NCBI GenBank assembly: GCA_002723035.1 | Contig: PBNH01000010.1 | Span: 4,720-52,691, forward strand | DNA: 47,972 bases | Reading direction: 5' to 3' | DNA from: Rhodobiaceae bacterium | GTDB taxonomy: Bacteria; Pseudomonadota; Alphaproteobacteria; MED-G09 | Shown: positions 1-47,972 of the stretch, piece by piece | Layout: each line of letters begins with the position of its first letter | Position numbering within the stretch: the first letter of the stretch is position 1 | Made by a program: the position numbers and the translations under genes | Notes under the pieces: generated by a model | Seen by the model: the letters and a program-made list of their open reading frames with translations, nothing else | The model's database searches: none | Told to the model about the DNA's origin: nothing

Positions 1-1221
1 GAAGATCCAGATGATGATGATCAAGATGAAGATCAAGAGGAAGATACTCAAGAGGAGACAATGGAGACAGAAGATAGCTCCTCCTCTGAGGATGAATCCC
101 AGTCTGAAGACATGGATATTGATGATGGCATTCCAGAGGAAGATGAGTCTATGGATGCTGATATGTCTGAAATGGGAGAAGAAACTGATATTGACGATGA
201 TACTATGGCTCAGGCTGCCAAAGGCAGAGGAAACGACAATGAAGCTAGAAGAGAATTACCATATAAAATATTTACAGAGAAAAATGATGAACAAATTAAG
301 GCTTTTGATTTATGCGAAATTGATGAATTAGATAAATTGAGAGAATATTTAGATCAACAATTAAATCATCTTCAAGGTGCAGTAACAAGACTTGCAAATA
401 AATTACAAAGAAAATTGTTAGCACAACAAAATCGTTCATGGGAATTTGATTTAGAAGAAGGGCTTTTGGATGTATCGAAATTAACCAGGGTTATTACAGA
501 CCCGACCTCACCATTATCTTTCAAAATGGAAAAAGATATTGAATTTCGAGATACAATTGTTTCACTGCTAATTGACAATTCTGGCTCTATGAGAGGAAGA
601 CCAATTACAATTGCTGCAATGTGCGCAGATATTCTTGCTAGAACACTTGAAAGATGCTCAGTTAAAACTGAAATACTAGGTTTTACTACAAAAGCTTGGA
701 AAGGTGGGAAATCAAGAGAAGAATGGATTGAAAGCGGTAAACAGCCTGCTCCAGGAAGATTAAATGACTTACGTCACATCATTTATAAAACAGCCGATGA
801 ACCCTGGCGACGATCAAAACGAAACTTAGGATTAATGCTTAGAGAAGGTTTGTTAAAAGAAAATATTGATGGTGAAGCACTTGAGTGGGCTTACAGTAGA
901 TTAATAACAAGATCTGAACAAAGAAAAATATTGATGGTTATTTCAGACGGAGCACCCGTAGATGACTCAACATTATCGGTAAATGCTGGAAACTATCTAG
1001 AAAGACATTTAAAACAGGTAATTCAAAAAATAGAAATAGACCCCTCAATAGAATTGACTGCAATTGGCATTGGTCATGATGTAAACAGATATTACAGAAG
1101 AGCGGTAACAATTGTTGATGCCGAACAACTTGGTGGTGCTATAACTGAGCAGCTGGCCGGACTATTCGATGAAGAGTTTAAGACTTCTAATGTTAGAAAA
1201 AGAATAAAAGTAAATAATTAA
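1..1221 (+). CDS. cobT: Cobaltochelatase CobT subunit, C-terminal part (5' end outside window)
   Basis: CobT works with CobS and CobN in ATP-dependent insertion of cobalt into hydrogenobyrinate a,c-diamide during aerobic cobalamin synthesis. The reading frame is open to the first base of the window, so the N-terminus is missing. What is present is a long Asp/Glu/Ser-rich linker (about the first 85 codons), a helical stretch, and a von Willebrand A domain. The domain has a MIDAS motif D-N-S-G-S at 574-588, followed by a conserved SDG loop near 945 and a GIGHDV segment near 1066. The acidic linker before a VWA domain is typical of alphaproteobacterial CobT. The stop overlaps that of convergent rpmB by 4 bp. 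The ATG at 61 lies inside the acidic linker and is not a credible start. Confidence 0.9.
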
Positions 1222-1493
1222 GCTCTTAAAATTTTCTTTTTAATTTTTCTTGCTTTGAGGGAAAGATCTGAATTTTTAGCTTTAATTAAGTAATTATCTA
1301 AACCACCAACATGCTCTACGGATCTTAATGCGTGAGCACTTATTTTGAAACGGATTGTTTGATTTAGTTTATCGCTTGCAAGACTAACATTACATAAATT
1401 AGGAAGAAATCTTCTTTTCGTCCTATTCTTTGCATGGCTAACGTTGTTACCGGTCATTACGCCTTTGCCGCTTAATTCACATTGTCTAGACAT
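1218..1493 (-). CDS. rpmB: 50S ribosomal protein L28
   Basis: Structural protein of the large ribosomal subunit. At 91 aa it has the full L28 layout: [11 protein letters not shown] at the start, GNNVSHAKN with the following K/R-rich RRFLPNL segment, then the C-terminal basic tail. It is a single-gene unit with its own likely promoter in the 76-bp gap upstream. Its end overlaps the end of convergent cobT by 4 bp. Confidence 0.96.
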
Positions 1494-1529
1494 TTTTTAA
1501 TACCAATTATTAGTTAACTTTAATTGAGG

Positions 1530-1556
1530 TTTATATAGACTAAATGATTACGTCAA
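1530..1556 (-). promoter_or_regulatory. Candidate sigma-70-type promoter of rpmB
   Basis: Reading the minus strand, TTGACG (1556-1551) is followed after 15 bp by TATAAA (1535-1530), both close to the -35 and -10 consensus, about 35 bp ahead of the rpmB start. The spacer is shorter than the preferred 17 bp. This is inference from sequence only. Confidence 0.4.
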
Positions 1557-1569
1557 GATAGTTTTATTA

Positions 1570-2412
1570 TCAATAATTCAAAGCCTCTTTTATTCTATCA
1601 ATATCATCTTTTACATCAATTAAATCATTATTCTGTAATTTATTATAATAATCTAACGCAACCTTAAGATCTTTTTTTACATACCTACCTTGTTCATAAA
1701 TTTTTGCCATTTCAATTATGGCTTCGTGTACATTTCCATTGGCGGCATCCCTAACAAATCTTAATCCTTTTTTTTCATCCCTAGTAACGCCTAAACCTCT
1801 AAGATAGAGCTTACCAAGATAAAATGTTGAATTAAAATATGGCGAGTTATCCCTATAATCTTCATTCGCCCTTGCTCTTCTATATAACTTTACTGCTTCT
1901 CTATAATCTCTTCTGCCAGCAGTCCCATTTTCATAGCCTTTTGCTACCTCAATTGACGATCTATCAAAATTCTTGTTAGAAGATACTTTAAACCACTCCA
2001 TTGCTTCTACTGGTTTTGGATCTTCCACTCTTCCCTCTCTCAACCAAAGTGCATAATTATATTGAGCCTGAGGAAGTCCCCCAAAAGCTGCTCTTTTATA
2101 ATATTCAAAGGCCTTTTTCTCATCAATTTCAACTCCACGACCTTTTGCATAAATAATTCCTAAATTAAATGTTGCAGCTATATTTCCCCTTTCTGATGCC
2201 TCTTTAAATAAATCAATAGCTTTTGAATAATCCTGTTTTAATCCCTTACCAATATAGTAAATACTACCTAAATAGAATTTAGCATCAGGGTTTCCTTCAT
2301 CAGATTGGGCTATTAAAATTTTTACATCTGTATCAATTGATAGCTCAGATTTAGTCTCATCATTAAACAATATAATAATAACTAATAGGACTAATGATTG
2401 TAAAAATCGCAT
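1570..2412 (-). CDS. Secreted Sel1/TPR-like repeat protein
   Basis: A 280-aa protein with an N-terminal signal peptide (hydrophobic core about residues 5-16) followed by about six Sel1-like helical repeats. The repeat pattern is A-x-F-x-L-G-x-I-Y-x-x-G-x-G-V plus a YYKRAA-type second helix, as in LGSIYYIGKG, LGIIYAKGRG and LGKLYLRGLG. Sel1 repeats are protein-interaction scaffolds, here probably periplasmic. No enzymatic domain is visible and the specific role is unknown. It sits 13 bp downstream of the acyl-CoA dehydrogenase and is probably co-transcribed. AAGGA lies about 10 bp before the ATG. Confidence 0.8.
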   Translation of the reverse strand: MRFLQSLVLLVIIILFNDETKSELSIDTDVKILIAQSDEGNPDAKFYLGSIYYIGKGLKQDYSKAIDLFKEASERGNIAATFNLGIIYAKGRGVEIDEKKAFEYYKRAAFGGLPQAQYNYALWLREGRVEDPKPVEAMEWFKVSSNKNFDRSSIEVAKGYENGTAGRRDYREAVKLYRRARANEDYRDNSPYFNSTFYLGKLYLRGLGVTRDEKKGLRFVRDAANGNVHEAIIEMAKIYEQGRYVKKDLKVALDYYNKLQNNDLIDVKDDIDRIKEALNY

Positions 2413-2425
2413 TTTGATTAATTCC

Positions 2426-3700
2426 TTATTTTTGTCTTTTTAAGAAATCGAAAAGATATCCAGCAACTTTACGAATCTGAATTTCTTCTGATCCCTCGGT
2501 TATTCTATAGCGCCTATGATGTCTATAAATATGCTCAAAAGGTTTATGACGGGAATAACCAATACCGCCATGTACTTGAATTGCTTGGTCAGCTGCTTGG
2601 CAAACAAGTCTATTGGACCGATAATTACACATAGATACCTTATCAGATAAGTGAGTGGCTACCTCAGGTTTTGTCATTTGATCCATTTGCCAAGCGGTTT
2701 TATAAACCAGATTTCTAATCATTTCACACTCTGTATGAAGTTCAGTTAATGGAAACTGTATTGCTTGATTTGTTGACAAAGCTCTCCCAAAGGGTTTTCT
2801 CTCTTTAGCGTATTCAACACTCATATTTATACAATACTGGGCAGCGCCAACTCCGGAAGCTGCCTGTCTTATTCTATTTTCATGAACAAAATGTTGAGCA
2901 AGCTCCAATCCTCTATCAAGTTTTCCTAATACAGAAGTATTCGGCACCCAAACATCTCTAAGACTTATTAATGCATGGTCAGTTGGCATATTAAATGTCC
3001 ACATAAATTCATCAACTTCAAAGCCAAGTGCAGATGAAGGAACTAAAAAACATGTTATACCTAGCGCAGAACCATTGTCACCGCTTGTTCTTGCAAAAAT
3101 CATATCATAGTTAGCCTTATGAATTCCAGTATTCCACGTTTTTTGACCATTTATAAGCCACCCATCAACCCCATCTCTGGTCTCTGGTACTGCATTGGTT
3201 TCCATCCAAGTAGCGTCTGATCCATGGTCAGGTTCAGTTAAACCAAAAGAAATCCTATGTGATCCATTCAACATTCCATTAATAAATTCGTCTTTTTGCT
3301 CAACAGTACCGAAATCTCTTAACATTAAAACCTGGGGAAAATTTCCAACTATAGAGTTCTCATTTTGTAAGTCATTGTGTAAACCCAAACCCTTAGCTGC
3401 TAAATGTTCTCGAATAATTGCCATCGCTAAATTTGAGCCATTTTTTCCACCATATTCTTCGGGTAATCCAAATCTTAAATGACCAGCTTCATCAGCAAGC
3501 TTTCTCATTTTACCTAAAAGCTCTTCCCACTCTTCGGTAGGAAGACCCCCATTATCCCAATTGGTTCTTGAATGCTCTCTTCTGTGATCAAAGAAACGAA
3601 TATTATCATCTTCATTTTCTAATGGTTTTATTTTTTTCTCAATAAAATCATCTAGAGTATCAAGATATTCAGAAATTTCATTTGGAATTGAGAAATCCAT
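2426..3700 (-). CDS. Acyl-CoA dehydrogenase
   Basis: A 424-aa FAD flavoenzyme that oxidises an acyl-CoA to the 2-enoyl-CoA and passes electrons to ETF. Visible family features are the N-terminal helical domain ending in FGLPEEYGG, the FAD/substrate segment SFGLTEPDHGSDATW, the GQKTWNTG motif, the KPFGRALSTNQ helix, and QIHGGIGY followed by RITEGSEEIQ. In the last, the Glu after Thr occupies the place of the catalytic base of medium-chain dehydrogenases. The length is normal. A strong GGAGGA site lies about 6 bp before the ATG. Chain-length specificity cannot be read. The partner etfBA genes are at 24403-26082. Confidence 0.87.
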   Translation of the reverse strand: MDFSIPNEISEYLDTLDDFIEKKIKPLENEDDNIRFFDHRREHSRTNWDNGGLPTEEWEELLGKMRKLADEAGHLRFGLPEEYGGKNGSNLAMAIIREHLAAKGLGLHNDLQNENSIVGNFPQVLMLRDFGTVEQKDEFINGMLNGSHRISFGLTEPDHGSDATWMETNAVPETRDGVDGWLINGQKTWNTGIHKANYDMIFARTSGDNGSALGITCFLVPSSALGFEVDEFMWTFNMPTDHALISLRDVWVPNTSVLGKLDRGLELAQHFVHENRIRQAASGVGAAQYCINMSVEYAKERKPFGRALSTNQAIQFPLTELHTECEMIRNLVYKTAWQMDQMTKPEVATHLSDKVSMCNYRSNRLVCQAADQAIQVHGGIGYSRHKPFEHIYRHHRRYRITEGSEEIQIRKVAGYLFDFLKRQK

Positions 3701-3807
3701 TTTAAATCCTCCGTATTCATAAAAAATTGAATATTTACATTATTTAATCATAAAATCTATTCTTTATGCATTGTGTATTGAGGATATTTTTTGCATATAT
3801 ATGGTAT

Positions 3808-3858
3808 AGAACATAACGTGAAATTAACCATGTAAGTGATTCGATCATGATATGTTCT
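3808..3858. repeat. Inverted repeat in the divergent intergenic region
   Basis: AGAACATA (3808-3815) and its perfect reverse complement TATGTTCT (3851-3858) are separated by 35 bp. A palindromic ATCATGAT lies just inside the right arm, and the direct repeat AAGTGAT occurs at 3834-3840 and 3861-3867. The 257-bp gap holds the divergent starts of the acyl-CoA dehydrogenase and the helicase, so these could be operator sites. No regulator family is recognised, and short repeats arise by chance in AT-rich DNA. Confidence 0.3.
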
Positions 3859-3957
3859 TAAAGTGATCTAAACTATAAATTAATATAAATACTATATGTA
3901 GTATAATTTATTTTTTTATTTAATTCAAATATTCAAAAAAACTTTGTAAAAGAATTT

Positions 3958-6540
3958 ATGACTGTAATTGCTGCTTTAGGGCCAACAAATACTGGTAAAA
4001 CTTATTATGCTATCGAGAGGCTTGCCGCGCATAAATCCGGAATGATTGGTTTACCATTAAGACTTCTCACAAGAGAAGTATATGACAAAATGGTATTAAA
4101 AGTTGGCCCTTCAAGAGTAGCTATGATTACAGGTGAAGAGAGAATTATTCCTGATAATCCAAAATATTGGGTGTGCACAGTAGAATCTATGCCAATAAAT
4201 ATACCCGTAGAATTCTTGGCTGTTGATGAAATACAATTGATAGATGACCCAGAGAGAGGTCATATATTTACAGATAGAATTTTAAATGCTCGTGGAATGA
4301 GTGAAACCCTTTTTATGGGTTCAAGTATCTCAAAGAAAGTAATTAAAAAGCTAATTAATAATGTAAAATTTTATGACAGAGAGAGATACTCAAAACTAAC
4401 CTATACTGGTTATAAAAAAATTAGTCACCTACCAAAAAGGTCTGCCGTAGTAGCTTTCTCAATTCAATCTGTATATGCAATAGCAGAAATTATTAAAAGA
4501 CAAAAAGGTGGTGTAGCTGTAGTTATGGGATCATTGAGTCCTCAAGCAAGGAATGCTCAAGTAAAAATGTACCAAAATGGTGATGTCGATTACATTGTTG
4601 CTACTGATGCAATTGGAATGGGCTTAAATCTAGACCTAAATCATATAGCTTTTGCTGAAACTGAAAAATATGACGGAGAGAATTTCAGAAAATTATATCC
4701 ACATGAATTAGCTCAGATTGCAGGCAGAGCAGGGAGATATCAAAGAGATGGAACATTTGGGGTTACAGGTCAAGCAATTGAAATTGATAATGCAGTTATT
4801 GCTAGAATAGAGGATCATAGATTTATACCTCTTAACTCTGCAAAATGGAGAAATAAAAATCTTAATTTTTCCTCTGTTAATAAATTAATAGAAAGTCTTA
4901 AAGCCATCCCAAATCAAACTGAGCTTGGGATCTCTAGGCAAGCCGATGACTTAAGAGCTTTAATAAGGTTAAGCCAAGACAAAGAAATCTTAGAAAATGC
5001 AAATAATAAAAAAACTATTCAAACATTATGGGAAACATCTCAAATCCCTGACTTTAGAAATATAAGTGAAGGCGAACATTCAAAGATTATTTCTTTAATT
5101 TTTAAAGAATTATGCCTAAACAATAAATTATCTGATGAATGGCTAAACTCGCATATTAAATCTTTTGATAAGTATTATGGTGATATTAATTCTCTAATGA
5201 TGAGGCTATCTGGCATAAGAACATGGACATATGTCTCTCAAAAAGAAAAATGGTTAGATAATCCAGCCTTATGGCAGAAAAAAACTCGTGAAATTGAAGA
5301 TAAACTATCTGACGCACTTCACAATTCACTCACTGAAAGGTTTGTTGAAAAAAATTCAAATAAATTAAGAATTAAGTACAAAGATAAAAAAGATATTTTA
5401 TCTGGAATCAATGATAATGGAGATATTACAGTTGAAGGCGAGTATTTTGGAAAAATACTCGGTTTCAAATTAATTACTGAGAAATCCTACTCTGAACAAT
5501 ATCTTAAACAAATCAGATCAGCGATATCTAAACCTGTAGAAATAGAAATGAAAAAAAAATCTCTTAAAATTTTATCGTCAGAGTTTGATATGTTCACTCT
5601 AAACTCAGATCTTTTTATTTATTTTAATGATGAAAAAATTGCTGGATTAAAACCTGGTAACAATCCCCTTAATCCAAGTATTAATATAATTTGTGATGAA
5701 TATTTAGACTCAAATATTAAAAAAAAGCTCGAGAATAAATTTCTTGAATGGATACAAAATTATATTAAATTTAACTTAAAAGAAATCCTTTCACTAAAAA
5801 ATACCGATAATTTGTCTCCAGGCACAAAAGGTATTGCCTTTAGATTACTTGAAGAACTTGGCCTTATAATAAGAAGCAAGATTAAAAATGAAATAAAAAT
5901 TTTAGATCAAAAATCGAGACAAGAATTAAGAAAAATGGGAGTAAAAATTGGAAAGTTCTCAATATTTTTTCCTGCAACTGTTAAGCCAAAAGCCACTGAG
6001 TTATTAATATCTTTGTGGATTAATTATTCAGAAAAAAACTATAGTCAAGACGATATTAGACTCATAAGAGAAAATTTACCGAAACCTGGTATTACTTCAT
6101 GTGCTTTAAATCAAAACATATCGCACGAGATATATAAAGTACTTGGTTATTTAGTTATTGGCAAAATGGTTATAAGAGCGGATATTATTGAGAGACTCGA
6201 CAAAATAATCTATAATCAAATTGATAAGGATTCAAAAGACAAAAGCTTTTTAGTTAACGACGAAATGATATCTTTATTAGGATGTTCTAGAGAAAATATG
6301 AAGCTAATTATAAAAAATCTTGGCTTCATTAAAAATAATAAAAAAATACACAAGCCTGATGACAATGGAATTATTTCTGAGGATCCTGAAATTTGGTACA
6401 AAAAGAAATATAATTATGGAGCAAATATTAAGAAAAAATCTAAAAAATTTAAAAAGAAATCAAAAAAAGAAACTACTTCAAATTTTTTTGCTGAAAACAA
6501 TGATCTCAAAAAGTTAAAAGAAAGATTAAAATTTGAATAG
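3958..6540 (+). CDS. SUV3-like DExH RNA helicase
   Basis: An 860-aa superfamily-2 helicase related to mitochondrial SUV3, the RNA-degradosome helicase. The helicase core is at the extreme N-terminus: Walker A G-P-T-N-T-G-K-T at residues 8-15, the DEIQ box at 90-93 followed by DDPERGH, motif V ATDAIGMGLNL, and motif VI QIAGRAGRYQRDG around residue 255. The central and C-terminal parts are typical of the alphaproteobacterial long form. The C-terminus is lysine-rich, alternating with Phe and Asn, and probably binds RNA. The stop overlaps the S4-domain gene by 8 bp, indicating translational coupling. The substrate and any exonuclease partner are unknown, and no such partner is encoded nearby. Confidence 0.88.
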   Translation: MTVIAALGPTNTGKTYYAIERLAAHKSGMIGLPLRLLTREVYDKMVLKVGPSRVAMITGEERIIPDNPKYWVCTVESMPINIPVEFLAVDEIQLIDDPERGHIFTDRILNARGMSETLFMGSSISKKVIKKLINNVKFYDRERYSKLTYTGYKKISHLPKRSAVVAFSIQSVYAIAEIIKRQKGGVAVVMGSLSPQARNAQVKMYQNGDVDYIVATDAIGMGLNLDLNHIAFAETEKYDGENFRKLYPHELAQIAGRAGRYQRDGTFGVTGQAIEIDNAVIARIEDHRFIPLNSAKWRNKNLNFSSVNKLIESLKAIPNQTELGISRQADDLRALIRLSQDKEILENANNKKTIQTLWETSQIPDFRNISEGEHSKIISLIFKELCLNNKLSDEWLNSHIKSFDKYYGDINSLMMRLSGIRTWTYVSQKEKWLDNPALWQKKTREIEDKLSDALHNSLTERFVEKNSNKLRIKYKDKKDILSGINDNGDITVEGEYFGKILGFKLITEKSYSEQYLKQIRSAISKPVEIEMKKKSLKILSSEFDMFTLNSDLFIYFNDEKIAGLKPGNNPLNPSINIICDEYLDSNIKKKLENKFLEWIQNYIKFNLKEILSLKNTDNLSPGTKGIAFRLLEELGLIIRSKIKNEIKILDQKSRQELRKMGVKIGKFSIFFPATVKPKATELLISLWINYSEKNYSQDDIRLIRENLPKPGITSCALNQNISHEIYKVLGYLVIGKMVIRADIIERLDKIIYNQIDKDSKDKSFLVNDEMISLLGCSRENMKLIIKNLGFIKNNKKIHKPDDNGIISEDPEIWYKKKYNYGANIKKKSKKFKKKSKKETTSNFFAENNDLKKLKERLKFE

Positions 6541-6832
6541 AATTAATAAAAATGAAAAAAATCAAGTTGTTGATGAACAAAGAATAGATAATTGGCTTTT
6601 TAGGTCACGTTTGATCAAATCGAGGGCTAAAGCTCAAAAAATTATCCTTGATGGATATGTTAAAATTAATAAAATACGCACATCAAAGCCATCAGTTAAG
6701 ATTAAAATTGGAGATGTTATAACACTGACTAAATTTAATAGTGTCTTTGTATTATCAGTAGAAGATTTTGCAAAAAATAGACTTAATGCTAAAGAGGCTA
6801 TTAAATTGTATAAAGAAATTAAAATAATATAG
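6533..6832 (+). CDS. S4-domain RNA-binding protein (Hsp15-like)
   Basis: A 99-aa protein made almost entirely of an S4 RNA-binding domain: R-I-D-N-W-L-F-R-S-R near residue 17, then a K-S-R-A-x-A-Q-K-I-I helix, G-Y-V-K-I-N, and the I-K-I-G-D-V-I turn. Hsp15-type S4 proteins bind stalled 50S subunits carrying nascent chains; transferring that role here is inference. The start is TTG at 6533, because no in-frame ATG exists upstream of the domain, and it overlaps the helicase stop. The helicase-S4-ferredoxin-CarD order is common in alphaproteobacteria. Confidence 0.8.
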   Translation: MNRINKNEKNQVVDEQRIDNWLFRSRLIKSRAKAQKIILDGYVKINKIRTSKPSVKIKIGDVITLTKFNSVFVLSVEDFAKNRLNAKEAIKLYKEIKII

Positions 6833-6844
6833 GAAAATTTGTTA

Positions 6845-7306
6845 ATGAAAAAATTTATAAAAAAGTTTTTTAGTGAGAAAACTTCAAATAAAGAAAATCA
6901 GGACGAGCCCAATAGTTCTGTTATTGAAGAGGCTGTGGTAGTATTATTACTCCGGGCGGCAAATATTGACGGTAATAAAGATGAGCAGGAAGTTGAGTCA
7001 ATTAAAAAATTAATTATTAAACAATTTAATTATGACGAAGAAAGGGCAGATACACTTATTACGTCAGCAAATGAGAAAGAGGAAAACTCTGCAGATCTGT
7101 TTGAGTGGTCTAAAATAATTAACGATCATTATGATCTAGATAGTAAAAAAATTGTTTTTAGCATGATGTGTGAAATAATTTGTGCAGATGGATTAGTTGA
7201 TCCTTTTGAGTCAAACCTAATTAGAAGACTATCTGGTTTACTTTACATTTCAGATAAAGATGCAGGTGCAATCAAAAAAGAAGTTATGAATAACAAAGGT
7301 ATGTAA
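6845..7306 (+). CDS. TerB-like (DUF533-type) acidic protein
   Basis: A 153-aa, mostly helical, acidic protein. It contains two related metal-binding-like helical pieces, [14 protein letters not shown] near the N-terminus and [21 protein letters not shown] near the C-terminus, as in the TerB family. TerB proteins are named for tellurite resistance, but the function of most homologues is undefined. The ATG at 6845 is preferred over the TTG at 6839 because AGGA (6831-6834) is about 10 bp ahead of it. The TAA overlaps the ferredoxin ATG by one base. Confidence 0.78.
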
Positions 7307-7644
7307 TGACTTACGTTGTCTCAGAGGAATGCATTAAGTGTAAATTTATGGATTGTGTTGATGTCTGTCCAGTCGATTGTTTTTATGAAGGCGAAAACAT
7401 GCTTGTAATACATCCTGAAGAATGCATTGATTGTGGTGTCTGCGAACCTGAGTGCCCAGCAGAAGCTATTCATCCTGACACAAAGGACGGTATGGAGAAA
7501 TGGTTAAAAATAAATACCGAATATGCTGATAAATGGCCAAATATAACTGTAATGAGAGATAGTCCTGAAGATGCTGAAGATTTTAATGGTGAAGAAAATA
7601 AATTTGAAAAATATTTTAGCGAAGAGCCTGGGGAAGGTGATTAA
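7306..7644 (+). CDS. fdxA: 7Fe-8S ferredoxin FdxA
   Basis: A 112-aa cytosolic electron carrier. Cysteines at residues 9, 12, 17 and 21 (followed by Pro) and at 40, 43, 46 and 50 (followed by Pro) give the two cluster motifs of bacterial seven-iron ferredoxins, one 3Fe-4S and one 4Fe-4S. The acidic C-terminal extension of about 55 residues, with KWPNI, is characteristic of the FdxA type. The start overlaps the previous stop as TAATG, so translation is coupled to the TerB-like gene. The redox partner is not evident here. Confidence 0.92.
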
Positions 7645-7658
7645 CCTTAAAATCTTGT

Positions 7659-7690
7659 AAAAGCTTGATTATTCTGCTAAAGGCTTTTTT
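7659..7690 (+). terminator. Weak candidate intrinsic terminator between fdxA and carD
   Basis: AAAAGC (7659-7664) can pair with GCTTTT (7683-7688), and the 3' arm runs into a T tract. The loop is long (18 nt) and the stem short, so termination would be weak. It lies in the only sizeable gap between the helicase operon and carD. Confidence 0.33.
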
Positions 7691-7719
7691 CTAACTTCAT
7701 TGTACTAAGGATACCTCTG

Positions 7720-8601
7720 ATGAGTGTAAAAAAAAGGGCACAAAAAAATAAATCAAAAGCTGCAGAAAAAATAAGTAAAAAAAAAGTAGTAAAAAAAAAT
7801 ATGGTTAAGAAAGCTTCTACGAAAAAAGCTTCTCAAAAGAGAGCTGCACCTAAGAAAGCTGCACCTAAGAAAACTTCATCTAAGAAGGCTGTTCCTAAGA
7901 AAGCTGCACCTAGAAAAGCTGCACCCAAGAAAGCTGCACCTAAGAAAACTTCATCGAAGAAGGCTGTTCCTAAGAAAGCTGCACCCAAAAAAGCTACACC
8001 TAATAAAACTGCAACGAAAAAAATAATTAAAAAAAAGGAGTCCCCTAAAAATTCATCAGAAAAGAGAAATGTAGCTAAGAAAGAGGAATTTCTTCCGGAA
8101 CAATATGTTGTCTATCCATCTCATGGTATTGGTCAAATTTTATTAATAGAAAAAAAAGAGATAGCAGGACAAATGCTTACAATGTATGTGATAGAGTTTG
8201 AAAAAGAAAAGATGACATTAAGAGTACCTATAGAAAAGACCAAAGAAATTGGAGTTAGAAAAATTTCTACAAAAAATCAACTTAAAGATGTTTTTGAAAT
8301 ATTAACAGGAAAAGCAAAAATTAGAAGAACGATGTGGAGTAGAAGGGCTCAAGAGTATGAAACTAAAATAAATTCTGGTGATATAAAGCTTCTTACTGAA
8401 GTAGTAAGAGATTTATTTAGAAGTGACAGTCAGCCAGAACAATCTTACTCTGAAAGGCAGTTATATGAAGCTGCTAGAGAGAGATTATCAAGAGAAGTGG
8501 CTGTTATTGAAAAAACTGATGAACAAAAAGCTATTGAAAAGATGGAAACTATATTAAATAATTCAAATGTTAGAAACGAAGAACTAAGTACTGAAAACTA
8601 A
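7720..8601 (+). CDS. carD: CarD-family transcription regulator with histone-H1-like N-terminal tail
   Basis: A 293-aa protein in two parts. Residues 1 to about 120 are almost wholly Lys, Ala, Pro, Ser and Thr, with pentads of A-A-P-K-K type, resembling histone H1 or AlgP tails. From about residue 127 follows a CarD domain: EQYVVYPSHGIGQI, the Tudor-like RNA-polymerase-interacting region, then a helical DNA-binding part with RRAQEYETKINSGD and LYEAARERLSREVAVIE. CarD/CdnL proteins bind the RNA polymerase beta subunit and stabilise open promoter complexes, mostly at rRNA and housekeeping promoters. The basic tail probably adds non-specific DNA binding (inference). Alphaproteobacterial CarD proteins are usually about 170 aa, so the tail is the unusual part. 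Confidence 0.87.
   Translation: MSVKKRAQKNKSKAAEKISKKKVVKKNMVKKASTKKASQKRAAPKKAAPKKTSSKKAVPKKAAPRKAAPKKAAPKKTSSKKAVPKKAAPKKATPNKTATKKIIKKKESPKNSSEKRNVAKKEEFLPEQYVVYPSHGIGQILLIEKKEIAGQMLTMYVIEFEKEKMTLRVPIEKTKEIGVRKISTKNQLKDVFEILTGKAKIRRTMWSRRAQEYETKINSGDIKLLTEVVRDLFRSDSQPEQSYSERQLYEAARERLSREVAVIEKTDEQKAIEKMETILNNSNVRNEELSTEN
7843..7992 (+). repeat. Two tandem 75-bp repeats in the carD tail
   Basis: Unit 1 is 7843-7917 and unit 2 is 7918-7992. Each encodes 25 residues built from pentads AAPKK, AAPKK, TSSKK, AVPKK and AAPRK/AAPKK. I count four base differences between the units: three third-position changes and one Arg-to-Lys change. That near-identity indicates a recent in-frame duplication. 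Confidence 0.9.
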
Positions 8602-8626
8602 GAATATTTTTAAGAGGGGAAACTTA

Positions 8627-9775
8627 TTGAGTCATCAGAGAAAAAAATTAGTAGATCTTGCCAAAAGATTGCTAAATCATAATTTAAATGGTTCTACGGA
8701 TCAAGCTGATGAAATTATGATTAAATCAGTTAATGATTATACTAATAATAATATTATTAGATCAGAAGTTAACAAAATTTTCTATGACCATCCCGTACCC
8801 ATAGCATTAAGTGCGGAACTTAAAAAAAATAATTCTTATAAAGCTTACACAGTAATTGATACGCCTTTACTAATAACAAGAGATGAAAATGGGGTTGTAA
8901 GAACTTTTATCAATATATGCAAGCATAGAGGTGCTCCTGTTTGCCCAGAAGGAAGTGGAAAAAAATCAAGATTTAACTGCACGTATCACGGATGGATGTA
9001 TGATAATAAGGGAAGTTTAGTTAATATTTTTAAATCAAATACTTTCGGTGATATTGATATAAAAAATATAAAATTAACCGAATTATTTTGTGAAGAAAAA
9101 TCCGGATTTATTTGGACATGCCTAAACCCGGATATTAATTATGATCTCTCTAAATGGATGAATGGATTTGACTCGGAACTGGATGATATAGACTTAAAAA
9201 ACTGGTATATTTTTAAAAGTACAACTCTAAATGGACCTAGATGGAAAATTTGTTGGGATGGTTATTTAGATGGTTACCATCATCATATGGTTCATCCTGA
9301 AACTGTCGGCAAAAACACAATTGTCAACCTTATTGCTCATGATACATATGGACCTCATCAAAGATTTGCCTTTGGCTTAAAAAACATTAACGAACTTGCT
9401 GAGATTGATGAGGAAGATTGGGAGCCTGAAAACCATATAAGGTTAATTCACTCAGTATTTCCAAATGGCTCAATTTCAGCAATTCAAAACCAACATTGTT
9501 TAGTGAGTATAGTTTTTCCAACTCCTGATTTACAAGGTACTACCACAACCCAATATATTTTATGTCTGAATGAACCTAAAACAAAAGAACAAATTAAAGA
9601 TGCAGAAGATTTTGCAGAATTAAGTAGAGCGGCTATAGTAGATGAAGATTATCCAATGAATTTCAAAATACAGGATTTTATAGACTCTAAGGCCAATAAA
9701 GAATTTTTATTTGGAAGAAATGAACCCATACAACAACATTATCATAAATGGGTAGATAAATTATCCTCAAAGTAA
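8627..9775 (+). CDS. Rieske non-haem iron oxygenase, alpha subunit
   Basis: A 382-aa oxygenase of the aromatic-ring-hydroxylating type. The Rieske centre is C-K-H-R-G with C-T-Y-H-G-W about 18 residues later. The mononuclear iron site is in DGYLDGYHHHMVHPE (Asp and two His of the facial triad), with DEDYPMN near the C-terminus for the last carboxylate region. The start is TTG at 8627, supported by AGAGGGG about 8 bp upstream; no in-frame ATG is available. No reductase or beta subunit is adjacent. The substrate is unknown, and O-demethylation or quaternary-amine oxidation are as likely as aromatic hydroxylation. A truncated cupin gene follows directly. Confidence 0.85.
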   Translation: MSHQRKKLVDLAKRLLNHNLNGSTDQADEIMIKSVNDYTNNNIIRSEVNKIFYDHPVPIALSAELKKNNSYKAYTVIDTPLLITRDENGVVRTFINICKHRGAPVCPEGSGKKSRFNCTYHGWMYDNKGSLVNIFKSNTFGDIDIKNIKLTELFCEEKSGFIWTCLNPDINYDLSKWMNGFDSELDDIDLKNWYIFKSTTLNGPRWKICWDGYLDGYHHHMVHPETVGKNTIVNLIAHDTYGPHQRFAFGLKNINELAEIDEEDWEPENHIRLIHSVFPNGSISAIQNQHCLVSIVFPTPDLQGTTTTQYILCLNEPKTKEQIKDAEDFAELSRAAIVDEDYPMNFKIQDFIDSKANKEFLFGRNEPIQQHYHKWVDKLSSK

Positions 9776-10044
9776 ATTATCTGCAACAACTAGATCCAGG
9801 TATTTGGTTTTATGAGTCAGCAGGCGCTAGACATGAAGCCACGCAAAGAGTAACTGATGAGGACTTAATTTATACTGCAAATATTTATGGCACATTAATT
9901 TTTAACTCTGGCCCAGGAACTCCTGTTGAGGCAGTTGTTTCTTGGTTAGATTACAAAACTATGGCTGAAAATTCCGCTGATGTTAAATTAGCTCCGAATA
10001 CTATTTTGAATGACACTAGTTTATTGGCTTGGGCGCCAATTTAA
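9776..10044 (+). pseudogene. Remnant of a cupin-domain dioxygenase-like gene (5' truncated)
   Basis: The frame ending at the TAA at 10042-10044 is open from 9760 but has no ATG or plausible start. It encodes about 88 residues after the Rieske stop: a DPGIWFYESAGARHEAT segment, then ANIYGTLIFNSG and EAVVSWLDYK. These match by eye the C-terminal half of cupins of the 2,4'-dihydroxyacetophenone-dioxygenase/ChrR type. The first half of the barrel is missing. Proximity to the Rieske oxygenase suggests a former shared catabolic unit (inference). Confidence 0.6.
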
Positions 10045-10104
10045 GATTTAGAAATTTTATAAAAATACTTGATTTTATATGCTTAATTTATAGTTTTAAT
10101 TTGT

Positions 10105-10181
10105 GGTCCCGTAGCTCAGCAGGATAGAGCACCAGATTCCTAATCTGGGGGTCACAAGTTCGAATCTTGTCGGGATCACCA
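10105..10181 (+). tRNA. tRNA-Arg(CCU)
   Basis: 77 nt with CCA encoded. The acceptor stem is GGTCCCG/CGGGATC with one G-T pair, the D-arm contains TAGCTCAGC, the anticodon stem is CCAGA/TCTGG with loop TTCCTAA (anticodon CCT, reading AGG), and the T-arm contains GTTCGAATC. It is flanked on both sides by degenerate genes. Confidence 0.96.
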
Positions 10182-10197
10182 AATTAATTATTTACGT

Positions 10198-10874
10198 ATG
10201 AACATCTTGATCACCAGAACTAAAAGAAAAAAAACAATTTCAATAATTATTAAAATGGAAATGTATAGGTAAAAGCAGCATTTAATTTAAGTCAAAATGA
10301 AAAAGACGCATTTATTTTAAAAAAAAAGGAAATGGATTAAAAATAAAATTTTTCTTCAAAGAAATATTAAATAACTCCCAAAAAAAAATTTATCAATGGA
10401 GAGACTTTTAAATTTCTTGGCAAAGACCTGAATTTTAAAATTTGCAAAGGTGATACAAACAAAGCGTATATAAAAAATGATTATATTTGTTTAGATATAA
10501 AAAATGGTACAAGAAATAATAAAGAAAAAATTAAAAAGGAGCTTTAACTTTTCTATGTAAGTTTATCAAAGATAATTTTAAAAGAAAAAACGCTTATTGA
10601 ATCTAAAAAAATGAAACTAAAAGTAAAAGAAGTTAAAGCTTGATCATACAAAAATAGATGTTGAAGTTGTTCATATAATGAAGTTATTTCTTATAATTGG
10701 AAACTAATAATGGCACCAGAAAAAATAATATAATATGTTATAATTCATGAATTGTGTCATTTAATTCACTTTAATCATTCCAGAAATTACTGGAGGGAGG
10801 TAAGCAAAAAACTTACAAATTATAAAGAGATTAAAGAATGATTAATATCAAACCAGCACTTATTTGACTGGTAA
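10198..10874 (+). pseudogene. YgjP-type (DUF45/M48-like) metal-dependent hydrolase, multiply disrupted
   Basis: No open frame spans this stretch, but pieces of a YgjP-like zinc metallopeptidase can be read in order across frames. They are an N-terminal RTKRKKTISIIIK, a middle GETFKFLGKDLNFKI, a C-terminal SYNWKLIMAPEKII, then VIIHELCHLIHFNHSRNYW, and a final LISNQHLFDW ending at a TAA at 10872-10874. The zinc motif H-E-L-C-H is intact at 10746-10760. Damage includes TGT-TGA where family members have Trp-Gly before Ser-Cys, TAA before the HEXXH helix, TGA for the Trp near the C-terminus, and at least one frameshift early on. The span of about 225 codons equals a normal full-length family member. 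Confidence 0.83.
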
Positions 10875-10920
10875 TATTTTTAAAAATGAAATTATATTTC
10901 AAATTTAAGTAGAGGATAAT

Positions 10921-11964
10921 ATGAAAAAAAGGAAACTAGGGAAAACAGATATAAATGTTAGTGAAATTTGTTTAGGCACAATGACTTGGGGAGAACAAAA
11001 TACTGAAAAAGATGGCCATGAACAAATGGACTATGCATTGGATATGGGGGTAAATTTTTTTGATACAGCTGAAATGTATGCTGTTCCTCCAAGAAAAGAA
11101 ACTCAGGGTTCAACTGAAAAAATTATTGGATCCTGGTTTAAAGAGAGAAAATCAAGAGACAAGGTTATTCTTGCTTCAAAAGTTTCAGGTAGATCGCCAT
11201 TGAACTGGTTAAGAAATAAAGAACAGCCAACCGAACAATCAAGAGATCAAATTTTTGAAGCAATTGATAAGAGCCTATCTAGGCTAGGGATTGACTACAT
11301 AGATCTCTATCAGCTTCATTGGCCTGATAGACCAATGAATTTGTTTGGTGGAAGTATTAATTATGAACATATTGATCAACCCTCCAATGAAATTCATGAA
11401 ATTTTAGACTCATTAAATGATTTAGTTAAAATGGGTAAAATTAGATATATAGGGCTCTCAAATGAGACTCCATGGGGAACAATGAAATTTCTTCATCACT
11501 CAAATATTTCATCTACTCCAAGAGTTCAATCTATTCAAAATGCTTATAACCTTTTAAACAGAACCTTTGAAATAGGTGGTTCAGAAATTGCGCACAGAGA
11601 GGATGTTGGATTATTAGCATATTCTCCCCTCGCTCAAGGTTATTTAACTGGAAAATATCAAAATGGGAAACTTCCAAAGGGATCCAGGAAAGAGCTTTTT
11701 AATAGGTTACAAAGATATGAGGGCCCATATGCTGAGGAGGCAATAGAGGATTATCTCTTAATTGCAAAAAAATATAGCATCGATCCATCACAATTAGCCA
11801 ATCAATTTGTAACAACAAGGCCTTTTGTTACGTCAAATATTATTGGTGCTACTAGTTTAGAACAGTTAAAACTTGCTGTAACTTCAATAGAAGTTAATTT
11901 AACTGAAGAAATAGAAAATGAAATTGAAAAAGCCTTCCAAAAACATGGGAATGTTGCTTCTTAA
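10921..11964 (+). CDS. NADP(H)-dependent aldo/keto reductase (Tas-like)
   Basis: A 347-aa TIM-barrel oxidoreductase. The catalytic tetrad can be placed: Asp and Tyr in FFDTAEMY, Lys in VILASKV, and His in DLYQLHWPDR. The insertion with AVPPRKETQGSTEKIIG is typical of the Tas/YghZ-like group. The cofactor loop is represented by IIGATSLEQL near the C-terminus. AGAGGA lies 5 bp before the ATG. The likely role is reduction of a small carbonyl compound; the substrate cannot be read. It ends 6 bp from the convergent quinoprotein gene. Confidence 0.87.
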   Translation: MKKRKLGKTDINVSEICLGTMTWGEQNTEKDGHEQMDYALDMGVNFFDTAEMYAVPPRKETQGSTEKIIGSWFKERKSRDKVILASKVSGRSPLNWLRNKEQPTEQSRDQIFEAIDKSLSRLGIDYIDLYQLHWPDRPMNLFGGSINYEHIDQPSNEIHEILDSLNDLVKMGKIRYIGLSNETPWGTMKFLHHSNISSTPRVQSIQNAYNLLNRTFEIGGSEIAHREDVGLLAYSPLAQGYLTGKYQNGKLPKGSRKELFNRLQRYEGPYAEEAIEDYLLIAKKYSIDPSQLANQFVTTRPFVTSNIIGATSLEQLKLAVTSIEVNLTEEIENEIEKAFQKHGNVAS

Positions 11965-11970
11965 ATAAAT

Positions 11971-13890
11971 CTATTCAACTGAAAATAATAATAATGCATT
12001 ACCGGGCATATGATTATAGAGTCCATATCCAGAGTTTATAGCCATGTAACCATTACGTATAGAAGGCCCTGAGCCACTAAAACTACCACCTGATGCAGGG
12101 GTTCCGGAAATACTCTCATAATTTCCTAAGGAGTTAAAGCTCCACAAAATTTCTCCATTTTCTTTATCATAAACCCTTATCATTCCATCAAGATGTCCTG
12201 CAATAACTGCTCCAGGAATAGCTGTAACAGCTGCTGAAATTCCTGGATCACAATTAATATCAATTTCTTTACATTCCTTATTAGTAATTGAAGACCACAA
12301 AATTTCTCCATTTTCTGAATTTAGTGAGTGCATACCTGGCTTTCTATTCAACCATACTTTTCCATCGTGCGTGTCTTTCATATCATTCAATGGTACGTAT
12401 ACAGTTTTTCCTTCAGAGGCCATTCCAAAATGAATTCCACCTTGTGTTCCTCCACCAGATACTTCTTGTGACCAAATAATTTCACCAGTGTCAGGATCTA
12501 TTCCATAAACAAAACCAGATTTCTGACCTGCAACTAATATATCTCTATCACCCAGATCAATTAAAATTGAACTTGCGGAATAATCCATATCTGGGCCATT
12601 CTCTTCTGGACAGTTCGGTAAGCCTTTACCCATACATGCAAGATTCCAAGCATCTCCAGCAAGAGTTTGTCTTCTCCAAACCTCTTCACCTGTATCAATA
12701 TTATAGGCAATTATTGCATCAGAAGAGTCATCAGCAGGTGTTGAATAATTCTCGCCAGTTCCAATATAAACGTATCTTCTTTTCTTATCTATATTTGGTG
12801 ATGTCCAAATTGGTGCCCCTGATGGGCCAAACATCCTTGTTCCAACTGATGTTTTACCTGAGTACTTTGCGGGAACAGGGATCGAGTATTTTTTCCACAA
12901 AACTTCTCCAGAGTCTGCATCTACTGCTAGAAGTCCACCTCTAAAAGTACAACATTCATAATCGTCATTAAAAGCAGGAATAACTTCTAAACCAGAAACT
13001 GGAATAATTAAAATATTTTCAAATTTTGCCGAAGTCGCTGTTCTGGTTGCATTAGGATGGGCATCAGATTTTATTTTCCATATTAGCTCACCGGTTTGGG
13101 CATCTACTGCGTATTCATTGGCAAGAATATCACCAAAATAAATATATGGACGTTTTTCTGGTTTTTTTCCACTTTCCCATTCATCCATAATAATTCCAGT
13201 TCGCACTTCAGCAGATGCAGCAAAATTCCATTTTACACAGCCCGTCTTCACATCCAATGCATATATATCACCAGACTGACTTCCTACAAAAATTGATCCT
13301 ATAGCAAAAAGAGGTTGAGATCTCGCTCTTTGTGAATAAGGAAAACCAAAGGCCCATTTGAGTTTCAAATTTTTAATATTTTTTGAATCAATTTTACCAG
13401 TTTCTTTTGGAATAAATCTTGATGTATTGTAACCCCAACCATAGGGCGCTGGAGGCTCAGTTAAATCAAATTTCATTCTACTTTTGTCACAATAATTTAG
13501 CTCTGCCTCCTTTGGGAAATCTTTTCTATCTTTTCTTACAATATATTCAACAATTTGGATTTTTTCTTCCTCAGTCAAATGTGAAGATTGTTCAGCCATA
13601 ATTCCATTATTAATAGTCCTTAATAAAGCTTGCGGTATTAACATCTCAAGCCAATTAGCTGCAGGGGCTTTCTCAATCGATCCATCGTGACAAACTGCAC
13701 AGTTATCCTGATAAAGTACGTTACCTGGATGTGTTTCAGGGTCAATTGTTATTTCCCTTACTATCAACTCATCAGTAGACTCTCTTACCTTTGCATTTTC
13801 GTCAATCACATAGTCTTGTTCATTTCTTATAGTTTCTGCACTTAAAAAAGTTGAAAAAGTTAGATAAAAAAATAAAATAATTAATCTCAT
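11971..13890 (-). CDS. PQQ-dependent dehydrogenase with N-terminal cytochrome c domain (polyvinyl-alcohol-dehydrogenase-like)
   Basis: A periplasmic quinohaemoprotein of about 639 aa. It has a signal peptide, a class I cytochrome c domain with C-A-V-C-H at residues 64-68 and a GIM candidate Met ligand, then an eight-bladed beta-propeller with repeated LDVKTGCVKW / VDADSGEVLW / YNIDTGEEVW blades. A vicinal Cys-Cys in YECCTFRGG resembles the disulfide ring of quinoprotein alcohol dehydrogenases. The haem-first arrangement is that of polyvinyl alcohol dehydrogenases, but secondary alcohols in general are possible substrates. I chose the second in-frame ATG (13890) because GAGGA lies 5 bp before it; the ATG at 13902 has no such site. 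No PQQ biosynthesis gene is in the window. Confidence 0.83.
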   Translation of the reverse strand: MRLIILFFYLTFSTFLSAETIRNEQDYVIDENAKVRESTDELIVREITIDPETHPGNVLYQDNCAVCHDGSIEKAPAANWLEMLIPQALLRTINNGIMAEQSSHLTEEEKIQIVEYIVRKDRKDFPKEAELNYCDKSRMKFDLTEPPAPYGWGYNTSRFIPKETGKIDSKNIKNLKLKWAFGFPYSQRARSQPLFAIGSIFVGSQSGDIYALDVKTGCVKWNFAASAEVRTGIIMDEWESGKKPEKRPYIYFGDILANEYAVDAQTGELIWKIKSDAHPNATRTATSAKFENILIIPVSGLEVIPAFNDDYECCTFRGGLLAVDADSGEVLWKKYSIPVPAKYSGKTSVGTRMFGPSGAPIWTSPNIDKKRRYVYIGTGENYSTPADDSSDAIIAYNIDTGEEVWRRQTLAGDAWNLACMGKGLPNCPEENGPDMDYSASSILIDLGDRDILVAGQKSGFVYGIDPDTGEIIWSQEVSGGGTQGGIHFGMASEGKTVYVPLNDMKDTHDGKVWLNRKPGMHSLNSENGEILWSSITNKECKEIDINCDPGISAAVTAIPGAVIAGHLDGMIRVYDKENGEILWSFNSLGNYESISGTPASGGSFSGSGPSIRNGYMAINSGYGLYNHMPGNALLLFSVE

Positions 13891-13983
13891 AAATATCCTC
13901 ATATTTTTCGAAATAATAAGACATAATAAAATAATAATCCATCATAAATTTTATGTTATTATTAAAAATATTTAGGAAAAAAA

Positions 13984-14739
13984 ATGAAGAATAAACTTCC
14001 AATTAGCTGCTTTATAATTGCACAAAATGAAGCAGATAGAATAACTAAAACAATTCAGTCTGTAGATGATCTTGTCGATGAAATTATTGTTATTGACTCA
14101 GGATCAACGGATGGTACACAAGATTTAGTAAAGAAACTTGGATGTAAACTCTATCATAATGAGTGGTATGGATTTGGTCCTCAAAAGCGCTTTGGTGAAG
14201 ATAAAGCAAGAAATAAATGGTTATTAAATCTAGATGCAGATGAATATTTATCAAATGAACTTAAAAATGAAATAAGAGATTTATTCGCAAAAAAATTAGA
14301 GTCAAATTTTTTTTCAATGAAGGTTATTCCAATATATCCAAATTGGAATAAACCAAGATTATTTTCTGCCCACCACTTATGCGTAAGATTGTATAATATT
14401 GAATTTGGAAGATTTTCAACTTCAGAAGTGCATGACTCTGTACAAACAAATTCAAATAAAATAATTAGGCTTAAAAATCCTGTACTCCATGAGTCAGTAA
14501 GATCTCTCTCACATTTAATTGAAAAAGAAGATAGTTATGTAAAGATGCAAATTAAGTCACTTAAAAAGAAAAACAAATTACTTCTATTTTTAAGATTGTT
14601 TTTTGAATTTCCACTAAGCTTTATAAAATATTATTTTATAAGAAGGCATTTTACAGGTGCATTTTCAGGTCTCATAACATCAATAATACTAGCTTTTTAT
14701 AGATGGAAAAGAATTTATCTTTTTTTAAGAAAATTCTAA
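13984..14739 (+). CDS. Family 2 glycosyltransferase, WaaE/KdtX-like
   Basis: A 251-aa GT-A-fold glycosyltransferase. It has the N-terminal PISCFIIAQNEADRI and EIIVIDSGSTDGT nucleotide-sugar segment, the metal-binding LNLDADEY motif, then the RLYN and EVHDSV segments. The hydrophobic C-terminal part has two short amphipathic or membrane-touching stretches. This is the WaaE type that adds beta-glucose to the inner-core heptose of LPS in enterobacteria; the exact sugar here is unknown. AGGAAAA precedes the ATG. It is transcribed divergently from the quinoprotein gene across a 93-bp gap. Confidence 0.85.
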   Translation: MKNKLPISCFIIAQNEADRITKTIQSVDDLVDEIIVIDSGSTDGTQDLVKKLGCKLYHNEWYGFGPQKRFGEDKARNKWLLNLDADEYLSNELKNEIRDLFAKKLESNFFSMKVIPIYPNWNKPRLFSAHHLCVRLYNIEFGRFSTSEVHDSVQTNSNKIIRLKNPVLHESVRSLSHLIEKEDSYVKMQIKSLKKKNKLLLFLRLFFEFPLSFIKYYFIRRHFTGAFSGLITSIILAFYRWKRIYLFLRKF

Positions 14740-14742
14740 AAT

Positions 14743-15192
14743 TTATTTAAAGTTAACTATCATCATTCCAGAAATTACTAATGATAATCCGAATAGTTTC
14801 CACAAATTTACTGGTTTTATCTGAAAGGCCATCAAACCAAAGTGATCTAAAATAAGAGACATTATAATGGTGCCAGTAATAAATGTACTTACATATGTAG
14901 CTGCCCCAATTTTGGGAGCAATTAGTATAGCACCAAAAACAATACATGCTCCCATCAAACCACCTGAAAAAGACCAAAAAGGAGCCTTTTTTAAATCAAC
15001 AATATTAGGAATAGAGGGTTTTAAAAAAATTAATATTATTGAAAATATTACAACTCCACCTAAAAAACTAATAAATGCAGCTTGAGATGGATGCGAGAGG
15101 TAATTTGATAAGGTAGAATTAACGCCCGTTTGAATTGGCCCTAATGTCCCAAGCAAAATTACAATAAGAATTAAAATTATTTTATATTCCAT
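14743..15192 (-). CDS. YdcZ/DUF606-family small membrane transporter
   Basis: A 149-aa hydrophobic protein with five predicted transmembrane helices. It carries family landmarks: GTLGPIQTGVNSTLS in helix 1, FISFLGGVV in helix 2, WSFSGGLMGACIV, a third IGAATY segment and a final LVISGMMIVN. DUF606 proteins are half-size members of the drug/metabolite transporter superfamily and probably act as dimers; the substrate is unknown. It ends 3 bp from the convergent glycosyltransferase and lies 22 bp downstream of the acyl-CoA synthetase stop on the same strand. Confidence 0.8.
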   Translation of the reverse strand: MEYKIILILIVILLGTLGPIQTGVNSTLSNYLSHPSQAAFISFLGGVVIFSIILIFLKPSIPNIVDLKKAPFWSFSGGLMGACIVFGAILIAPKIGAATYVSTFITGTIIMSLILDHFGLMAFQIKPVNLWKLFGLSLVISGMMIVNFK

Positions 15193-15213
15193 GATTATCT
15201 ATGATAAATTTCG

Positions 15214-16992
15214 TTAAAGTTTTAATTCTTTATTTTGTATTTTATCAAAAAGTTCTTGATCTAAAGGTAAATAAGTTTGTGTTTCATGATCACAAAAATA
15301 CATTGGTTCTTTAATTTCTTTTGGATTATATCCATCTTTAACTAACTCAACTTTACGATGTTTAAAAGTACCAGTAATTTCAATTTCTTTTTTTATTCTT
15401 AAAAAAAGTGGTTGAGCATACGAAGGTAAAGATGAAGATAGGGACTGATATAAATTTTCTAAATTTATGTCTTTATCAGTTGATAATGCAGCCATACCTG
15501 CTTTTCCATCACTACCAGGAATACTTACTCCATAAACATTTGTCTCTAAAATTCCATCAAAATCTGCAAATGCTTCAGCAACCTCTGAGGTTGCAACATT
15601 TTCACCTTTCCACCTAAAAGTATCACCAATTCGATCTATAAAATAAACATAACCTAATTCATCCTTGCTTAATAAATCACCTGAACGGAAATATTGATCG
15701 CCTTTAGTAAATACATCAACAAGTATTTTTTTATTAGTTGCAGTCTTATCAACATAACCTTCAAAACTTCCTGGTAAAATAATTTCACCAATCGCTTCGC
15801 CTACCTCATTAACACCACAAGGAATACAAAAACCATTCTCGTCTCTTATCGGTTCCTCTTTTTCAACATCGTACTTTATTATGTGAATATTTAGAATTTT
15901 TTGCATATATTTTGGAATTCTACCAATTGCCCCAGACTTTCCGTCATAATTCATTAAAGATACATTACCCTCGGTTGCACCATAAAATTCAAGAATGTTT
16001 TTAATATTAAAACGTTCTTTAAAATTATCCCAAATATCAGGTCGCAAACCATTTCCTGAAACCATCCTCAAGTTATGATCTTTTTCATGCTTATGATAAG
16101 GAGCATTTAATAAATATCTGCATAATTCACCTATATACTGAAAAATAGTAATTTTATATTTATGAACATCATCCCAAAATTCATTTACTGAAAATTTTCT
16201 TTTTAGGACTAACGAAGCCCCAGAAGTTAAGGCTAGACCAACAGCTATTACTCCTCCAGCAGAATGATAAAGAGGTAAAACATTATAAACTCTATCATTT
16301 TTATTTGGCTGAATAGCACCTTTAAAACCAAGCATCATTAATCTTAATCTTTTATGGGAAATCTTTGCTGCCTTGGGGTTACCAGTCGTACCTGAGGTAT
16401 AGATATACAAAGCATCATCGTCATTTGTTATTTTATAATCAAGTTCAGGTTTATCTGCTGAGAGATCATCTAGACACTTATCCAAATCTTCAAGGTAGTT
16501 TGAGTCATTATAGTCACCTTGAATCCATGTTTTAAAATTACTCTTTGTTTTATCACTGGCAGTTGAAAAACTCTCTAATAACTCACTTCCAAGAATTAAA
16601 TTACTTGCTTGAGATATACCAAGAGAATAATCGAGTGGTTGACCACTTAAATTGGTGTTGATTAAGGCTACGGTACCACCGGCTTGTGTTATTCCAATCC
16701 AGCAAGCAAGAAACTCGGGTCTATTTTCCATCATTAATGCAACAACATCACCTTTTGATAAATTATTATTCAAAAACCATTGAGTATATTTATTGGATCT
16801 ATCAATTAGCTCTTTATAACTGATCTCCTTATTTTCATAAAAAATTGCTATTGCATCAGGAGTTTTTTTTGAAAATTCAGCAATTTGTAAAGGAATAATT
16901 TGATCTGGTTTAGCCTCTATAGATCTTAGAGCTTTAAAAATTCTACCAAATGTAGAAATATAAATGTATTCATTTTTAATTCTCTGTAACAT
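15214..16992 (-). CDS. Long-chain fatty acyl-CoA synthetase (FATP/FadD6-like)
   Basis: A 592-aa ANL-superfamily adenylating enzyme that activates a fatty acid to acyl-AMP and then acyl-CoA. The ATP-binding P-loop is YIYTSGTTGNPKAAKISH, the A5 motif is EFYGATEGN, and the hinge region is FRSGDLL...GYVYFIDRIGDTFRWKGENV. The C-terminal domain ends with TGTFKHRKVELV carrying the expected Lys. The spacing and the VALINTNLSGQPL segment match the fatty-acid-transport-protein (very-long-chain) subgroup. It supplies substrate for the acyl-CoA dehydrogenases elsewhere in the window. Confidence 0.86.
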   Translation of the reverse strand: MLQRIKNEYIYISTFGRIFKALRSIEAKPDQIIPLQIAEFSKKTPDAIAIFYENKEISYKELIDRSNKYTQWFLNNNLSKGDVVALMMENRPEFLACWIGITQAGGTVALINTNLSGQPLDYSLGISQASNLILGSELLESFSTASDKTKSNFKTWIQGDYNDSNYLEDLDKCLDDLSADKPELDYKITNDDDALYIYTSGTTGNPKAAKISHKRLRLMMLGFKGAIQPNKNDRVYNVLPLYHSAGGVIAVGLALTSGASLVLKRKFSVNEFWDDVHKYKITIFQYIGELCRYLLNAPYHKHEKDHNLRMVSGNGLRPDIWDNFKERFNIKNILEFYGATEGNVSLMNYDGKSGAIGRIPKYMQKILNIHIIKYDVEKEEPIRDENGFCIPCGVNEVGEAIGEIILPGSFEGYVDKTATNKKILVDVFTKGDQYFRSGDLLSKDELGYVYFIDRIGDTFRWKGENVATSEVAEAFADFDGILETNVYGVSIPGSDGKAGMAALSTDKDINLENLYQSLSSSLPSYAQPLFLRIKKEIEITGTFKHRKVELVKDGYNPKEIKEPMYFCDHETQTYLPLDQELFDKIQNKELKL

Positions 16993-16999
16993 TTTTTAC

Positions 17000-17359
17000 C
17001 TATTTAATTTTCAACATAAAACTTTGATGAGCTTCGTCAAAACCAGGGGTTAATTCTCTTTCTGGTAAATTATTAAATTCCCAAATTGGTCTTTTAATGA
17101 GAGAATTATTTTTAATTATAATTTTAATATAATTTTTTTCAAAATTAATTTTTGAAATCTCATTTAGGTTTCGCCAAGTTGTACTTCTCTTATTTAATAT
17201 TTTTTCTAAAGAATGAATTTCAATCCATTTCAATAATAATGTGTCTGGTAAAGAAAAGTTTTTAAAGTCAAAGAAATTATAACTGTAACTATTATTATTT
17301 AGCCATTTGAATGCTTTTCGACAGCTATCACAGTTCTTTAATCCATAAATAGTGATCAT
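17000..17359 (-). CDS. ArsC/Spx-family thioredoxin-fold protein
   Basis: A 119-aa protein of the arsenate-reductase-related family (YffB/Spx branch). It begins with MITIYGLKNCDSC, giving Cys10 and Cys13 in a C-x-x-C arrangement, and keeps the KRPIWEFN segment in the place of the family's RP(L/I) motif. Most YffB-like proteins have a single N-terminal Cys at this site. A glutathione-dependent thiol reductase role is plausible, but an arsenate substrate is not supported by any ars neighbour. It lies 6 bp after coq4 and 7 bp before the acyl-CoA synthetase on the minus strand, so it is probably in the same operon. Confidence 0.72.
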   Translation of the reverse strand: MITIYGLKNCDSCRKAFKWLNNNSYSYNFFDFKNFSLPDTLLLKWIEIHSLEKILNKRSTTWRNLNEISKINFEKNYIKIIIKNNSLIKRPIWEFNNLPERELTPGFDEAHQSFMLKIK

Positions 17360-17365
17360 AATAAG

Positions 17366-18142
17366 TTAATTAACCAAAACTTCATCATTGTTAAATTTTA
17401 TCTGCTTTGCCCCTATGTCATTTAATGCATTAAAATAAAGTTTTGGTTTTTTGGCATTAATTTTTTCTCGAACCTCATCTATAGGTAATTTAATAAGTTT
17501 CTCCCAATCTTCACATGACCACAAAGTTGCATTTTTTCCATTTTTATAACCCTCGCGGATAACTTTTCTGAGATTAAAATTTGGAAATTCTCTTCCAACC
17601 TTCCAATAACCATATAAAGCTATAGCTCCTACACCTCTATTTTGTTCCTGAGCATAAGTGAATGCTAAAAGTGATAACTCACCTAACGGATCACGACCGT
17701 AACCAGTTGTTACATGCCATAAATCATGCATGTCTCTTTTTCGAGTATTAAAAAATATTTCGTCGTCAGTTCTATTACCAAATTCTTTTTTACTGCTTTC
17801 GCTTGCTTCGATAAGCTCTTCAGGAGATAAATTTTCTTTATATATGAACTCGTAATACTTATAGCCAAGAGTATTTTTCGGTAATTTAGAGAGAGCCTCT
17901 TTATCTTTTAAAGTATTCACAAGATGAACTCTTTCTTTTAAAATTTTTTTACCGATTTTAGATTTAGAAAAGATTTTAAAATACTTTCTATCTGAGCTAC
18001 CTTTTAAAGCATCAATAACATGAAAGACTTGTGTCGTATCCTCGTTATCTTTGCTAAGGGCTATTATAGCTTTAATAGCTTTTATCGGCTTGACCCTATT
18101 ATCCCAAAGTCTATAAATGTAACTTACAAGAAAATTTTTCAT
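17366..18142 (-). CDS. coq4: Ubiquinone biosynthesis protein Coq4
   Basis: A 258-aa Coq4 homologue. The diagnostic metal-binding motif H-D-x-x-H-x11-E is present as H139, D140, H143 and E155. It is followed by AFTYAQEQNRGVGAIALYGYWKVG and a C-terminal NATLWSCEDWEKLI with the usual REGYKNGKNA segment. Coq4 organises the ubiquinone-synthesis complex in mitochondria and has been linked to C1 decarboxylation/hydroxylation of the ring. Bacterial versions are found in a subset of alphaproteobacteria. Coq7 is encoded 1.2 kb away beyond tRNA-Leu on the other strand. Confidence 0.85.
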   Translation of the reverse strand: MKNFLVSYIYRLWDNRVKPIKAIKAIIALSKDNEDTTQVFHVIDALKGSSDRKYFKIFSKSKIGKKILKERVHLVNTLKDKEALSKLPKNTLGYKYYEFIYKENLSPEELIEASESSKKEFGNRTDDEIFFNTRKRDMHDLWHVTTGYGRDPLGELSLLAFTYAQEQNRGVGAIALYGYWKVGREFPNFNLRKVIREGYKNGKNATLWSCEDWEKLIKLPIDEVREKINAKKPKLYFNALNDIGAKQIKFNNDEVLVN

Positions 18143-18226
18143 GGTTTATCTTAAACAAAGTATATTTAGATTTCAAATATAATTAAATCCAAAGTACTAA
18201 TAATAGTTTTAGTAAATCAAAATTTT

Positions 18227-18313
18227 GCGGGTGTGGCGGAACCGGTAGACGCGCCAGACTCAAAATCTGGTTCAGGCAACTGAGTGGGAGTTCGAGTCTC
18301 CCCACCCGCACCA
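18227..18313 (+). tRNA. tRNA-Leu(CAA)
   Basis: 87 nt with CCA encoded and a long variable arm, as expected for leucine. The acceptor stem GCGGGTG/CACCCGC is perfect. The anticodon stem is CCAGA/TCTGG with loop CTCAAAA, giving anticodon CAA for TTG codons. The T-arm contains GTTCGAGTC. The dedA start codon is only 11 bp after the CCA, so the tRNA and dedA are probably made from one transcript. Confidence 0.97.
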
Positions 18314-18324
18314 TTGGTAATTAT

Positions 18325-18900
18325 ATGAAGAAATTTAATAAAAATATTTTTGATTTTTATGAAAATAAAAAAAGTGATTTTTATTTATACTTAATATCTT
18401 TTCTTGAAAGTATCTTTTTTCCAATCCCAACTGATATTTTTTTAATATCAAAGGCTCTTATTAATAAAGAAAGAGCATTAAAATTGGCAATTTATACAAC
18501 TATTTTTTCTGTTTTAGGGGGGGTAGTTGGATATATGATCGGATATTTTTTTTATGATGAGATTGGAATTCAAATTGTTGAAAAATTTAATTTAATAGAT
18601 GAATTTAATTTATTCTCAAAATCAATTAATGAGTATGGATATTTATTTGTTTTTATAGCTGGGTTTACGCCTATTCCTTATAAAATAGCTGCAATAACCT
18701 CAGGATTAGTGAATTTATCGCTTGTGGGTTTTATTTTCTTTAGCTTTATTTCAAGAGGTCCTAGGTTTATCGCAGAAGCATTATTATGCAGGTTTTTTGG
18801 AAAAAAAGCTGAAAAATTTATAAAAGATTATTCCTTTTTGTTTACTATTTTGCTTTTAATATTGTCTATATTAATAATCGTTTATAAAGAGATTTTATAA
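18325..18900 (+). CDS. DedA-family inner-membrane protein (YqaA-like)
   Basis: A 191-aa polytopic membrane protein of the DedA/VTT superfamily. Recognisable parts are ESIFFPIPTDIFLI near residue 28 (the re-entrant Pro-containing segment), GGVVGYMIGYFFY, the second re-entrant FIAGFTPIPYKIAAITSG, and SRGPRFIAEALLCRFFG. DedA-type proteins are linked to lipid flipping or recycling and proton-motive-force homeostasis. The start follows tRNA-Leu with no good Shine-Dalgarno site. The stop overlaps the dsbB start as TAATG. Confidence 0.84.
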   Translation: MKKFNKNIFDFYENKKSDFYLYLISFLESIFFPIPTDIFLISKALINKERALKLAIYTTIFSVLGGVVGYMIGYFFYDEIGIQIVEKFNLIDEFNLFSKSINEYGYLFVFIAGFTPIPYKIAAITSGLVNLSLVGFIFFSFISRGPRFIAEALLCRFFGKKAEKFIKDYSFLFTILLLILSILIIVYKEIL

Positions 18901-19367
18901 TGACAAATAGAATAATTACTATTGTTTCACTGATAGTCTTAATATCTGTTCATATAATAGAATTTATAGGATTTGCAGCATGTGATCTTTGTTTAAAACA
19001 AAGATGGGCATGGTATTTAGTTTTAATTATTGCATTAATACCTTTTATTGTAACTATTAGTTTTAATAAAATCTTATTATTGATAATTTCAATTGTTTTG
19101 TTTTGTAATGCTATTTTTGCAGGTTGGCATGCTGGTATCGAATGGGATCTATGGAGTGGTTTAGCTACTTGCAATTCTAGTGCAATATTTGATAATAATA
19201 ATCTTGTTGAAACATTAAAAGAGGGTTCAGTTCCAGTTTGTGATGATGCATCTATAAGAATATTTGGAATTTCTCTAGCTGGTTATAATTTTATCATATC
19301 GTTATTAACCTCTATTTTTGTTCTAATAACATTAAGGAAAAAAAATGGATCAAAAGAGACTAAATGA
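18900..19367 (+). CDS. dsbB: Disulfide bond formation protein DsbB
   Basis: A 155-aa membrane protein with four transmembrane helices that reoxidises periplasmic DsbA-type thiol oxidases and passes electrons to quinone. The first redox pair is C28-D-L-C31 followed by KQRW, and the second pair is C91 and C114 in the large periplasmic loop. The Arg after the first pair is the usual quinone-interacting residue. The gene is translationally coupled to dedA (1-bp overlap) and its end overlaps coq7 by 23 bp. That places the enzyme beside a gene that makes its electron acceptor. Confidence 0.88.
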   Translation: MTNRIITIVSLIVLISVHIIEFIGFAACDLCLKQRWAWYLVLIIALIPFIVTISFNKILLLIISIVLFCNAIFAGWHAGIEWDLWSGLATCNSSAIFDNNNLVETLKEGSVPVCDDASIRIFGISLAGYNFIISLLTSIFVLITLRKKNGSKETK

Positions 19368-19872
19368 AATTATTAGAGTAGATCATGCAGGAGAGCATGG
19401 AGCTATAGCAATATATAGAGGTCAAATTAAAACCTTAGAACTAATAGGGGATAAAAAAACTCTACCCATTATATATGAGATGCTTGAAGGTGAAAAAGTA
19501 CACGCACAAAAATTTGATGAATTAGTTGATAAGAAAAAAACTAGAGCTACTGCTTTAATGCCACTATGGCATTTAAGTGGTTTTACATTGGGTGTAGTTT
19601 CTGCTCTAGGAGGAAGAAACTCATTAATGGCTTGTACTGAAGCCGTTGAAGAGGTCATAGACAAACACTACTCTGATCAAATCTCTGAACTTGAAAATTC
19701 AGGAAAAGAACCTGAAATATTGGAAGTAATTAAGAAATTTCATGCAGATGAACTTGAGCATGAAAAAATAGCAAAAAGTGAGATATCTGAAAATACGCCC
19801 TTATTAAATACTTTCAAAAAAGTCGTTAAAGTAGGGTGTAAAGTCGCAATTAATCTATCAGAAAAAATTTAA
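19345..19872 (+). CDS. coq7: Demethoxyubiquinone hydroxylase Coq7
   Basis: A 175-aa di-iron monooxygenase for the C6 ring hydroxylation step of ubiquinone synthesis. The ferritin-like ligand motifs are present: E17 in VDHAGEHGA, the E-x-x-H in EGEKVHAQ, the EAVEEVIDKHY helix, and the DELEHEKIA pair near residue 133. The length and the direct start at the first helix are as in bacterial Coq7, without a mitochondrial-type extension. It overlaps dsbB by 23 bp and the convergent HNH gene by 4 bp. Confidence 0.92.
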   Translation: MDQKRLNEIIRVDHAGEHGAIAIYRGQIKTLELIGDKKTLPIIYEMLEGEKVHAQKFDELVDKKKTRATALMPLWHLSGFTLGVVSALGGRNSLMACTEAVEEVIDKHYSDQISELENSGKEPEILEVIKKFHADELEHEKIAKSEISENTPLLNTFKKVVKVGCKVAINLSEKI

Positions 19873-20444
19873 GCCTCTAGTTCTGAGTCCCAATATAAAT
19901 AATCCATCCAACTCTCGTGAAGATAATTGGGGGGAAATAATTTACCATTCTTATGAAGCTCATGAACATTTGGTTTATATGGCCATTGAATAGGCTTCAT
20001 ATTTGCTACATGATATAGATGATTTGCTTTCTTTATATTACACTTTGAGCAAGCAGTGACAACATTCTCCCAGGTAGTTTCTCCTCCCTTTGAGCGCGGT
20101 AGTAAATGATCAAAAGTAAGATCTGACATTTCACCGCAATATTGACAACTAAACTTATCTCTTAGAAATAAATTAAATCTAGTAAAAGCAGGCCATTGCG
20201 GAGGCTTAACATAATTTTTTAGAGATACAACTGAAGGAAGTTTAATTTCATAACTTGGAGAATGTACTGCTCTATCATAGCTTGATACAATATTTACTCG
20301 ATCCAAAAAAACAGCTTTTATAGCATCCTGCCAAGACCAAAGTGACAATGGATAATATGATAGAGGCCTAAAATCAGCATTGAGAACTAATGCTGGACAA
20401 GAATCTGGATGTTTATTTGAAATTAAATTTATTGCATTACTCAT
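19869..20444 (-). CDS. HNH endonuclease-family protein
   Basis: A 191-aa protein with a C-terminal HNH nuclease fold. Zinc-ribbon cysteines C-Q-Y-C and C-S-K-C flank the LTFDHLLPRSKGG and TTWENVV segments that carry the H-N-H residues. The N-terminal part, LNADFRPLSYYPLSLWSWQDAIKAVF, is shared by a widely conserved housekeeping HNH family in alphaproteobacteria and cyanobacteria whose function is not established. There is no sign of a mobile element or toxin-immunity pair around it. Confidence 0.82.
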   Translation of the reverse strand: MSNAINLISNKHPDSCPALVLNADFRPLSYYPLSLWSWQDAIKAVFLDRVNIVSSYDRAVHSPSYEIKLPSVVSLKNYVKPPQWPAFTRFNLFLRDKFSCQYCGEMSDLTFDHLLPRSKGGETTWENVVTACSKCNIKKANHLYHVANMKPIQWPYKPNVHELHKNGKLFPPNYLHESWMDYLYWDSELEA

Positions 20445-20497
20445 ACTATTATTTAATTATAAATCGACACAAAACACAAATTTTTTTATGAAAAATA

Positions 20498-21418
20498 ATG
20501 ATTAAATATAATACCAGATTTGCTCCAAGTCCAAATGGATATTTACATTTAGGACATGCCTACTCTGCAATGATATCAAGTGCTTTAGCCAGAAAAAGTA
20601 ATGGAAAATTTTTCATTAGAATTGAGGATATTGACTTAGGTAGATGTAAAAAAGAATTTGAAGAGAATATCTATAAAGATTTAGATTGGTTAGAAATAAA
20701 ATATGAAAAAAATATAATTAGACAATCAGAATGTTTTGGAAAGTATGAAAGATATATTAAGAAGTTAAGAGATCTAAATCTAATTTATCCCTGCTGGGCT
20801 TCAAGATCAGAGATTAAAAAATTCATCTTAAAAAAATCAAAAAGAAAATCTTCATGGCCAATTGACCCTGACGGTCAATATATATATCCTCAAATTTACA
20901 AAAATATATCAAAAGCAGAAAAATCTAATTTAATGCTTAGTGGTTCAAACTTTTGTTGGAGATTAAATATTGAAAAAGCAATGAACTTTGCTCAAGAAAA
21001 ATTTGGAAATAAAATATTTTTTAATGAGCTCGGCTTAGAGCCAAAAGGAAATAGAGTTTTAGAGCCAAATTTATATGGAGATTTTATAATTGCTAGGAAA
21101 GAAATACCAACTTCATATCACTTATCAGTTGCTGTAGATGATGCTGAACAAGGTATTAATTTAGTAACCAGAGGACTTGATATTTATCCAGCAACATCGA
21201 TACATAAGTTATTACAAATTATTCTTAATCTTCCAGAAACTCAATGGTATCACCACAATCTTTTAAGAGAAAGCAATGGAGATAAGTTATCAAAAACTAA
21301 TCAATCAACTTCGATTAAATCTCTTAGAGAGAGAAAAATAAAAAAAGATGAAATTTTTTCTATAATTAAATCAATTGAAGCATTTCCTGATGAATTAAAG
21401 TGTGACAAAATGATCTAG
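20498..21418 (+). CDS. gluQ: Glutamyl-Q tRNA(Asp) synthetase
   Basis: A 306-aa truncated glutamyl-tRNA synthetase paralogue that attaches glutamate to the queuosine base of tRNA-Asp. The class I signatures are HLGH within RFAPSPNGYLHLGHAYSA and KLSKT near the C-terminus. The enzyme ends after the catalytic domain, lacking the anticodon-binding domain, which distinguishes it from GltX. The zinc-binding region looks degraded: YPCWASR has only one Cys where CxC is usual, and the later Y...C segment reads YIYPQIYKN without a Cys. Confidence 0.87.
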   Translation: MIKYNTRFAPSPNGYLHLGHAYSAMISSALARKSNGKFFIRIEDIDLGRCKKEFEENIYKDLDWLEIKYEKNIIRQSECFGKYERYIKKLRDLNLIYPCWASRSEIKKFILKKSKRKSSWPIDPDGQYIYPQIYKNISKAEKSNLMLSGSNFCWRLNIEKAMNFAQEKFGNKIFFNELGLEPKGNRVLEPNLYGDFIIARKEIPTSYHLSVAVDDAEQGINLVTRGLDIYPATSIHKLLQIILNLPETQWYHHNLLRESNGDKLSKTNQSTSIKSLRERKIKKDEIFSIIKSIEAFPDELKCDKMI

Positions 21419-21470
21419 CCATAATTTATAAAAATGTGATAACAACATTCTAATAATCTTGGAGTTAAAT

Positions 21471-23105
21471 ATGATTAAAAATTCTTTAGTTACTGAACTT
21501 AAAGATGCATATAGTAAATCAAGAGAAATTTTTACACATGCTAGAAATAATAATAATAATTTAAGCGATATTAATTCTCTTAACCAAAATCAACATATCG
21601 CCCATGGTCTTGCATGGTATGCAACCTATGTTGAGTCTTTATTGCAATTATCTAAGTGGATAGAATATTTGGAAGCACACAACCGCTTGACAGATTTAGA
21701 AGAGGGTATTGCTGGTGTTGGCGCTGGTGAATACTGTCTTCAAATTATGCATGGAATACCTATGAGTCAGAATGAAACTATAAGACCTGAAGAGTTGGGA
21801 ATTCCAAGTGAAATAATAGAAGATTTTAAAAAAGTAACAGTATCACTTACCCAAAGATCAACAAGTTTTGAGAAAAATAGAGTTATGACTATTCTTCAAC
21901 AAAGTATTGAGTCAGGAATTCAACCTGATGATGGTTTAGACGAAACATATCAAGAAATTAAAAATCAATTTAAACGTTTTGTCGATGATGAAATTACCCC
22001 TCACGCTCATGAATGGCACATGAATGATGATTATATACCTCTTGAAATAATTAAGAAAATGTCAGAGCTGGGTGTTTTTGGTCTAACTATTCCTGAAGAA
22101 TATGGTGGTCTGGGTTTAGAAAAAAAAGCAATGTGTATCGTTTCAGAGGAACTATCTAGAGGTTGGGTTGGAGTTGGCTCGCTGGGTACAAGATCAGAGA
22201 TAGCCGCAGAACTTATTTTAATAGGTGGAACTGAAGAACAAAAACAAAAATACTTATCAAAAATTTCAAGTGGTGAAATTTTCCCAACTGCTGTTTTTTC
22301 AGAGCCTGACATAGGATCAGATTTAGCTCATTTAAAAACCAGAGGAAATGCAAAAGGAGATAAATATTTAATAAATGGAAATAAAACTTGGATAACACAT
22401 GGCGCTAGAGCTGATCTGATGACACTACTTGTTAGAACAAATTCTGAAAAATCTGATCATAGAGGCCTGTCAATGTTTTTAGCTGAAAAACCAAGAGAAA
22501 CAGAAGATGATTTCTTTCCAGCCGACGGAATGAGTGGAGGTGAAATAAATGTAATTGGTTATCGAGGAATGAAAGAATTTGATATAGCATTTGATAATTT
22601 TGAAGTTCCTAAAGAAAATCTTCTCGGTAATGAAGAAGGAAAAGGTTTTGTTCATTTAATGTCTACTTTTGAGTCTGCTAGAATTCAAACAGCAGCTAGG
22701 GCCATTGGAGTTTCTCAAAATGCTTGTGATTTAGCACTGCAATATGCAAACGATAGAGAACAATTCGGTCAAAAATTAATAAATTTTCCTAGAATTAGTG
22801 AAAAATTGATAATGATGTTTGCTGAAACAATGATTGTCAGACAATTAACATTCCACGCAGCAAATATAAAAGATTTAAAACAAAGATGCGATATGGAAGC
22901 AGGTATGGCTAAGCTCTTAGGAGCAAGAGTTGCTTGGTCGTCTGCAGATAATGCTTTACAAATTCATGGTGGAATTGGATTCGCAACTGAAACTCCAATA
23001 AGTAGAGTTTTGGCTGATGCTAGAATATTAAGTATTTTTGAGGGAACCGCTGAAATTCAAGCACAAGTAATAGCAAGAAGACTTATGGAAAGTGCTAACA
23101 GATAA
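21471..23105 (+). CDS. mcd: Acyl-CoA dehydrogenase, probable methylsuccinyl-CoA dehydrogenase
   Basis: 544 aa, longer than ordinary acyl-CoA dehydrogenases because of a helical N-terminal extension of about 165 residues. That extension includes HGLAWYATYVESL and GIPMSQNETIRPEELG, which I recognise from methylsuccinyl-CoA dehydrogenase of the ethylmalonyl-CoA pathway. The core has LTIPEEYGGLGL, FSEPDIGSDLA, GNKTWITHG, DREQFGQKL, QIHGGIGF and IFEGTAEIQ with the catalytic Glu. The start is ATG 21471 with GGAG 6 bp upstream, not the TTG at 21459. A corrinoid adenosyltransferase and ETF follow, fitting a pathway that also uses a B12-dependent mutase. A general acyl-CoA dehydrogenase is the alternative. 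Confidence 0.7.
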   Translation: MIKNSLVTELKDAYSKSREIFTHARNNNNNLSDINSLNQNQHIAHGLAWYATYVESLLQLSKWIEYLEAHNRLTDLEEGIAGVGAGEYCLQIMHGIPMSQNETIRPEELGIPSEIIEDFKKVTVSLTQRSTSFEKNRVMTILQQSIESGIQPDDGLDETYQEIKNQFKRFVDDEITPHAHEWHMNDDYIPLEIIKKMSELGVFGLTIPEEYGGLGLEKKAMCIVSEELSRGWVGVGSLGTRSEIAAELILIGGTEEQKQKYLSKISSGEIFPTAVFSEPDIGSDLAHLKTRGNAKGDKYLINGNKTWITHGARADLMTLLVRTNSEKSDHRGLSMFLAEKPRETEDDFFPADGMSGGEINVIGYRGMKEFDIAFDNFEVPKENLLGNEEGKGFVHLMSTFESARIQTAARAIGVSQNACDLALQYANDREQFGQKLINFPRISEKLIMMFAETMIVRQLTFHAANIKDLKQRCDMEAGMAKLLGARVAWSSADNALQIHGGIGFATETPISRVLADARILSIFEGTAEIQAQVIARRLMESANR

Positions 23106-23185
23106 TTAAATTAATTTTTATATTTAATTAGATTGAATCCTATAAATAACTATAATTAAACTGTTTAACTTTATGGAGTTTCAAA

Positions 23186-23695
23186 TTGGTTAAAAGTAAA
23201 TTAATCTTAGTATTTATCTTTTGTATGGTCCCTGTATTAAGCATTAATGCGGCTGAATATAGATTGGGCCTTTTAATGCATGACGTAGAAAGAAGAATAG
23301 AGGGTGGAGCAGCTCTATCATTCGAAAAAATTTTTGAACGTCCAGAGTGGTGGCATTCTTATGCAGGAAGACCTCATCTAGGTACTCATATAAGTTTAGC
23401 TAATAATACCCACTTATTATACGCTGGCTCAACATGGAATCTATTCCAAAAAGGAAAATTTTCGGGTGAATTAGCTTTTGGTGCCGCACTTCATTCTGGT
23501 AAAAATGAAATAAAAAAAGATGAATTAGGTTTTGGTTGTAGCGTTAACTTTAGAGAAATGATTGCCTTTGGTTATCAAATCGCTGAAAATAGAGTTTTAC
23601 AAATTTCAGCGCAACATATGTCAAATGGAAGTCTTTGTGACCCTAATCAAGGTCTAACTAGTGTTGGATTAAGATTAGCTTGGAAAATAAACTAA
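23186..23695 (+). CDS. PagL-like lipid A 3-O-deacylase (outer membrane)
   Basis: A 169-aa outer-membrane beta-barrel with a signal peptide (cleavage probably after INA). The C-terminal catalytic segment QHMSNGSLCDPNQGL matches PagL, whose triad includes His and Ser in H-x-S-N. The position of the third residue (Glu140 in Pseudomonas PagL, by memory) is Thr in GLTSVG here. PagL removes the 3-O-acyl chain from lipid A. The start is TTG 23186 with GGAG about 7 bp upstream. The stop overlaps the next ATG as TAATG. Confidence 0.73.
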   Translation: MVKSKLILVFIFCMVPVLSINAAEYRLGLLMHDVERRIEGGAALSFEKIFERPEWWHSYAGRPHLGTHISLANNTHLLYAGSTWNLFQKGKFSGELAFGAALHSGKNEIKKDELGFGCSVNFREMIAFGYQIAENRVLQISAQHMSNGSLCDPNQGLTSVGLRLAWKIN

Positions 23696-24285
23696 TGGTC
23701 ATATTAAATAAAATTTATACAAAAACTGGAGATGAGGGCTTAACAAGTCTTGGTGATGGATCAAGAATATCTAAAAATGATATTAGAGTTGAGGCATATG
23801 GAACCATAGATGAAGCAAATTCTATTATTGGAATAGTTAGATCATACACAAAAACGTCAGAATTAATTATATTGGATAATTTCTTAAGCTCTATTCAAAA
23901 TGAATTATTTGATTTAGGAGCTGAATTATCAACCCCAAGTCAAGATGAAAATAGAAAGTTATCAATTTCCAAATCACAAATTAATAGGCTAGAACAAGAG
24001 ATTGATCAACTAAATATAAATTTAAATCCTTTAAAATCATTTGTTTTGCCTGGTGGATCTGCAGCTTCCTCATTTCTTCACTTAGCAAGAACAACAATAA
24101 GAAGAGCAGAAAGATTAATGGTTCAGCTTTCAGTAAAAGAAAAAAATTCTGTTTCAAAAGAGTCACTTGCTTATGTAAATAGATTATCAGATTTATGCTT
24201 TGTTGCTGCACGATATGCAAACCAAACTGAGCGTGGAGGTCAAGGTGATGTATTATGGAGACCAGGAAAAACAAAGAAAGAGTAA
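23695..24285 (+). CDS. Cob(I)alamin adenosyltransferase, PduO type
   Basis: A 196-aa enzyme that transfers the adenosyl group of ATP to cob(I)alamin, making the cofactor of methylmalonyl- and ethylmalonyl-CoA mutases. The N-terminal ATP-binding segment YTKTGDEGLTSLGDGSRISK is followed by VEAYGTIDEANS. The C-terminal part has RRAERLMVQL, then YVNRLSDLCFVAARYAN, all diagnostic of the trimeric PduO family. The ATG at 23695 overlaps the previous stop and is preferred to the TTG at 23680, which would add five residues. With cobT at 1-1221, the organism appears to make and use adenosylcobalamin. Confidence 0.92.
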   Translation: MVILNKIYTKTGDEGLTSLGDGSRISKNDIRVEAYGTIDEANSIIGIVRSYTKTSELIILDNFLSSIQNELFDLGAELSTPSQDENRKLSISKSQINRLEQEIDQLNINLNPLKSFVLPGGSAASSFLHLARTTIRRAERLMVQLSVKEKNSVSKESLAYVNRLSDLCFVAARYANQTERGGQGDVLWRPGKTKKE

Positions 24286-24336
24286 TAGAAGATAAACTAA
24301 TTCATGAAATTAATATTATCTATTTAAATTGTAATA

Positions 24337-24365
24337 TTGACACAAATAATTAGTGGTTTTAATTT
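24337..24365 (+). promoter_or_regulatory. Candidate promoter of etfBA
   Basis: A perfect TTGACA at 24337-24342 is followed after 17 bp by TAATTT (24360-24365), a poor -10 match. The element lies in the 117-bp gap before etfB, the only gap in this stretch long enough for a promoter. Confidence 0.35.
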
Positions 24366-24402
24366 CTTCAACCTGATACATTGAATTTATTGGAGATTAA
24401 AA

Positions 24403-25152
24403 ATGAAGGTTTTAGTACCTATAAAAAGAGTAGTTGACTATAATGTAAAAATTCGTGTCAAATCTGACAATTCGGGTGTTGAATTATCTAATGTTAAAAT
24501 GTCAATGAATCCATTTGATGAGATAGCTGTTGAAGAAGCAATAAAGCTTAAAGAGGCAGGTACTGTCTCTGAAATTGTTGTTTTATCAATAGGCCCTCAA
24601 CAATCACAAGAAACAATAAGAACAGCTTTAGCTATGGGTGCTGATCGAGGTATATTAGTAAAAACTGATGAATTAGTTGAACCACTAAATGTTGCAAAAA
24701 TAATAAAAGCAGTTAGTGAGGAGGAAAACCCTGACTTAATAATTTTAGGTAAACAAGCTATTGACGACGATAGCAATCAAACTGGTCAAATGCTTGCAGC
24801 ATTATTAGGCTGGTCGCAAGGTACATTTGCATCTGAATTAAAAATTAATGATGGTAAAGCAAATGTTGTGAGAGAAATTGATGGAGGACTTCAAACTTTA
24901 GAAATTAAATTACCATCGATTATTACTACAGATCTGAGATTAAATGAACCTAGATATGCTTCATTACCGAATATTATGAAAGCAAAGAAAAAACCAATAG
25001 ATGAAAAACTTCCAGAAGATTATAATATAGAAATCTCACCTATGCTTGAGATCGTCAAAGTTTCTGAACCAGCACAAAGAGAAGCTGGTATTAAAGTAGA
25101 AACAGTTGAAGAACTAGTTGATAAATTAAAAAATGAAGCAGGAGTTATATAA
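24403..25152 (+). CDS. etfB: Electron transfer flavoprotein beta subunit
   Basis: A 249-aa subunit. It starts [14 protein letters not shown] and has the conserved [12 protein letters not shown], the signature segment [18 protein letters not shown] that contacts AMP, and the dehydrogenase recognition loop region [20 protein letters not shown]. With EtfA it carries electrons from acyl-CoA dehydrogenases to ETF:quinone oxidoreductase. GGAG lies about 8 bp before the ATG. It abuts etfA with no intervening base. Confidence 0.95.
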
Positions 25153-26082
25153 ATGACAACACTTTTAATCGCAGAACATAATAATAATACACTTGCTGAT
25201 GCAAATAAAAAAGCCATGGATGCTGCAACAAAAATTGGTGAGGATATTCATATACTAGTTGCCGGAAAAGATTGCAAAGATATTGCTGATGATGCGTCTA
25301 AAATTGAAGGTGTATCAAAAGTTCTGTTATGTGATGATGAATTGTATCAGAATCATTTAGCTGAAACATATGCTGATTTAATTGTTTCAATGGCTGCTGA
25401 TTATAATACTATCATGGCAATTGCCTCAACAACTGGAAAAAACTTTATGCCAAGAGTTGCTGCATTATTAGATGTTCCGCAAATTTCAGAAATTATTAAT
25501 GTTATTGACTCAGTGACTTTTGAACGCCCTATTTATGCCGGTAATGCAATTCAAACAGTAAAGTCCAAGAATAATAAAAAAATTATTACGGTTAGAGCTC
25601 CATCTTTCCAGGCAGTAGGAGATCAAGATCCATCCAATATTGAAAATATTAACAGTGGCGAAAATAAAAGTTTATCCGAACACGTAATGGATGAACTTAC
25701 TAAATCAGATAGACCTGAACTTACCTCAGCTAAGGTAATAGTTTCTGGTGGTAGAGGTATGCAATCAGGAGATAATTTTGTAATTCTTGAGGGAGTTGCT
25801 GACAAACTTGGAGCCGCACTAGGCGCTTCAAGAGCTGCTGTGGATGCAGGTTTTGTTCCTAATGATTATCAAGTTGGGCAAACGGGGAAAGTTGTTGCAC
25901 CAGAACTTTATATTGCTGTAGGAATTTCGGGAGCAATTCAACATCTGGCAGGAATGAAAGACTCAAAAATTATTGTTGCAATTAATAAAGATGAAGAAGC
26001 GCCTATTTTCCAAGTAGCAGATTATGGATTAGTAGCAGACTTATTTACTGCTATACCTGATTTAAATGCAGCTTTAGATTAA
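25153..26082 (+). CDS. etfA: Electron transfer flavoprotein alpha subunit
   Basis: A 309-aa FAD-binding subunit. The C-terminal FAD domain shows VSGGRGMQSGDNF, GASRAAVDAGFVPND, QVGQTGKVVAPELYIAVGISG and INKDEEAPIFQVADYGLV, a textbook EtfA signature. The N-terminal half has HNN...ADANKKAMDAA and the STTGKNFMPRVAA segment. Both acyl-CoA dehydrogenases of this window are expected donors. The end overlaps the convergent tlpA-like gene by 4 bp. Confidence 0.95.
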   Translation: MTTLLIAEHNNNTLADANKKAMDAATKIGEDIHILVAGKDCKDIADDASKIEGVSKVLLCDDELYQNHLAETYADLIVSMAADYNTIMAIASTTGKNFMPRVAALLDVPQISEIINVIDSVTFERPIYAGNAIQTVKSKNNKKIITVRAPSFQAVGDQDPSNIENINSGENKSLSEHVMDELTKSDRPELTSAKVIVSGGRGMQSGDNFVILEGVADKLGAALGASRAAVDAGFVPNDYQVGQTGKVVAPELYIAVGISGAIQHLAGMKDSKIIVAINKDEEAPIFQVADYGLVADLFTAIPDLNAALD

Positions 26083-26645
26083 TTAATTAATAGTTTTTTG
26101 TAACTTTTAATTATTTCTATTACTTCATCATCATCCCACTCCCAAGGTCCATCTCTTCTACCTACCTCATTACCTTTATGATCAACTAAAAATGTTAATG
26201 GAAGACCTTTTGCTTTTGAAAAAAGTCCTGATTTAGTAGAGTTATCATGGTATATTTTTAAATTATTTAGTCCTATCTCTTGATAAAATTCTTGAATTTT
26301 AAGGATATTAGTTTTCTCAACCGCAATTGCTATAACCTCAAAATTATCATCTCCAATAGACGCTTGTAAACGATCCAGAGCTGGCATTTCAATTTTGCAA
26401 GGCAAACACCATGTTGCCCATAAATTAATCAATAAAACTTTTCCCTTAAAGTCTTTTAGAAAAAACTGATTATTTTCTATATTATAAAAATTAATTTCAT
26501 TCAGACTTGCTTCTTTATTAGGCTCAAGAAATACTTTATCATAATCAGTATTATTTTTTTTGATGCCAAAAGGAATAAAAAATAAGAAAACAAAAGAAGA
26601 TATAAAGATTAGACCTATTAAGAGTGATTTTTTTGATATATTCAT
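26079..26645 (-). CDS. TlpA-family membrane-anchored thioredoxin
   Basis: A 188-aa protein with one N-terminal transmembrane anchor (about residues 8-27) and a periplasmic thioredoxin-like domain. The active site is W-C-L-P-C in LINLWATWCLPCKIEMPALDRL, and a cis-Pro segment GLPLTFLVDHKG follows. TlpA-type proteins reduce disulfides in the periplasm, often for cytochrome c or oxidase assembly. Its start is only 36 bp from the divergent argH start, so the two promoters must overlap each other or the coding regions. A tlpA-like gene next to argH is common in alphaproteobacteria. Confidence 0.86.
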   Translation of the reverse strand: MNISKKSLLIGLIFISSFVFLFFIPFGIKKNNTDYDKVFLEPNKEASLNEINFYNIENNQFFLKDFKGKVLLINLWATWCLPCKIEMPALDRLQASIGDDNFEVIAIAVEKTNILKIQEFYQEIGLNNLKIYHDNSTKSGLFSKAKGLPLTFLVDHKGNEVGRRDGPWEWDDDEVIEIIKSYKKLLIN

Positions 26646-26681
26646 ATGGTATTACCTTAGATTGTTAACAGGTTCGGAAAA

Positions 26682-28085
26682 ATGAAAAAAAAACCGTCAA
26701 AGAATAAGATGTGGGGAGGAAGATTTACCTCAAAGCCATCAAATCTTTTACAAAAAGTTAATTCATCAATTCATTTTGATTATAAACTATTTGAAGAAGA
26801 TATTGAAGGATCAATTGCACATGCTATAATGCTTGCAGAGTGTAAAATAATTTCTAAAAAAGACTCTTCATCAATCATTACAGGTCTAAAAAAAATAAAT
26901 AATAAATTTAAAAAAGGAAATTTTAAATTAAATCCAGAGTTGGAAGATATTCATATGAATATTGAGGCTCAATTGCAAAAGGAAATAGGAGATCCTGCAA
27001 AAAGGTTACATACTGCCAGATCCAGAAATGATCAAGTTGCTACTGATTTAAAACTTTATGTAAGAAAAAAAAATGACAAATTAATAAAAGAAATATCAAA
27101 CTTACAATACGCATTATCAAAAAAAGCCAAATCTGGATATAATATTTTAATACCCGGATTTACACATATGCAAACCGCCCAGCCAATTACTTTTGGTCAT
27201 CATCTTCTTGCATATGTCGAGATGTTATCAAGGGATAAAAGTAGACTTATTGATTGCAATAAAAGATTAAATGAAAATCCTCTCGGATCAGGAGCATTAT
27301 CTGGTACTTCTTTTCCAATAAATAGAAAAATCACTACAAAATCACTTGGATTTATCAAACCGATGCAAAACTCACTAGATGCAGTTTCATCAAGAGATTT
27401 TGTTTTAGAAACGATCTCATCAATAACTATTTGTTCAATAAACCTTTCAAGGTTGGCTGAAGAAATAGTGATGTGGATGTCTAGTGGTTTTAATTTTATC
27501 GATCTACCCGATAATTTAACCACGGGGTCATCAATAATGCCTCAAAAAAAGAATCCTGATCTTGCTGAACTTATAAGAGGTAAAACTGGAAGACTAATTA
27601 GTTCGTTTATTAATATGTCTATTGTAATGAAAGGATTACCTCTCGCTTACTCAAAAGATCTTCAGGAGGATAAAGAGCCAACTTTCGATGCCATAGAAAA
27701 TATTGAGTTATGTCTTCAATCAATGACGGCAATGATTACCTCCCTCAAGGCTAATAAAGAAAATATGGAATTGGCTGCAGCCTCTCAATTTTCAACTGCT
27801 ACTGATTTAGCAGATTGGCTTGTCCAAAATTTAAATATTCCGTTTAGAACTGCCCATGAAATAGTGGGTAAAATCATAAAAATATGTGTTGATGAAAACA
27901 TTACTTTAGAGCAAATAGATTTAGAAAAACTGAGAAAAATAGACAAAAGAATCGATAAAAAAATATACAAAGCCTTAAATGTGAGAGACTCTGTTGAAAG
28001 AAAAATTTCTGAAGGTGGCACATCACCAAAAAACGTTTTAAAACAGGCTAATCAGTGGATTAAGAGGCTTGAAAATGATAAATAA
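26682..28085 (+). CDS. argH: Argininosuccinate lyase
   Basis: A 467-aa enzyme of the fumarase superfamily, cleaving argininosuccinate to arginine and fumarate. The signature loop G-S-S-I-M-P-Q-K-K-N-P-D lies at residues 282-293. MWGGRF near the start, HTARSRNDQVATD and PGFTHMQTAQPI are the other conserved regions. The length is normal. The 3' end overlaps lptM by 11 bp, and lptM in turn overlaps lysA, so the three form one translationally coupled operon. Confidence 0.96.
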   Translation: MKKKPSKNKMWGGRFTSKPSNLLQKVNSSIHFDYKLFEEDIEGSIAHAIMLAECKIISKKDSSSIITGLKKINNKFKKGNFKLNPELEDIHMNIEAQLQKEIGDPAKRLHTARSRNDQVATDLKLYVRKKNDKLIKEISNLQYALSKKAKSGYNILIPGFTHMQTAQPITFGHHLLAYVEMLSRDKSRLIDCNKRLNENPLGSGALSGTSFPINRKITTKSLGFIKPMQNSLDAVSSRDFVLETISSITICSINLSRLAEEIVMWMSSGFNFIDLPDNLTTGSSIMPQKKNPDLAELIRGKTGRLISSFINMSIVMKGLPLAYSKDLQEDKEPTFDAIENIELCLQSMTAMITSLKANKENMELAAASQFSTATDLADWLVQNLNIPFRTAHEIVGKIIKICVDENITLEQIDLEKLRKIDKRIDKKIYKALNVRDSVERKISEGGTSPKNVLKQANQWIKRLENDK

Positions 28086-28212
28086 AGAAAAACTTTTTAT
28101 TATTTTTATCATTATAATAACTTTAGGAGGTTGCGGAAGAAAAGGGGATTTATTACCACCCCCAAATCTTACTTCAATGTTATCTTTTAATTCTGTCACG
28201 GACAGTAAATAA
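28075..28212 (+). CDS. lptM: Small lipoprotein LptM-like
   Basis: A 45-aa lipoprotein: a Lys-containing N-terminus, a hydrophobic run rich in Ile, and the lipobox L-G-G-C with the modified Cys at residue 20, then GRKGDLLPPP. LptM family members have exactly this CGxKGxLxxP arrangement just after the lipobox and stabilise the LptD-LptE translocon. The gene lies between argH and lysA, its usual place in alphaproteobacteria. It overlaps argH by 11 bp, and its TAA shares one base with the lysA ATG. It is too short for ordinary ORF finding. Confidence 0.88.
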   Translation: MINKEKLFIIFIIIITLGGCGRKGDLLPPPNLTSMLSFNSVTDSK

Positions 28213-29471
28213 TGATTGATTATAATTATATAGAAGGTAATCTTTTTTTTGATGATCTAAACATTAAAAATATTGCAAAAGAAATTGAGACCCCTTTTTA
28301 TTGTTACTCTTTGAGTTATTTAAAAAATCAATATTCATCATTAGATAACTCTATTAATCTTAGAGATTATGAAATTTGTTACGCTATAAAATCAAATTCA
28401 AATCAGTCAATAATAAAAAATTTTGCAAATATGGGTGCAGGGGCGGATGTTGTATCAATTGGTGAAATGAAACGTGCTCTTAAAGCCAATATACCACCAA
28501 ATAAAATTGTTTTTTCGGGAGTTGGTAAAAATCCCAACGAAATTAAATTTGCGTTAAATAATGATATTTTAATGTTTAATGTAGAGTCAGCAAGTGAATT
28601 AAAAAAAATTTCAGATGAGGCTTTAATCCAATCAAAGAGAGCTCCGATTGCAATTAGAATAAATCCAGATATTACTGCAGGTGGAAATGAAAAAATATCA
28701 ACTGGTAAAGCTCAAGACAAATTTGGAATAAGCTGGAAAGATGCTTATGAAATTTACGAATATGCATCTAATCTTCCTGGAATAGAAATTAAAGGAGTTG
28801 ATGCTCATATTGGCAGTCAAATAAATCGACTCGAACCTTTTAGTCATTCATTTGATAAATTAAAAGAGATTACATCTATGTTAAAAGATAAAGGTCATAA
28901 AATAGATATTATAGATGTTGGTGGTGGTCTAGGAGTAAAATACAAAGAAAATGAAGAACCAATTGATGTAAAAAAATATGGAAAATTATTATCAGAAAAA
29001 TTTGAGGATTTAGATTGTAAAGTAATTATTGAGCCAGGAAGATTTTTAACTGCTAATGCAGGAATATTAGTGACAAAGATTCTTCATATAAAAAAATCTG
29101 ATATTAAAAATTTTGTTATTGTTGATGCGGGGATGAATGATTTTATTAGACCAACCTTATATAACGCACATCACAATATAATACCCCTGAAAGAGCCAAA
29201 AAAATTAGAAAATCTAAAATGTGATATTGTTGGACCAGTATGCGAAACTGGTGACTTTTTCGCTAAAGATATGTACCTAAAAGATATAAATGAAGATGAT
29301 TTTCTTGCAATATGCTCTACGGGGGCATACGGATCAGTTCAATCCTCAAATTATAATACAAGGCCGACTATAGGTGAGTTATTGATAAATAAGGGTGAAT
29401 ATGAAATTATTAGAAAAAGAATAAATGAAGATATTATTATTGATAAAGATATAATTTCAAAATGGGTATAA
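28212..29471 (+). CDS. lysA: Diaminopimelate decarboxylase
   Basis: A 419-aa fold-III PLP enzyme catalysing the last step of lysine synthesis. The PLP lysine is K60 in CYAIKSNSNQ. Other conserved parts are DVVSIGEM, GVDAHIGSQI, the phosphate-binding IIDVGGGLGVKY, IIEPGRFLTANAG, and the dimer-interface active-site GPVCETGDFFAKD with CSTGAYGS downstream. The start overlaps lptM by one base. The end abuts the convergent zinc-ribbon gene without a gap. Confidence 0.95.
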   Translation: MIDYNYIEGNLFFDDLNIKNIAKEIETPFYCYSLSYLKNQYSSLDNSINLRDYEICYAIKSNSNQSIIKNFANMGAGADVVSIGEMKRALKANIPPNKIVFSGVGKNPNEIKFALNNDILMFNVESASELKKISDEALIQSKRAPIAIRINPDITAGGNEKISTGKAQDKFGISWKDAYEIYEYASNLPGIEIKGVDAHIGSQINRLEPFSHSFDKLKEITSMLKDKGHKIDIIDVGGGLGVKYKENEEPIDVKKYGKLLSEKFEDLDCKVIIEPGRFLTANAGILVTKILHIKKSDIKNFVIVDAGMNDFIRPTLYNAHHNIIPLKEPKKLENLKCDIVGPVCETGDFFAKDMYLKDINEDDFLAICSTGAYGSVQSSNYNTRPTIGELLINKGEYEIIRKRINEDIIIDKDIISKWV

Positions 29472-30155
29472 TTACTCAATAATTTCAACAAAAATATTAG
29501 TAGCGTCTTCTGGAAAATTATTAAATTTAACTTCAAAATCTTTAATTTCTAGGTAATCAAAAAATTCATTATTAAATTTTATAGTTTCTTTCATTAAAAC
29601 TGTTCTATCAATGCTTTCTATAATGATCATTATAGATGGCACTTTTCTTATATAATTTTCTTGATTTATAAGAGAGCCAGAAACAATTAACGGAGAGCCA
29701 TTCTCATTAGAGGATATTCTGCTAGATAGATTATTAATTTCTATTCCTCTAAACTTTATTGATGAGTCAAAAATTTCTATTACGGGTGATAAGCTTGGGA
29801 ATTTATTTACAATTATAACCCTCTTATTCCAACCAATAATCAAAGAGGTAAAAAGTAAAAGTAAAAAAATCCAAAAAATAAAATCTAATTTTTTTGTCTG
29901 TGGTTTATTAAATACAACTGGTAACGGATGATCAGGTTTCTTATTTTTATCAACTTTTTCTTGATTTTTTTCATTTGTCGCTAAGCCTTGTGTAGAAGAT
30001 GGTTCAAATAATTTAGGAACATCAATTGGCTCTCCTTTTGAAGACGAGGTCCAAATTAGTGAACATCTTGAGCATTTTAATTTTTTTGGTAGGCCATTGA
30101 ATTTTTTTTCATCTAAGAAAAAATTTGTTCTACAAGAAGGACATTGAATGATCAT
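29472..30155 (-). CDS. MJ0042-type zinc-ribbon, single-pass membrane protein
   Basis: A 227-aa protein that begins with a zinc ribbon, MIIQCPSC then CSRC (Cys 5, 8, 28 and 31). It continues with a linker, one transmembrane helix (about residues 88-108) and an extracytoplasmic beta-rich domain like DUF3426, with GSLINQENYIRKVPSIMIIIES resembling the FxxxG-x-I-x-N pattern. Such proteins are conserved next to division genes in many alphaproteobacteria, but their function is not established. The next gene on the same strand upstream is the sugar dehydrogenase, 16 bp away. Confidence 0.75.
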   Translation of the reverse strand: MIIQCPSCRTNFFLDEKKFNGLPKKLKCSRCSLIWTSSSKGEPIDVPKLFEPSSTQGLATNEKNQEKVDKNKKPDHPLPVVFNKPQTKKLDFIFWIFLLLLFTSLIIGWNKRVIIVNKFPSLSPVIEIFDSSIKFRGIEINNLSSRISSNENGSPLIVSGSLINQENYIRKVPSIMIIIESIDRTVLMKETIKFNNEFFDYLEIKDFEVKFNNFPEDATNIFVEIIE

Positions 30156-30171
30156 TAGTTGCTTTTGCTAC

Positions 30172-31293
30172 CTATAAATTATTTGGTGAAACTTTAATAA
30201 TTTTACCAGAATTTTTCTTTCCTCTACCATCTGTCAGAATGATTAAATTACCATCCTTAGATGATTTTATACTTCGAATTCTAGAACCAATTTCTTCAAA
30301 CATAATTTCCTCAGAAACGACCATTTTATCTTTAATTACTAGTCTTCTTACGTCAGCGGATGACAAAGCTGAAATAAATAAATTCCCATACCATTCAGGA
30401 AACAAATTACTGTAATAAAAAGTCATATCGGATAAGGCAATTGAAGGTGTCCAATATTTTATAGGTTGTTCCATTCCCTTTTTTTTCTTAAATGGTGAAA
30501 TTATAGAACCATTATAATCAATACCATATGTTATTGCTGGCCAGCCATAATTTAAACCTGGATAAATAATGTTTAATTCATCACCGCCTTTTGGGCCATG
30601 CTCATGACTGTAAATAATCCCGTTAATATCCTTTGTGAGACCCTGTTGATTTCTGTGACCATAAGTAAAAATATCTTTAAGAGCATTATCTTTTTTAAAA
30701 ATTGGATTATCGTTTGGAATTGAGCCATCATCATTAATTCTTAATATTTTACCAAAATGATTATCTAATTCCTGTGCTTTTTCTCTATGATTAAAACCAT
30801 CCCCTGATGAAATTAACAAAGTATTATCATTTAAAAATAATAGTCTTGCACCATAATGGGCTGATGTTTTTCTGAAAGCTTGCGCAGTATGAATTGTCTC
30901 TATGTCAATTAAAGTATTTTTATGAAGCTTAGCCCTTGAAACCTGTAAAGTATTTCCTTCTCTGGTTTTAATGGAGTAAGATAAGTAAATAAGGTTATTT
31001 AATTCAAAATCAGGATGAAGTTCAATATCGGATAGACCTCCTTGACTTCTAGCTAATACTGAAGGAACATTTGAAACTGTTATTAATGTTTTAAAACTGG
31101 GATTGTAGATTTTTAATTTTCCAGTCAGTTCGGAAACTAAAAAATCTCCATTTGGAAGAAAATCAATATCCCAAGGCATATCAAGACCGTCATATAAAGT
31201 TTCTAGCTTATAAATTTTATCTTTAGCATCCACTGAATAAGTTAGAGAGAAAAAGATTATAAAAATTAATAAATATTTAATTATTTTTTTCAT
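30172..31293 (-). CDS. Soluble PQQ-type aldose sugar dehydrogenase (YliI/GdhB-like)
   Basis: A 373-aa secreted six-bladed beta-propeller. A signal peptide (hydrophobic residues 5-20) precedes the landmarks: LDMPWDIDFLPNGDFLVSELTGKL, GGLSDIELHPDF, SAHYGARLLF, NHREKAQELDNHFGKILRINDDG, YGHRNQQGL, EHGPKGGDELN and WTPSIALSDMTFY. The His in the NHR and GHRNQ motifs correspond to active-site and PQQ-binding positions of the glucose/aldose dehydrogenase family. It oxidises aldoses in the periplasm if PQQ is available. The start overlaps the upstream gene by 17 bp. Confidence 0.86.
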   Translation of the reverse strand: MKKIIKYLLIFIIFFSLTYSVDAKDKIYKLETLYDGLDMPWDIDFLPNGDFLVSELTGKLKIYNPSFKTLITVSNVPSVLARSQGGLSDIELHPDFELNNLIYLSYSIKTREGNTLQVSRAKLHKNTLIDIETIHTAQAFRKTSAHYGARLLFLNDNTLLISSGDGFNHREKAQELDNHFGKILRINDDGSIPNDNPIFKKDNALKDIFTYGHRNQQGLTKDINGIIYSHEHGPKGGDELNIIYPGLNYGWPAITYGIDYNGSIISPFKKKKGMEQPIKYWTPSIALSDMTFYYSNLFPEWYGNLFISALSSADVRRLVIKDKMVVSEEIMFEEIGSRIRSIKSSKDGNLIILTDGRGKKNSGKIIKVSPNNL

Positions 31294-31786
31294 ATGTTAG
31301 TACCTTTAAAAAAAATTCTTTGAACTGACTAAAAATTATTCCGCCAAGGAGACCAATAAAACAAAAGATTAATAGACCCATTAATTCTCGTGTGCTAGAA
31401 ATCAATACAATTTCATCAAAAGTTATCTTTGTAAAAAAAATAATTCCATAAACGCTTGCAAAGCCAGCAAAGCCATATAAAAAAATAGAATTAATAGGTA
31501 TAATTAGTCTAACTATAGCCGCTAAAAGATAACCTGAAGATAATGCGATAAAAATTATGCCATACATGTTTATAGGAATGCCCCATTGAATCAACATTGG
31601 TGATAGACCGCCACGAAGATCATGAAGTAGTGATTGAAATAAAATAACAAATGAGATGTTAAATCCTTGAGTTTTTAACCAAAGAATATTCCATATGGTA
31701 TTCTGAAAAAGTATAAAAAAACTAGTTAAAATGGCAGAAAGTATTTGAGCCATCAACAAACTTGAGAAAAGCTTTATTAAATACAT
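31277..31786 (-). CDS. Unrecognised membrane protein
   Basis: 169 aa with about four hydrophobic segments (near residues 9-26, 72-95, 98-119 and 135-155). There is an SLLHDLRGGLSPMLIQWG loop between the first and second and a short Lys-rich C-terminal tail. I recognise no family, conserved acidic or histidine cluster, or signal for a known transporter. It overlaps the sugar dehydrogenase by 17 bp and follows a GAGG ribosome-binding site that lies in the remnant of an EamA-type gene, so it belongs to that operon. A role in handling the dehydrogenase or its product is only a guess. Confidence 0.65.
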   Translation of the reverse strand: MYLIKLFSSLLMAQILSAILTSFFILFQNTIWNILWLKTQGFNISFVILFQSLLHDLRGGLSPMLIQWGIPINMYGIIFIALSSGYLLAAIVRLIIPINSIFLYGFAGFASVYGIIFFTKITFDEIVLISSTRELMGLLIFCFIGLLGGIIFSQFKEFFLKVLTYEKNN

Positions 31787-31793
31787 ATTAATA

Positions 31794-31898
31794 TTACCTC
31801 TTCTCTATTGACCATATTCCTATTGTAATAAAAATTAAACCAAAGCCAATTACAAAATTAATTTTTTCGTTTAGTAAAAAAATTAAAAAAAGTTTTTT
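31794..31898 (-). pseudogene. C-terminal remnant of an EamA/DMT-family transporter
   Basis: 34 codons before a TAA (31796-31794) read K-K-L-F-L-I-F-L-L-N-E-K-I-N then FVIGFGLIFITIGIWSIEKR. This resembles the last transmembrane helix and tail of EamA transporters: an E after the loop, then an I-G-x-x-L-I-F-I-x-x-G-I pattern. An in-frame TGA at 31901-31899 closes it upstream, and no start or the other nine helices are present. The remainder of the 167-bp gap (31787-31953) shows no other feature. Confidence 0.5.
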
Positions 31899-31953
31899 TC
31901 ATAGAATTCTTCCTAAAAGTTTAGTCGAGTAATATTCTTTAAATAGACTAAGA

Positions 31954-32613
31954 ATGATTATTAAGGTAGAAAAAATAAATATATATATCTTTAATTATTG
32001 TTTAATGAGAAAAAAAATTTTTATTTCAACAAAAATCAAAATCACCAACTTACTTATACTCGTATCTCTTTTAAGTTTTGATATTTTCAATTTTCTAAAT
32101 CTAGGTAATCAAAAAAAAATAATCAATGAAAATAAAAAAGCCATTGTAGTTTTAACAGGAGGGTCTAGAAGATTAGAAGAGGGTTTTCAGTTACTGGAAA
32201 GGGAAATGGGAAGTGTTCTTTTTATTTCAGGAGTAAATCCAATAGTTACAAAAAAAGACTTAAAAAAAATCTTACATACAAATACTTCTGAAAAAAAAAA
32301 TATTTTATTTGATTGCTGTGTTTATTATGAAAAAAAATCAAAAGATACCCAATCAAATTCCATCGAAGCAAATAAGTGGTTAACTGAAAATAAATATAAT
32401 GAAATTTTTTTAGTTACATCATCATCTCATATGCCAAGAAGTATTTACGAATTTAAAAAAAATGCTCCAAAAATTATAATATACCCTTGGAATATAGCCG
32501 AAAAAGAAAAAACAACTTTTAATAATTTAAAAAAATTAACTATCGAATATTTGAAATTTAATTTTATAAGATTACAATATTTGTTTAAAACAAATGGCAA
32601 TTATGAATATTAA
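31954..32613 (+). CDS. YdcF/ElyC-like DUF218 protein
   Basis: 219 aa, or 202 aa if the Met at 32005 is the real start, which would leave MRKKIFIST before the membrane segment. It has one N-terminal transmembrane helix, then a DUF218 domain: AIVVLTGGSRRLEEG, VLFISGVNP, a NSIEANKWL helix, and LVTSSSHMPRSIYEF. DUF218 proteins such as ElyC and SanA affect envelope integrity or vancomycin sensitivity. No Shine-Dalgarno site decides between the starts. It overlaps plsC by 20 bp, a common pairing in alphaproteobacteria. Confidence 0.8.
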   Translation: MIIKVEKINIYIFNYCLMRKKIFISTKIKITNLLILVSLLSFDIFNFLNLGNQKKIINENKKAIVVLTGGSRRLEEGFQLLEREMGSVLFISGVNPIVTKKDLKKILHTNTSEKKNILFDCCVYYEKKSKDTQSNSIEANKWLTENKYNEIFLVTSSSHMPRSIYEFKKNAPKIIIYPWNIAEKEKTTFNNLKKLTIEYLKFNFIRLQYLFKTNGNYEY

Positions 32614-33328
32614 AAATAAAATTTTTTCAATTATTTCAATTAGTTTGCTAATTTTAATTACTGCAGCTATTGCAATTTTAGGTTTACCCTGTTTAGCATT
32701 GCCAAGACAGTATACTGCTAAGCTAATTAATTTCTGGTCTAGAACAATGTTATTATTTTTTAGAAGCTATGATGGTCTGGATTGGGATGTCCAAGGGATC
32801 AATAATATTCCTAGTGGCCCATTTGTGGTAGCGTCAAAACATCAGTCTGTTTGGGATACAATTTTTTTTACTGCTTTTTTCTCTGATGCAGCAATGGTTT
32901 TAAAGAGAATAATTATATTAATACCCTTTTATGGGCTACATGCCATTAAGGCAAAAATGATATGGCTTGATAGAAAAGGACATAGTAAGTCTATTAAAAA
33001 GTTGATTAATCAAGGAGAAAAATGCAAAAAAGAAAAAAGACCAATTGTTATTTTCCCTGAGGGTACAAGAAATCGAGTTGGAAAAAAAACTAAATATAAG
33101 CCTGGAGTTACAGCTTTATACAAATTTTTAAATATACCATGTATTCCTGTTGCGCTTAATTCCGGTGTATATTGGGAAACTAAAGGCTTAAAAAGAAATA
33201 AGGGAAAAATCATTGTAAAATTTATAGAGCCTATTGAACCTGGCTTAAGTAGAGACGAATTTGAAAAAAAATTAGAAACGGTTATTGAAGCTGAAACGAA
33301 GATTCTAATCGAAAGCGCTGTTAACTAG
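32594..33328 (+). CDS. plsC: 1-acyl-sn-glycerol-3-phosphate acyltransferase
   Basis: A 244-aa membrane-associated acyltransferase making phosphatidic acid. It has an N-terminal hydrophobic helix (about residues 12-30), the catalytic H-x4-D motif at H83/D88 in SKHQSVWDT, the substrate-binding FPEGTRN about 70 residues later, and a VPVALNSG-like segment (IPVALNSGVYW). Start codons at 32594 and 32603 (MNIKNK) are both possible. It overlaps the YdcF-like gene by 20 bp and ends 4 bp from convergent tyrA. Confidence 0.9.
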   Translation: MAIMNIKNKIFSIISISLLILITAAIAILGLPCLALPRQYTAKLINFWSRTMLLFFRSYDGLDWDVQGINNIPSGPFVVASKHQSVWDTIFFTAFFSDAAMVLKRIIILIPFYGLHAIKAKMIWLDRKGHSKSIKKLINQGEKCKKEKRPIVIFPEGTRNRVGKKTKYKPGVTALYKFLNIPCIPVALNSGVYWETKGLKRNKGKIIVKFIEPIEPGLSRDEFEKKLETVIEAETKILIESAVN

Positions 33329-33332
33329 ATAA

Positions 33333-34247
33333 TTATTTATTTTTTCTACCGAAATCAATTTTATCCTCATCCTGGCCTGCATCAATAATTTTCTTCCTCA
33401 CATTTCTTGTTTTTTCAAAGCTAGAAAAAAGCATATTCGTATCTTTTTCTAAAATAGAGTTTTTTAATTTTACTAAATCATTTGAGAATAAATCCAACAT
33501 TTCCAAAACTGCCTCACTATTGTATGTAAAAATATCACTCCACATTTTCGGATCAGATGCTGCAATTCTTGTAAAATCTCTAAATCCACCAGCTGAATAT
33601 TTTACAACTTCAGAGTCAGTTACGTTAGCTAGATCATTTGCTGTTCCAACAATATTATAAGCAATTAAGTGAGGTATATGACTTGTAATTGCTAGCACTT
33701 TGTCATGGTGCAAAGCATCCATGATTTCAACCTTTGAGCCAAGTGACTCCCAAAAATACTTAATACTATCAATACTTTCTTTTGAATTATCTTCAGTTGG
33801 TGTTAAAATACACCATCTATTTTCAAATAATTCAGAGAAACCAGCATCAGGTCCAGATTCCTCTGTACCTGCTATAGGATGACCTGGAATAAATTCCACA
33901 TCATTAGGGATTAAATCTTTTAGCTCCTCTAAAACAGTAAACTTTGCTGATCCAGTATCAGTTACAATACTGCCTTTTTTTAAAAAAGGAGCTATTTCTT
34001 CAATTATTGGTTTAAATGTTGATAAAGGTGTTGCTAATATTATCAAGTCAGCCTCATCAACGGCCTTAACTAGATTTTTTTCAGCATCATCAATAAGGCC
34101 TCTTTCAATCGCTCTAAGAAGAGTTTTTTCTGTTTTTGCATAACCAATAATTTTCGACTTAAAGTTATTTTTCTTCATGCCCAGGCCGATTGAACCTCCT
34201 ATTAATCCGAGTCCAATAATGCAAACATTATCAAAATTATTTTTCAT
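33333..34247 (-). CDS. tyrA: Prephenate/arogenate dehydrogenase
   Basis: A 304-aa NAD(P)-dependent enzyme of tyrosine synthesis. The Rossmann nucleotide-binding G-L-G-L-I-G-G-S is at residues 12-19. Further conserved parts are DLIILATPLS, IVTDTGSAK, the substrate-binding FIPGHPIAGTEESGP with its His, WCILTP, and AITSHIPHLIAYN. The start is one base past the hisC stop (TAATATG), so the two genes are translationally coupled. Confidence 0.93.
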   Translation of the reverse strand: MKNNFDNVCIIGLGLIGGSIGLGMKKNNFKSKIIGYAKTEKTLLRAIERGLIDDAEKNLVKAVDEADLIILATPLSTFKPIIEEIAPFLKKGSIVTDTGSAKFTVLEELKDLIPNDVEFIPGHPIAGTEESGPDAGFSELFENRWCILTPTEDNSKESIDSIKYFWESLGSKVEIMDALHHDKVLAITSHIPHLIAYNIVGTANDLANVTDSEVVKYSAGGFRDFTRIAASDPKMWSDIFTYNSEAVLEMLDLFSNDLVKLKNSILEKDTNMLFSSFEKTRNVRKKIIDAGQDEDKIDFGRKNK

Positions 34248-34248
34248 A

Positions 34249-35334
34249 TTACTGTGAGAGCTCCTTTAAGCATTTAATTAAAAAATTATTTGCCTCATCA
34301 TTTCCAATGCTTACTCTCAAAAAATCTGGTAAATTATATTCATGCATTTGTCTAAGAATTATACCTTTAGAGCATAAATAATTAAAAACATAATTTGCAT
34401 CAAAACTCAGATTATCTGAAACCTGAAATAAAATAAAATTACAATGACTTGGGATTGTTAAATAACCTAGGCTATCAAGTTCTTTCTTAATTTTTGGTAG
34501 CCATAAATTGTTATGTTCGATTGATTTTAATATATGATTTTGATCATCAACAGCAGCTGCTGCAACTTTTTGAGCCGTGGAATTTACTGAAAAAGGTATT
34601 CTTAATCGGCCTAAAACATCAATTACCTCATCAGGGCAATAAGCCCATCCTACTCTCAAGCCGGCAAGACCATAAGCTTTTGAAAAAGTTCTTGTGACAA
34701 CAATATTATTATTATCTTCAACCAAGGAAATAAAAGAGGAATAATCGTCATTTACATACTCTATATATGCTTCATCAATAATTAATAGTATTTTAGGTGG
34801 AAGATTTTTATGAAGAACTGTTAAATCTTGATACGAAACCAAAGTTCCGGTGGGATTATTTGGATTAGCTATAAAAATCATTTTTGTAGAATTATTTACT
34901 AAATCTAAAATTGAATTTACCTGCGTTTGAAAGTTTACCTCTTTGGCTCTAACAATTCTTGCGCCTGATGCCTGAATAGCCAAAGGATAGACTGCAAAAG
35001 AATTCTCTGAAACAATTGCTTCGTCATTTCCAGATAAATAAGCTCTAGCAAGCAAATGAAGTATTTCATCTGAACCACATCCGCAAATTATATTATTTGC
35101 GTTTATAGAATAGAATTGAGATAACTTTTTTATTAATAATGAGTTTGATGGATCAGGGTATAAGGTAATATCCTTAGCGGCTTCATTATATGCATTTATT
35201 ACACTTTCACTTGGCCCAAATGGGTTTTCATTTGAAGATAATTTAAATATTTTATCAACGCCATTAATATTACTAGCGCCACCCTTATAGGATTTTAAAT
35301 CATTTAAAAAATTATTTGGTATCGGTTTATCCAT
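34249..35334 (-). CDS. hisC: Histidinol-phosphate / aromatic aminotransferase
   Basis: A 361-aa fold-I PLP aminotransferase. The Schiff-base Lys is in TRTFSKAYGLAGLRVGW. ANPNNPTGT, IIDEAYIEY and the N-terminal LSSNENPFGPS are typical of HisC. Position next to tyrA suggests it transaminates aromatic acids as well as, or instead of, imidazoleacetol phosphate; sequence reading cannot decide. The upstream gap of 360 bp to the divergent ompW gene holds the riboswitch-like leader on the other strand and presumably this operon's promoter. No strong ribosome-binding site precedes the ATG. Confidence 0.88.
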   Translation of the reverse strand: MDKPIPNNFLNDLKSYKGGASNINGVDKIFKLSSNENPFGPSESVINAYNEAAKDITLYPDPSNSLLIKKLSQFYSINANNIICGCGSDEILHLLARAYLSGNDEAIVSENSFAVYPLAIQASGARIVRAKEVNFQTQVNSILDLVNNSTKMIFIANPNNPTGTLVSYQDLTVLHKNLPPKILLIIDEAYIEYVNDDYSSFISLVEDNNNIVVTRTFSKAYGLAGLRVGWAYCPDEVIDVLGRLRIPFSVNSTAQKVAAAAVDDQNHILKSIEHNNLWLPKIKKELDSLGYLTIPSHCNFILFQVSDNLSFDANYVFNYLCSKGIILRQMHEYNLPDFLRVSIGNDEANNFLIKCLKELSQ

Positions 35335-35492
35335 ATTTAAACAACATTATTCTGATTAATAGTTATATTATTAAAATCTCAAAAAAAGAAATCTTAGTTT
35401 TTTATATAACTTATAAAATTCTTATAACAAAACTTTAAAATTCAGTAATAAGCATATTTTATTTGCAATTTATAAAAATTAGTCTTATGTAT

Positions 35493-35599
35493 CAAACTAC
35501 ATTTTGAGAGGGAGTAATCCCTGCCAACCTGCAATAACCTGCGAAGGTGGTAACTTTAATGTGGCTTATTAGGCAAAAAAAGGTTTTTTCTCTCATTTG
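35493..35599 (+). ncRNA. Candidate SAM-I/SAM-IV-like riboswitch (upstream element of a tandem leader)
   Basis: A closing helix TGAGAG (35505-35510) / CTCTCA (35590-35595) can be extended by CAAA/TTTG. It encloses a hairpin GGGA-GTAA-TCCC (35510-35521) and a second hairpin whose arms CC(A)ACCT-GCA (35524-35533) and TGC-GA-AGGTGG (35540-35550) pair, followed by TAACTTT. The order CCC, GC(C)AACC, AGGTGGTAAC resembles the SAM-I/SAM-IV core (GCAACC ... GGTGCTAA). The kink-turn arm of SAM-I is absent, as in reduced marine variants. The class is inferred from memory plus the methionine genes downstream; the structure itself is read from the sequence. Confidence 0.45.
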
Positions 35600-35616
35600 T
35601 AAATATAGTTAAGTTT

Positions 35617-35690
35617 AGCTTCCTAAAGAAGCTGGGTATTTGATTTTCAGATTGTGCACCCTAGATTTCCTTAAAGCACTAAAGAGAGGA
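35617..35690 (+). promoter_or_regulatory. Candidate SAM-II/SAM-V-type pseudoknot riboswitch at the ompW ribosome-binding site
   Basis: A 6-bp hairpin AGCTTC/GAAGCT (35617-35633) is followed by an H-type pseudoknot. Stem 1 is GGGT (35634-35637) with ACCC (35658-35661); stem 2 is GTGC (35654-35657) with GCAC (35676-35679). The two stems abut, the first loop is U-rich, and the last loop ends TTAAA before GCAC. Directly after stem 2 comes TAAAGAGAGGA (35680-35690), containing the Shine-Dalgarno site of ompW. This topology, with GC(AC)TAAA next to the ribosome-binding site, is that of SAM-II/SAM-V. Ligand-bound folding would sequester the site and shut off translation (inference). Confidence 0.62.
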
Positions 35691-35694
35691 AAAA

Positions 35695-36366
35695 ATGAAA
35701 AAACAATTTTTTAAAAAAACCCTATCACTATTATCATCTTTGGTATTAGTTTTATTTATTTCTTTAACTCCGCTAAGCGTAATATCTCAAGAAGTAACTG
35801 CATTTAAAAGTGCTGGAAAATGGCTAGTCGGTCTTAAAGTTTTAAATTTAGATCCTGATGAAAAATCAGTAACTTCAATTGGCGGCGAAGCAAAAGTTGA
35901 TGATGATACTGTGCCAGAACTAGATATTAGATATTTTTTAACTGACAATATTGCTATCGAAGCAATTTTTGGGACCACTGAACATAGTGTAAAGGCTATT
36001 GGAACAGCTCTTGGGGATGTTAATTTAGGTACAGTAAAAGTTTTACCGCCTACATTTACTCTTCAATATCATTTCAATAGTGAAAGTAGATTCTTACCAT
36101 ATATTGGTGCTGGAATAAATTATACCTTTTTCTACGATGATAACCCTGGTGACGCGGTAGGTATTAGCTACAAGGATGAGGTTGGTTTTGCACTAAATGT
36201 AGGTTTTGACTATATTATTAATGAAAATAACTATTTTAATATAGATATCAAAAAATATAAGCTTTCAACTGACACAGTAATTGATGCTGGGCCAGCTGGT
36301 ATTGCTACTGCATCAGTAGACCTAGACCCAATAGCAGTAAGTATTGGCTATGGGTGGAGATTTTAA
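35695..36366 (+). CDS. ompW: OmpW-family outer-membrane beta-barrel protein
   Basis: A 223-aa protein with a signal peptide (residues 1 to about 32, cleavage near SQ-E) and a small barrel. It has GKWLVGLKVLNLDPD at the start, ELDIRYFLTDNIAIEAIFGTTEH, TLQYHFNSESRFLPYIGAGINYTFF, and a C-terminal Phe after ISIGYGWR-type strands (ends Gly-Trp-Arg-Phe). These are OmpW landmarks. OmpW forms an eight-stranded channel for hydrophobic compounds. The ATG is 4 bp after the AGAGAGGA site contained in the pseudoknot leader. The gap to metX is 54 bp with no terminator, so it probably heads an ompW-metX-metW transcript. Confidence 0.9.
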   Translation: MKKQFFKKTLSLLSSLVLVLFISLTPLSVISQEVTAFKSAGKWLVGLKVLNLDPDEKSVTSIGGEAKVDDDTVPELDIRYFLTDNIAIEAIFGTTEHSVKAIGTALGDVNLGTVKVLPPTFTLQYHFNSESRFLPYIGAGINYTFFYDDNPGDAVGISYKDEVGFALNVGFDYIINENNYFNIDIKKYKLSTDTVIDAGPAGIATASVDLDPIAVSIGYGWRF

Positions 36367-36420
36367 AGAATTAATTAAATATTAATTCTAATATTTCTAA
36401 TAAGAGGTTATCTTATTGCT

Positions 36421-37554
36421 ATGAATACTGATCAAAATAAGCTTCCATGTTCATACTTTAGAGATACTAAACCTCTTTTACTAGAGAATGGAACAACTAT
36501 AGATGAGCTTACTGTAGCCTATGAAAGCTATGGTAAGCTCAATCAAGATAAATCAAATGCAATAATAATTTGTCATGCCCTTTCTGGCGATCAGTTTTTA
36601 GCGAGTAAAAATCCTTTAACTAATAAAGATGGTTGGTGGAATAGGATGGTTGGTAGTGGAAAACCAATCGACACTGATAAATATTTTGTGATTTGTGCAA
36701 ATGTTCTTGGTGGCTGCCTAGGATCTACCGGACCTACCTCGATAAATCCATCTACCGGCGAAGAGTACGGACTAAATTTTCCAGTTATAACTATTTCCGA
36801 CATGGTTAATGCACAAATGAGACTAATTCAGTACTTAGAAATTGATAAACTCTTATCAGTTATTGGAGGGTCAATGGGTGGAATGCAAGTTCTTGAGTGG
36901 GCGGCTTCTTATCCATCTAGTATTCTCTCTGCGATTCCAATTGCCACCTCTTCTAGGCATACAGCGCAAAATATTGCATTTCATGAACTTGGGAGACAAG
37001 CTATAATGGCTGATCCAGATTGGAGCGGTGGTAACTATATAAAAGTTGGCACTAATCCTAACAAAGGATTGTCAATTGCAAGAATGACAGCTCATGTTAC
37101 TTATTTATCAGAGGCTTCTCTTACGAAAAAATTTGGAAGAAGACTTCAAGATAAAGAAGAAATAAGCTTTGGATTTGATGCTGATTTTCAAATCGAAAGT
37201 TATTTAAGGCATCAAGGGCTAACATTTGTGGATAGATTTGATGCCAACTCTTATCTTTATATTACAAGAGCTATGGATTATTTTGATTTAGAAAAAACTC
37301 ATAAAAAAAGTTTAACAGAAATTTTTGAAAATACTGATATTAAGTTCCTAATAGCATCATTTACTGGAGATTGGCTGTATCCACCATCTGAAAATTTAAT
37401 GATTGTTAGGGCATTAAGTGCAGGAGGAGCTGATGTTAGTTTTGTTAATATTGAGTCTGACAAAGGTCATGATGCTTTTCTTTTAGAAGAGCCAGAATTT
37501 GACGATGCAATGAGAGGGTTTATTAATTCAATTTCTATAGAGGCGAAAATATAA
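36421..37554 (+). CDS. metX: Homoserine O-acyltransferase MetX
   Basis: A 377-aa alpha/beta-hydrolase that acylates homoserine, the entry step to methionine. The nucleophile is S151 in IGGSMGGMQVLEW. The acid and base are expected in DWLYPP and GHDAFLLE. CHALSGD and GGCLGSTGP are conserved. Proteobacterial MetX enzymes paired with MetW often use succinyl-CoA rather than acetyl-CoA, so the acyl donor is open. The stop shares a base with the metW ATG. Confidence 0.93.
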   Translation: MNTDQNKLPCSYFRDTKPLLLENGTTIDELTVAYESYGKLNQDKSNAIIICHALSGDQFLASKNPLTNKDGWWNRMVGSGKPIDTDKYFVICANVLGGCLGSTGPTSINPSTGEEYGLNFPVITISDMVNAQMRLIQYLEIDKLLSVIGGSMGGMQVLEWAASYPSSILSAIPIATSSRHTAQNIAFHELGRQAIMADPDWSGGNYIKVGTNPNKGLSIARMTAHVTYLSEASLTKKFGRRLQDKEEISFGFDADFQIESYLRHQGLTFVDRFDANSYLYITRAMDYFDLEKTHKKSLTEIFENTDIKFLIASFTGDWLYPPSENLMIVRALSAGGADVSFVNIESDKGHDAFLLEEPEFDDAMRGFINSISIEAKI

Positions 37555-38159
37555 TGAATAACAATAGAGCTGATCTTGAATTAATAACATCTCTCGTAGA
37601 CGAAAGGACAAGAATCCTTGATGTTGGTTGTGGAAATGGAGAGTTATTACAATCCTTAAAAGATAAAAAAAGTATCAAAGGTCAAGGTCTTGAGCTTAAA
37701 CAAGAAAGAGTTAATCAATGCGTTTCAAGAGGTTTATCAGCAATTCAAGGAAATGCTGATAGCGACCTCAGCCTCTATCCAAATCAATCATTTGATTGCG
37801 TAATTTTAAGCCAAACAATTCAAGCAACTAGTAACCCAAAAAATATTTTAATCGAATTAGTTAGAATTGGTAAAAAAGCAATTGTCTCAATACCAAATTT
37901 TGGCTTTTGGAAAGTAAGATTTGGCTTTGCTGCTCATGGCAAAATGCCTATTACAAAGAAACTTTCAAATAATTGGTATGATACTCCAAATATTCACTTG
38001 TGTAGTATACTAGATTTTGTTGATTTATGTAAGATCCTGAATATTAAAATTGAAAAAACAATTGTTCTTTCATCAAATAAAACCAAATCATTTAATGGTT
38101 ATCCTAATAATTGGTCAAATCTTTTTGGAGAAGAAGCAATTTTTTTGATAAAAAGTTAA
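37554..38159 (+). CDS. metW: MetW, methionine biosynthesis methyltransferase-fold protein
   Basis: A 201-aa SAM-binding Rossmann protein. Motif I is ILDVGCGNGELLQSL. Then come GLELKQERVNQCVSRGLSAIQGNAD, DCVILSQTIQAT, and the MetW-specific IVSIPNFGFWKVR with PITKKL..WYDTPNIH. MetW supports MetX activity in proteobacteria, and the two overlap by one base here. It overlaps the convergent methyltransferase gene by 4 bp. Confidence 0.93.
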   Translation: MNNNRADLELITSLVDERTRILDVGCGNGELLQSLKDKKSIKGQGLELKQERVNQCVSRGLSAIQGNADSDLSLYPNQSFDCVILSQTIQATSNPKNILIELVRIGKKAIVSIPNFGFWKVRFGFAAHGKMPITKKLSNNWYDTPNIHLCSILDFVDLCKILNIKIEKTIVLSSNKTKSFNGYPNNWSNLFGEEAIFLIKS

Positions 38160-38869
38160 GCTTTTATATCACTTTTCATTTTTTGATTAATTAACTTTTT
38201 ATCATTTGCAACTGGAACTAAATAGTTTTTTTTACCCTTTATAATTATCACTCCAGAGAAATACTTTGTTAGTGCATTATTTAGAAATTCAAATAATTTT
38301 AATTTATCAATTAAAAACTTACTTTTTGGTGGTGGCAGAAATAAAGAGTATTCAATATCTACAATAGTAAAAAAATTATTTAGTAATAATAAACTTAATT
38401 CATAAGAACTGAATGTTCTTAAAGAGTTTAATTTTTTTTTGTAAAAGAAACGCCAAAAGCCAAAAATATTTGGAACTATAATTATAATCTCACCGTCTTT
38501 TTCTAAAATCCTCCAAGACTCCCTTAAAAATTTTTTATGGTCATATAGATATTCAATGCAATTTACAACAAGTAACCGATCAACTGATAAATCGTCTAAA
38601 GGAAGAGAGTATTCGTTAACTGATACTGTTAAATTTTTTTTATCTAATGGAAAATTAATTAATCCAAATTTTCTAGGAACAAGAAAAAATAACCTTTGAA
38701 AATTAGACCTAAAGATTTCCAAAAAAGGAAATCCATAGCCTATCACAGCATTTTTTGAATTATTAAAATCTGGCCACAATAAAAAAATTTTTTTTGAAAT
38801 AATTTGAACTACAGATTTACCTAAAAAACTAGAATAAAAAATTTTAAAATTTTCAATATTTATCTTCAT
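38156..38869 (-). CDS. SAM-dependent methyltransferase-like protein (type 11)
   Basis: A 237-aa protein of methyltransferase fold. Motif I is degenerate (AVIGYGFPFLEIF). DRLLVVNCIEYLYDHKKFLRESWRILEKDGEIIIIVPN matches motifs post-II to III of type-11 methyltransferases. In alphaproteobacteria a protein of this kind is typically encoded divergently next to gloB, as here (43-bp gap). Substrate and activity are unknown, and the weak glycine-rich loop leaves open whether SAM is bound. Confidence 0.75.
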   Translation of the reverse strand: MKINIENFKIFYSSFLGKSVVQIISKKIFLLWPDFNNSKNAVIGYGFPFLEIFRSNFQRLFFLVPRKFGLINFPLDKKNLTVSVNEYSLPLDDLSVDRLLVVNCIEYLYDHKKFLRESWRILEKDGEIIIIVPNIFGFWRFFYKKKLNSLRTFSSYELSLLLLNNFFTIVDIEYSLFLPPPKSKFLIDKLKLFEFLNNALTKYFSGVIIIKGKKNYLVPVANDKKLINQKMKSDIKA

Positions 38870-38912
38870 ATTATATACTTTAATTTAATTCATAATTTTG
38901 CTGGAGTTATAA

Positions 38913-39704
38913 TTGATTGTAGAACAAATATGGACAGGTAATCAATTTCGTAATTTTAATTATTTAATTGTATGCCCTGAAACTGGCGAAACTATGGCAA
39001 TTGATCCCCTTGATCATGAAAAATGCCTAGCAATTTGCAAAAAAAATGGTTGGGAAATTACAAAAGTACTAAATACTCATGAACATTGGGATCATATTGG
39101 TGGTAATCAAATCATCATAGAGTCCACTAATGCAAAACTTTTAGCTCACAAAAATGCAAAAGACGCAATAGATGGTATAGATATAGGTTTGTCGGCTGGT
39201 GATAATATTAAGATAGGCTCTTCAATCATTTTAAATGTTTTAGATACACCGGGTCATACCATGAGCCATATATGTTTATTTGCAAATAACGATAACCCCT
39301 CTTTATTTTGCGGCGACACACTGTTTAATGCTGGTGTAGGACATTGTAAAGGCGGCGGTAACCCTGAGGAATTATACGATACATTTATAAATCAGCTATT
39401 TAAGCTTCCAAATGATACAAAAATCTATCCTGGTCATGATTATTGGGAGAATAATTTAAAATTTACCTTAGACCGAGAACCAGAAAATATTAAGGCTAAA
39501 GAGATGATGGAAGGAACACTCGTAAAAAATCCTGATAACGCATTAGTATCAACAATTAAAATTGAAAAAGAGATAAATTCCTTTTTTAGATTAAAAAATG
39601 AAGAAATTATAAATAAACTAAGAGATGATTTTCCAGATCTACCAAAAAATCCAAGTACAAAGGAAGTTTTTTTAAAATTAAGAGAACTTAGAAATGAATG
39701 GTGA
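38913..39704 (+). CDS. gloB: Hydroxyacylglutathione hydrolase (glyoxalase II)
   Basis: A 263-aa metallo-beta-lactamase-fold enzyme hydrolysing S-lactoylglutathione. The metal ligands are in T-H-E-H-W-D-H (H56, H58, D60, H61), with more in DTPGHTMSH, FCGDTLF and YPGHDYWENNL. The C-terminal helical domain with NPSTKEVFLKLRELRNEW is typical of GloB. The only available start is TTG at 38913, preceded by GGAG about 6 bp upstream. Confidence 0.92.
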   Translation: MIVEQIWTGNQFRNFNYLIVCPETGETMAIDPLDHEKCLAICKKNGWEITKVLNTHEHWDHIGGNQIIIESTNAKLLAHKNAKDAIDGIDIGLSAGDNIKIGSSIILNVLDTPGHTMSHICLFANNDNPSLFCGDTLFNAGVGHCKGGGNPEELYDTFINQLFKLPNDTKIYPGHDYWENNLKFTLDREPENIKAKEMMEGTLVKNPDNALVSTIKIEKEINSFFRLKNEEIINKLRDDFPDLPKNPSTKEVFLKLRELRNEW

Positions 39705-39751
39705 AATATTTTAACCTTTAGAGCTAAAAGTTAAATTTTATTTGATAAAGC

Positions 39752-39777
39752 AATCAAAATAAAAGTTTATTTTGATT
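39752..39777. terminator. AT-rich hairpin at the gloB/rpmF convergent junction
   Basis: AATCAAAATAA (39752-39762) and TTATTTTGATT (39767-39777) form an 11-bp perfect inverted repeat around a 4-nt loop. The right arm contains the rpmF stop codon and last codons. It could serve as a bidirectional terminator, but the stem is nearly all A-T and therefore weak. Confidence 0.35.
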
Positions 39778-39952
39778 CTTTAGTCTCTATTACCTTACGA
39801 CCATTATACATACCTGTTTTTAGGTCAATATGGTGTGGTCTGTGAAGTTCTCCAGAGTCTTTGTTCTCTACATAAGAAGGATTTTCTAATCGATGACCAC
39901 CTCTCCTCTTTCCTCTTCGAGAAGGGCTCACTTTTCTTTTTGGAACTGCCAT
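39767..39952 (-). CDS. rpmF: 50S ribosomal protein L32
   Basis: 61 aa, starting [20 protein letters not shown] as in bacterial L32, with [19 protein letters not shown] at the C-terminus. The zinc-binding cysteines found in some L32 proteins are absent, as usual in alphaproteobacteria. It is a short monocistronic unit between gloB and sppA. A GAGCGGAG-like site precedes the ATG. Confidence 0.96.
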
Positions 39953-40027
39953 TTTATACTCCGCTCAGTATATTAATTTCTTTGAAGGACTTATAACCCT
40001 ATAGATGCTTTGGGGCAAGTAATTAGA

Positions 40028-41863
40028 TTAATACTTAACTATACATTCATCACAAAGAAAGTATAAATTATCAGGATCATTTAAGTTTTCATGCCATTTC
40101 ATAGTTTTTAAAAAATCATTTTTTAAATTATAAAATAAATTCTTATTGTAGTTATCTCTTTTCTGAATATCCATTAGTCCAAAAAAATTTTTTAAAAATG
40201 TATAATCATTCTTTTTTTGGTCAAATCTTTTAATTTTATAATTTTTAATATTTGCTAAATTTTTTGCTTTATTTACTGCATCTTCAAAAGATCCTATTGC
40301 ATCAATAAGGCCTTTATCTAAGGCATCGCTGCCTGACCATACTCTACCTCTTGCTATCTCATTAACCTGATCAATTGATAAATTTCTTCCTCTAGATACA
40401 ATACCAGTAAAGTTATCATAAAGCCTATCTACAGAACCCTGGATTAGATTAACTAATCTATCAGAGGGGGTCTTTAGGAATACACCATTATTAAGACCAT
40501 TTGAAAAGGGTGTTTTTTCAATCCCATCCTCATTTAGTCCTATTTTTGCGGCTGTTTCTTGGGCATTGAATAAAATAGCTGCGACACCAATTGAGCCTGT
40601 CACAGTAGTTTCATGAGCGAATATAAAATCTGTCTCAGCTGCAATCCAATATCCACCAGAAGCTGCAACACCCCCCATTGAAACAATAATTGGTATCTCG
40701 AGATTCTTAACCTCCATAAGCTCCTCTCTAATAAGCTCTGATGCAAAAGCGCTACCCCCAGGTGTATTTACTCTCAAAATAAGGGCTTTAAGATTTTTTT
40801 CTTTTCTCGCATTTTTAATTAATAAAGAAATATTGTCCCCACCTGCAATACCCCTAGGTTGATTCCCATCCATAATGGCACCAGCAACAGAAATTACTCC
40901 GATTATATTTTCACTATTAGTTGTTTCAGGTTTTAAATACTCATCGAAATTAATATATCGCCAATCTTCTTTTGGATGTGGAAATTTTTCACTTAAATAT
41001 TGCTCAGTTTCAGATCTAGTTTTTAAACTATCTACCAATCCATAATTTAGCGCTAAACTAGCAAAATCAAAATTATTGTCTTTAGCAAGTATATCAGTAT
41101 TTTCAATATAAAAATTAATTTTACCTGTCTCAAGGTTTCTGTTTTCCTCAATTAGATTCGAAGTAAATTCCCAAATCGAACTTTGTAATTGTAAATTTGC
41201 TTCCTTTGACTCGTCACTCATTGACTCCTCAGTAAAAATTTCAGTTGCACTTTTATATTCACCTTTTGAAAACTGAATAACTTCAATATCGAGTTTATCT
41301 AGTAAATTTTTTACAAATACTCTTTTGGAGGACCATCCATAAAGAGAAACCCCACCATTTTTATGAGCAATAATTTCATCTGCAGTGGATGCTAAAATAT
41401 ATGATGGCTGAGAATAATAGTCTGCTATTGCAATAATACTTTTGTTTGTATTTTTTTTGAATTTTAATAAAGTCTCCGAGATGTAAATTATATCCCCTGG
41501 ATATCCGCCAATAAAATTACTTAAATCAATAACAATACTTTCTATATTTTTATCCTCTTCAGCTAAATTAATGGCTTTAGCAATTTTATTTATTTCAATT
41601 TCCTTAGGATCACTGCTCTTGATAAATAAGTCTAAACTACTTTTACTTTTTGCCTGCTCAACAAGGATACCATCCATTTGTATAAGTAATGCAGTTCCAT
41701 CCTTAATATTTGAAGTAAATTTTGAAAAATAGTTAAATATAATCAAAAAAATAATTAATAGAGTCAGTGTTCTGATAAAAAAAGTTGGAATATAAGAAAT
41801 TAAAGTCCATATCCACCTCAAAGCCCTAAAAAGGTTACGAATAATATTTTTTAAAATATTCAA
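40028..41863 (-). CDS. sppA: Signal peptide peptidase SppA, 67-kDa type
   Basis: A 611-aa inner-membrane serine protease that degrades leftover signal peptides. It has one N-terminal transmembrane helix (about residues 29-47) and two tandem ClpP-like domains. The catalytic dyad is split between them as in E. coli: K204 in SKGEYKSATEIF and S402 in GGVAASGGYW. LRVNTPGGSAFASELI and TVTGSIGV line the active site. The last segment carries two Cys (FLCDEC) of unknown role. It lies 11 bp downstream of the DUF805 gene, probably in the lpt operon. Confidence 0.92.
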   Translation of the reverse strand: MNILKNIIRNLFRALRWIWTLISYIPTFFIRTLTLLIIFLIIFNYFSKFTSNIKDGTALLIQMDGILVEQAKSKSSLDLFIKSSDPKEIEINKIAKAINLAEEDKNIESIVIDLSNFIGGYPGDIIYISETLLKFKKNTNKSIIAIADYYSQPSYILASTADEIIAHKNGGVSLYGWSSKRVFVKNLLDKLDIEVIQFSKGEYKSATEIFTEESMSDESKEANLQLQSSIWEFTSNLIEENRNLETGKINFYIENTDILAKDNNFDFASLALNYGLVDSLKTRSETEQYLSEKFPHPKEDWRYINFDEYLKPETTNSENIIGVISVAGAIMDGNQPRGIAGGDNISLLIKNARKEKNLKALILRVNTPGGSAFASELIREELMEVKNLEIPIIVSMGGVAASGGYWIAAETDFIFAHETTVTGSIGVAAILFNAQETAAKIGLNEDGIEKTPFSNGLNNGVFLKTPSDRLVNLIQGSVDRLYDNFTGIVSRGRNLSIDQVNEIARGRVWSGSDALDKGLIDAIGSFEDAVNKAKNLANIKNYKIKRFDQKKNDYTFLKNFFGLMDIQKRDNYNKNLFYNLKNDFLKTMKWHENLNDPDNLYFLCDECIVKY

Positions 41864-41874
41864 AATCTTAATCC

Positions 41875-42231
41875 TTAATTTGGTTTACCATAAGCATTAT
41901 TATTGTCATCGCCTCTAATGCAATAAAAATAAACCAGGGGAATAATGCCTATAATAGTAAAAGTTAATAGTATCCACCAACCAGATTTATTTATATCATG
42001 CAATCTTCTAATAGAAACTGCAATTTCAGGAATTATAAATATAAAATTAGATATAAAAAGTAATCCATTTAAACCAAGACTCTCAATATAGTTAATAGAC
42101 AAAAACATTAAAATTCTGAATAGCTGCCAATACCAAAATTCCTTTCTTGATGACCTGGTCTCAAAATCAAAATATTTATTAAAGCAATTTATTACTGAAT
42201 TAATTAAGTCGTCAAAAAAAGTTGAAATCAT
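41875..42231 (-). CDS. DUF805 family membrane protein
   Basis: About 118 aa with three or four hydrophobic helices. The DUF805 hallmarks are FDFETRSSRKEFWYWQLF near the N-terminus, AVSIRRLHDINKSGWW in the middle, and a polar tail with an Asn-Lys-Tyr/YGKPN end. The function is unknown. I start at the ATG at 42231, 4 bp after the lptB stop, rather than at 42267 inside lptB, since the extra residues are not family-like. It sits where rpoN follows lptB in many proteobacteria. Confidence 0.8.
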   Translation of the reverse strand: MISTFFDDLINSVINCFNKYFDFETRSSRKEFWYWQLFRILMFLSINYIESLGLNGLLFISNFIFIIPEIAVSIRRLHDINKSGWWILLTFTIIGIIPLVYFYCIRGDDNNNAYGKPN

Positions 42232-42235
42232 AATC

Positions 42236-43003
42236 TTAAATCGAAAAACGCTCTCCAAGGTAAACACGCCTTACATCGTCATTTTTAATAATATCTCCTG
42301 GTTTACCCTCAATTAAAACGGAGCCTTCATGAATTAATACTGCTCTATCTATTAAGCCCATAGTCTCTCTAACATTATGATCAGTAATTAAAACTCCAAC
42401 TCCTTTATTCTTTAAATGAGAGACCAATTCTTTAATTTCGTTAAGTGCAATTGGGTCAATACCTGCGAAAGGCTCATCTAACAAAATATAATTTGGTTTT
42501 CCTGCAAGGCACCGAGCAATTTCAACTCTTCTTCTCTCTCCACCCGATAAAGCTAATGAAGGAGTTCTTCTTAAATGGCTAATATCAAATTCTGTCAATA
42601 ATTGATCTAAATTACTTTCAATAACCTGCTTATCAGTTTCAACAATTTCAAGGATAGATTTTATATTATCCTCTACATTCATTCCTCTAAAAATTGAAGC
42701 TTCTTGAGGTAAATATCCAATGCCATTTTTAGAACGCTTATATATGGGTAAATCTGTTACATCAAAACCATTTAAAAAAATAGATCCTGTGTTTGGTTTT
42801 ATCAGACCAATAATAGTATAAAAGATAGTAGTTTTACCTGAACCATTTGGTCCAAGTAGACCAACAGCCTCCCCTTTATTTATATTAAAGCTAACCTCTC
42901 TTACAACAGGACGATTATTGTAAGACTTGCTAATACGCTTTATTTCAAGACCTTTGTCATTACTTGTTATTACTGAAGGCTTAGTTATTATATCACTATT
43001 CAT
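42236..43003 (-). CDS. lptB: LPS export ABC transporter ATPase LptB
   Basis: The cytoplasmic ATPase (about 255 aa) of the LptB2FGC machine. Walker A is GLLGPNGSGKTT, the Q-loop is YLPQEASIFRGM, the signature is LSGGERRR, Walker B is YILLDEPFAGIDP, and the switch His is in ITDHNVRETM, all in LptB-specific wording. The start is either the GTG at 43015 or the ATG at 43003; I give the ATG. It overlaps lptA in either case, fitting coupled translation. Confidence 0.94.
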   Translation of the reverse strand: MNSDIITKPSVITSNDKGLEIKRISKSYNNRPVVREVSFNINKGEAVGLLGPNGSGKTTIFYTIIGLIKPNTGSIFLNGFDVTDLPIYKRSKNGIGYLPQEASIFRGMNVEDNIKSILEIVETDKQVIESNLDQLLTEFDISHLRRTPSLALSGGERRRVEIARCLAGKPNYILLDEPFAGIDPIALNEIKELVSHLKNKGVGVLITDHNVRETMGLIDRAVLIHEGSVLIEGKPGDIIKNDDVRRVYLGERFSI

Positions 43004-43514
43004 CTTTTTTTTCACTCTGCATTAAAACACCTTTAACTCTTTTATTTTGATTATCATCAGCAATAAAATTAATTGCACCAGTCTCTAAATCAATTAAAAG
43101 CTTGTCACCCCTCAGGGTTGTATAATTATTTACAACGGTAACACTTCCTAATAAAATAATTTCATTATTATTTACACTATAGGAAGCGTTATTTCCAGTT
43201 GCGGTCATATCTTGATTTGAAATCACTACGCCATTAGAAGCATATAAATTTTTTATTAGAGGCATTGAGGCATTATTCGTAAAAGTAAACTCCATTTGAT
43301 CTGCTCTAAAATTTAAAGGGCCTTGATTTATACTTACAGATCCTGAAAGCCCACCCTGTAAAGCAATTTTATCAATAAACATTTTATCAGCATCTACCTC
43401 TAGTGGTGCATTAATATTTGTATCAAAAGAAATAGATTCATTAGCTAATAATTGATCATTAAAATATATGAAAATAGAGGTAAAAATTAAAAAATTTCTT
43501 AATAAACTTTCCAT
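42996..43514 (-). CDS. lptA: LPS transport periplasmic protein LptA
   Basis: A 172-aa protein with a signal peptide (residues 1 to about 24), then an OstA-type beta-jellyroll: PLEVDADKMFIDK, GSVSINQGPLNFRADQMEF, MTATGNNASYSVNNNEIILLGSVTVVNNYTTLRGDKLLIDLETG. LptA bridges LptC and LptD, carrying LPS across the periplasm. It lies 2 bp after lptC and overlaps lptB. Confidence 0.9.
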   Translation of the reverse strand: MESLLRNFLIFTSIFIYFNDQLLANESISFDTNINAPLEVDADKMFIDKIALQGGLSGSVSINQGPLNFRADQMEFTFTNNASMPLIKNLYASNGVVISNQDMTATGNNASYSVNNNEIILLGSVTVVNNYTTLRGDKLLIDLETGAINFIADDNQNKRVKGVLMQSEKKDE

Positions 43515-43516
43515 CT

Positions 43517-44125
43517 CTATTCCTCATTAATTTGTTTTATAAAGCTAGCGGGTATAATTAACTTAACCCCCGAGGATATAAAAATCTTATTACCTCTTTC
43601 ATGTATCTCTACATGACCAGCATCAAATTCAATTTCGCCTTTCCTCCCTTGAACAGGTCCATTTAAGAAAGTAAAACCAGTTTCTAAATTTACATTAACA
43701 ACTTGGGCAATAAAGTCATAACCATCTGATGTCTTAGAAACAATATCATCAAAGAAAATGGCAATATTATTTTTGGCAAAATATTTTGCATTTCTTGAAT
43801 TTACGCTTATCGTTTGAATTCCCTCTTGACCAAGTGTGATACTTACATTTTCTAGTTCTATATCTCTAAGATCTGGACCTAAAGGACTTGCCCTGAGAGC
43901 ATTTAAAACAAAAGGTTGACCTGAAGAAGTTTCACCAATCATTGAGGGCTTAAGAACGCCATCATTAGATTGATCTGATAAAATAAAATTTAAATTTTTA
44001 TCTTTTGTTGTCGTAATATTTACAGACTGAAAAAATATCATTGAAACTATTACTATTGCGATCAAGGGGAAGATGAATCTTAATCTTTTAATTCGGATAT
44101 TTTGAACTTGGTCTTTATTTATCAT
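43517..44125 (-). CDS. lptC: LPS export protein LptC
   Basis: A 202-aa bitopic inner-membrane protein with one N-terminal transmembrane helix (about residues 15-33) and a periplasmic jellyroll. The domain has FVLNALRASPLG, LENVSITLGQEGIQTISVNSRNAKY, and NLETGFTFLNGPVQGRKGEIEFDAGHVEI. The order rnd, lptC, lptA, lptB is the usual alphaproteobacterial one. There are 4 bp to rnd. Confidence 0.88.
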   Translation of the reverse strand: MINKDQVQNIRIKRLRFIFPLIAIVIVSMIFFQSVNITTTKDKNLNFILSDQSNDGVLKPSMIGETSSGQPFVLNALRASPLGPDLRDIELENVSITLGQEGIQTISVNSRNAKYFAKNNIAIFFDDIVSKTSDGYDFIAQVVNVNLETGFTFLNGPVQGRKGEIEFDAGHVEIHERGNKIFISSGVKLIIPASFIKQINEE

Positions 44126-44129
44126 TCAA

Positions 44130-44744
44130 TTAATGACTAAATATATCAATATCTGGCCATCCCTTTAAATCTAAATCCACTCTAGTCTTTATGAACGAAA
44201 AACATTGATCAGCTATATCCTGCCTATCCATTTTTATTAATTGTTGGTCAAGTTTTGATTTAATTTCGTGTAAATAAATAACATCAGAAGCTGCATACTT
44301 TTTTTGATCATCAGTTAACTCTTCAGCACCCCAATTAGAACTTTGTTGTTGTTTAGATAAATCGATATTTAAAGTCTCCTTACATAAATCTTTTAACCCA
44401 TGCTTATCCGTATAAGTTCTAACAAGTTTAGAAGCAATTTTAGTACAATAAATTGGCTCACAATCGATATTAAGATACTTCTTAAAAACAGCAACATCAA
44501 ACCTTGCGAAATGAAAAATTTTTAAACAGCTTTTGTCCTTTAATATTTTTTTTAAATTTGGAGCATCGTAGTTATCTCTATTAAGCTGAACAAGGTGAGC
44601 ATTTCCATCTCCTGATGAGAGTTGGACTAGACAAAGTGGATCTCTTTCTGGTCTTAACCCAAGTGTTTCAGAATCAACAGCAACTGATTCTCTAAATTTA
44701 ATTTCTACTGGTAAATCATGTTTATGAAAATAGATTTTAGTCAT
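44130..44744 (-). CDS. rnd: Ribonuclease D-like 3'-5' exonuclease
   Basis: A 204-aa single-domain DEDD exonuclease, the short alphaproteobacterial form of RNase D without HRDC domains. Exo I is AVDSETLGL, Exo II is in KIFHFARFDVAVFKKYL, and Exo III is in AASDVIYLHEI. It probably trims 3' ends of tRNA or other small RNAs. It is the first gene of the run leading into lptCAB. Confidence 0.88.
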   Translation of the reverse strand: MTKIYFHKHDLPVEIKFRESVAVDSETLGLRPERDPLCLVQLSSGDGNAHLVQLNRDNYDAPNLKKILKDKSCLKIFHFARFDVAVFKKYLNIDCEPIYCTKIASKLVRTYTDKHGLKDLCKETLNIDLSKQQQSSNWGAEELTDDQKKYAASDVIYLHEIKSKLDQQLIKMDRQDIADQCFSFIKTRVDLDLKGWPDIDIFSH

Positions 44745-44790
44745 TTAAACTCTTTTGATAATAAATTATTAAGAATATAAGAATTTTTTA

Positions 44791-45363
44791 TTAAAGAGAA
44801 GTAATCTTATCAATTAAATTCTTCATTTCTGGTTTATTATTTCTAATCTCTTCAATACTTAATCCATCTAGCTCATGAGGAAAGACCAACCAATTATCAG
44901 ATTTATGAATATAGTAATCTGGTTTTATTTTAGTCTTGTTATTCGAAGGCTTAAAATAAGGTGTAGCAATTTTAATTTGTGGAGTATTTTTTTTACAGGC
45001 TTTTTTTAGATTTATAATAATCTGATTAATTGAAAGTCCAGTATCAAATACATCGTCAACAATTAAAAGCGAATCCTCAGACTCAATTCTATTAATTATA
45101 TAGTTTAAACCGAACACTTTTACCTCTTTGGATCTCTTTCCCAATGAAATATATGAGGAAGTTCTAATTGCTATATGATCTGATGAAACTCCTAAAAAGT
45201 CCAATAATTCTTGAACAGCAATTCCAACTGGTGCTCCTCCTCTCCATACACCAACTATATAATCTGGTTTGAAACCACTTTTATAAATATTCCATGCAAG
45301 CTGAAAAGAGTCTTCCAACAATTTATTTGTATCTATAAACAATTTTTTCATGACTCTAACCAT
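44791..45363 (-). CDS. Phosphoribosyltransferase (hypoxanthine/xanthine type)
   Basis: A 190-aa type I phosphoribosyltransferase. The PRPP loop is LLIVDDVFDTGLSINQI, and the N-terminal diphosphate-binding region is YIVGVWRGGAPVGIAVQELL. The C-terminal hood has YYIHKSDNWLVFPHEL, where the aromatic residue near WLVFPHE stacks on the purine. Similar proteins are annotated as hypoxanthine or xanthine phosphoribosyltransferases. An internal ATG at 45351 (MKKLFID) is an alternative start. It is separated from rnd by 46 bp. Confidence 0.83.
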   Translation of the reverse strand: MVRVMKKLFIDTNKLLEDSFQLAWNIYKSGFKPDYIVGVWRGGAPVGIAVQELLDFLGVSSDHIAIRTSSYISLGKRSKEVKVFGLNYIINRIESEDSLLIVDDVFDTGLSINQIIINLKKACKKNTPQIKIATPYFKPSNNKTKIKPDYYIHKSDNWLVFPHELDGLSIEEIRNNKPEMKNLIDKITSL

Positions 45364-45434
45364 TATATTCTAAATCTAAAGTCAAGAATATATCTACAAA
45401 CCAAAGTTTAAAAAATTATTATTATATAAAATTA

Positions 45435-47834
45435 TTAAAAGTTGTAACTAAGTCTACCCATAATTTGTCTTGGAGGAATTAGCTCAATTCCTGTACCAGC
45501 AACTCCAAAGACATCTGTCATACTTGAATTCATTCCGTCCTCGTCGGAAATATTTAATGCAATTATATTTAGACCAATTTGTTCAGAAAGTTCATAGCTA
45601 AAACTTAAATTATAAATAGTATAATCTTCAACGTTATCAACAAAAGGATTATTAAATACTCTCTGTTGAAAATCACCGCGATGAACCACTTCAGCAGTTG
45701 CAGTTAGTAATTTTCCAGAAGAAAGAATTTTTTCATACATCAAACCAAAATTTGCATTGAATTCAGGACTTTTTGCAAGTTTATTTCCCTTAATATTTTC
45801 TCTCAGACTGTATCTAATTGGTTCTTCACCAAAGAAATATAATTCTGCTCTAATATTATCCAGCGCTTCATAATCAGAAGTAATTTCTGTATCTAAGAAA
45901 GATAACCTCAAATCAAAAGAGAATTCATTAGATAAAATTCCTAAAAACTCAACTTCTAAACCACTCATTTCTGACTCAGGTATATTAGCAACTCCGCCTC
46001 TATAAACATCTGGATCAGTTGATTGGAATTGAAGATTCTCGTACTTGTAAAAGAATGCTGATATATTTGCTCTTAATCTGCTATCTAATAAATCAGTTTT
46101 AAGTCCTACTTCATAAGCATCAATTGTTTCACTTTCAAATAGAGGGAAAACTAATTGAGGAGCAGGATTTGCACCGAAATTCTGTTCATTATCAACAGGC
46201 CATCCAAAAGTTAAATTACTACCTCCAGGTTTGAATCCTTTTGTAAATGATAAATAAGTCATAGTATCGTCATCTACATCATATTCAATAGCTATTCTTC
46301 CAGTGGTTTTTTCAAGATCATCTTCTATTAAATAAGATTGCAAACCAAAGAAGTTTGTTACATCACTGGAAAAGGAGTCCTCTGTATAACGAAAACCACT
46401 TACAAATCGTGTTTTTTCATTAATATTAATAGTTGCTTGTCCATATATAGATTGAGACTCTCTTGTTGGAAATGCATCAGATACAAATCCAAGTTCAGCT
46501 CCAAAAGCTGCAAAACAGATTCCTTCAAATGGACTTGTAGCACATATTGGAGCATGAGTGTATGGAGTAAATTTACCATCCATAAGATCAACAAGCTTTA
46601 CATTATTTACATCTTTTACTTCATAGATATGGTTTTCAATTTCATGATCAAAATAAAATGCCCCTAATATCCAATCAATAGATCCAAAAAGGGGTTCGTT
46701 AGAAATTAAATTTATTTCAAAAGTTTTTGTTTCAACAAGCGAAGTTTCGGGTCTAAATTCAGCAGCAATATATGGTAATCCAGCAAGGGGGCCTTCAGCA
46801 TGGACATCACCAAAGTTATGTCTATCATTATCCCTTACAACGTAAATATCATCTTCTTGAGAACTAGCTAAAATTTTAAGACTTGCAGCTCCCAAATCAA
46901 CTTCGTAAATAGCCCCAAAAACTTCAGATGTTAACTGATAATCCGATAATGAGTCTTGAGCTAATTTTCTGGGATCAGGTGTCTTATCATCTAACCCTTT
47001 CATTGCTGCACCATTATTATCAGCATCGAAGTATTGAAAGAATAATCTTAAACTAGAATTACTTGTTAAATCAAATAACCAATCTGACCTAAAACTTATA
47101 TGATTAGCATCATCTAAATCCTGCCCATTTACTACATTATCGGTAAAACCATCTCTATCAGTTATGACAAAAGAATTTCTAGTAGCTACATTTTCAGACA
47201 ATGGTGTATTAAAAGAACCCCTTACTTTTGATAAATTATAATTACCTAGCGTAATATCAGCTTTGCCTTCAAAACCATTGAAACTTGGAAGTTTACTAAC
47301 GACATTTACAGTACCGCCTGTAGAATTTTGCCCAAAGAGAGTTCCTTGTGGACCCCTCAAGACTTCTATTCTCTCCAAATCGATGAAATCGGTTCTTAAA
47401 GAAAACTTAGAAGCAATGAATATTCCGTCCATATGAAGTGCAACAGAAGGTGCAGCAATTGCATTTTGGTTTGTTTCATCACCGACACCACGAATTGAAA
47501 TGACAGTTTTATAACCTTCGTTTTTAGCAACAGTAACACCAGGCGCAATTGCGCTTAATCCAACAAAGTCAACTATATTTTTTGTTTCTAGCTCATCAGC
47601 CTCTAGAGCTGTGACAGCCTTTGAGACATCTTGAAGGCTTTCTGTTCGTTTCTCAGCAGTAACAATTATTTCATCTATTGTAAGAGAATTTTCATTATTA
47701 GAAATAATAGATGAACTAGTTTCATCTGACTGAGCTTGAGTATTGATAGCTTCATCAGCTGATAATAATTGAGAGTTTAATAAAAAGAATAAAGAAAAAA
47801 TAATAGTAATTTTTAATGTTTTAAATGAAATCAT
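45435..47834 (-). CDS. TonB-dependent outer-membrane receptor
   Basis: A 799-aa receptor with a signal peptide (hydrophobic about residues 9-26), a TonB box in IDEIIVTAEKR, a plug domain (SVRGVG-like ISIRGVGDETNQ, IEVLRGPQGTLFGQNSTGGTVNVVSK), and a 22-stranded barrel ending in Phe (GRLSYNF). The wording of the TonB box and plug is that of the large FecA/sphingomonad-like group with many paralogues and diverse ligands; neither siderophore nor carbohydrate specificity can be read. The start is the ATG at 47834, with GGGG about 6 bp ahead; the upstream TTG is less likely. In the remaining 132 bp to the right edge I see only AT-rich sequence. Confidence 0.92.
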   Translation of the reverse strand: MISFKTLKITIIFSLFFLLNSQLLSADEAINTQAQSDETSSSIISNNENSLTIDEIIVTAEKRTESLQDVSKAVTALEADELETKNIVDFVGLSAIAPGVTVAKNEGYKTVISIRGVGDETNQNAIAAPSVALHMDGIFIASKFSLRTDFIDLERIEVLRGPQGTLFGQNSTGGTVNVVSKLPSFNGFEGKADITLGNYNLSKVRGSFNTPLSENVATRNSFVITDRDGFTDNVVNGQDLDDANHISFRSDWLFDLTSNSSLRLFFQYFDADNNGAAMKGLDDKTPDPRKLAQDSLSDYQLTSEVFGAIYEVDLGAASLKILASSQEDDIYVVRDNDRHNFGDVHAEGPLAGLPYIAAEFRPETSLVETKTFEINLISNEPLFGSIDWILGAFYFDHEIENHIYEVKDVNNVKLVDLMDGKFTPYTHAPICATSPFEGICFAAFGAELGFVSDAFPTRESQSIYGQATININEKTRFVSGFRYTEDSFSSDVTNFFGLQSYLIEDDLEKTTGRIAIEYDVDDDTMTYLSFTKGFKPGGSNLTFGWPVDNEQNFGANPAPQLVFPLFESETIDAYEVGLKTDLLDSRLRANISAFFYKYENLQFQSTDPDVYRGGVANIPESEMSGLEVEFLGILSNEFSFDLRLSFLDTEITSDYEALDNIRAELYFFGEEPIRYSLRENIKGNKLAKSPEFNANFGLMYEKILSSGKLLTATAEVVHRGDFQQRVFNNPFVDNVEDYTIYNLSFSYELSEQIGLNIIALNISDEDGMNSSMTDVFGVAGTGIELIPPRQIMGRLSYNF

Positions 47835-47972
47835 AACCAACCCCGAAATTTATAAAAAATATTATACATATAACTAAGCAAGAACTATGCCTATTGTCTA
47901 AATAAACATTAATAATTTAAAATGATTCCATACTTTTTAATAAATTGATATTTTTATTTTACATAATTTAAA

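Follow-up and report, generated by a model that had tools for sequence, protein, structure and literature searches.

The window analysed here is a 47,972 nt stretch of a Rhodobiaceae bacterium assembly (GCA_002723035.1, 0.97 Mb, 61% complete; contig PBNH01000010.1). It contains an operon encoding an OmpW-family outer-membrane beta-barrel protein, a metX-like homoserine acyltransferase and MetW (Table 1). The second gene was named metX because of its PF00561 fold and the adjacent metW. The two overlap by 1 base, and 54 bases separate ompW from metX. A sequence-only reading of this DNA had placed the leader ahead of an outer-membrane gene and metX-metW, which is borne out by the Pfam matches of all three genes. 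It had also seen two successive structured RNAs in the leader, probably tandem SAM riboswitches of different classes. Both were recovered at these positions by Rfam covariance models, as SAM-I/IV (RF01725) and SAM-V (RF01826), and both scored above their cut-offs, the margin for SAM-V being narrow in the window. The first element had been likened to the SAM-I/SAM-IV core; its class is the SAM-I/IV variant. Of the SAM-II/SAM-V topology suggested for the second element only SAM-V stands: SAM-II was rejected, since a permissive scan gave no match to it in the leader even at E ≤ 10. The same scan of the leader region gave no further credible match beyond SAM-I/IV and SAM-V.

Table 1. Features of the ompW-metX-metW leader and operon (positions within the window).
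Feature	Position	Strand	Evidence or remark
SAM-I/IV riboswitch aptamer (RF01725)	35494-35590	+	cmscan 59.0 bits, cut-off 41.1
SAM-I/IV P1	ACAUU 35499-35503 / AAUGU 35558-35562	+	5 bp
SAM-I/IV P2	GGGA 35510-35513 / UCCC 35518-35521	+	
SAM-I/IV P3	35524-35550	+	
SAM-I/IV P4	about 35563-35574	+	
SAM-I/IV probable pseudoknot	P3 loop ACC 35537-35539 with tail GGU 35582-35584	+	
Switching linker strand (putative)	35585-35610	+	core CUCUCA 35590-35595; duplex energies, shuffles, permutation test, ensemble calculation
P0 hairpin	35614-35636	+	AGCUUC 35617-35622 / GAAGCU 35628-35633; weak terminator-like
SAM-V riboswitch aptamer (RF01826)	35625-35692	+	cmscan 44.1 bits, cut-off 41
SAM-V pseudoknot stem	GGGU 35634-35637 / ACCC 35658-35661	+	
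SAM-V third strand	UUU 35639-35641	+	
SAM-V second stem	UUGUGC 35652-35657 / GCAC 35676-35679 plus AA 35681-35682	+	GUGC strand 35654-35657
ompW Shine-Dalgarno GAGAGG	35684-35689	+	sequence; proposed target of both switches
ompW-family outer-membrane beta-barrel gene	35695-36366	+	PF03922, E 8.1e-47; first gene of the operon
metX-like homoserine acyltransferase gene	36421-37554	+	PF00561, E 3.1e-21; alpha/beta hydrolase
metW	37554-38159	+	PF07021, E 1.6e-74

The SAM-I/IV element of the window aligns to the RF01725 model over its full length (1-99) and shows the P1-P4 architecture. Its P2 hairpin is short and has a single bulged base; P2 of the SAM-I/IV class is without the internal loop found in SAM-I and SAM-IV (PMC2864571). 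P1 and P4 differ in sequence among lineages with the pairing kept, and the ACC(G)/(C)GGU strands of the probable pseudoknot are retained in 18 of 18 leaders.

The SAM-V element forms the H-type pseudoknot that had been described from the sequence (stems GGGT/ACCC and GTGC/GCAC), and the Shine-Dalgarno (SD) sequence of ompW comes next. GAGAGG is identical in 17 of the 18 tandem leaders (GAGAGGG in the remaining one) and lies directly 3′ of A35683, one of the predicted SAM contacts. The metY SAM-V riboswitch turns translation OFF and is followed immediately by the SD; its SAM contacts are U8, U9, U10, A18, U19, U20, G21, U47, A48, A49 and A50 (PMC6061858). Mapped by hand, these nucleotides correspond to U35639-U35641, A35651, U35652, U35653, G35654, U35680 and A35681-A35683, and all of them are present. 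When 24 distinct SAM-V sequences of this order and SAR11 were aligned, all contact columns except that of A18 were invariant. In this alignment 99.7% of cells were paired. The 35 double-change cells were reached in 0 of 500 shuffles, a control that kinship among sequences can outscore; sliding the pairing partners, which preserves relatedness, abolished the covariation signal. Two stems carry the signal, the inner one and GGGU/ACCC of the pseudoknot; the GUGC/GCAC stem is invariant and hence uninformative. With a model hit for each element and a covarying pseudoknot, the outcome that the sequence-only reading had named as its refutation did not occur.

Both elements are present in the same order in 17 of 18 genomes of the window's order, and the eighteenth genome, which is 67% complete, has neither. 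SAM-I/IV was over its cut-off in 17 of these 18 genomes and SAM-V in 13 (17 at E ≤ 0.01), with a spacing of roughly 30-60 nt between them. Directly behind the tandem ompW was found in 17 of 17 genomes, metX is present in all 16 genomes whose contig continues far enough, and metW is also present in the 8 of 8 relatives read with long flanks. A chance origin of the tandem was rejected, as the arrangement is kept order-wide. Since covariance models, gene context, order-wide conservation and pseudoknot covariation agree, the ompW-metX-metW leader is made up of two unrelated SAM riboswitch folds, SAM-I/IV followed by SAM-V, for which ligand binding is predicted.

Further copies of both classes were seen in the order. 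A second tandem, again SAM-I/IV then SAM-V, precedes a fatty-acid desaturase-like gene in genome G008 (L196, G008:C62, about 8760-8972, minus strand); its SAM-V half is under the Rfam cut-off, was missed by thresholds alone and was found by motif. Solo copies of SAM-I/IV (L197:4704-4824, plus strand, G015:C5; L198:8704-8825, minus strand, G016:C2) stand before an ORF of 64-67 aa without known family, and both carry a strong terminator-like hairpin that comes with seven consecutive U. Behind the solo copy and the short ORF of G015 are genes for a C-5 DNA methylase and a MvaI/BcnI-type restriction enzyme; it would be uncommon for a restriction-modification locus to be under SAM control. Solo SAM-V copies (L200:4637-5980, plus strand, G011:C1; L022, L023, L024, L025) directly precede the gene for a protein (MTTLNLTAN...) that is about 428 aa long and matched no Pfam family. 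A weak SAM-V match elsewhere in the window's genome (G000:C13:2796-2847, L002; 19.9 bits, E 0.447) is probably due to chance.

None of the 18 tandem leaders lacks the P0 hairpin between the two aptamers, and its stem shows compensatory changes. U-G pairs can lengthen it into the SAM-V GGG, and it was not evident ahead of the solo SAM-V copies read. It was scored as terminator-like and is the sole such hairpin between the aptamers, but its stem contains three G-C pairs, and its U-run is interrupted. P0 could be the site of the first switch: SAM-I/IV would trigger termination there, the U-tract being the 5′ strand of SAM-V (UAUUUGAUUUU), and SAM-V would act on translation, a bi-mechanism that has been predicted for SAM-II/SAM-V tandems (PMC9481103). 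The strong terminator-like hairpins of the two solo SAM-I/IV copies speak for such a mechanism, and because of them transcriptional control by this class is likely to occur in the order. In the tandem, however, the core of P0 has little stability (−5.9 to −11.5 kcal/mol); its U-run comes after GGG and is interrupted, and genus g2 has an even shorter one (UAUUUGAUGUU). In addition, P0 lies outside the switching linker strand, and no antiterminator overlapping P0 was found. We regard termination at P0 as the main rival to translational control by both switches, and as unlikely.

The linker strand downstream of the first aptamer is complementary to the 5′ half of this aptamer (35495-35515, comprising the 5′ strand of P1, J1/2 and the 5′ strand of P2) and also to the SD region (35684-35694). 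The sequence-only reading had described an enclosed fold from 35505 to 35595. The helix that closes it, UGAGAG (35505-35510) with CUCUCA (35590-35595), exists; it is not P1 of the aptamer. As it takes J1/2 and part of P2 from the aptamer, it represents a competing state that would disrupt the aptamer. This anti-aptamer helix is retained with changed sequence in other lineages (CGAGAGG/CCUCUCG in G015, AUUAAGAAA/UUUCUUAAU in genus g2), and the linker of the second G008 tandem has 13 perfect pairs (UUACAUUUUGAGA/UCUCAAAAUGUAA). In a lineage permutation test the pairing of each 5′ arm with its own linker was matched by 4 of 720 permutations, identity included, compared to 334 of 720 for the SAM-V body as negative control. 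The P1 strands, tried as positive control, were uninformative since the 5-bp P1 hardly varies.

Ensemble folding was applied to the modelled transcript up to P0 for 18 leaders at 20 °C, with shuffled linkers as control. P1 did not exceed a probability of 0.03 in any of the 18 leaders. The anti-aptamer helix reached a mean of 0.63 versus 0.13 for shuffled linkers (0 of 40), although it was not significant individually in G001, G003 and G016. Forcing the aptamer cost 2.8-12.7 kcal/mol in the 18 transcripts, before ligand and pseudoknot energies. These values would also fit a leader in which the linker masks the SAM-I/IV aptamer and SAM-V alone is active, and a masking linker has been reported experimentally for SAM-II in a SAM-II/SAM-V tandem (PMC11508383). 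A working switch, however, is expected to have such alternative helices, and retention of the aptamer core in three genera, as well as in the second tandem of G008, argues for its use; we consider masking improbable. Rho-dependent termination in the untranslated leader, where SAM binding would expose the linker for Rho to load on, would agree with the lack of a clean intrinsic terminator between the aptamers and with the pyrimidine-rich linker near the aptamer in many leaders, but several linkers are A/U-rich with few C, and this explanation is very improbable.

When the aptamer was forced, pairing between linker and SD had a mean of 0.80 versus 0.34 for shuffled linkers (0 of 40), and the increase on forcing was 0.29 versus 0.13 (0 of 40). 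The accompanying drop in SD accessibility had the expected direction and was not significant (0.15 versus 0.11, 3 of 40). For the window alone the equilibrium model has a closed SD in either state. The isolated linker-SD duplex was above chance only in the window's own clade of genus g1; a second clade gave weaker support, and in genus g2, G017 and G008 it was no better than chance. In genus g2 both J1/2 and the linker have changed, and linker-SD complementarity is at chance level there. J1/2 and the SD share GAGAG, so that the two complementarities are not independent; isolated linker-SD complementarity was rejected as the conserved role of the linker.

With moderate confidence we propose that two SAM OFF riboswitches repress ompW-metX-metW at one shared SD, both via translation. 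A shared translational target is suggested because the aptamer and the SD are alternative partners of the linker strand; the GAGAG common to J1/2 and the SD weakens this double translational reading. Without SAM, the linker would invade P1, J1/2 and P2 of the SAM-I/IV aptamer. With SAM, the aptamer would retain its 5′ half, and the freed pyrimidine strand would pair with the ompW SD and close it. SAM-V, which lies between this anti-SD strand and the SD, would shut the same SD from the other side on SAM binding. At plentiful SAM, SAM-I/IV and then SAM-V would repress the operon; both switches would act on translation initiation, and metX-metW would follow by coupling or polarity. Because the equilibrium model of the window closes the SD in both states, the co-transcriptional order must matter, and the translation step of the first switch would rely on co-transcriptional folding. 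The P0 hairpin has no role in this model. The sequence-only reading had divided the work, with the first element perhaps acting on transcription and the second on translation. The latter part agrees with SAM-V; for the first element no convincing terminator was found, and the linker pairing points to translation.

In other alphaproteobacteria a strict pattern search found an anti-SD strand in a hairpin with the SD just before the ATG in 7 of 15 SAM-I/IV leaders (L174-L176, L178, L179, L184, L187), and this strand also matches the 5′ half of the aptamer over 5-11 bases. The tandem shares with these single riboswitches a downstream strand that matches the aptamer 5′ half and can pair with the SD. 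The single leaders have a compact anti-SD/SD hairpin, whereas P0 and the whole SAM-V lie between the two strands in the tandem. The tandem looks like their SAM-I/IV platform into which P0 and SAM-V have been placed, separating the anti-SD from the SD. We tentatively suggest that SAM-V may be nested in the expression platform of SAM-I/IV, and that two unrelated SAM folds may lock one ribosome-binding site in turn throughout the order.

A survey of tandem riboswitches counted 149 SAM-II/SAM-V tandems, 7 of SAM-II followed by SAM-I/IV and 2 of SAM-I/IV followed by SAM-II (PMC9481103); the SAM-I/IV and SAM-V pair is not among its tandems. It was also not found in passages of a paper from 2025 (PMC12452182) that deals with contiguous riboswitches and treats the SAM classes as one. 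Our literature search found nothing on this tandem, an earlier mention in Poiata et al. 2009 (the founding SAM-V paper) or in supplements being possible, and nothing on PS1/OCS116 riboswitches or on OmpW under a SAM riboswitch. Both aptamer classes are known; their pairing and its order-wide fixation appear to be unreported, and the nested double translational lock is our hypothesis.

The tandem resembles the SAM-II/SAM-V tandems (PMC9481103, PMC5069961, PMC11508383) in having two unrelated SAM aptamers with SAM-V second and adjoining the SD, and in both cases methionine genes are controlled in streamlined marine alphaproteobacteria without sulfate assimilation. It differs in that the first aptamer is SAM-I/IV, the target is ompW-metX-metW, no clear terminator lies between the aptamers and the first switch is probably translational. 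With the tandems of SAM-II and SAM-I/IV (PMC9481103; 7 with SAM-II first, 2 with SAM-I/IV first) it has in common that SAM-I/IV is joined with another SAM class, the partner being SAM-II there and SAM-V here. Compared to the crystal structure of the metY SAM-V (PMC6061858), the H-type pseudoknot, all SAM-contact nucleotides and the SD immediately 3′ are the same, while the stem is GGGU/ACCC instead of AGGC/GCCU and the element is preceded by SAM-I/IV and P0.

Among 385 genomes of the class, SAM-V is limited to this order and one other family, which we take to be SAR11 because its SAM-V copies precede metY-like and methyltransferase genes. SAM-V was found in 87 of 197 genomes of the SAR11 order, and among 398 genomes across the phylum in the window's own genome only. 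SAM-I/IV occurs in 35 of the 385 genomes of the class and, with strict filters, in 0 of the 197 of the SAR11 order. As SAM-V was found in two groups only and SAM-I/IV in no SAR11 genome, the pair belongs, on these samples, to the window's order. SAM-II is present in 14 of the 18 genomes of this order, and in 5 of 5 loci read (L168-L172) it lies ahead of a metY-like gene, with metX under SAM-I/IV and SAM-V. In SAR11, SAM-V stands before metY and SAM-II before metX (PMC2704228, PMC5069961), so that the allocation is reversed: in this order SAM-II precedes the metY-like gene, and SAM-V, together with SAM-I/IV, precedes ompW-metX.

Of the order's 18 genomes none gave a match to the sulfite reductase family (among 14 control genomes, 11 were positive), and one gave a PAPS-reductase-family match, which points to a lack of assimilatory sulfate reduction. 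For this reason bacteria of this order, like SAR11, probably need reduced organic sulfur. The order-wide link between OmpW and SAM control suggests a role of OmpW in uptake of organic sulfur, and we speculate that the OmpW barrel, together with metX-metW under SAM control, serves this uptake. The apparently unreported pairing joins a short list of same-ligand tandem riboswitches, extends the range of SAM-V beyond SAR11, and suggests a further group of streamlined marine bacteria without sulfate assimilation that has double SAM control of methionine synthesis. If one SD is indeed shared, the leader would be a testable system for the need of two sensors per ligand, where the gain may be a steeper response, a broader range of concentrations, or two decisions, one early and one late.
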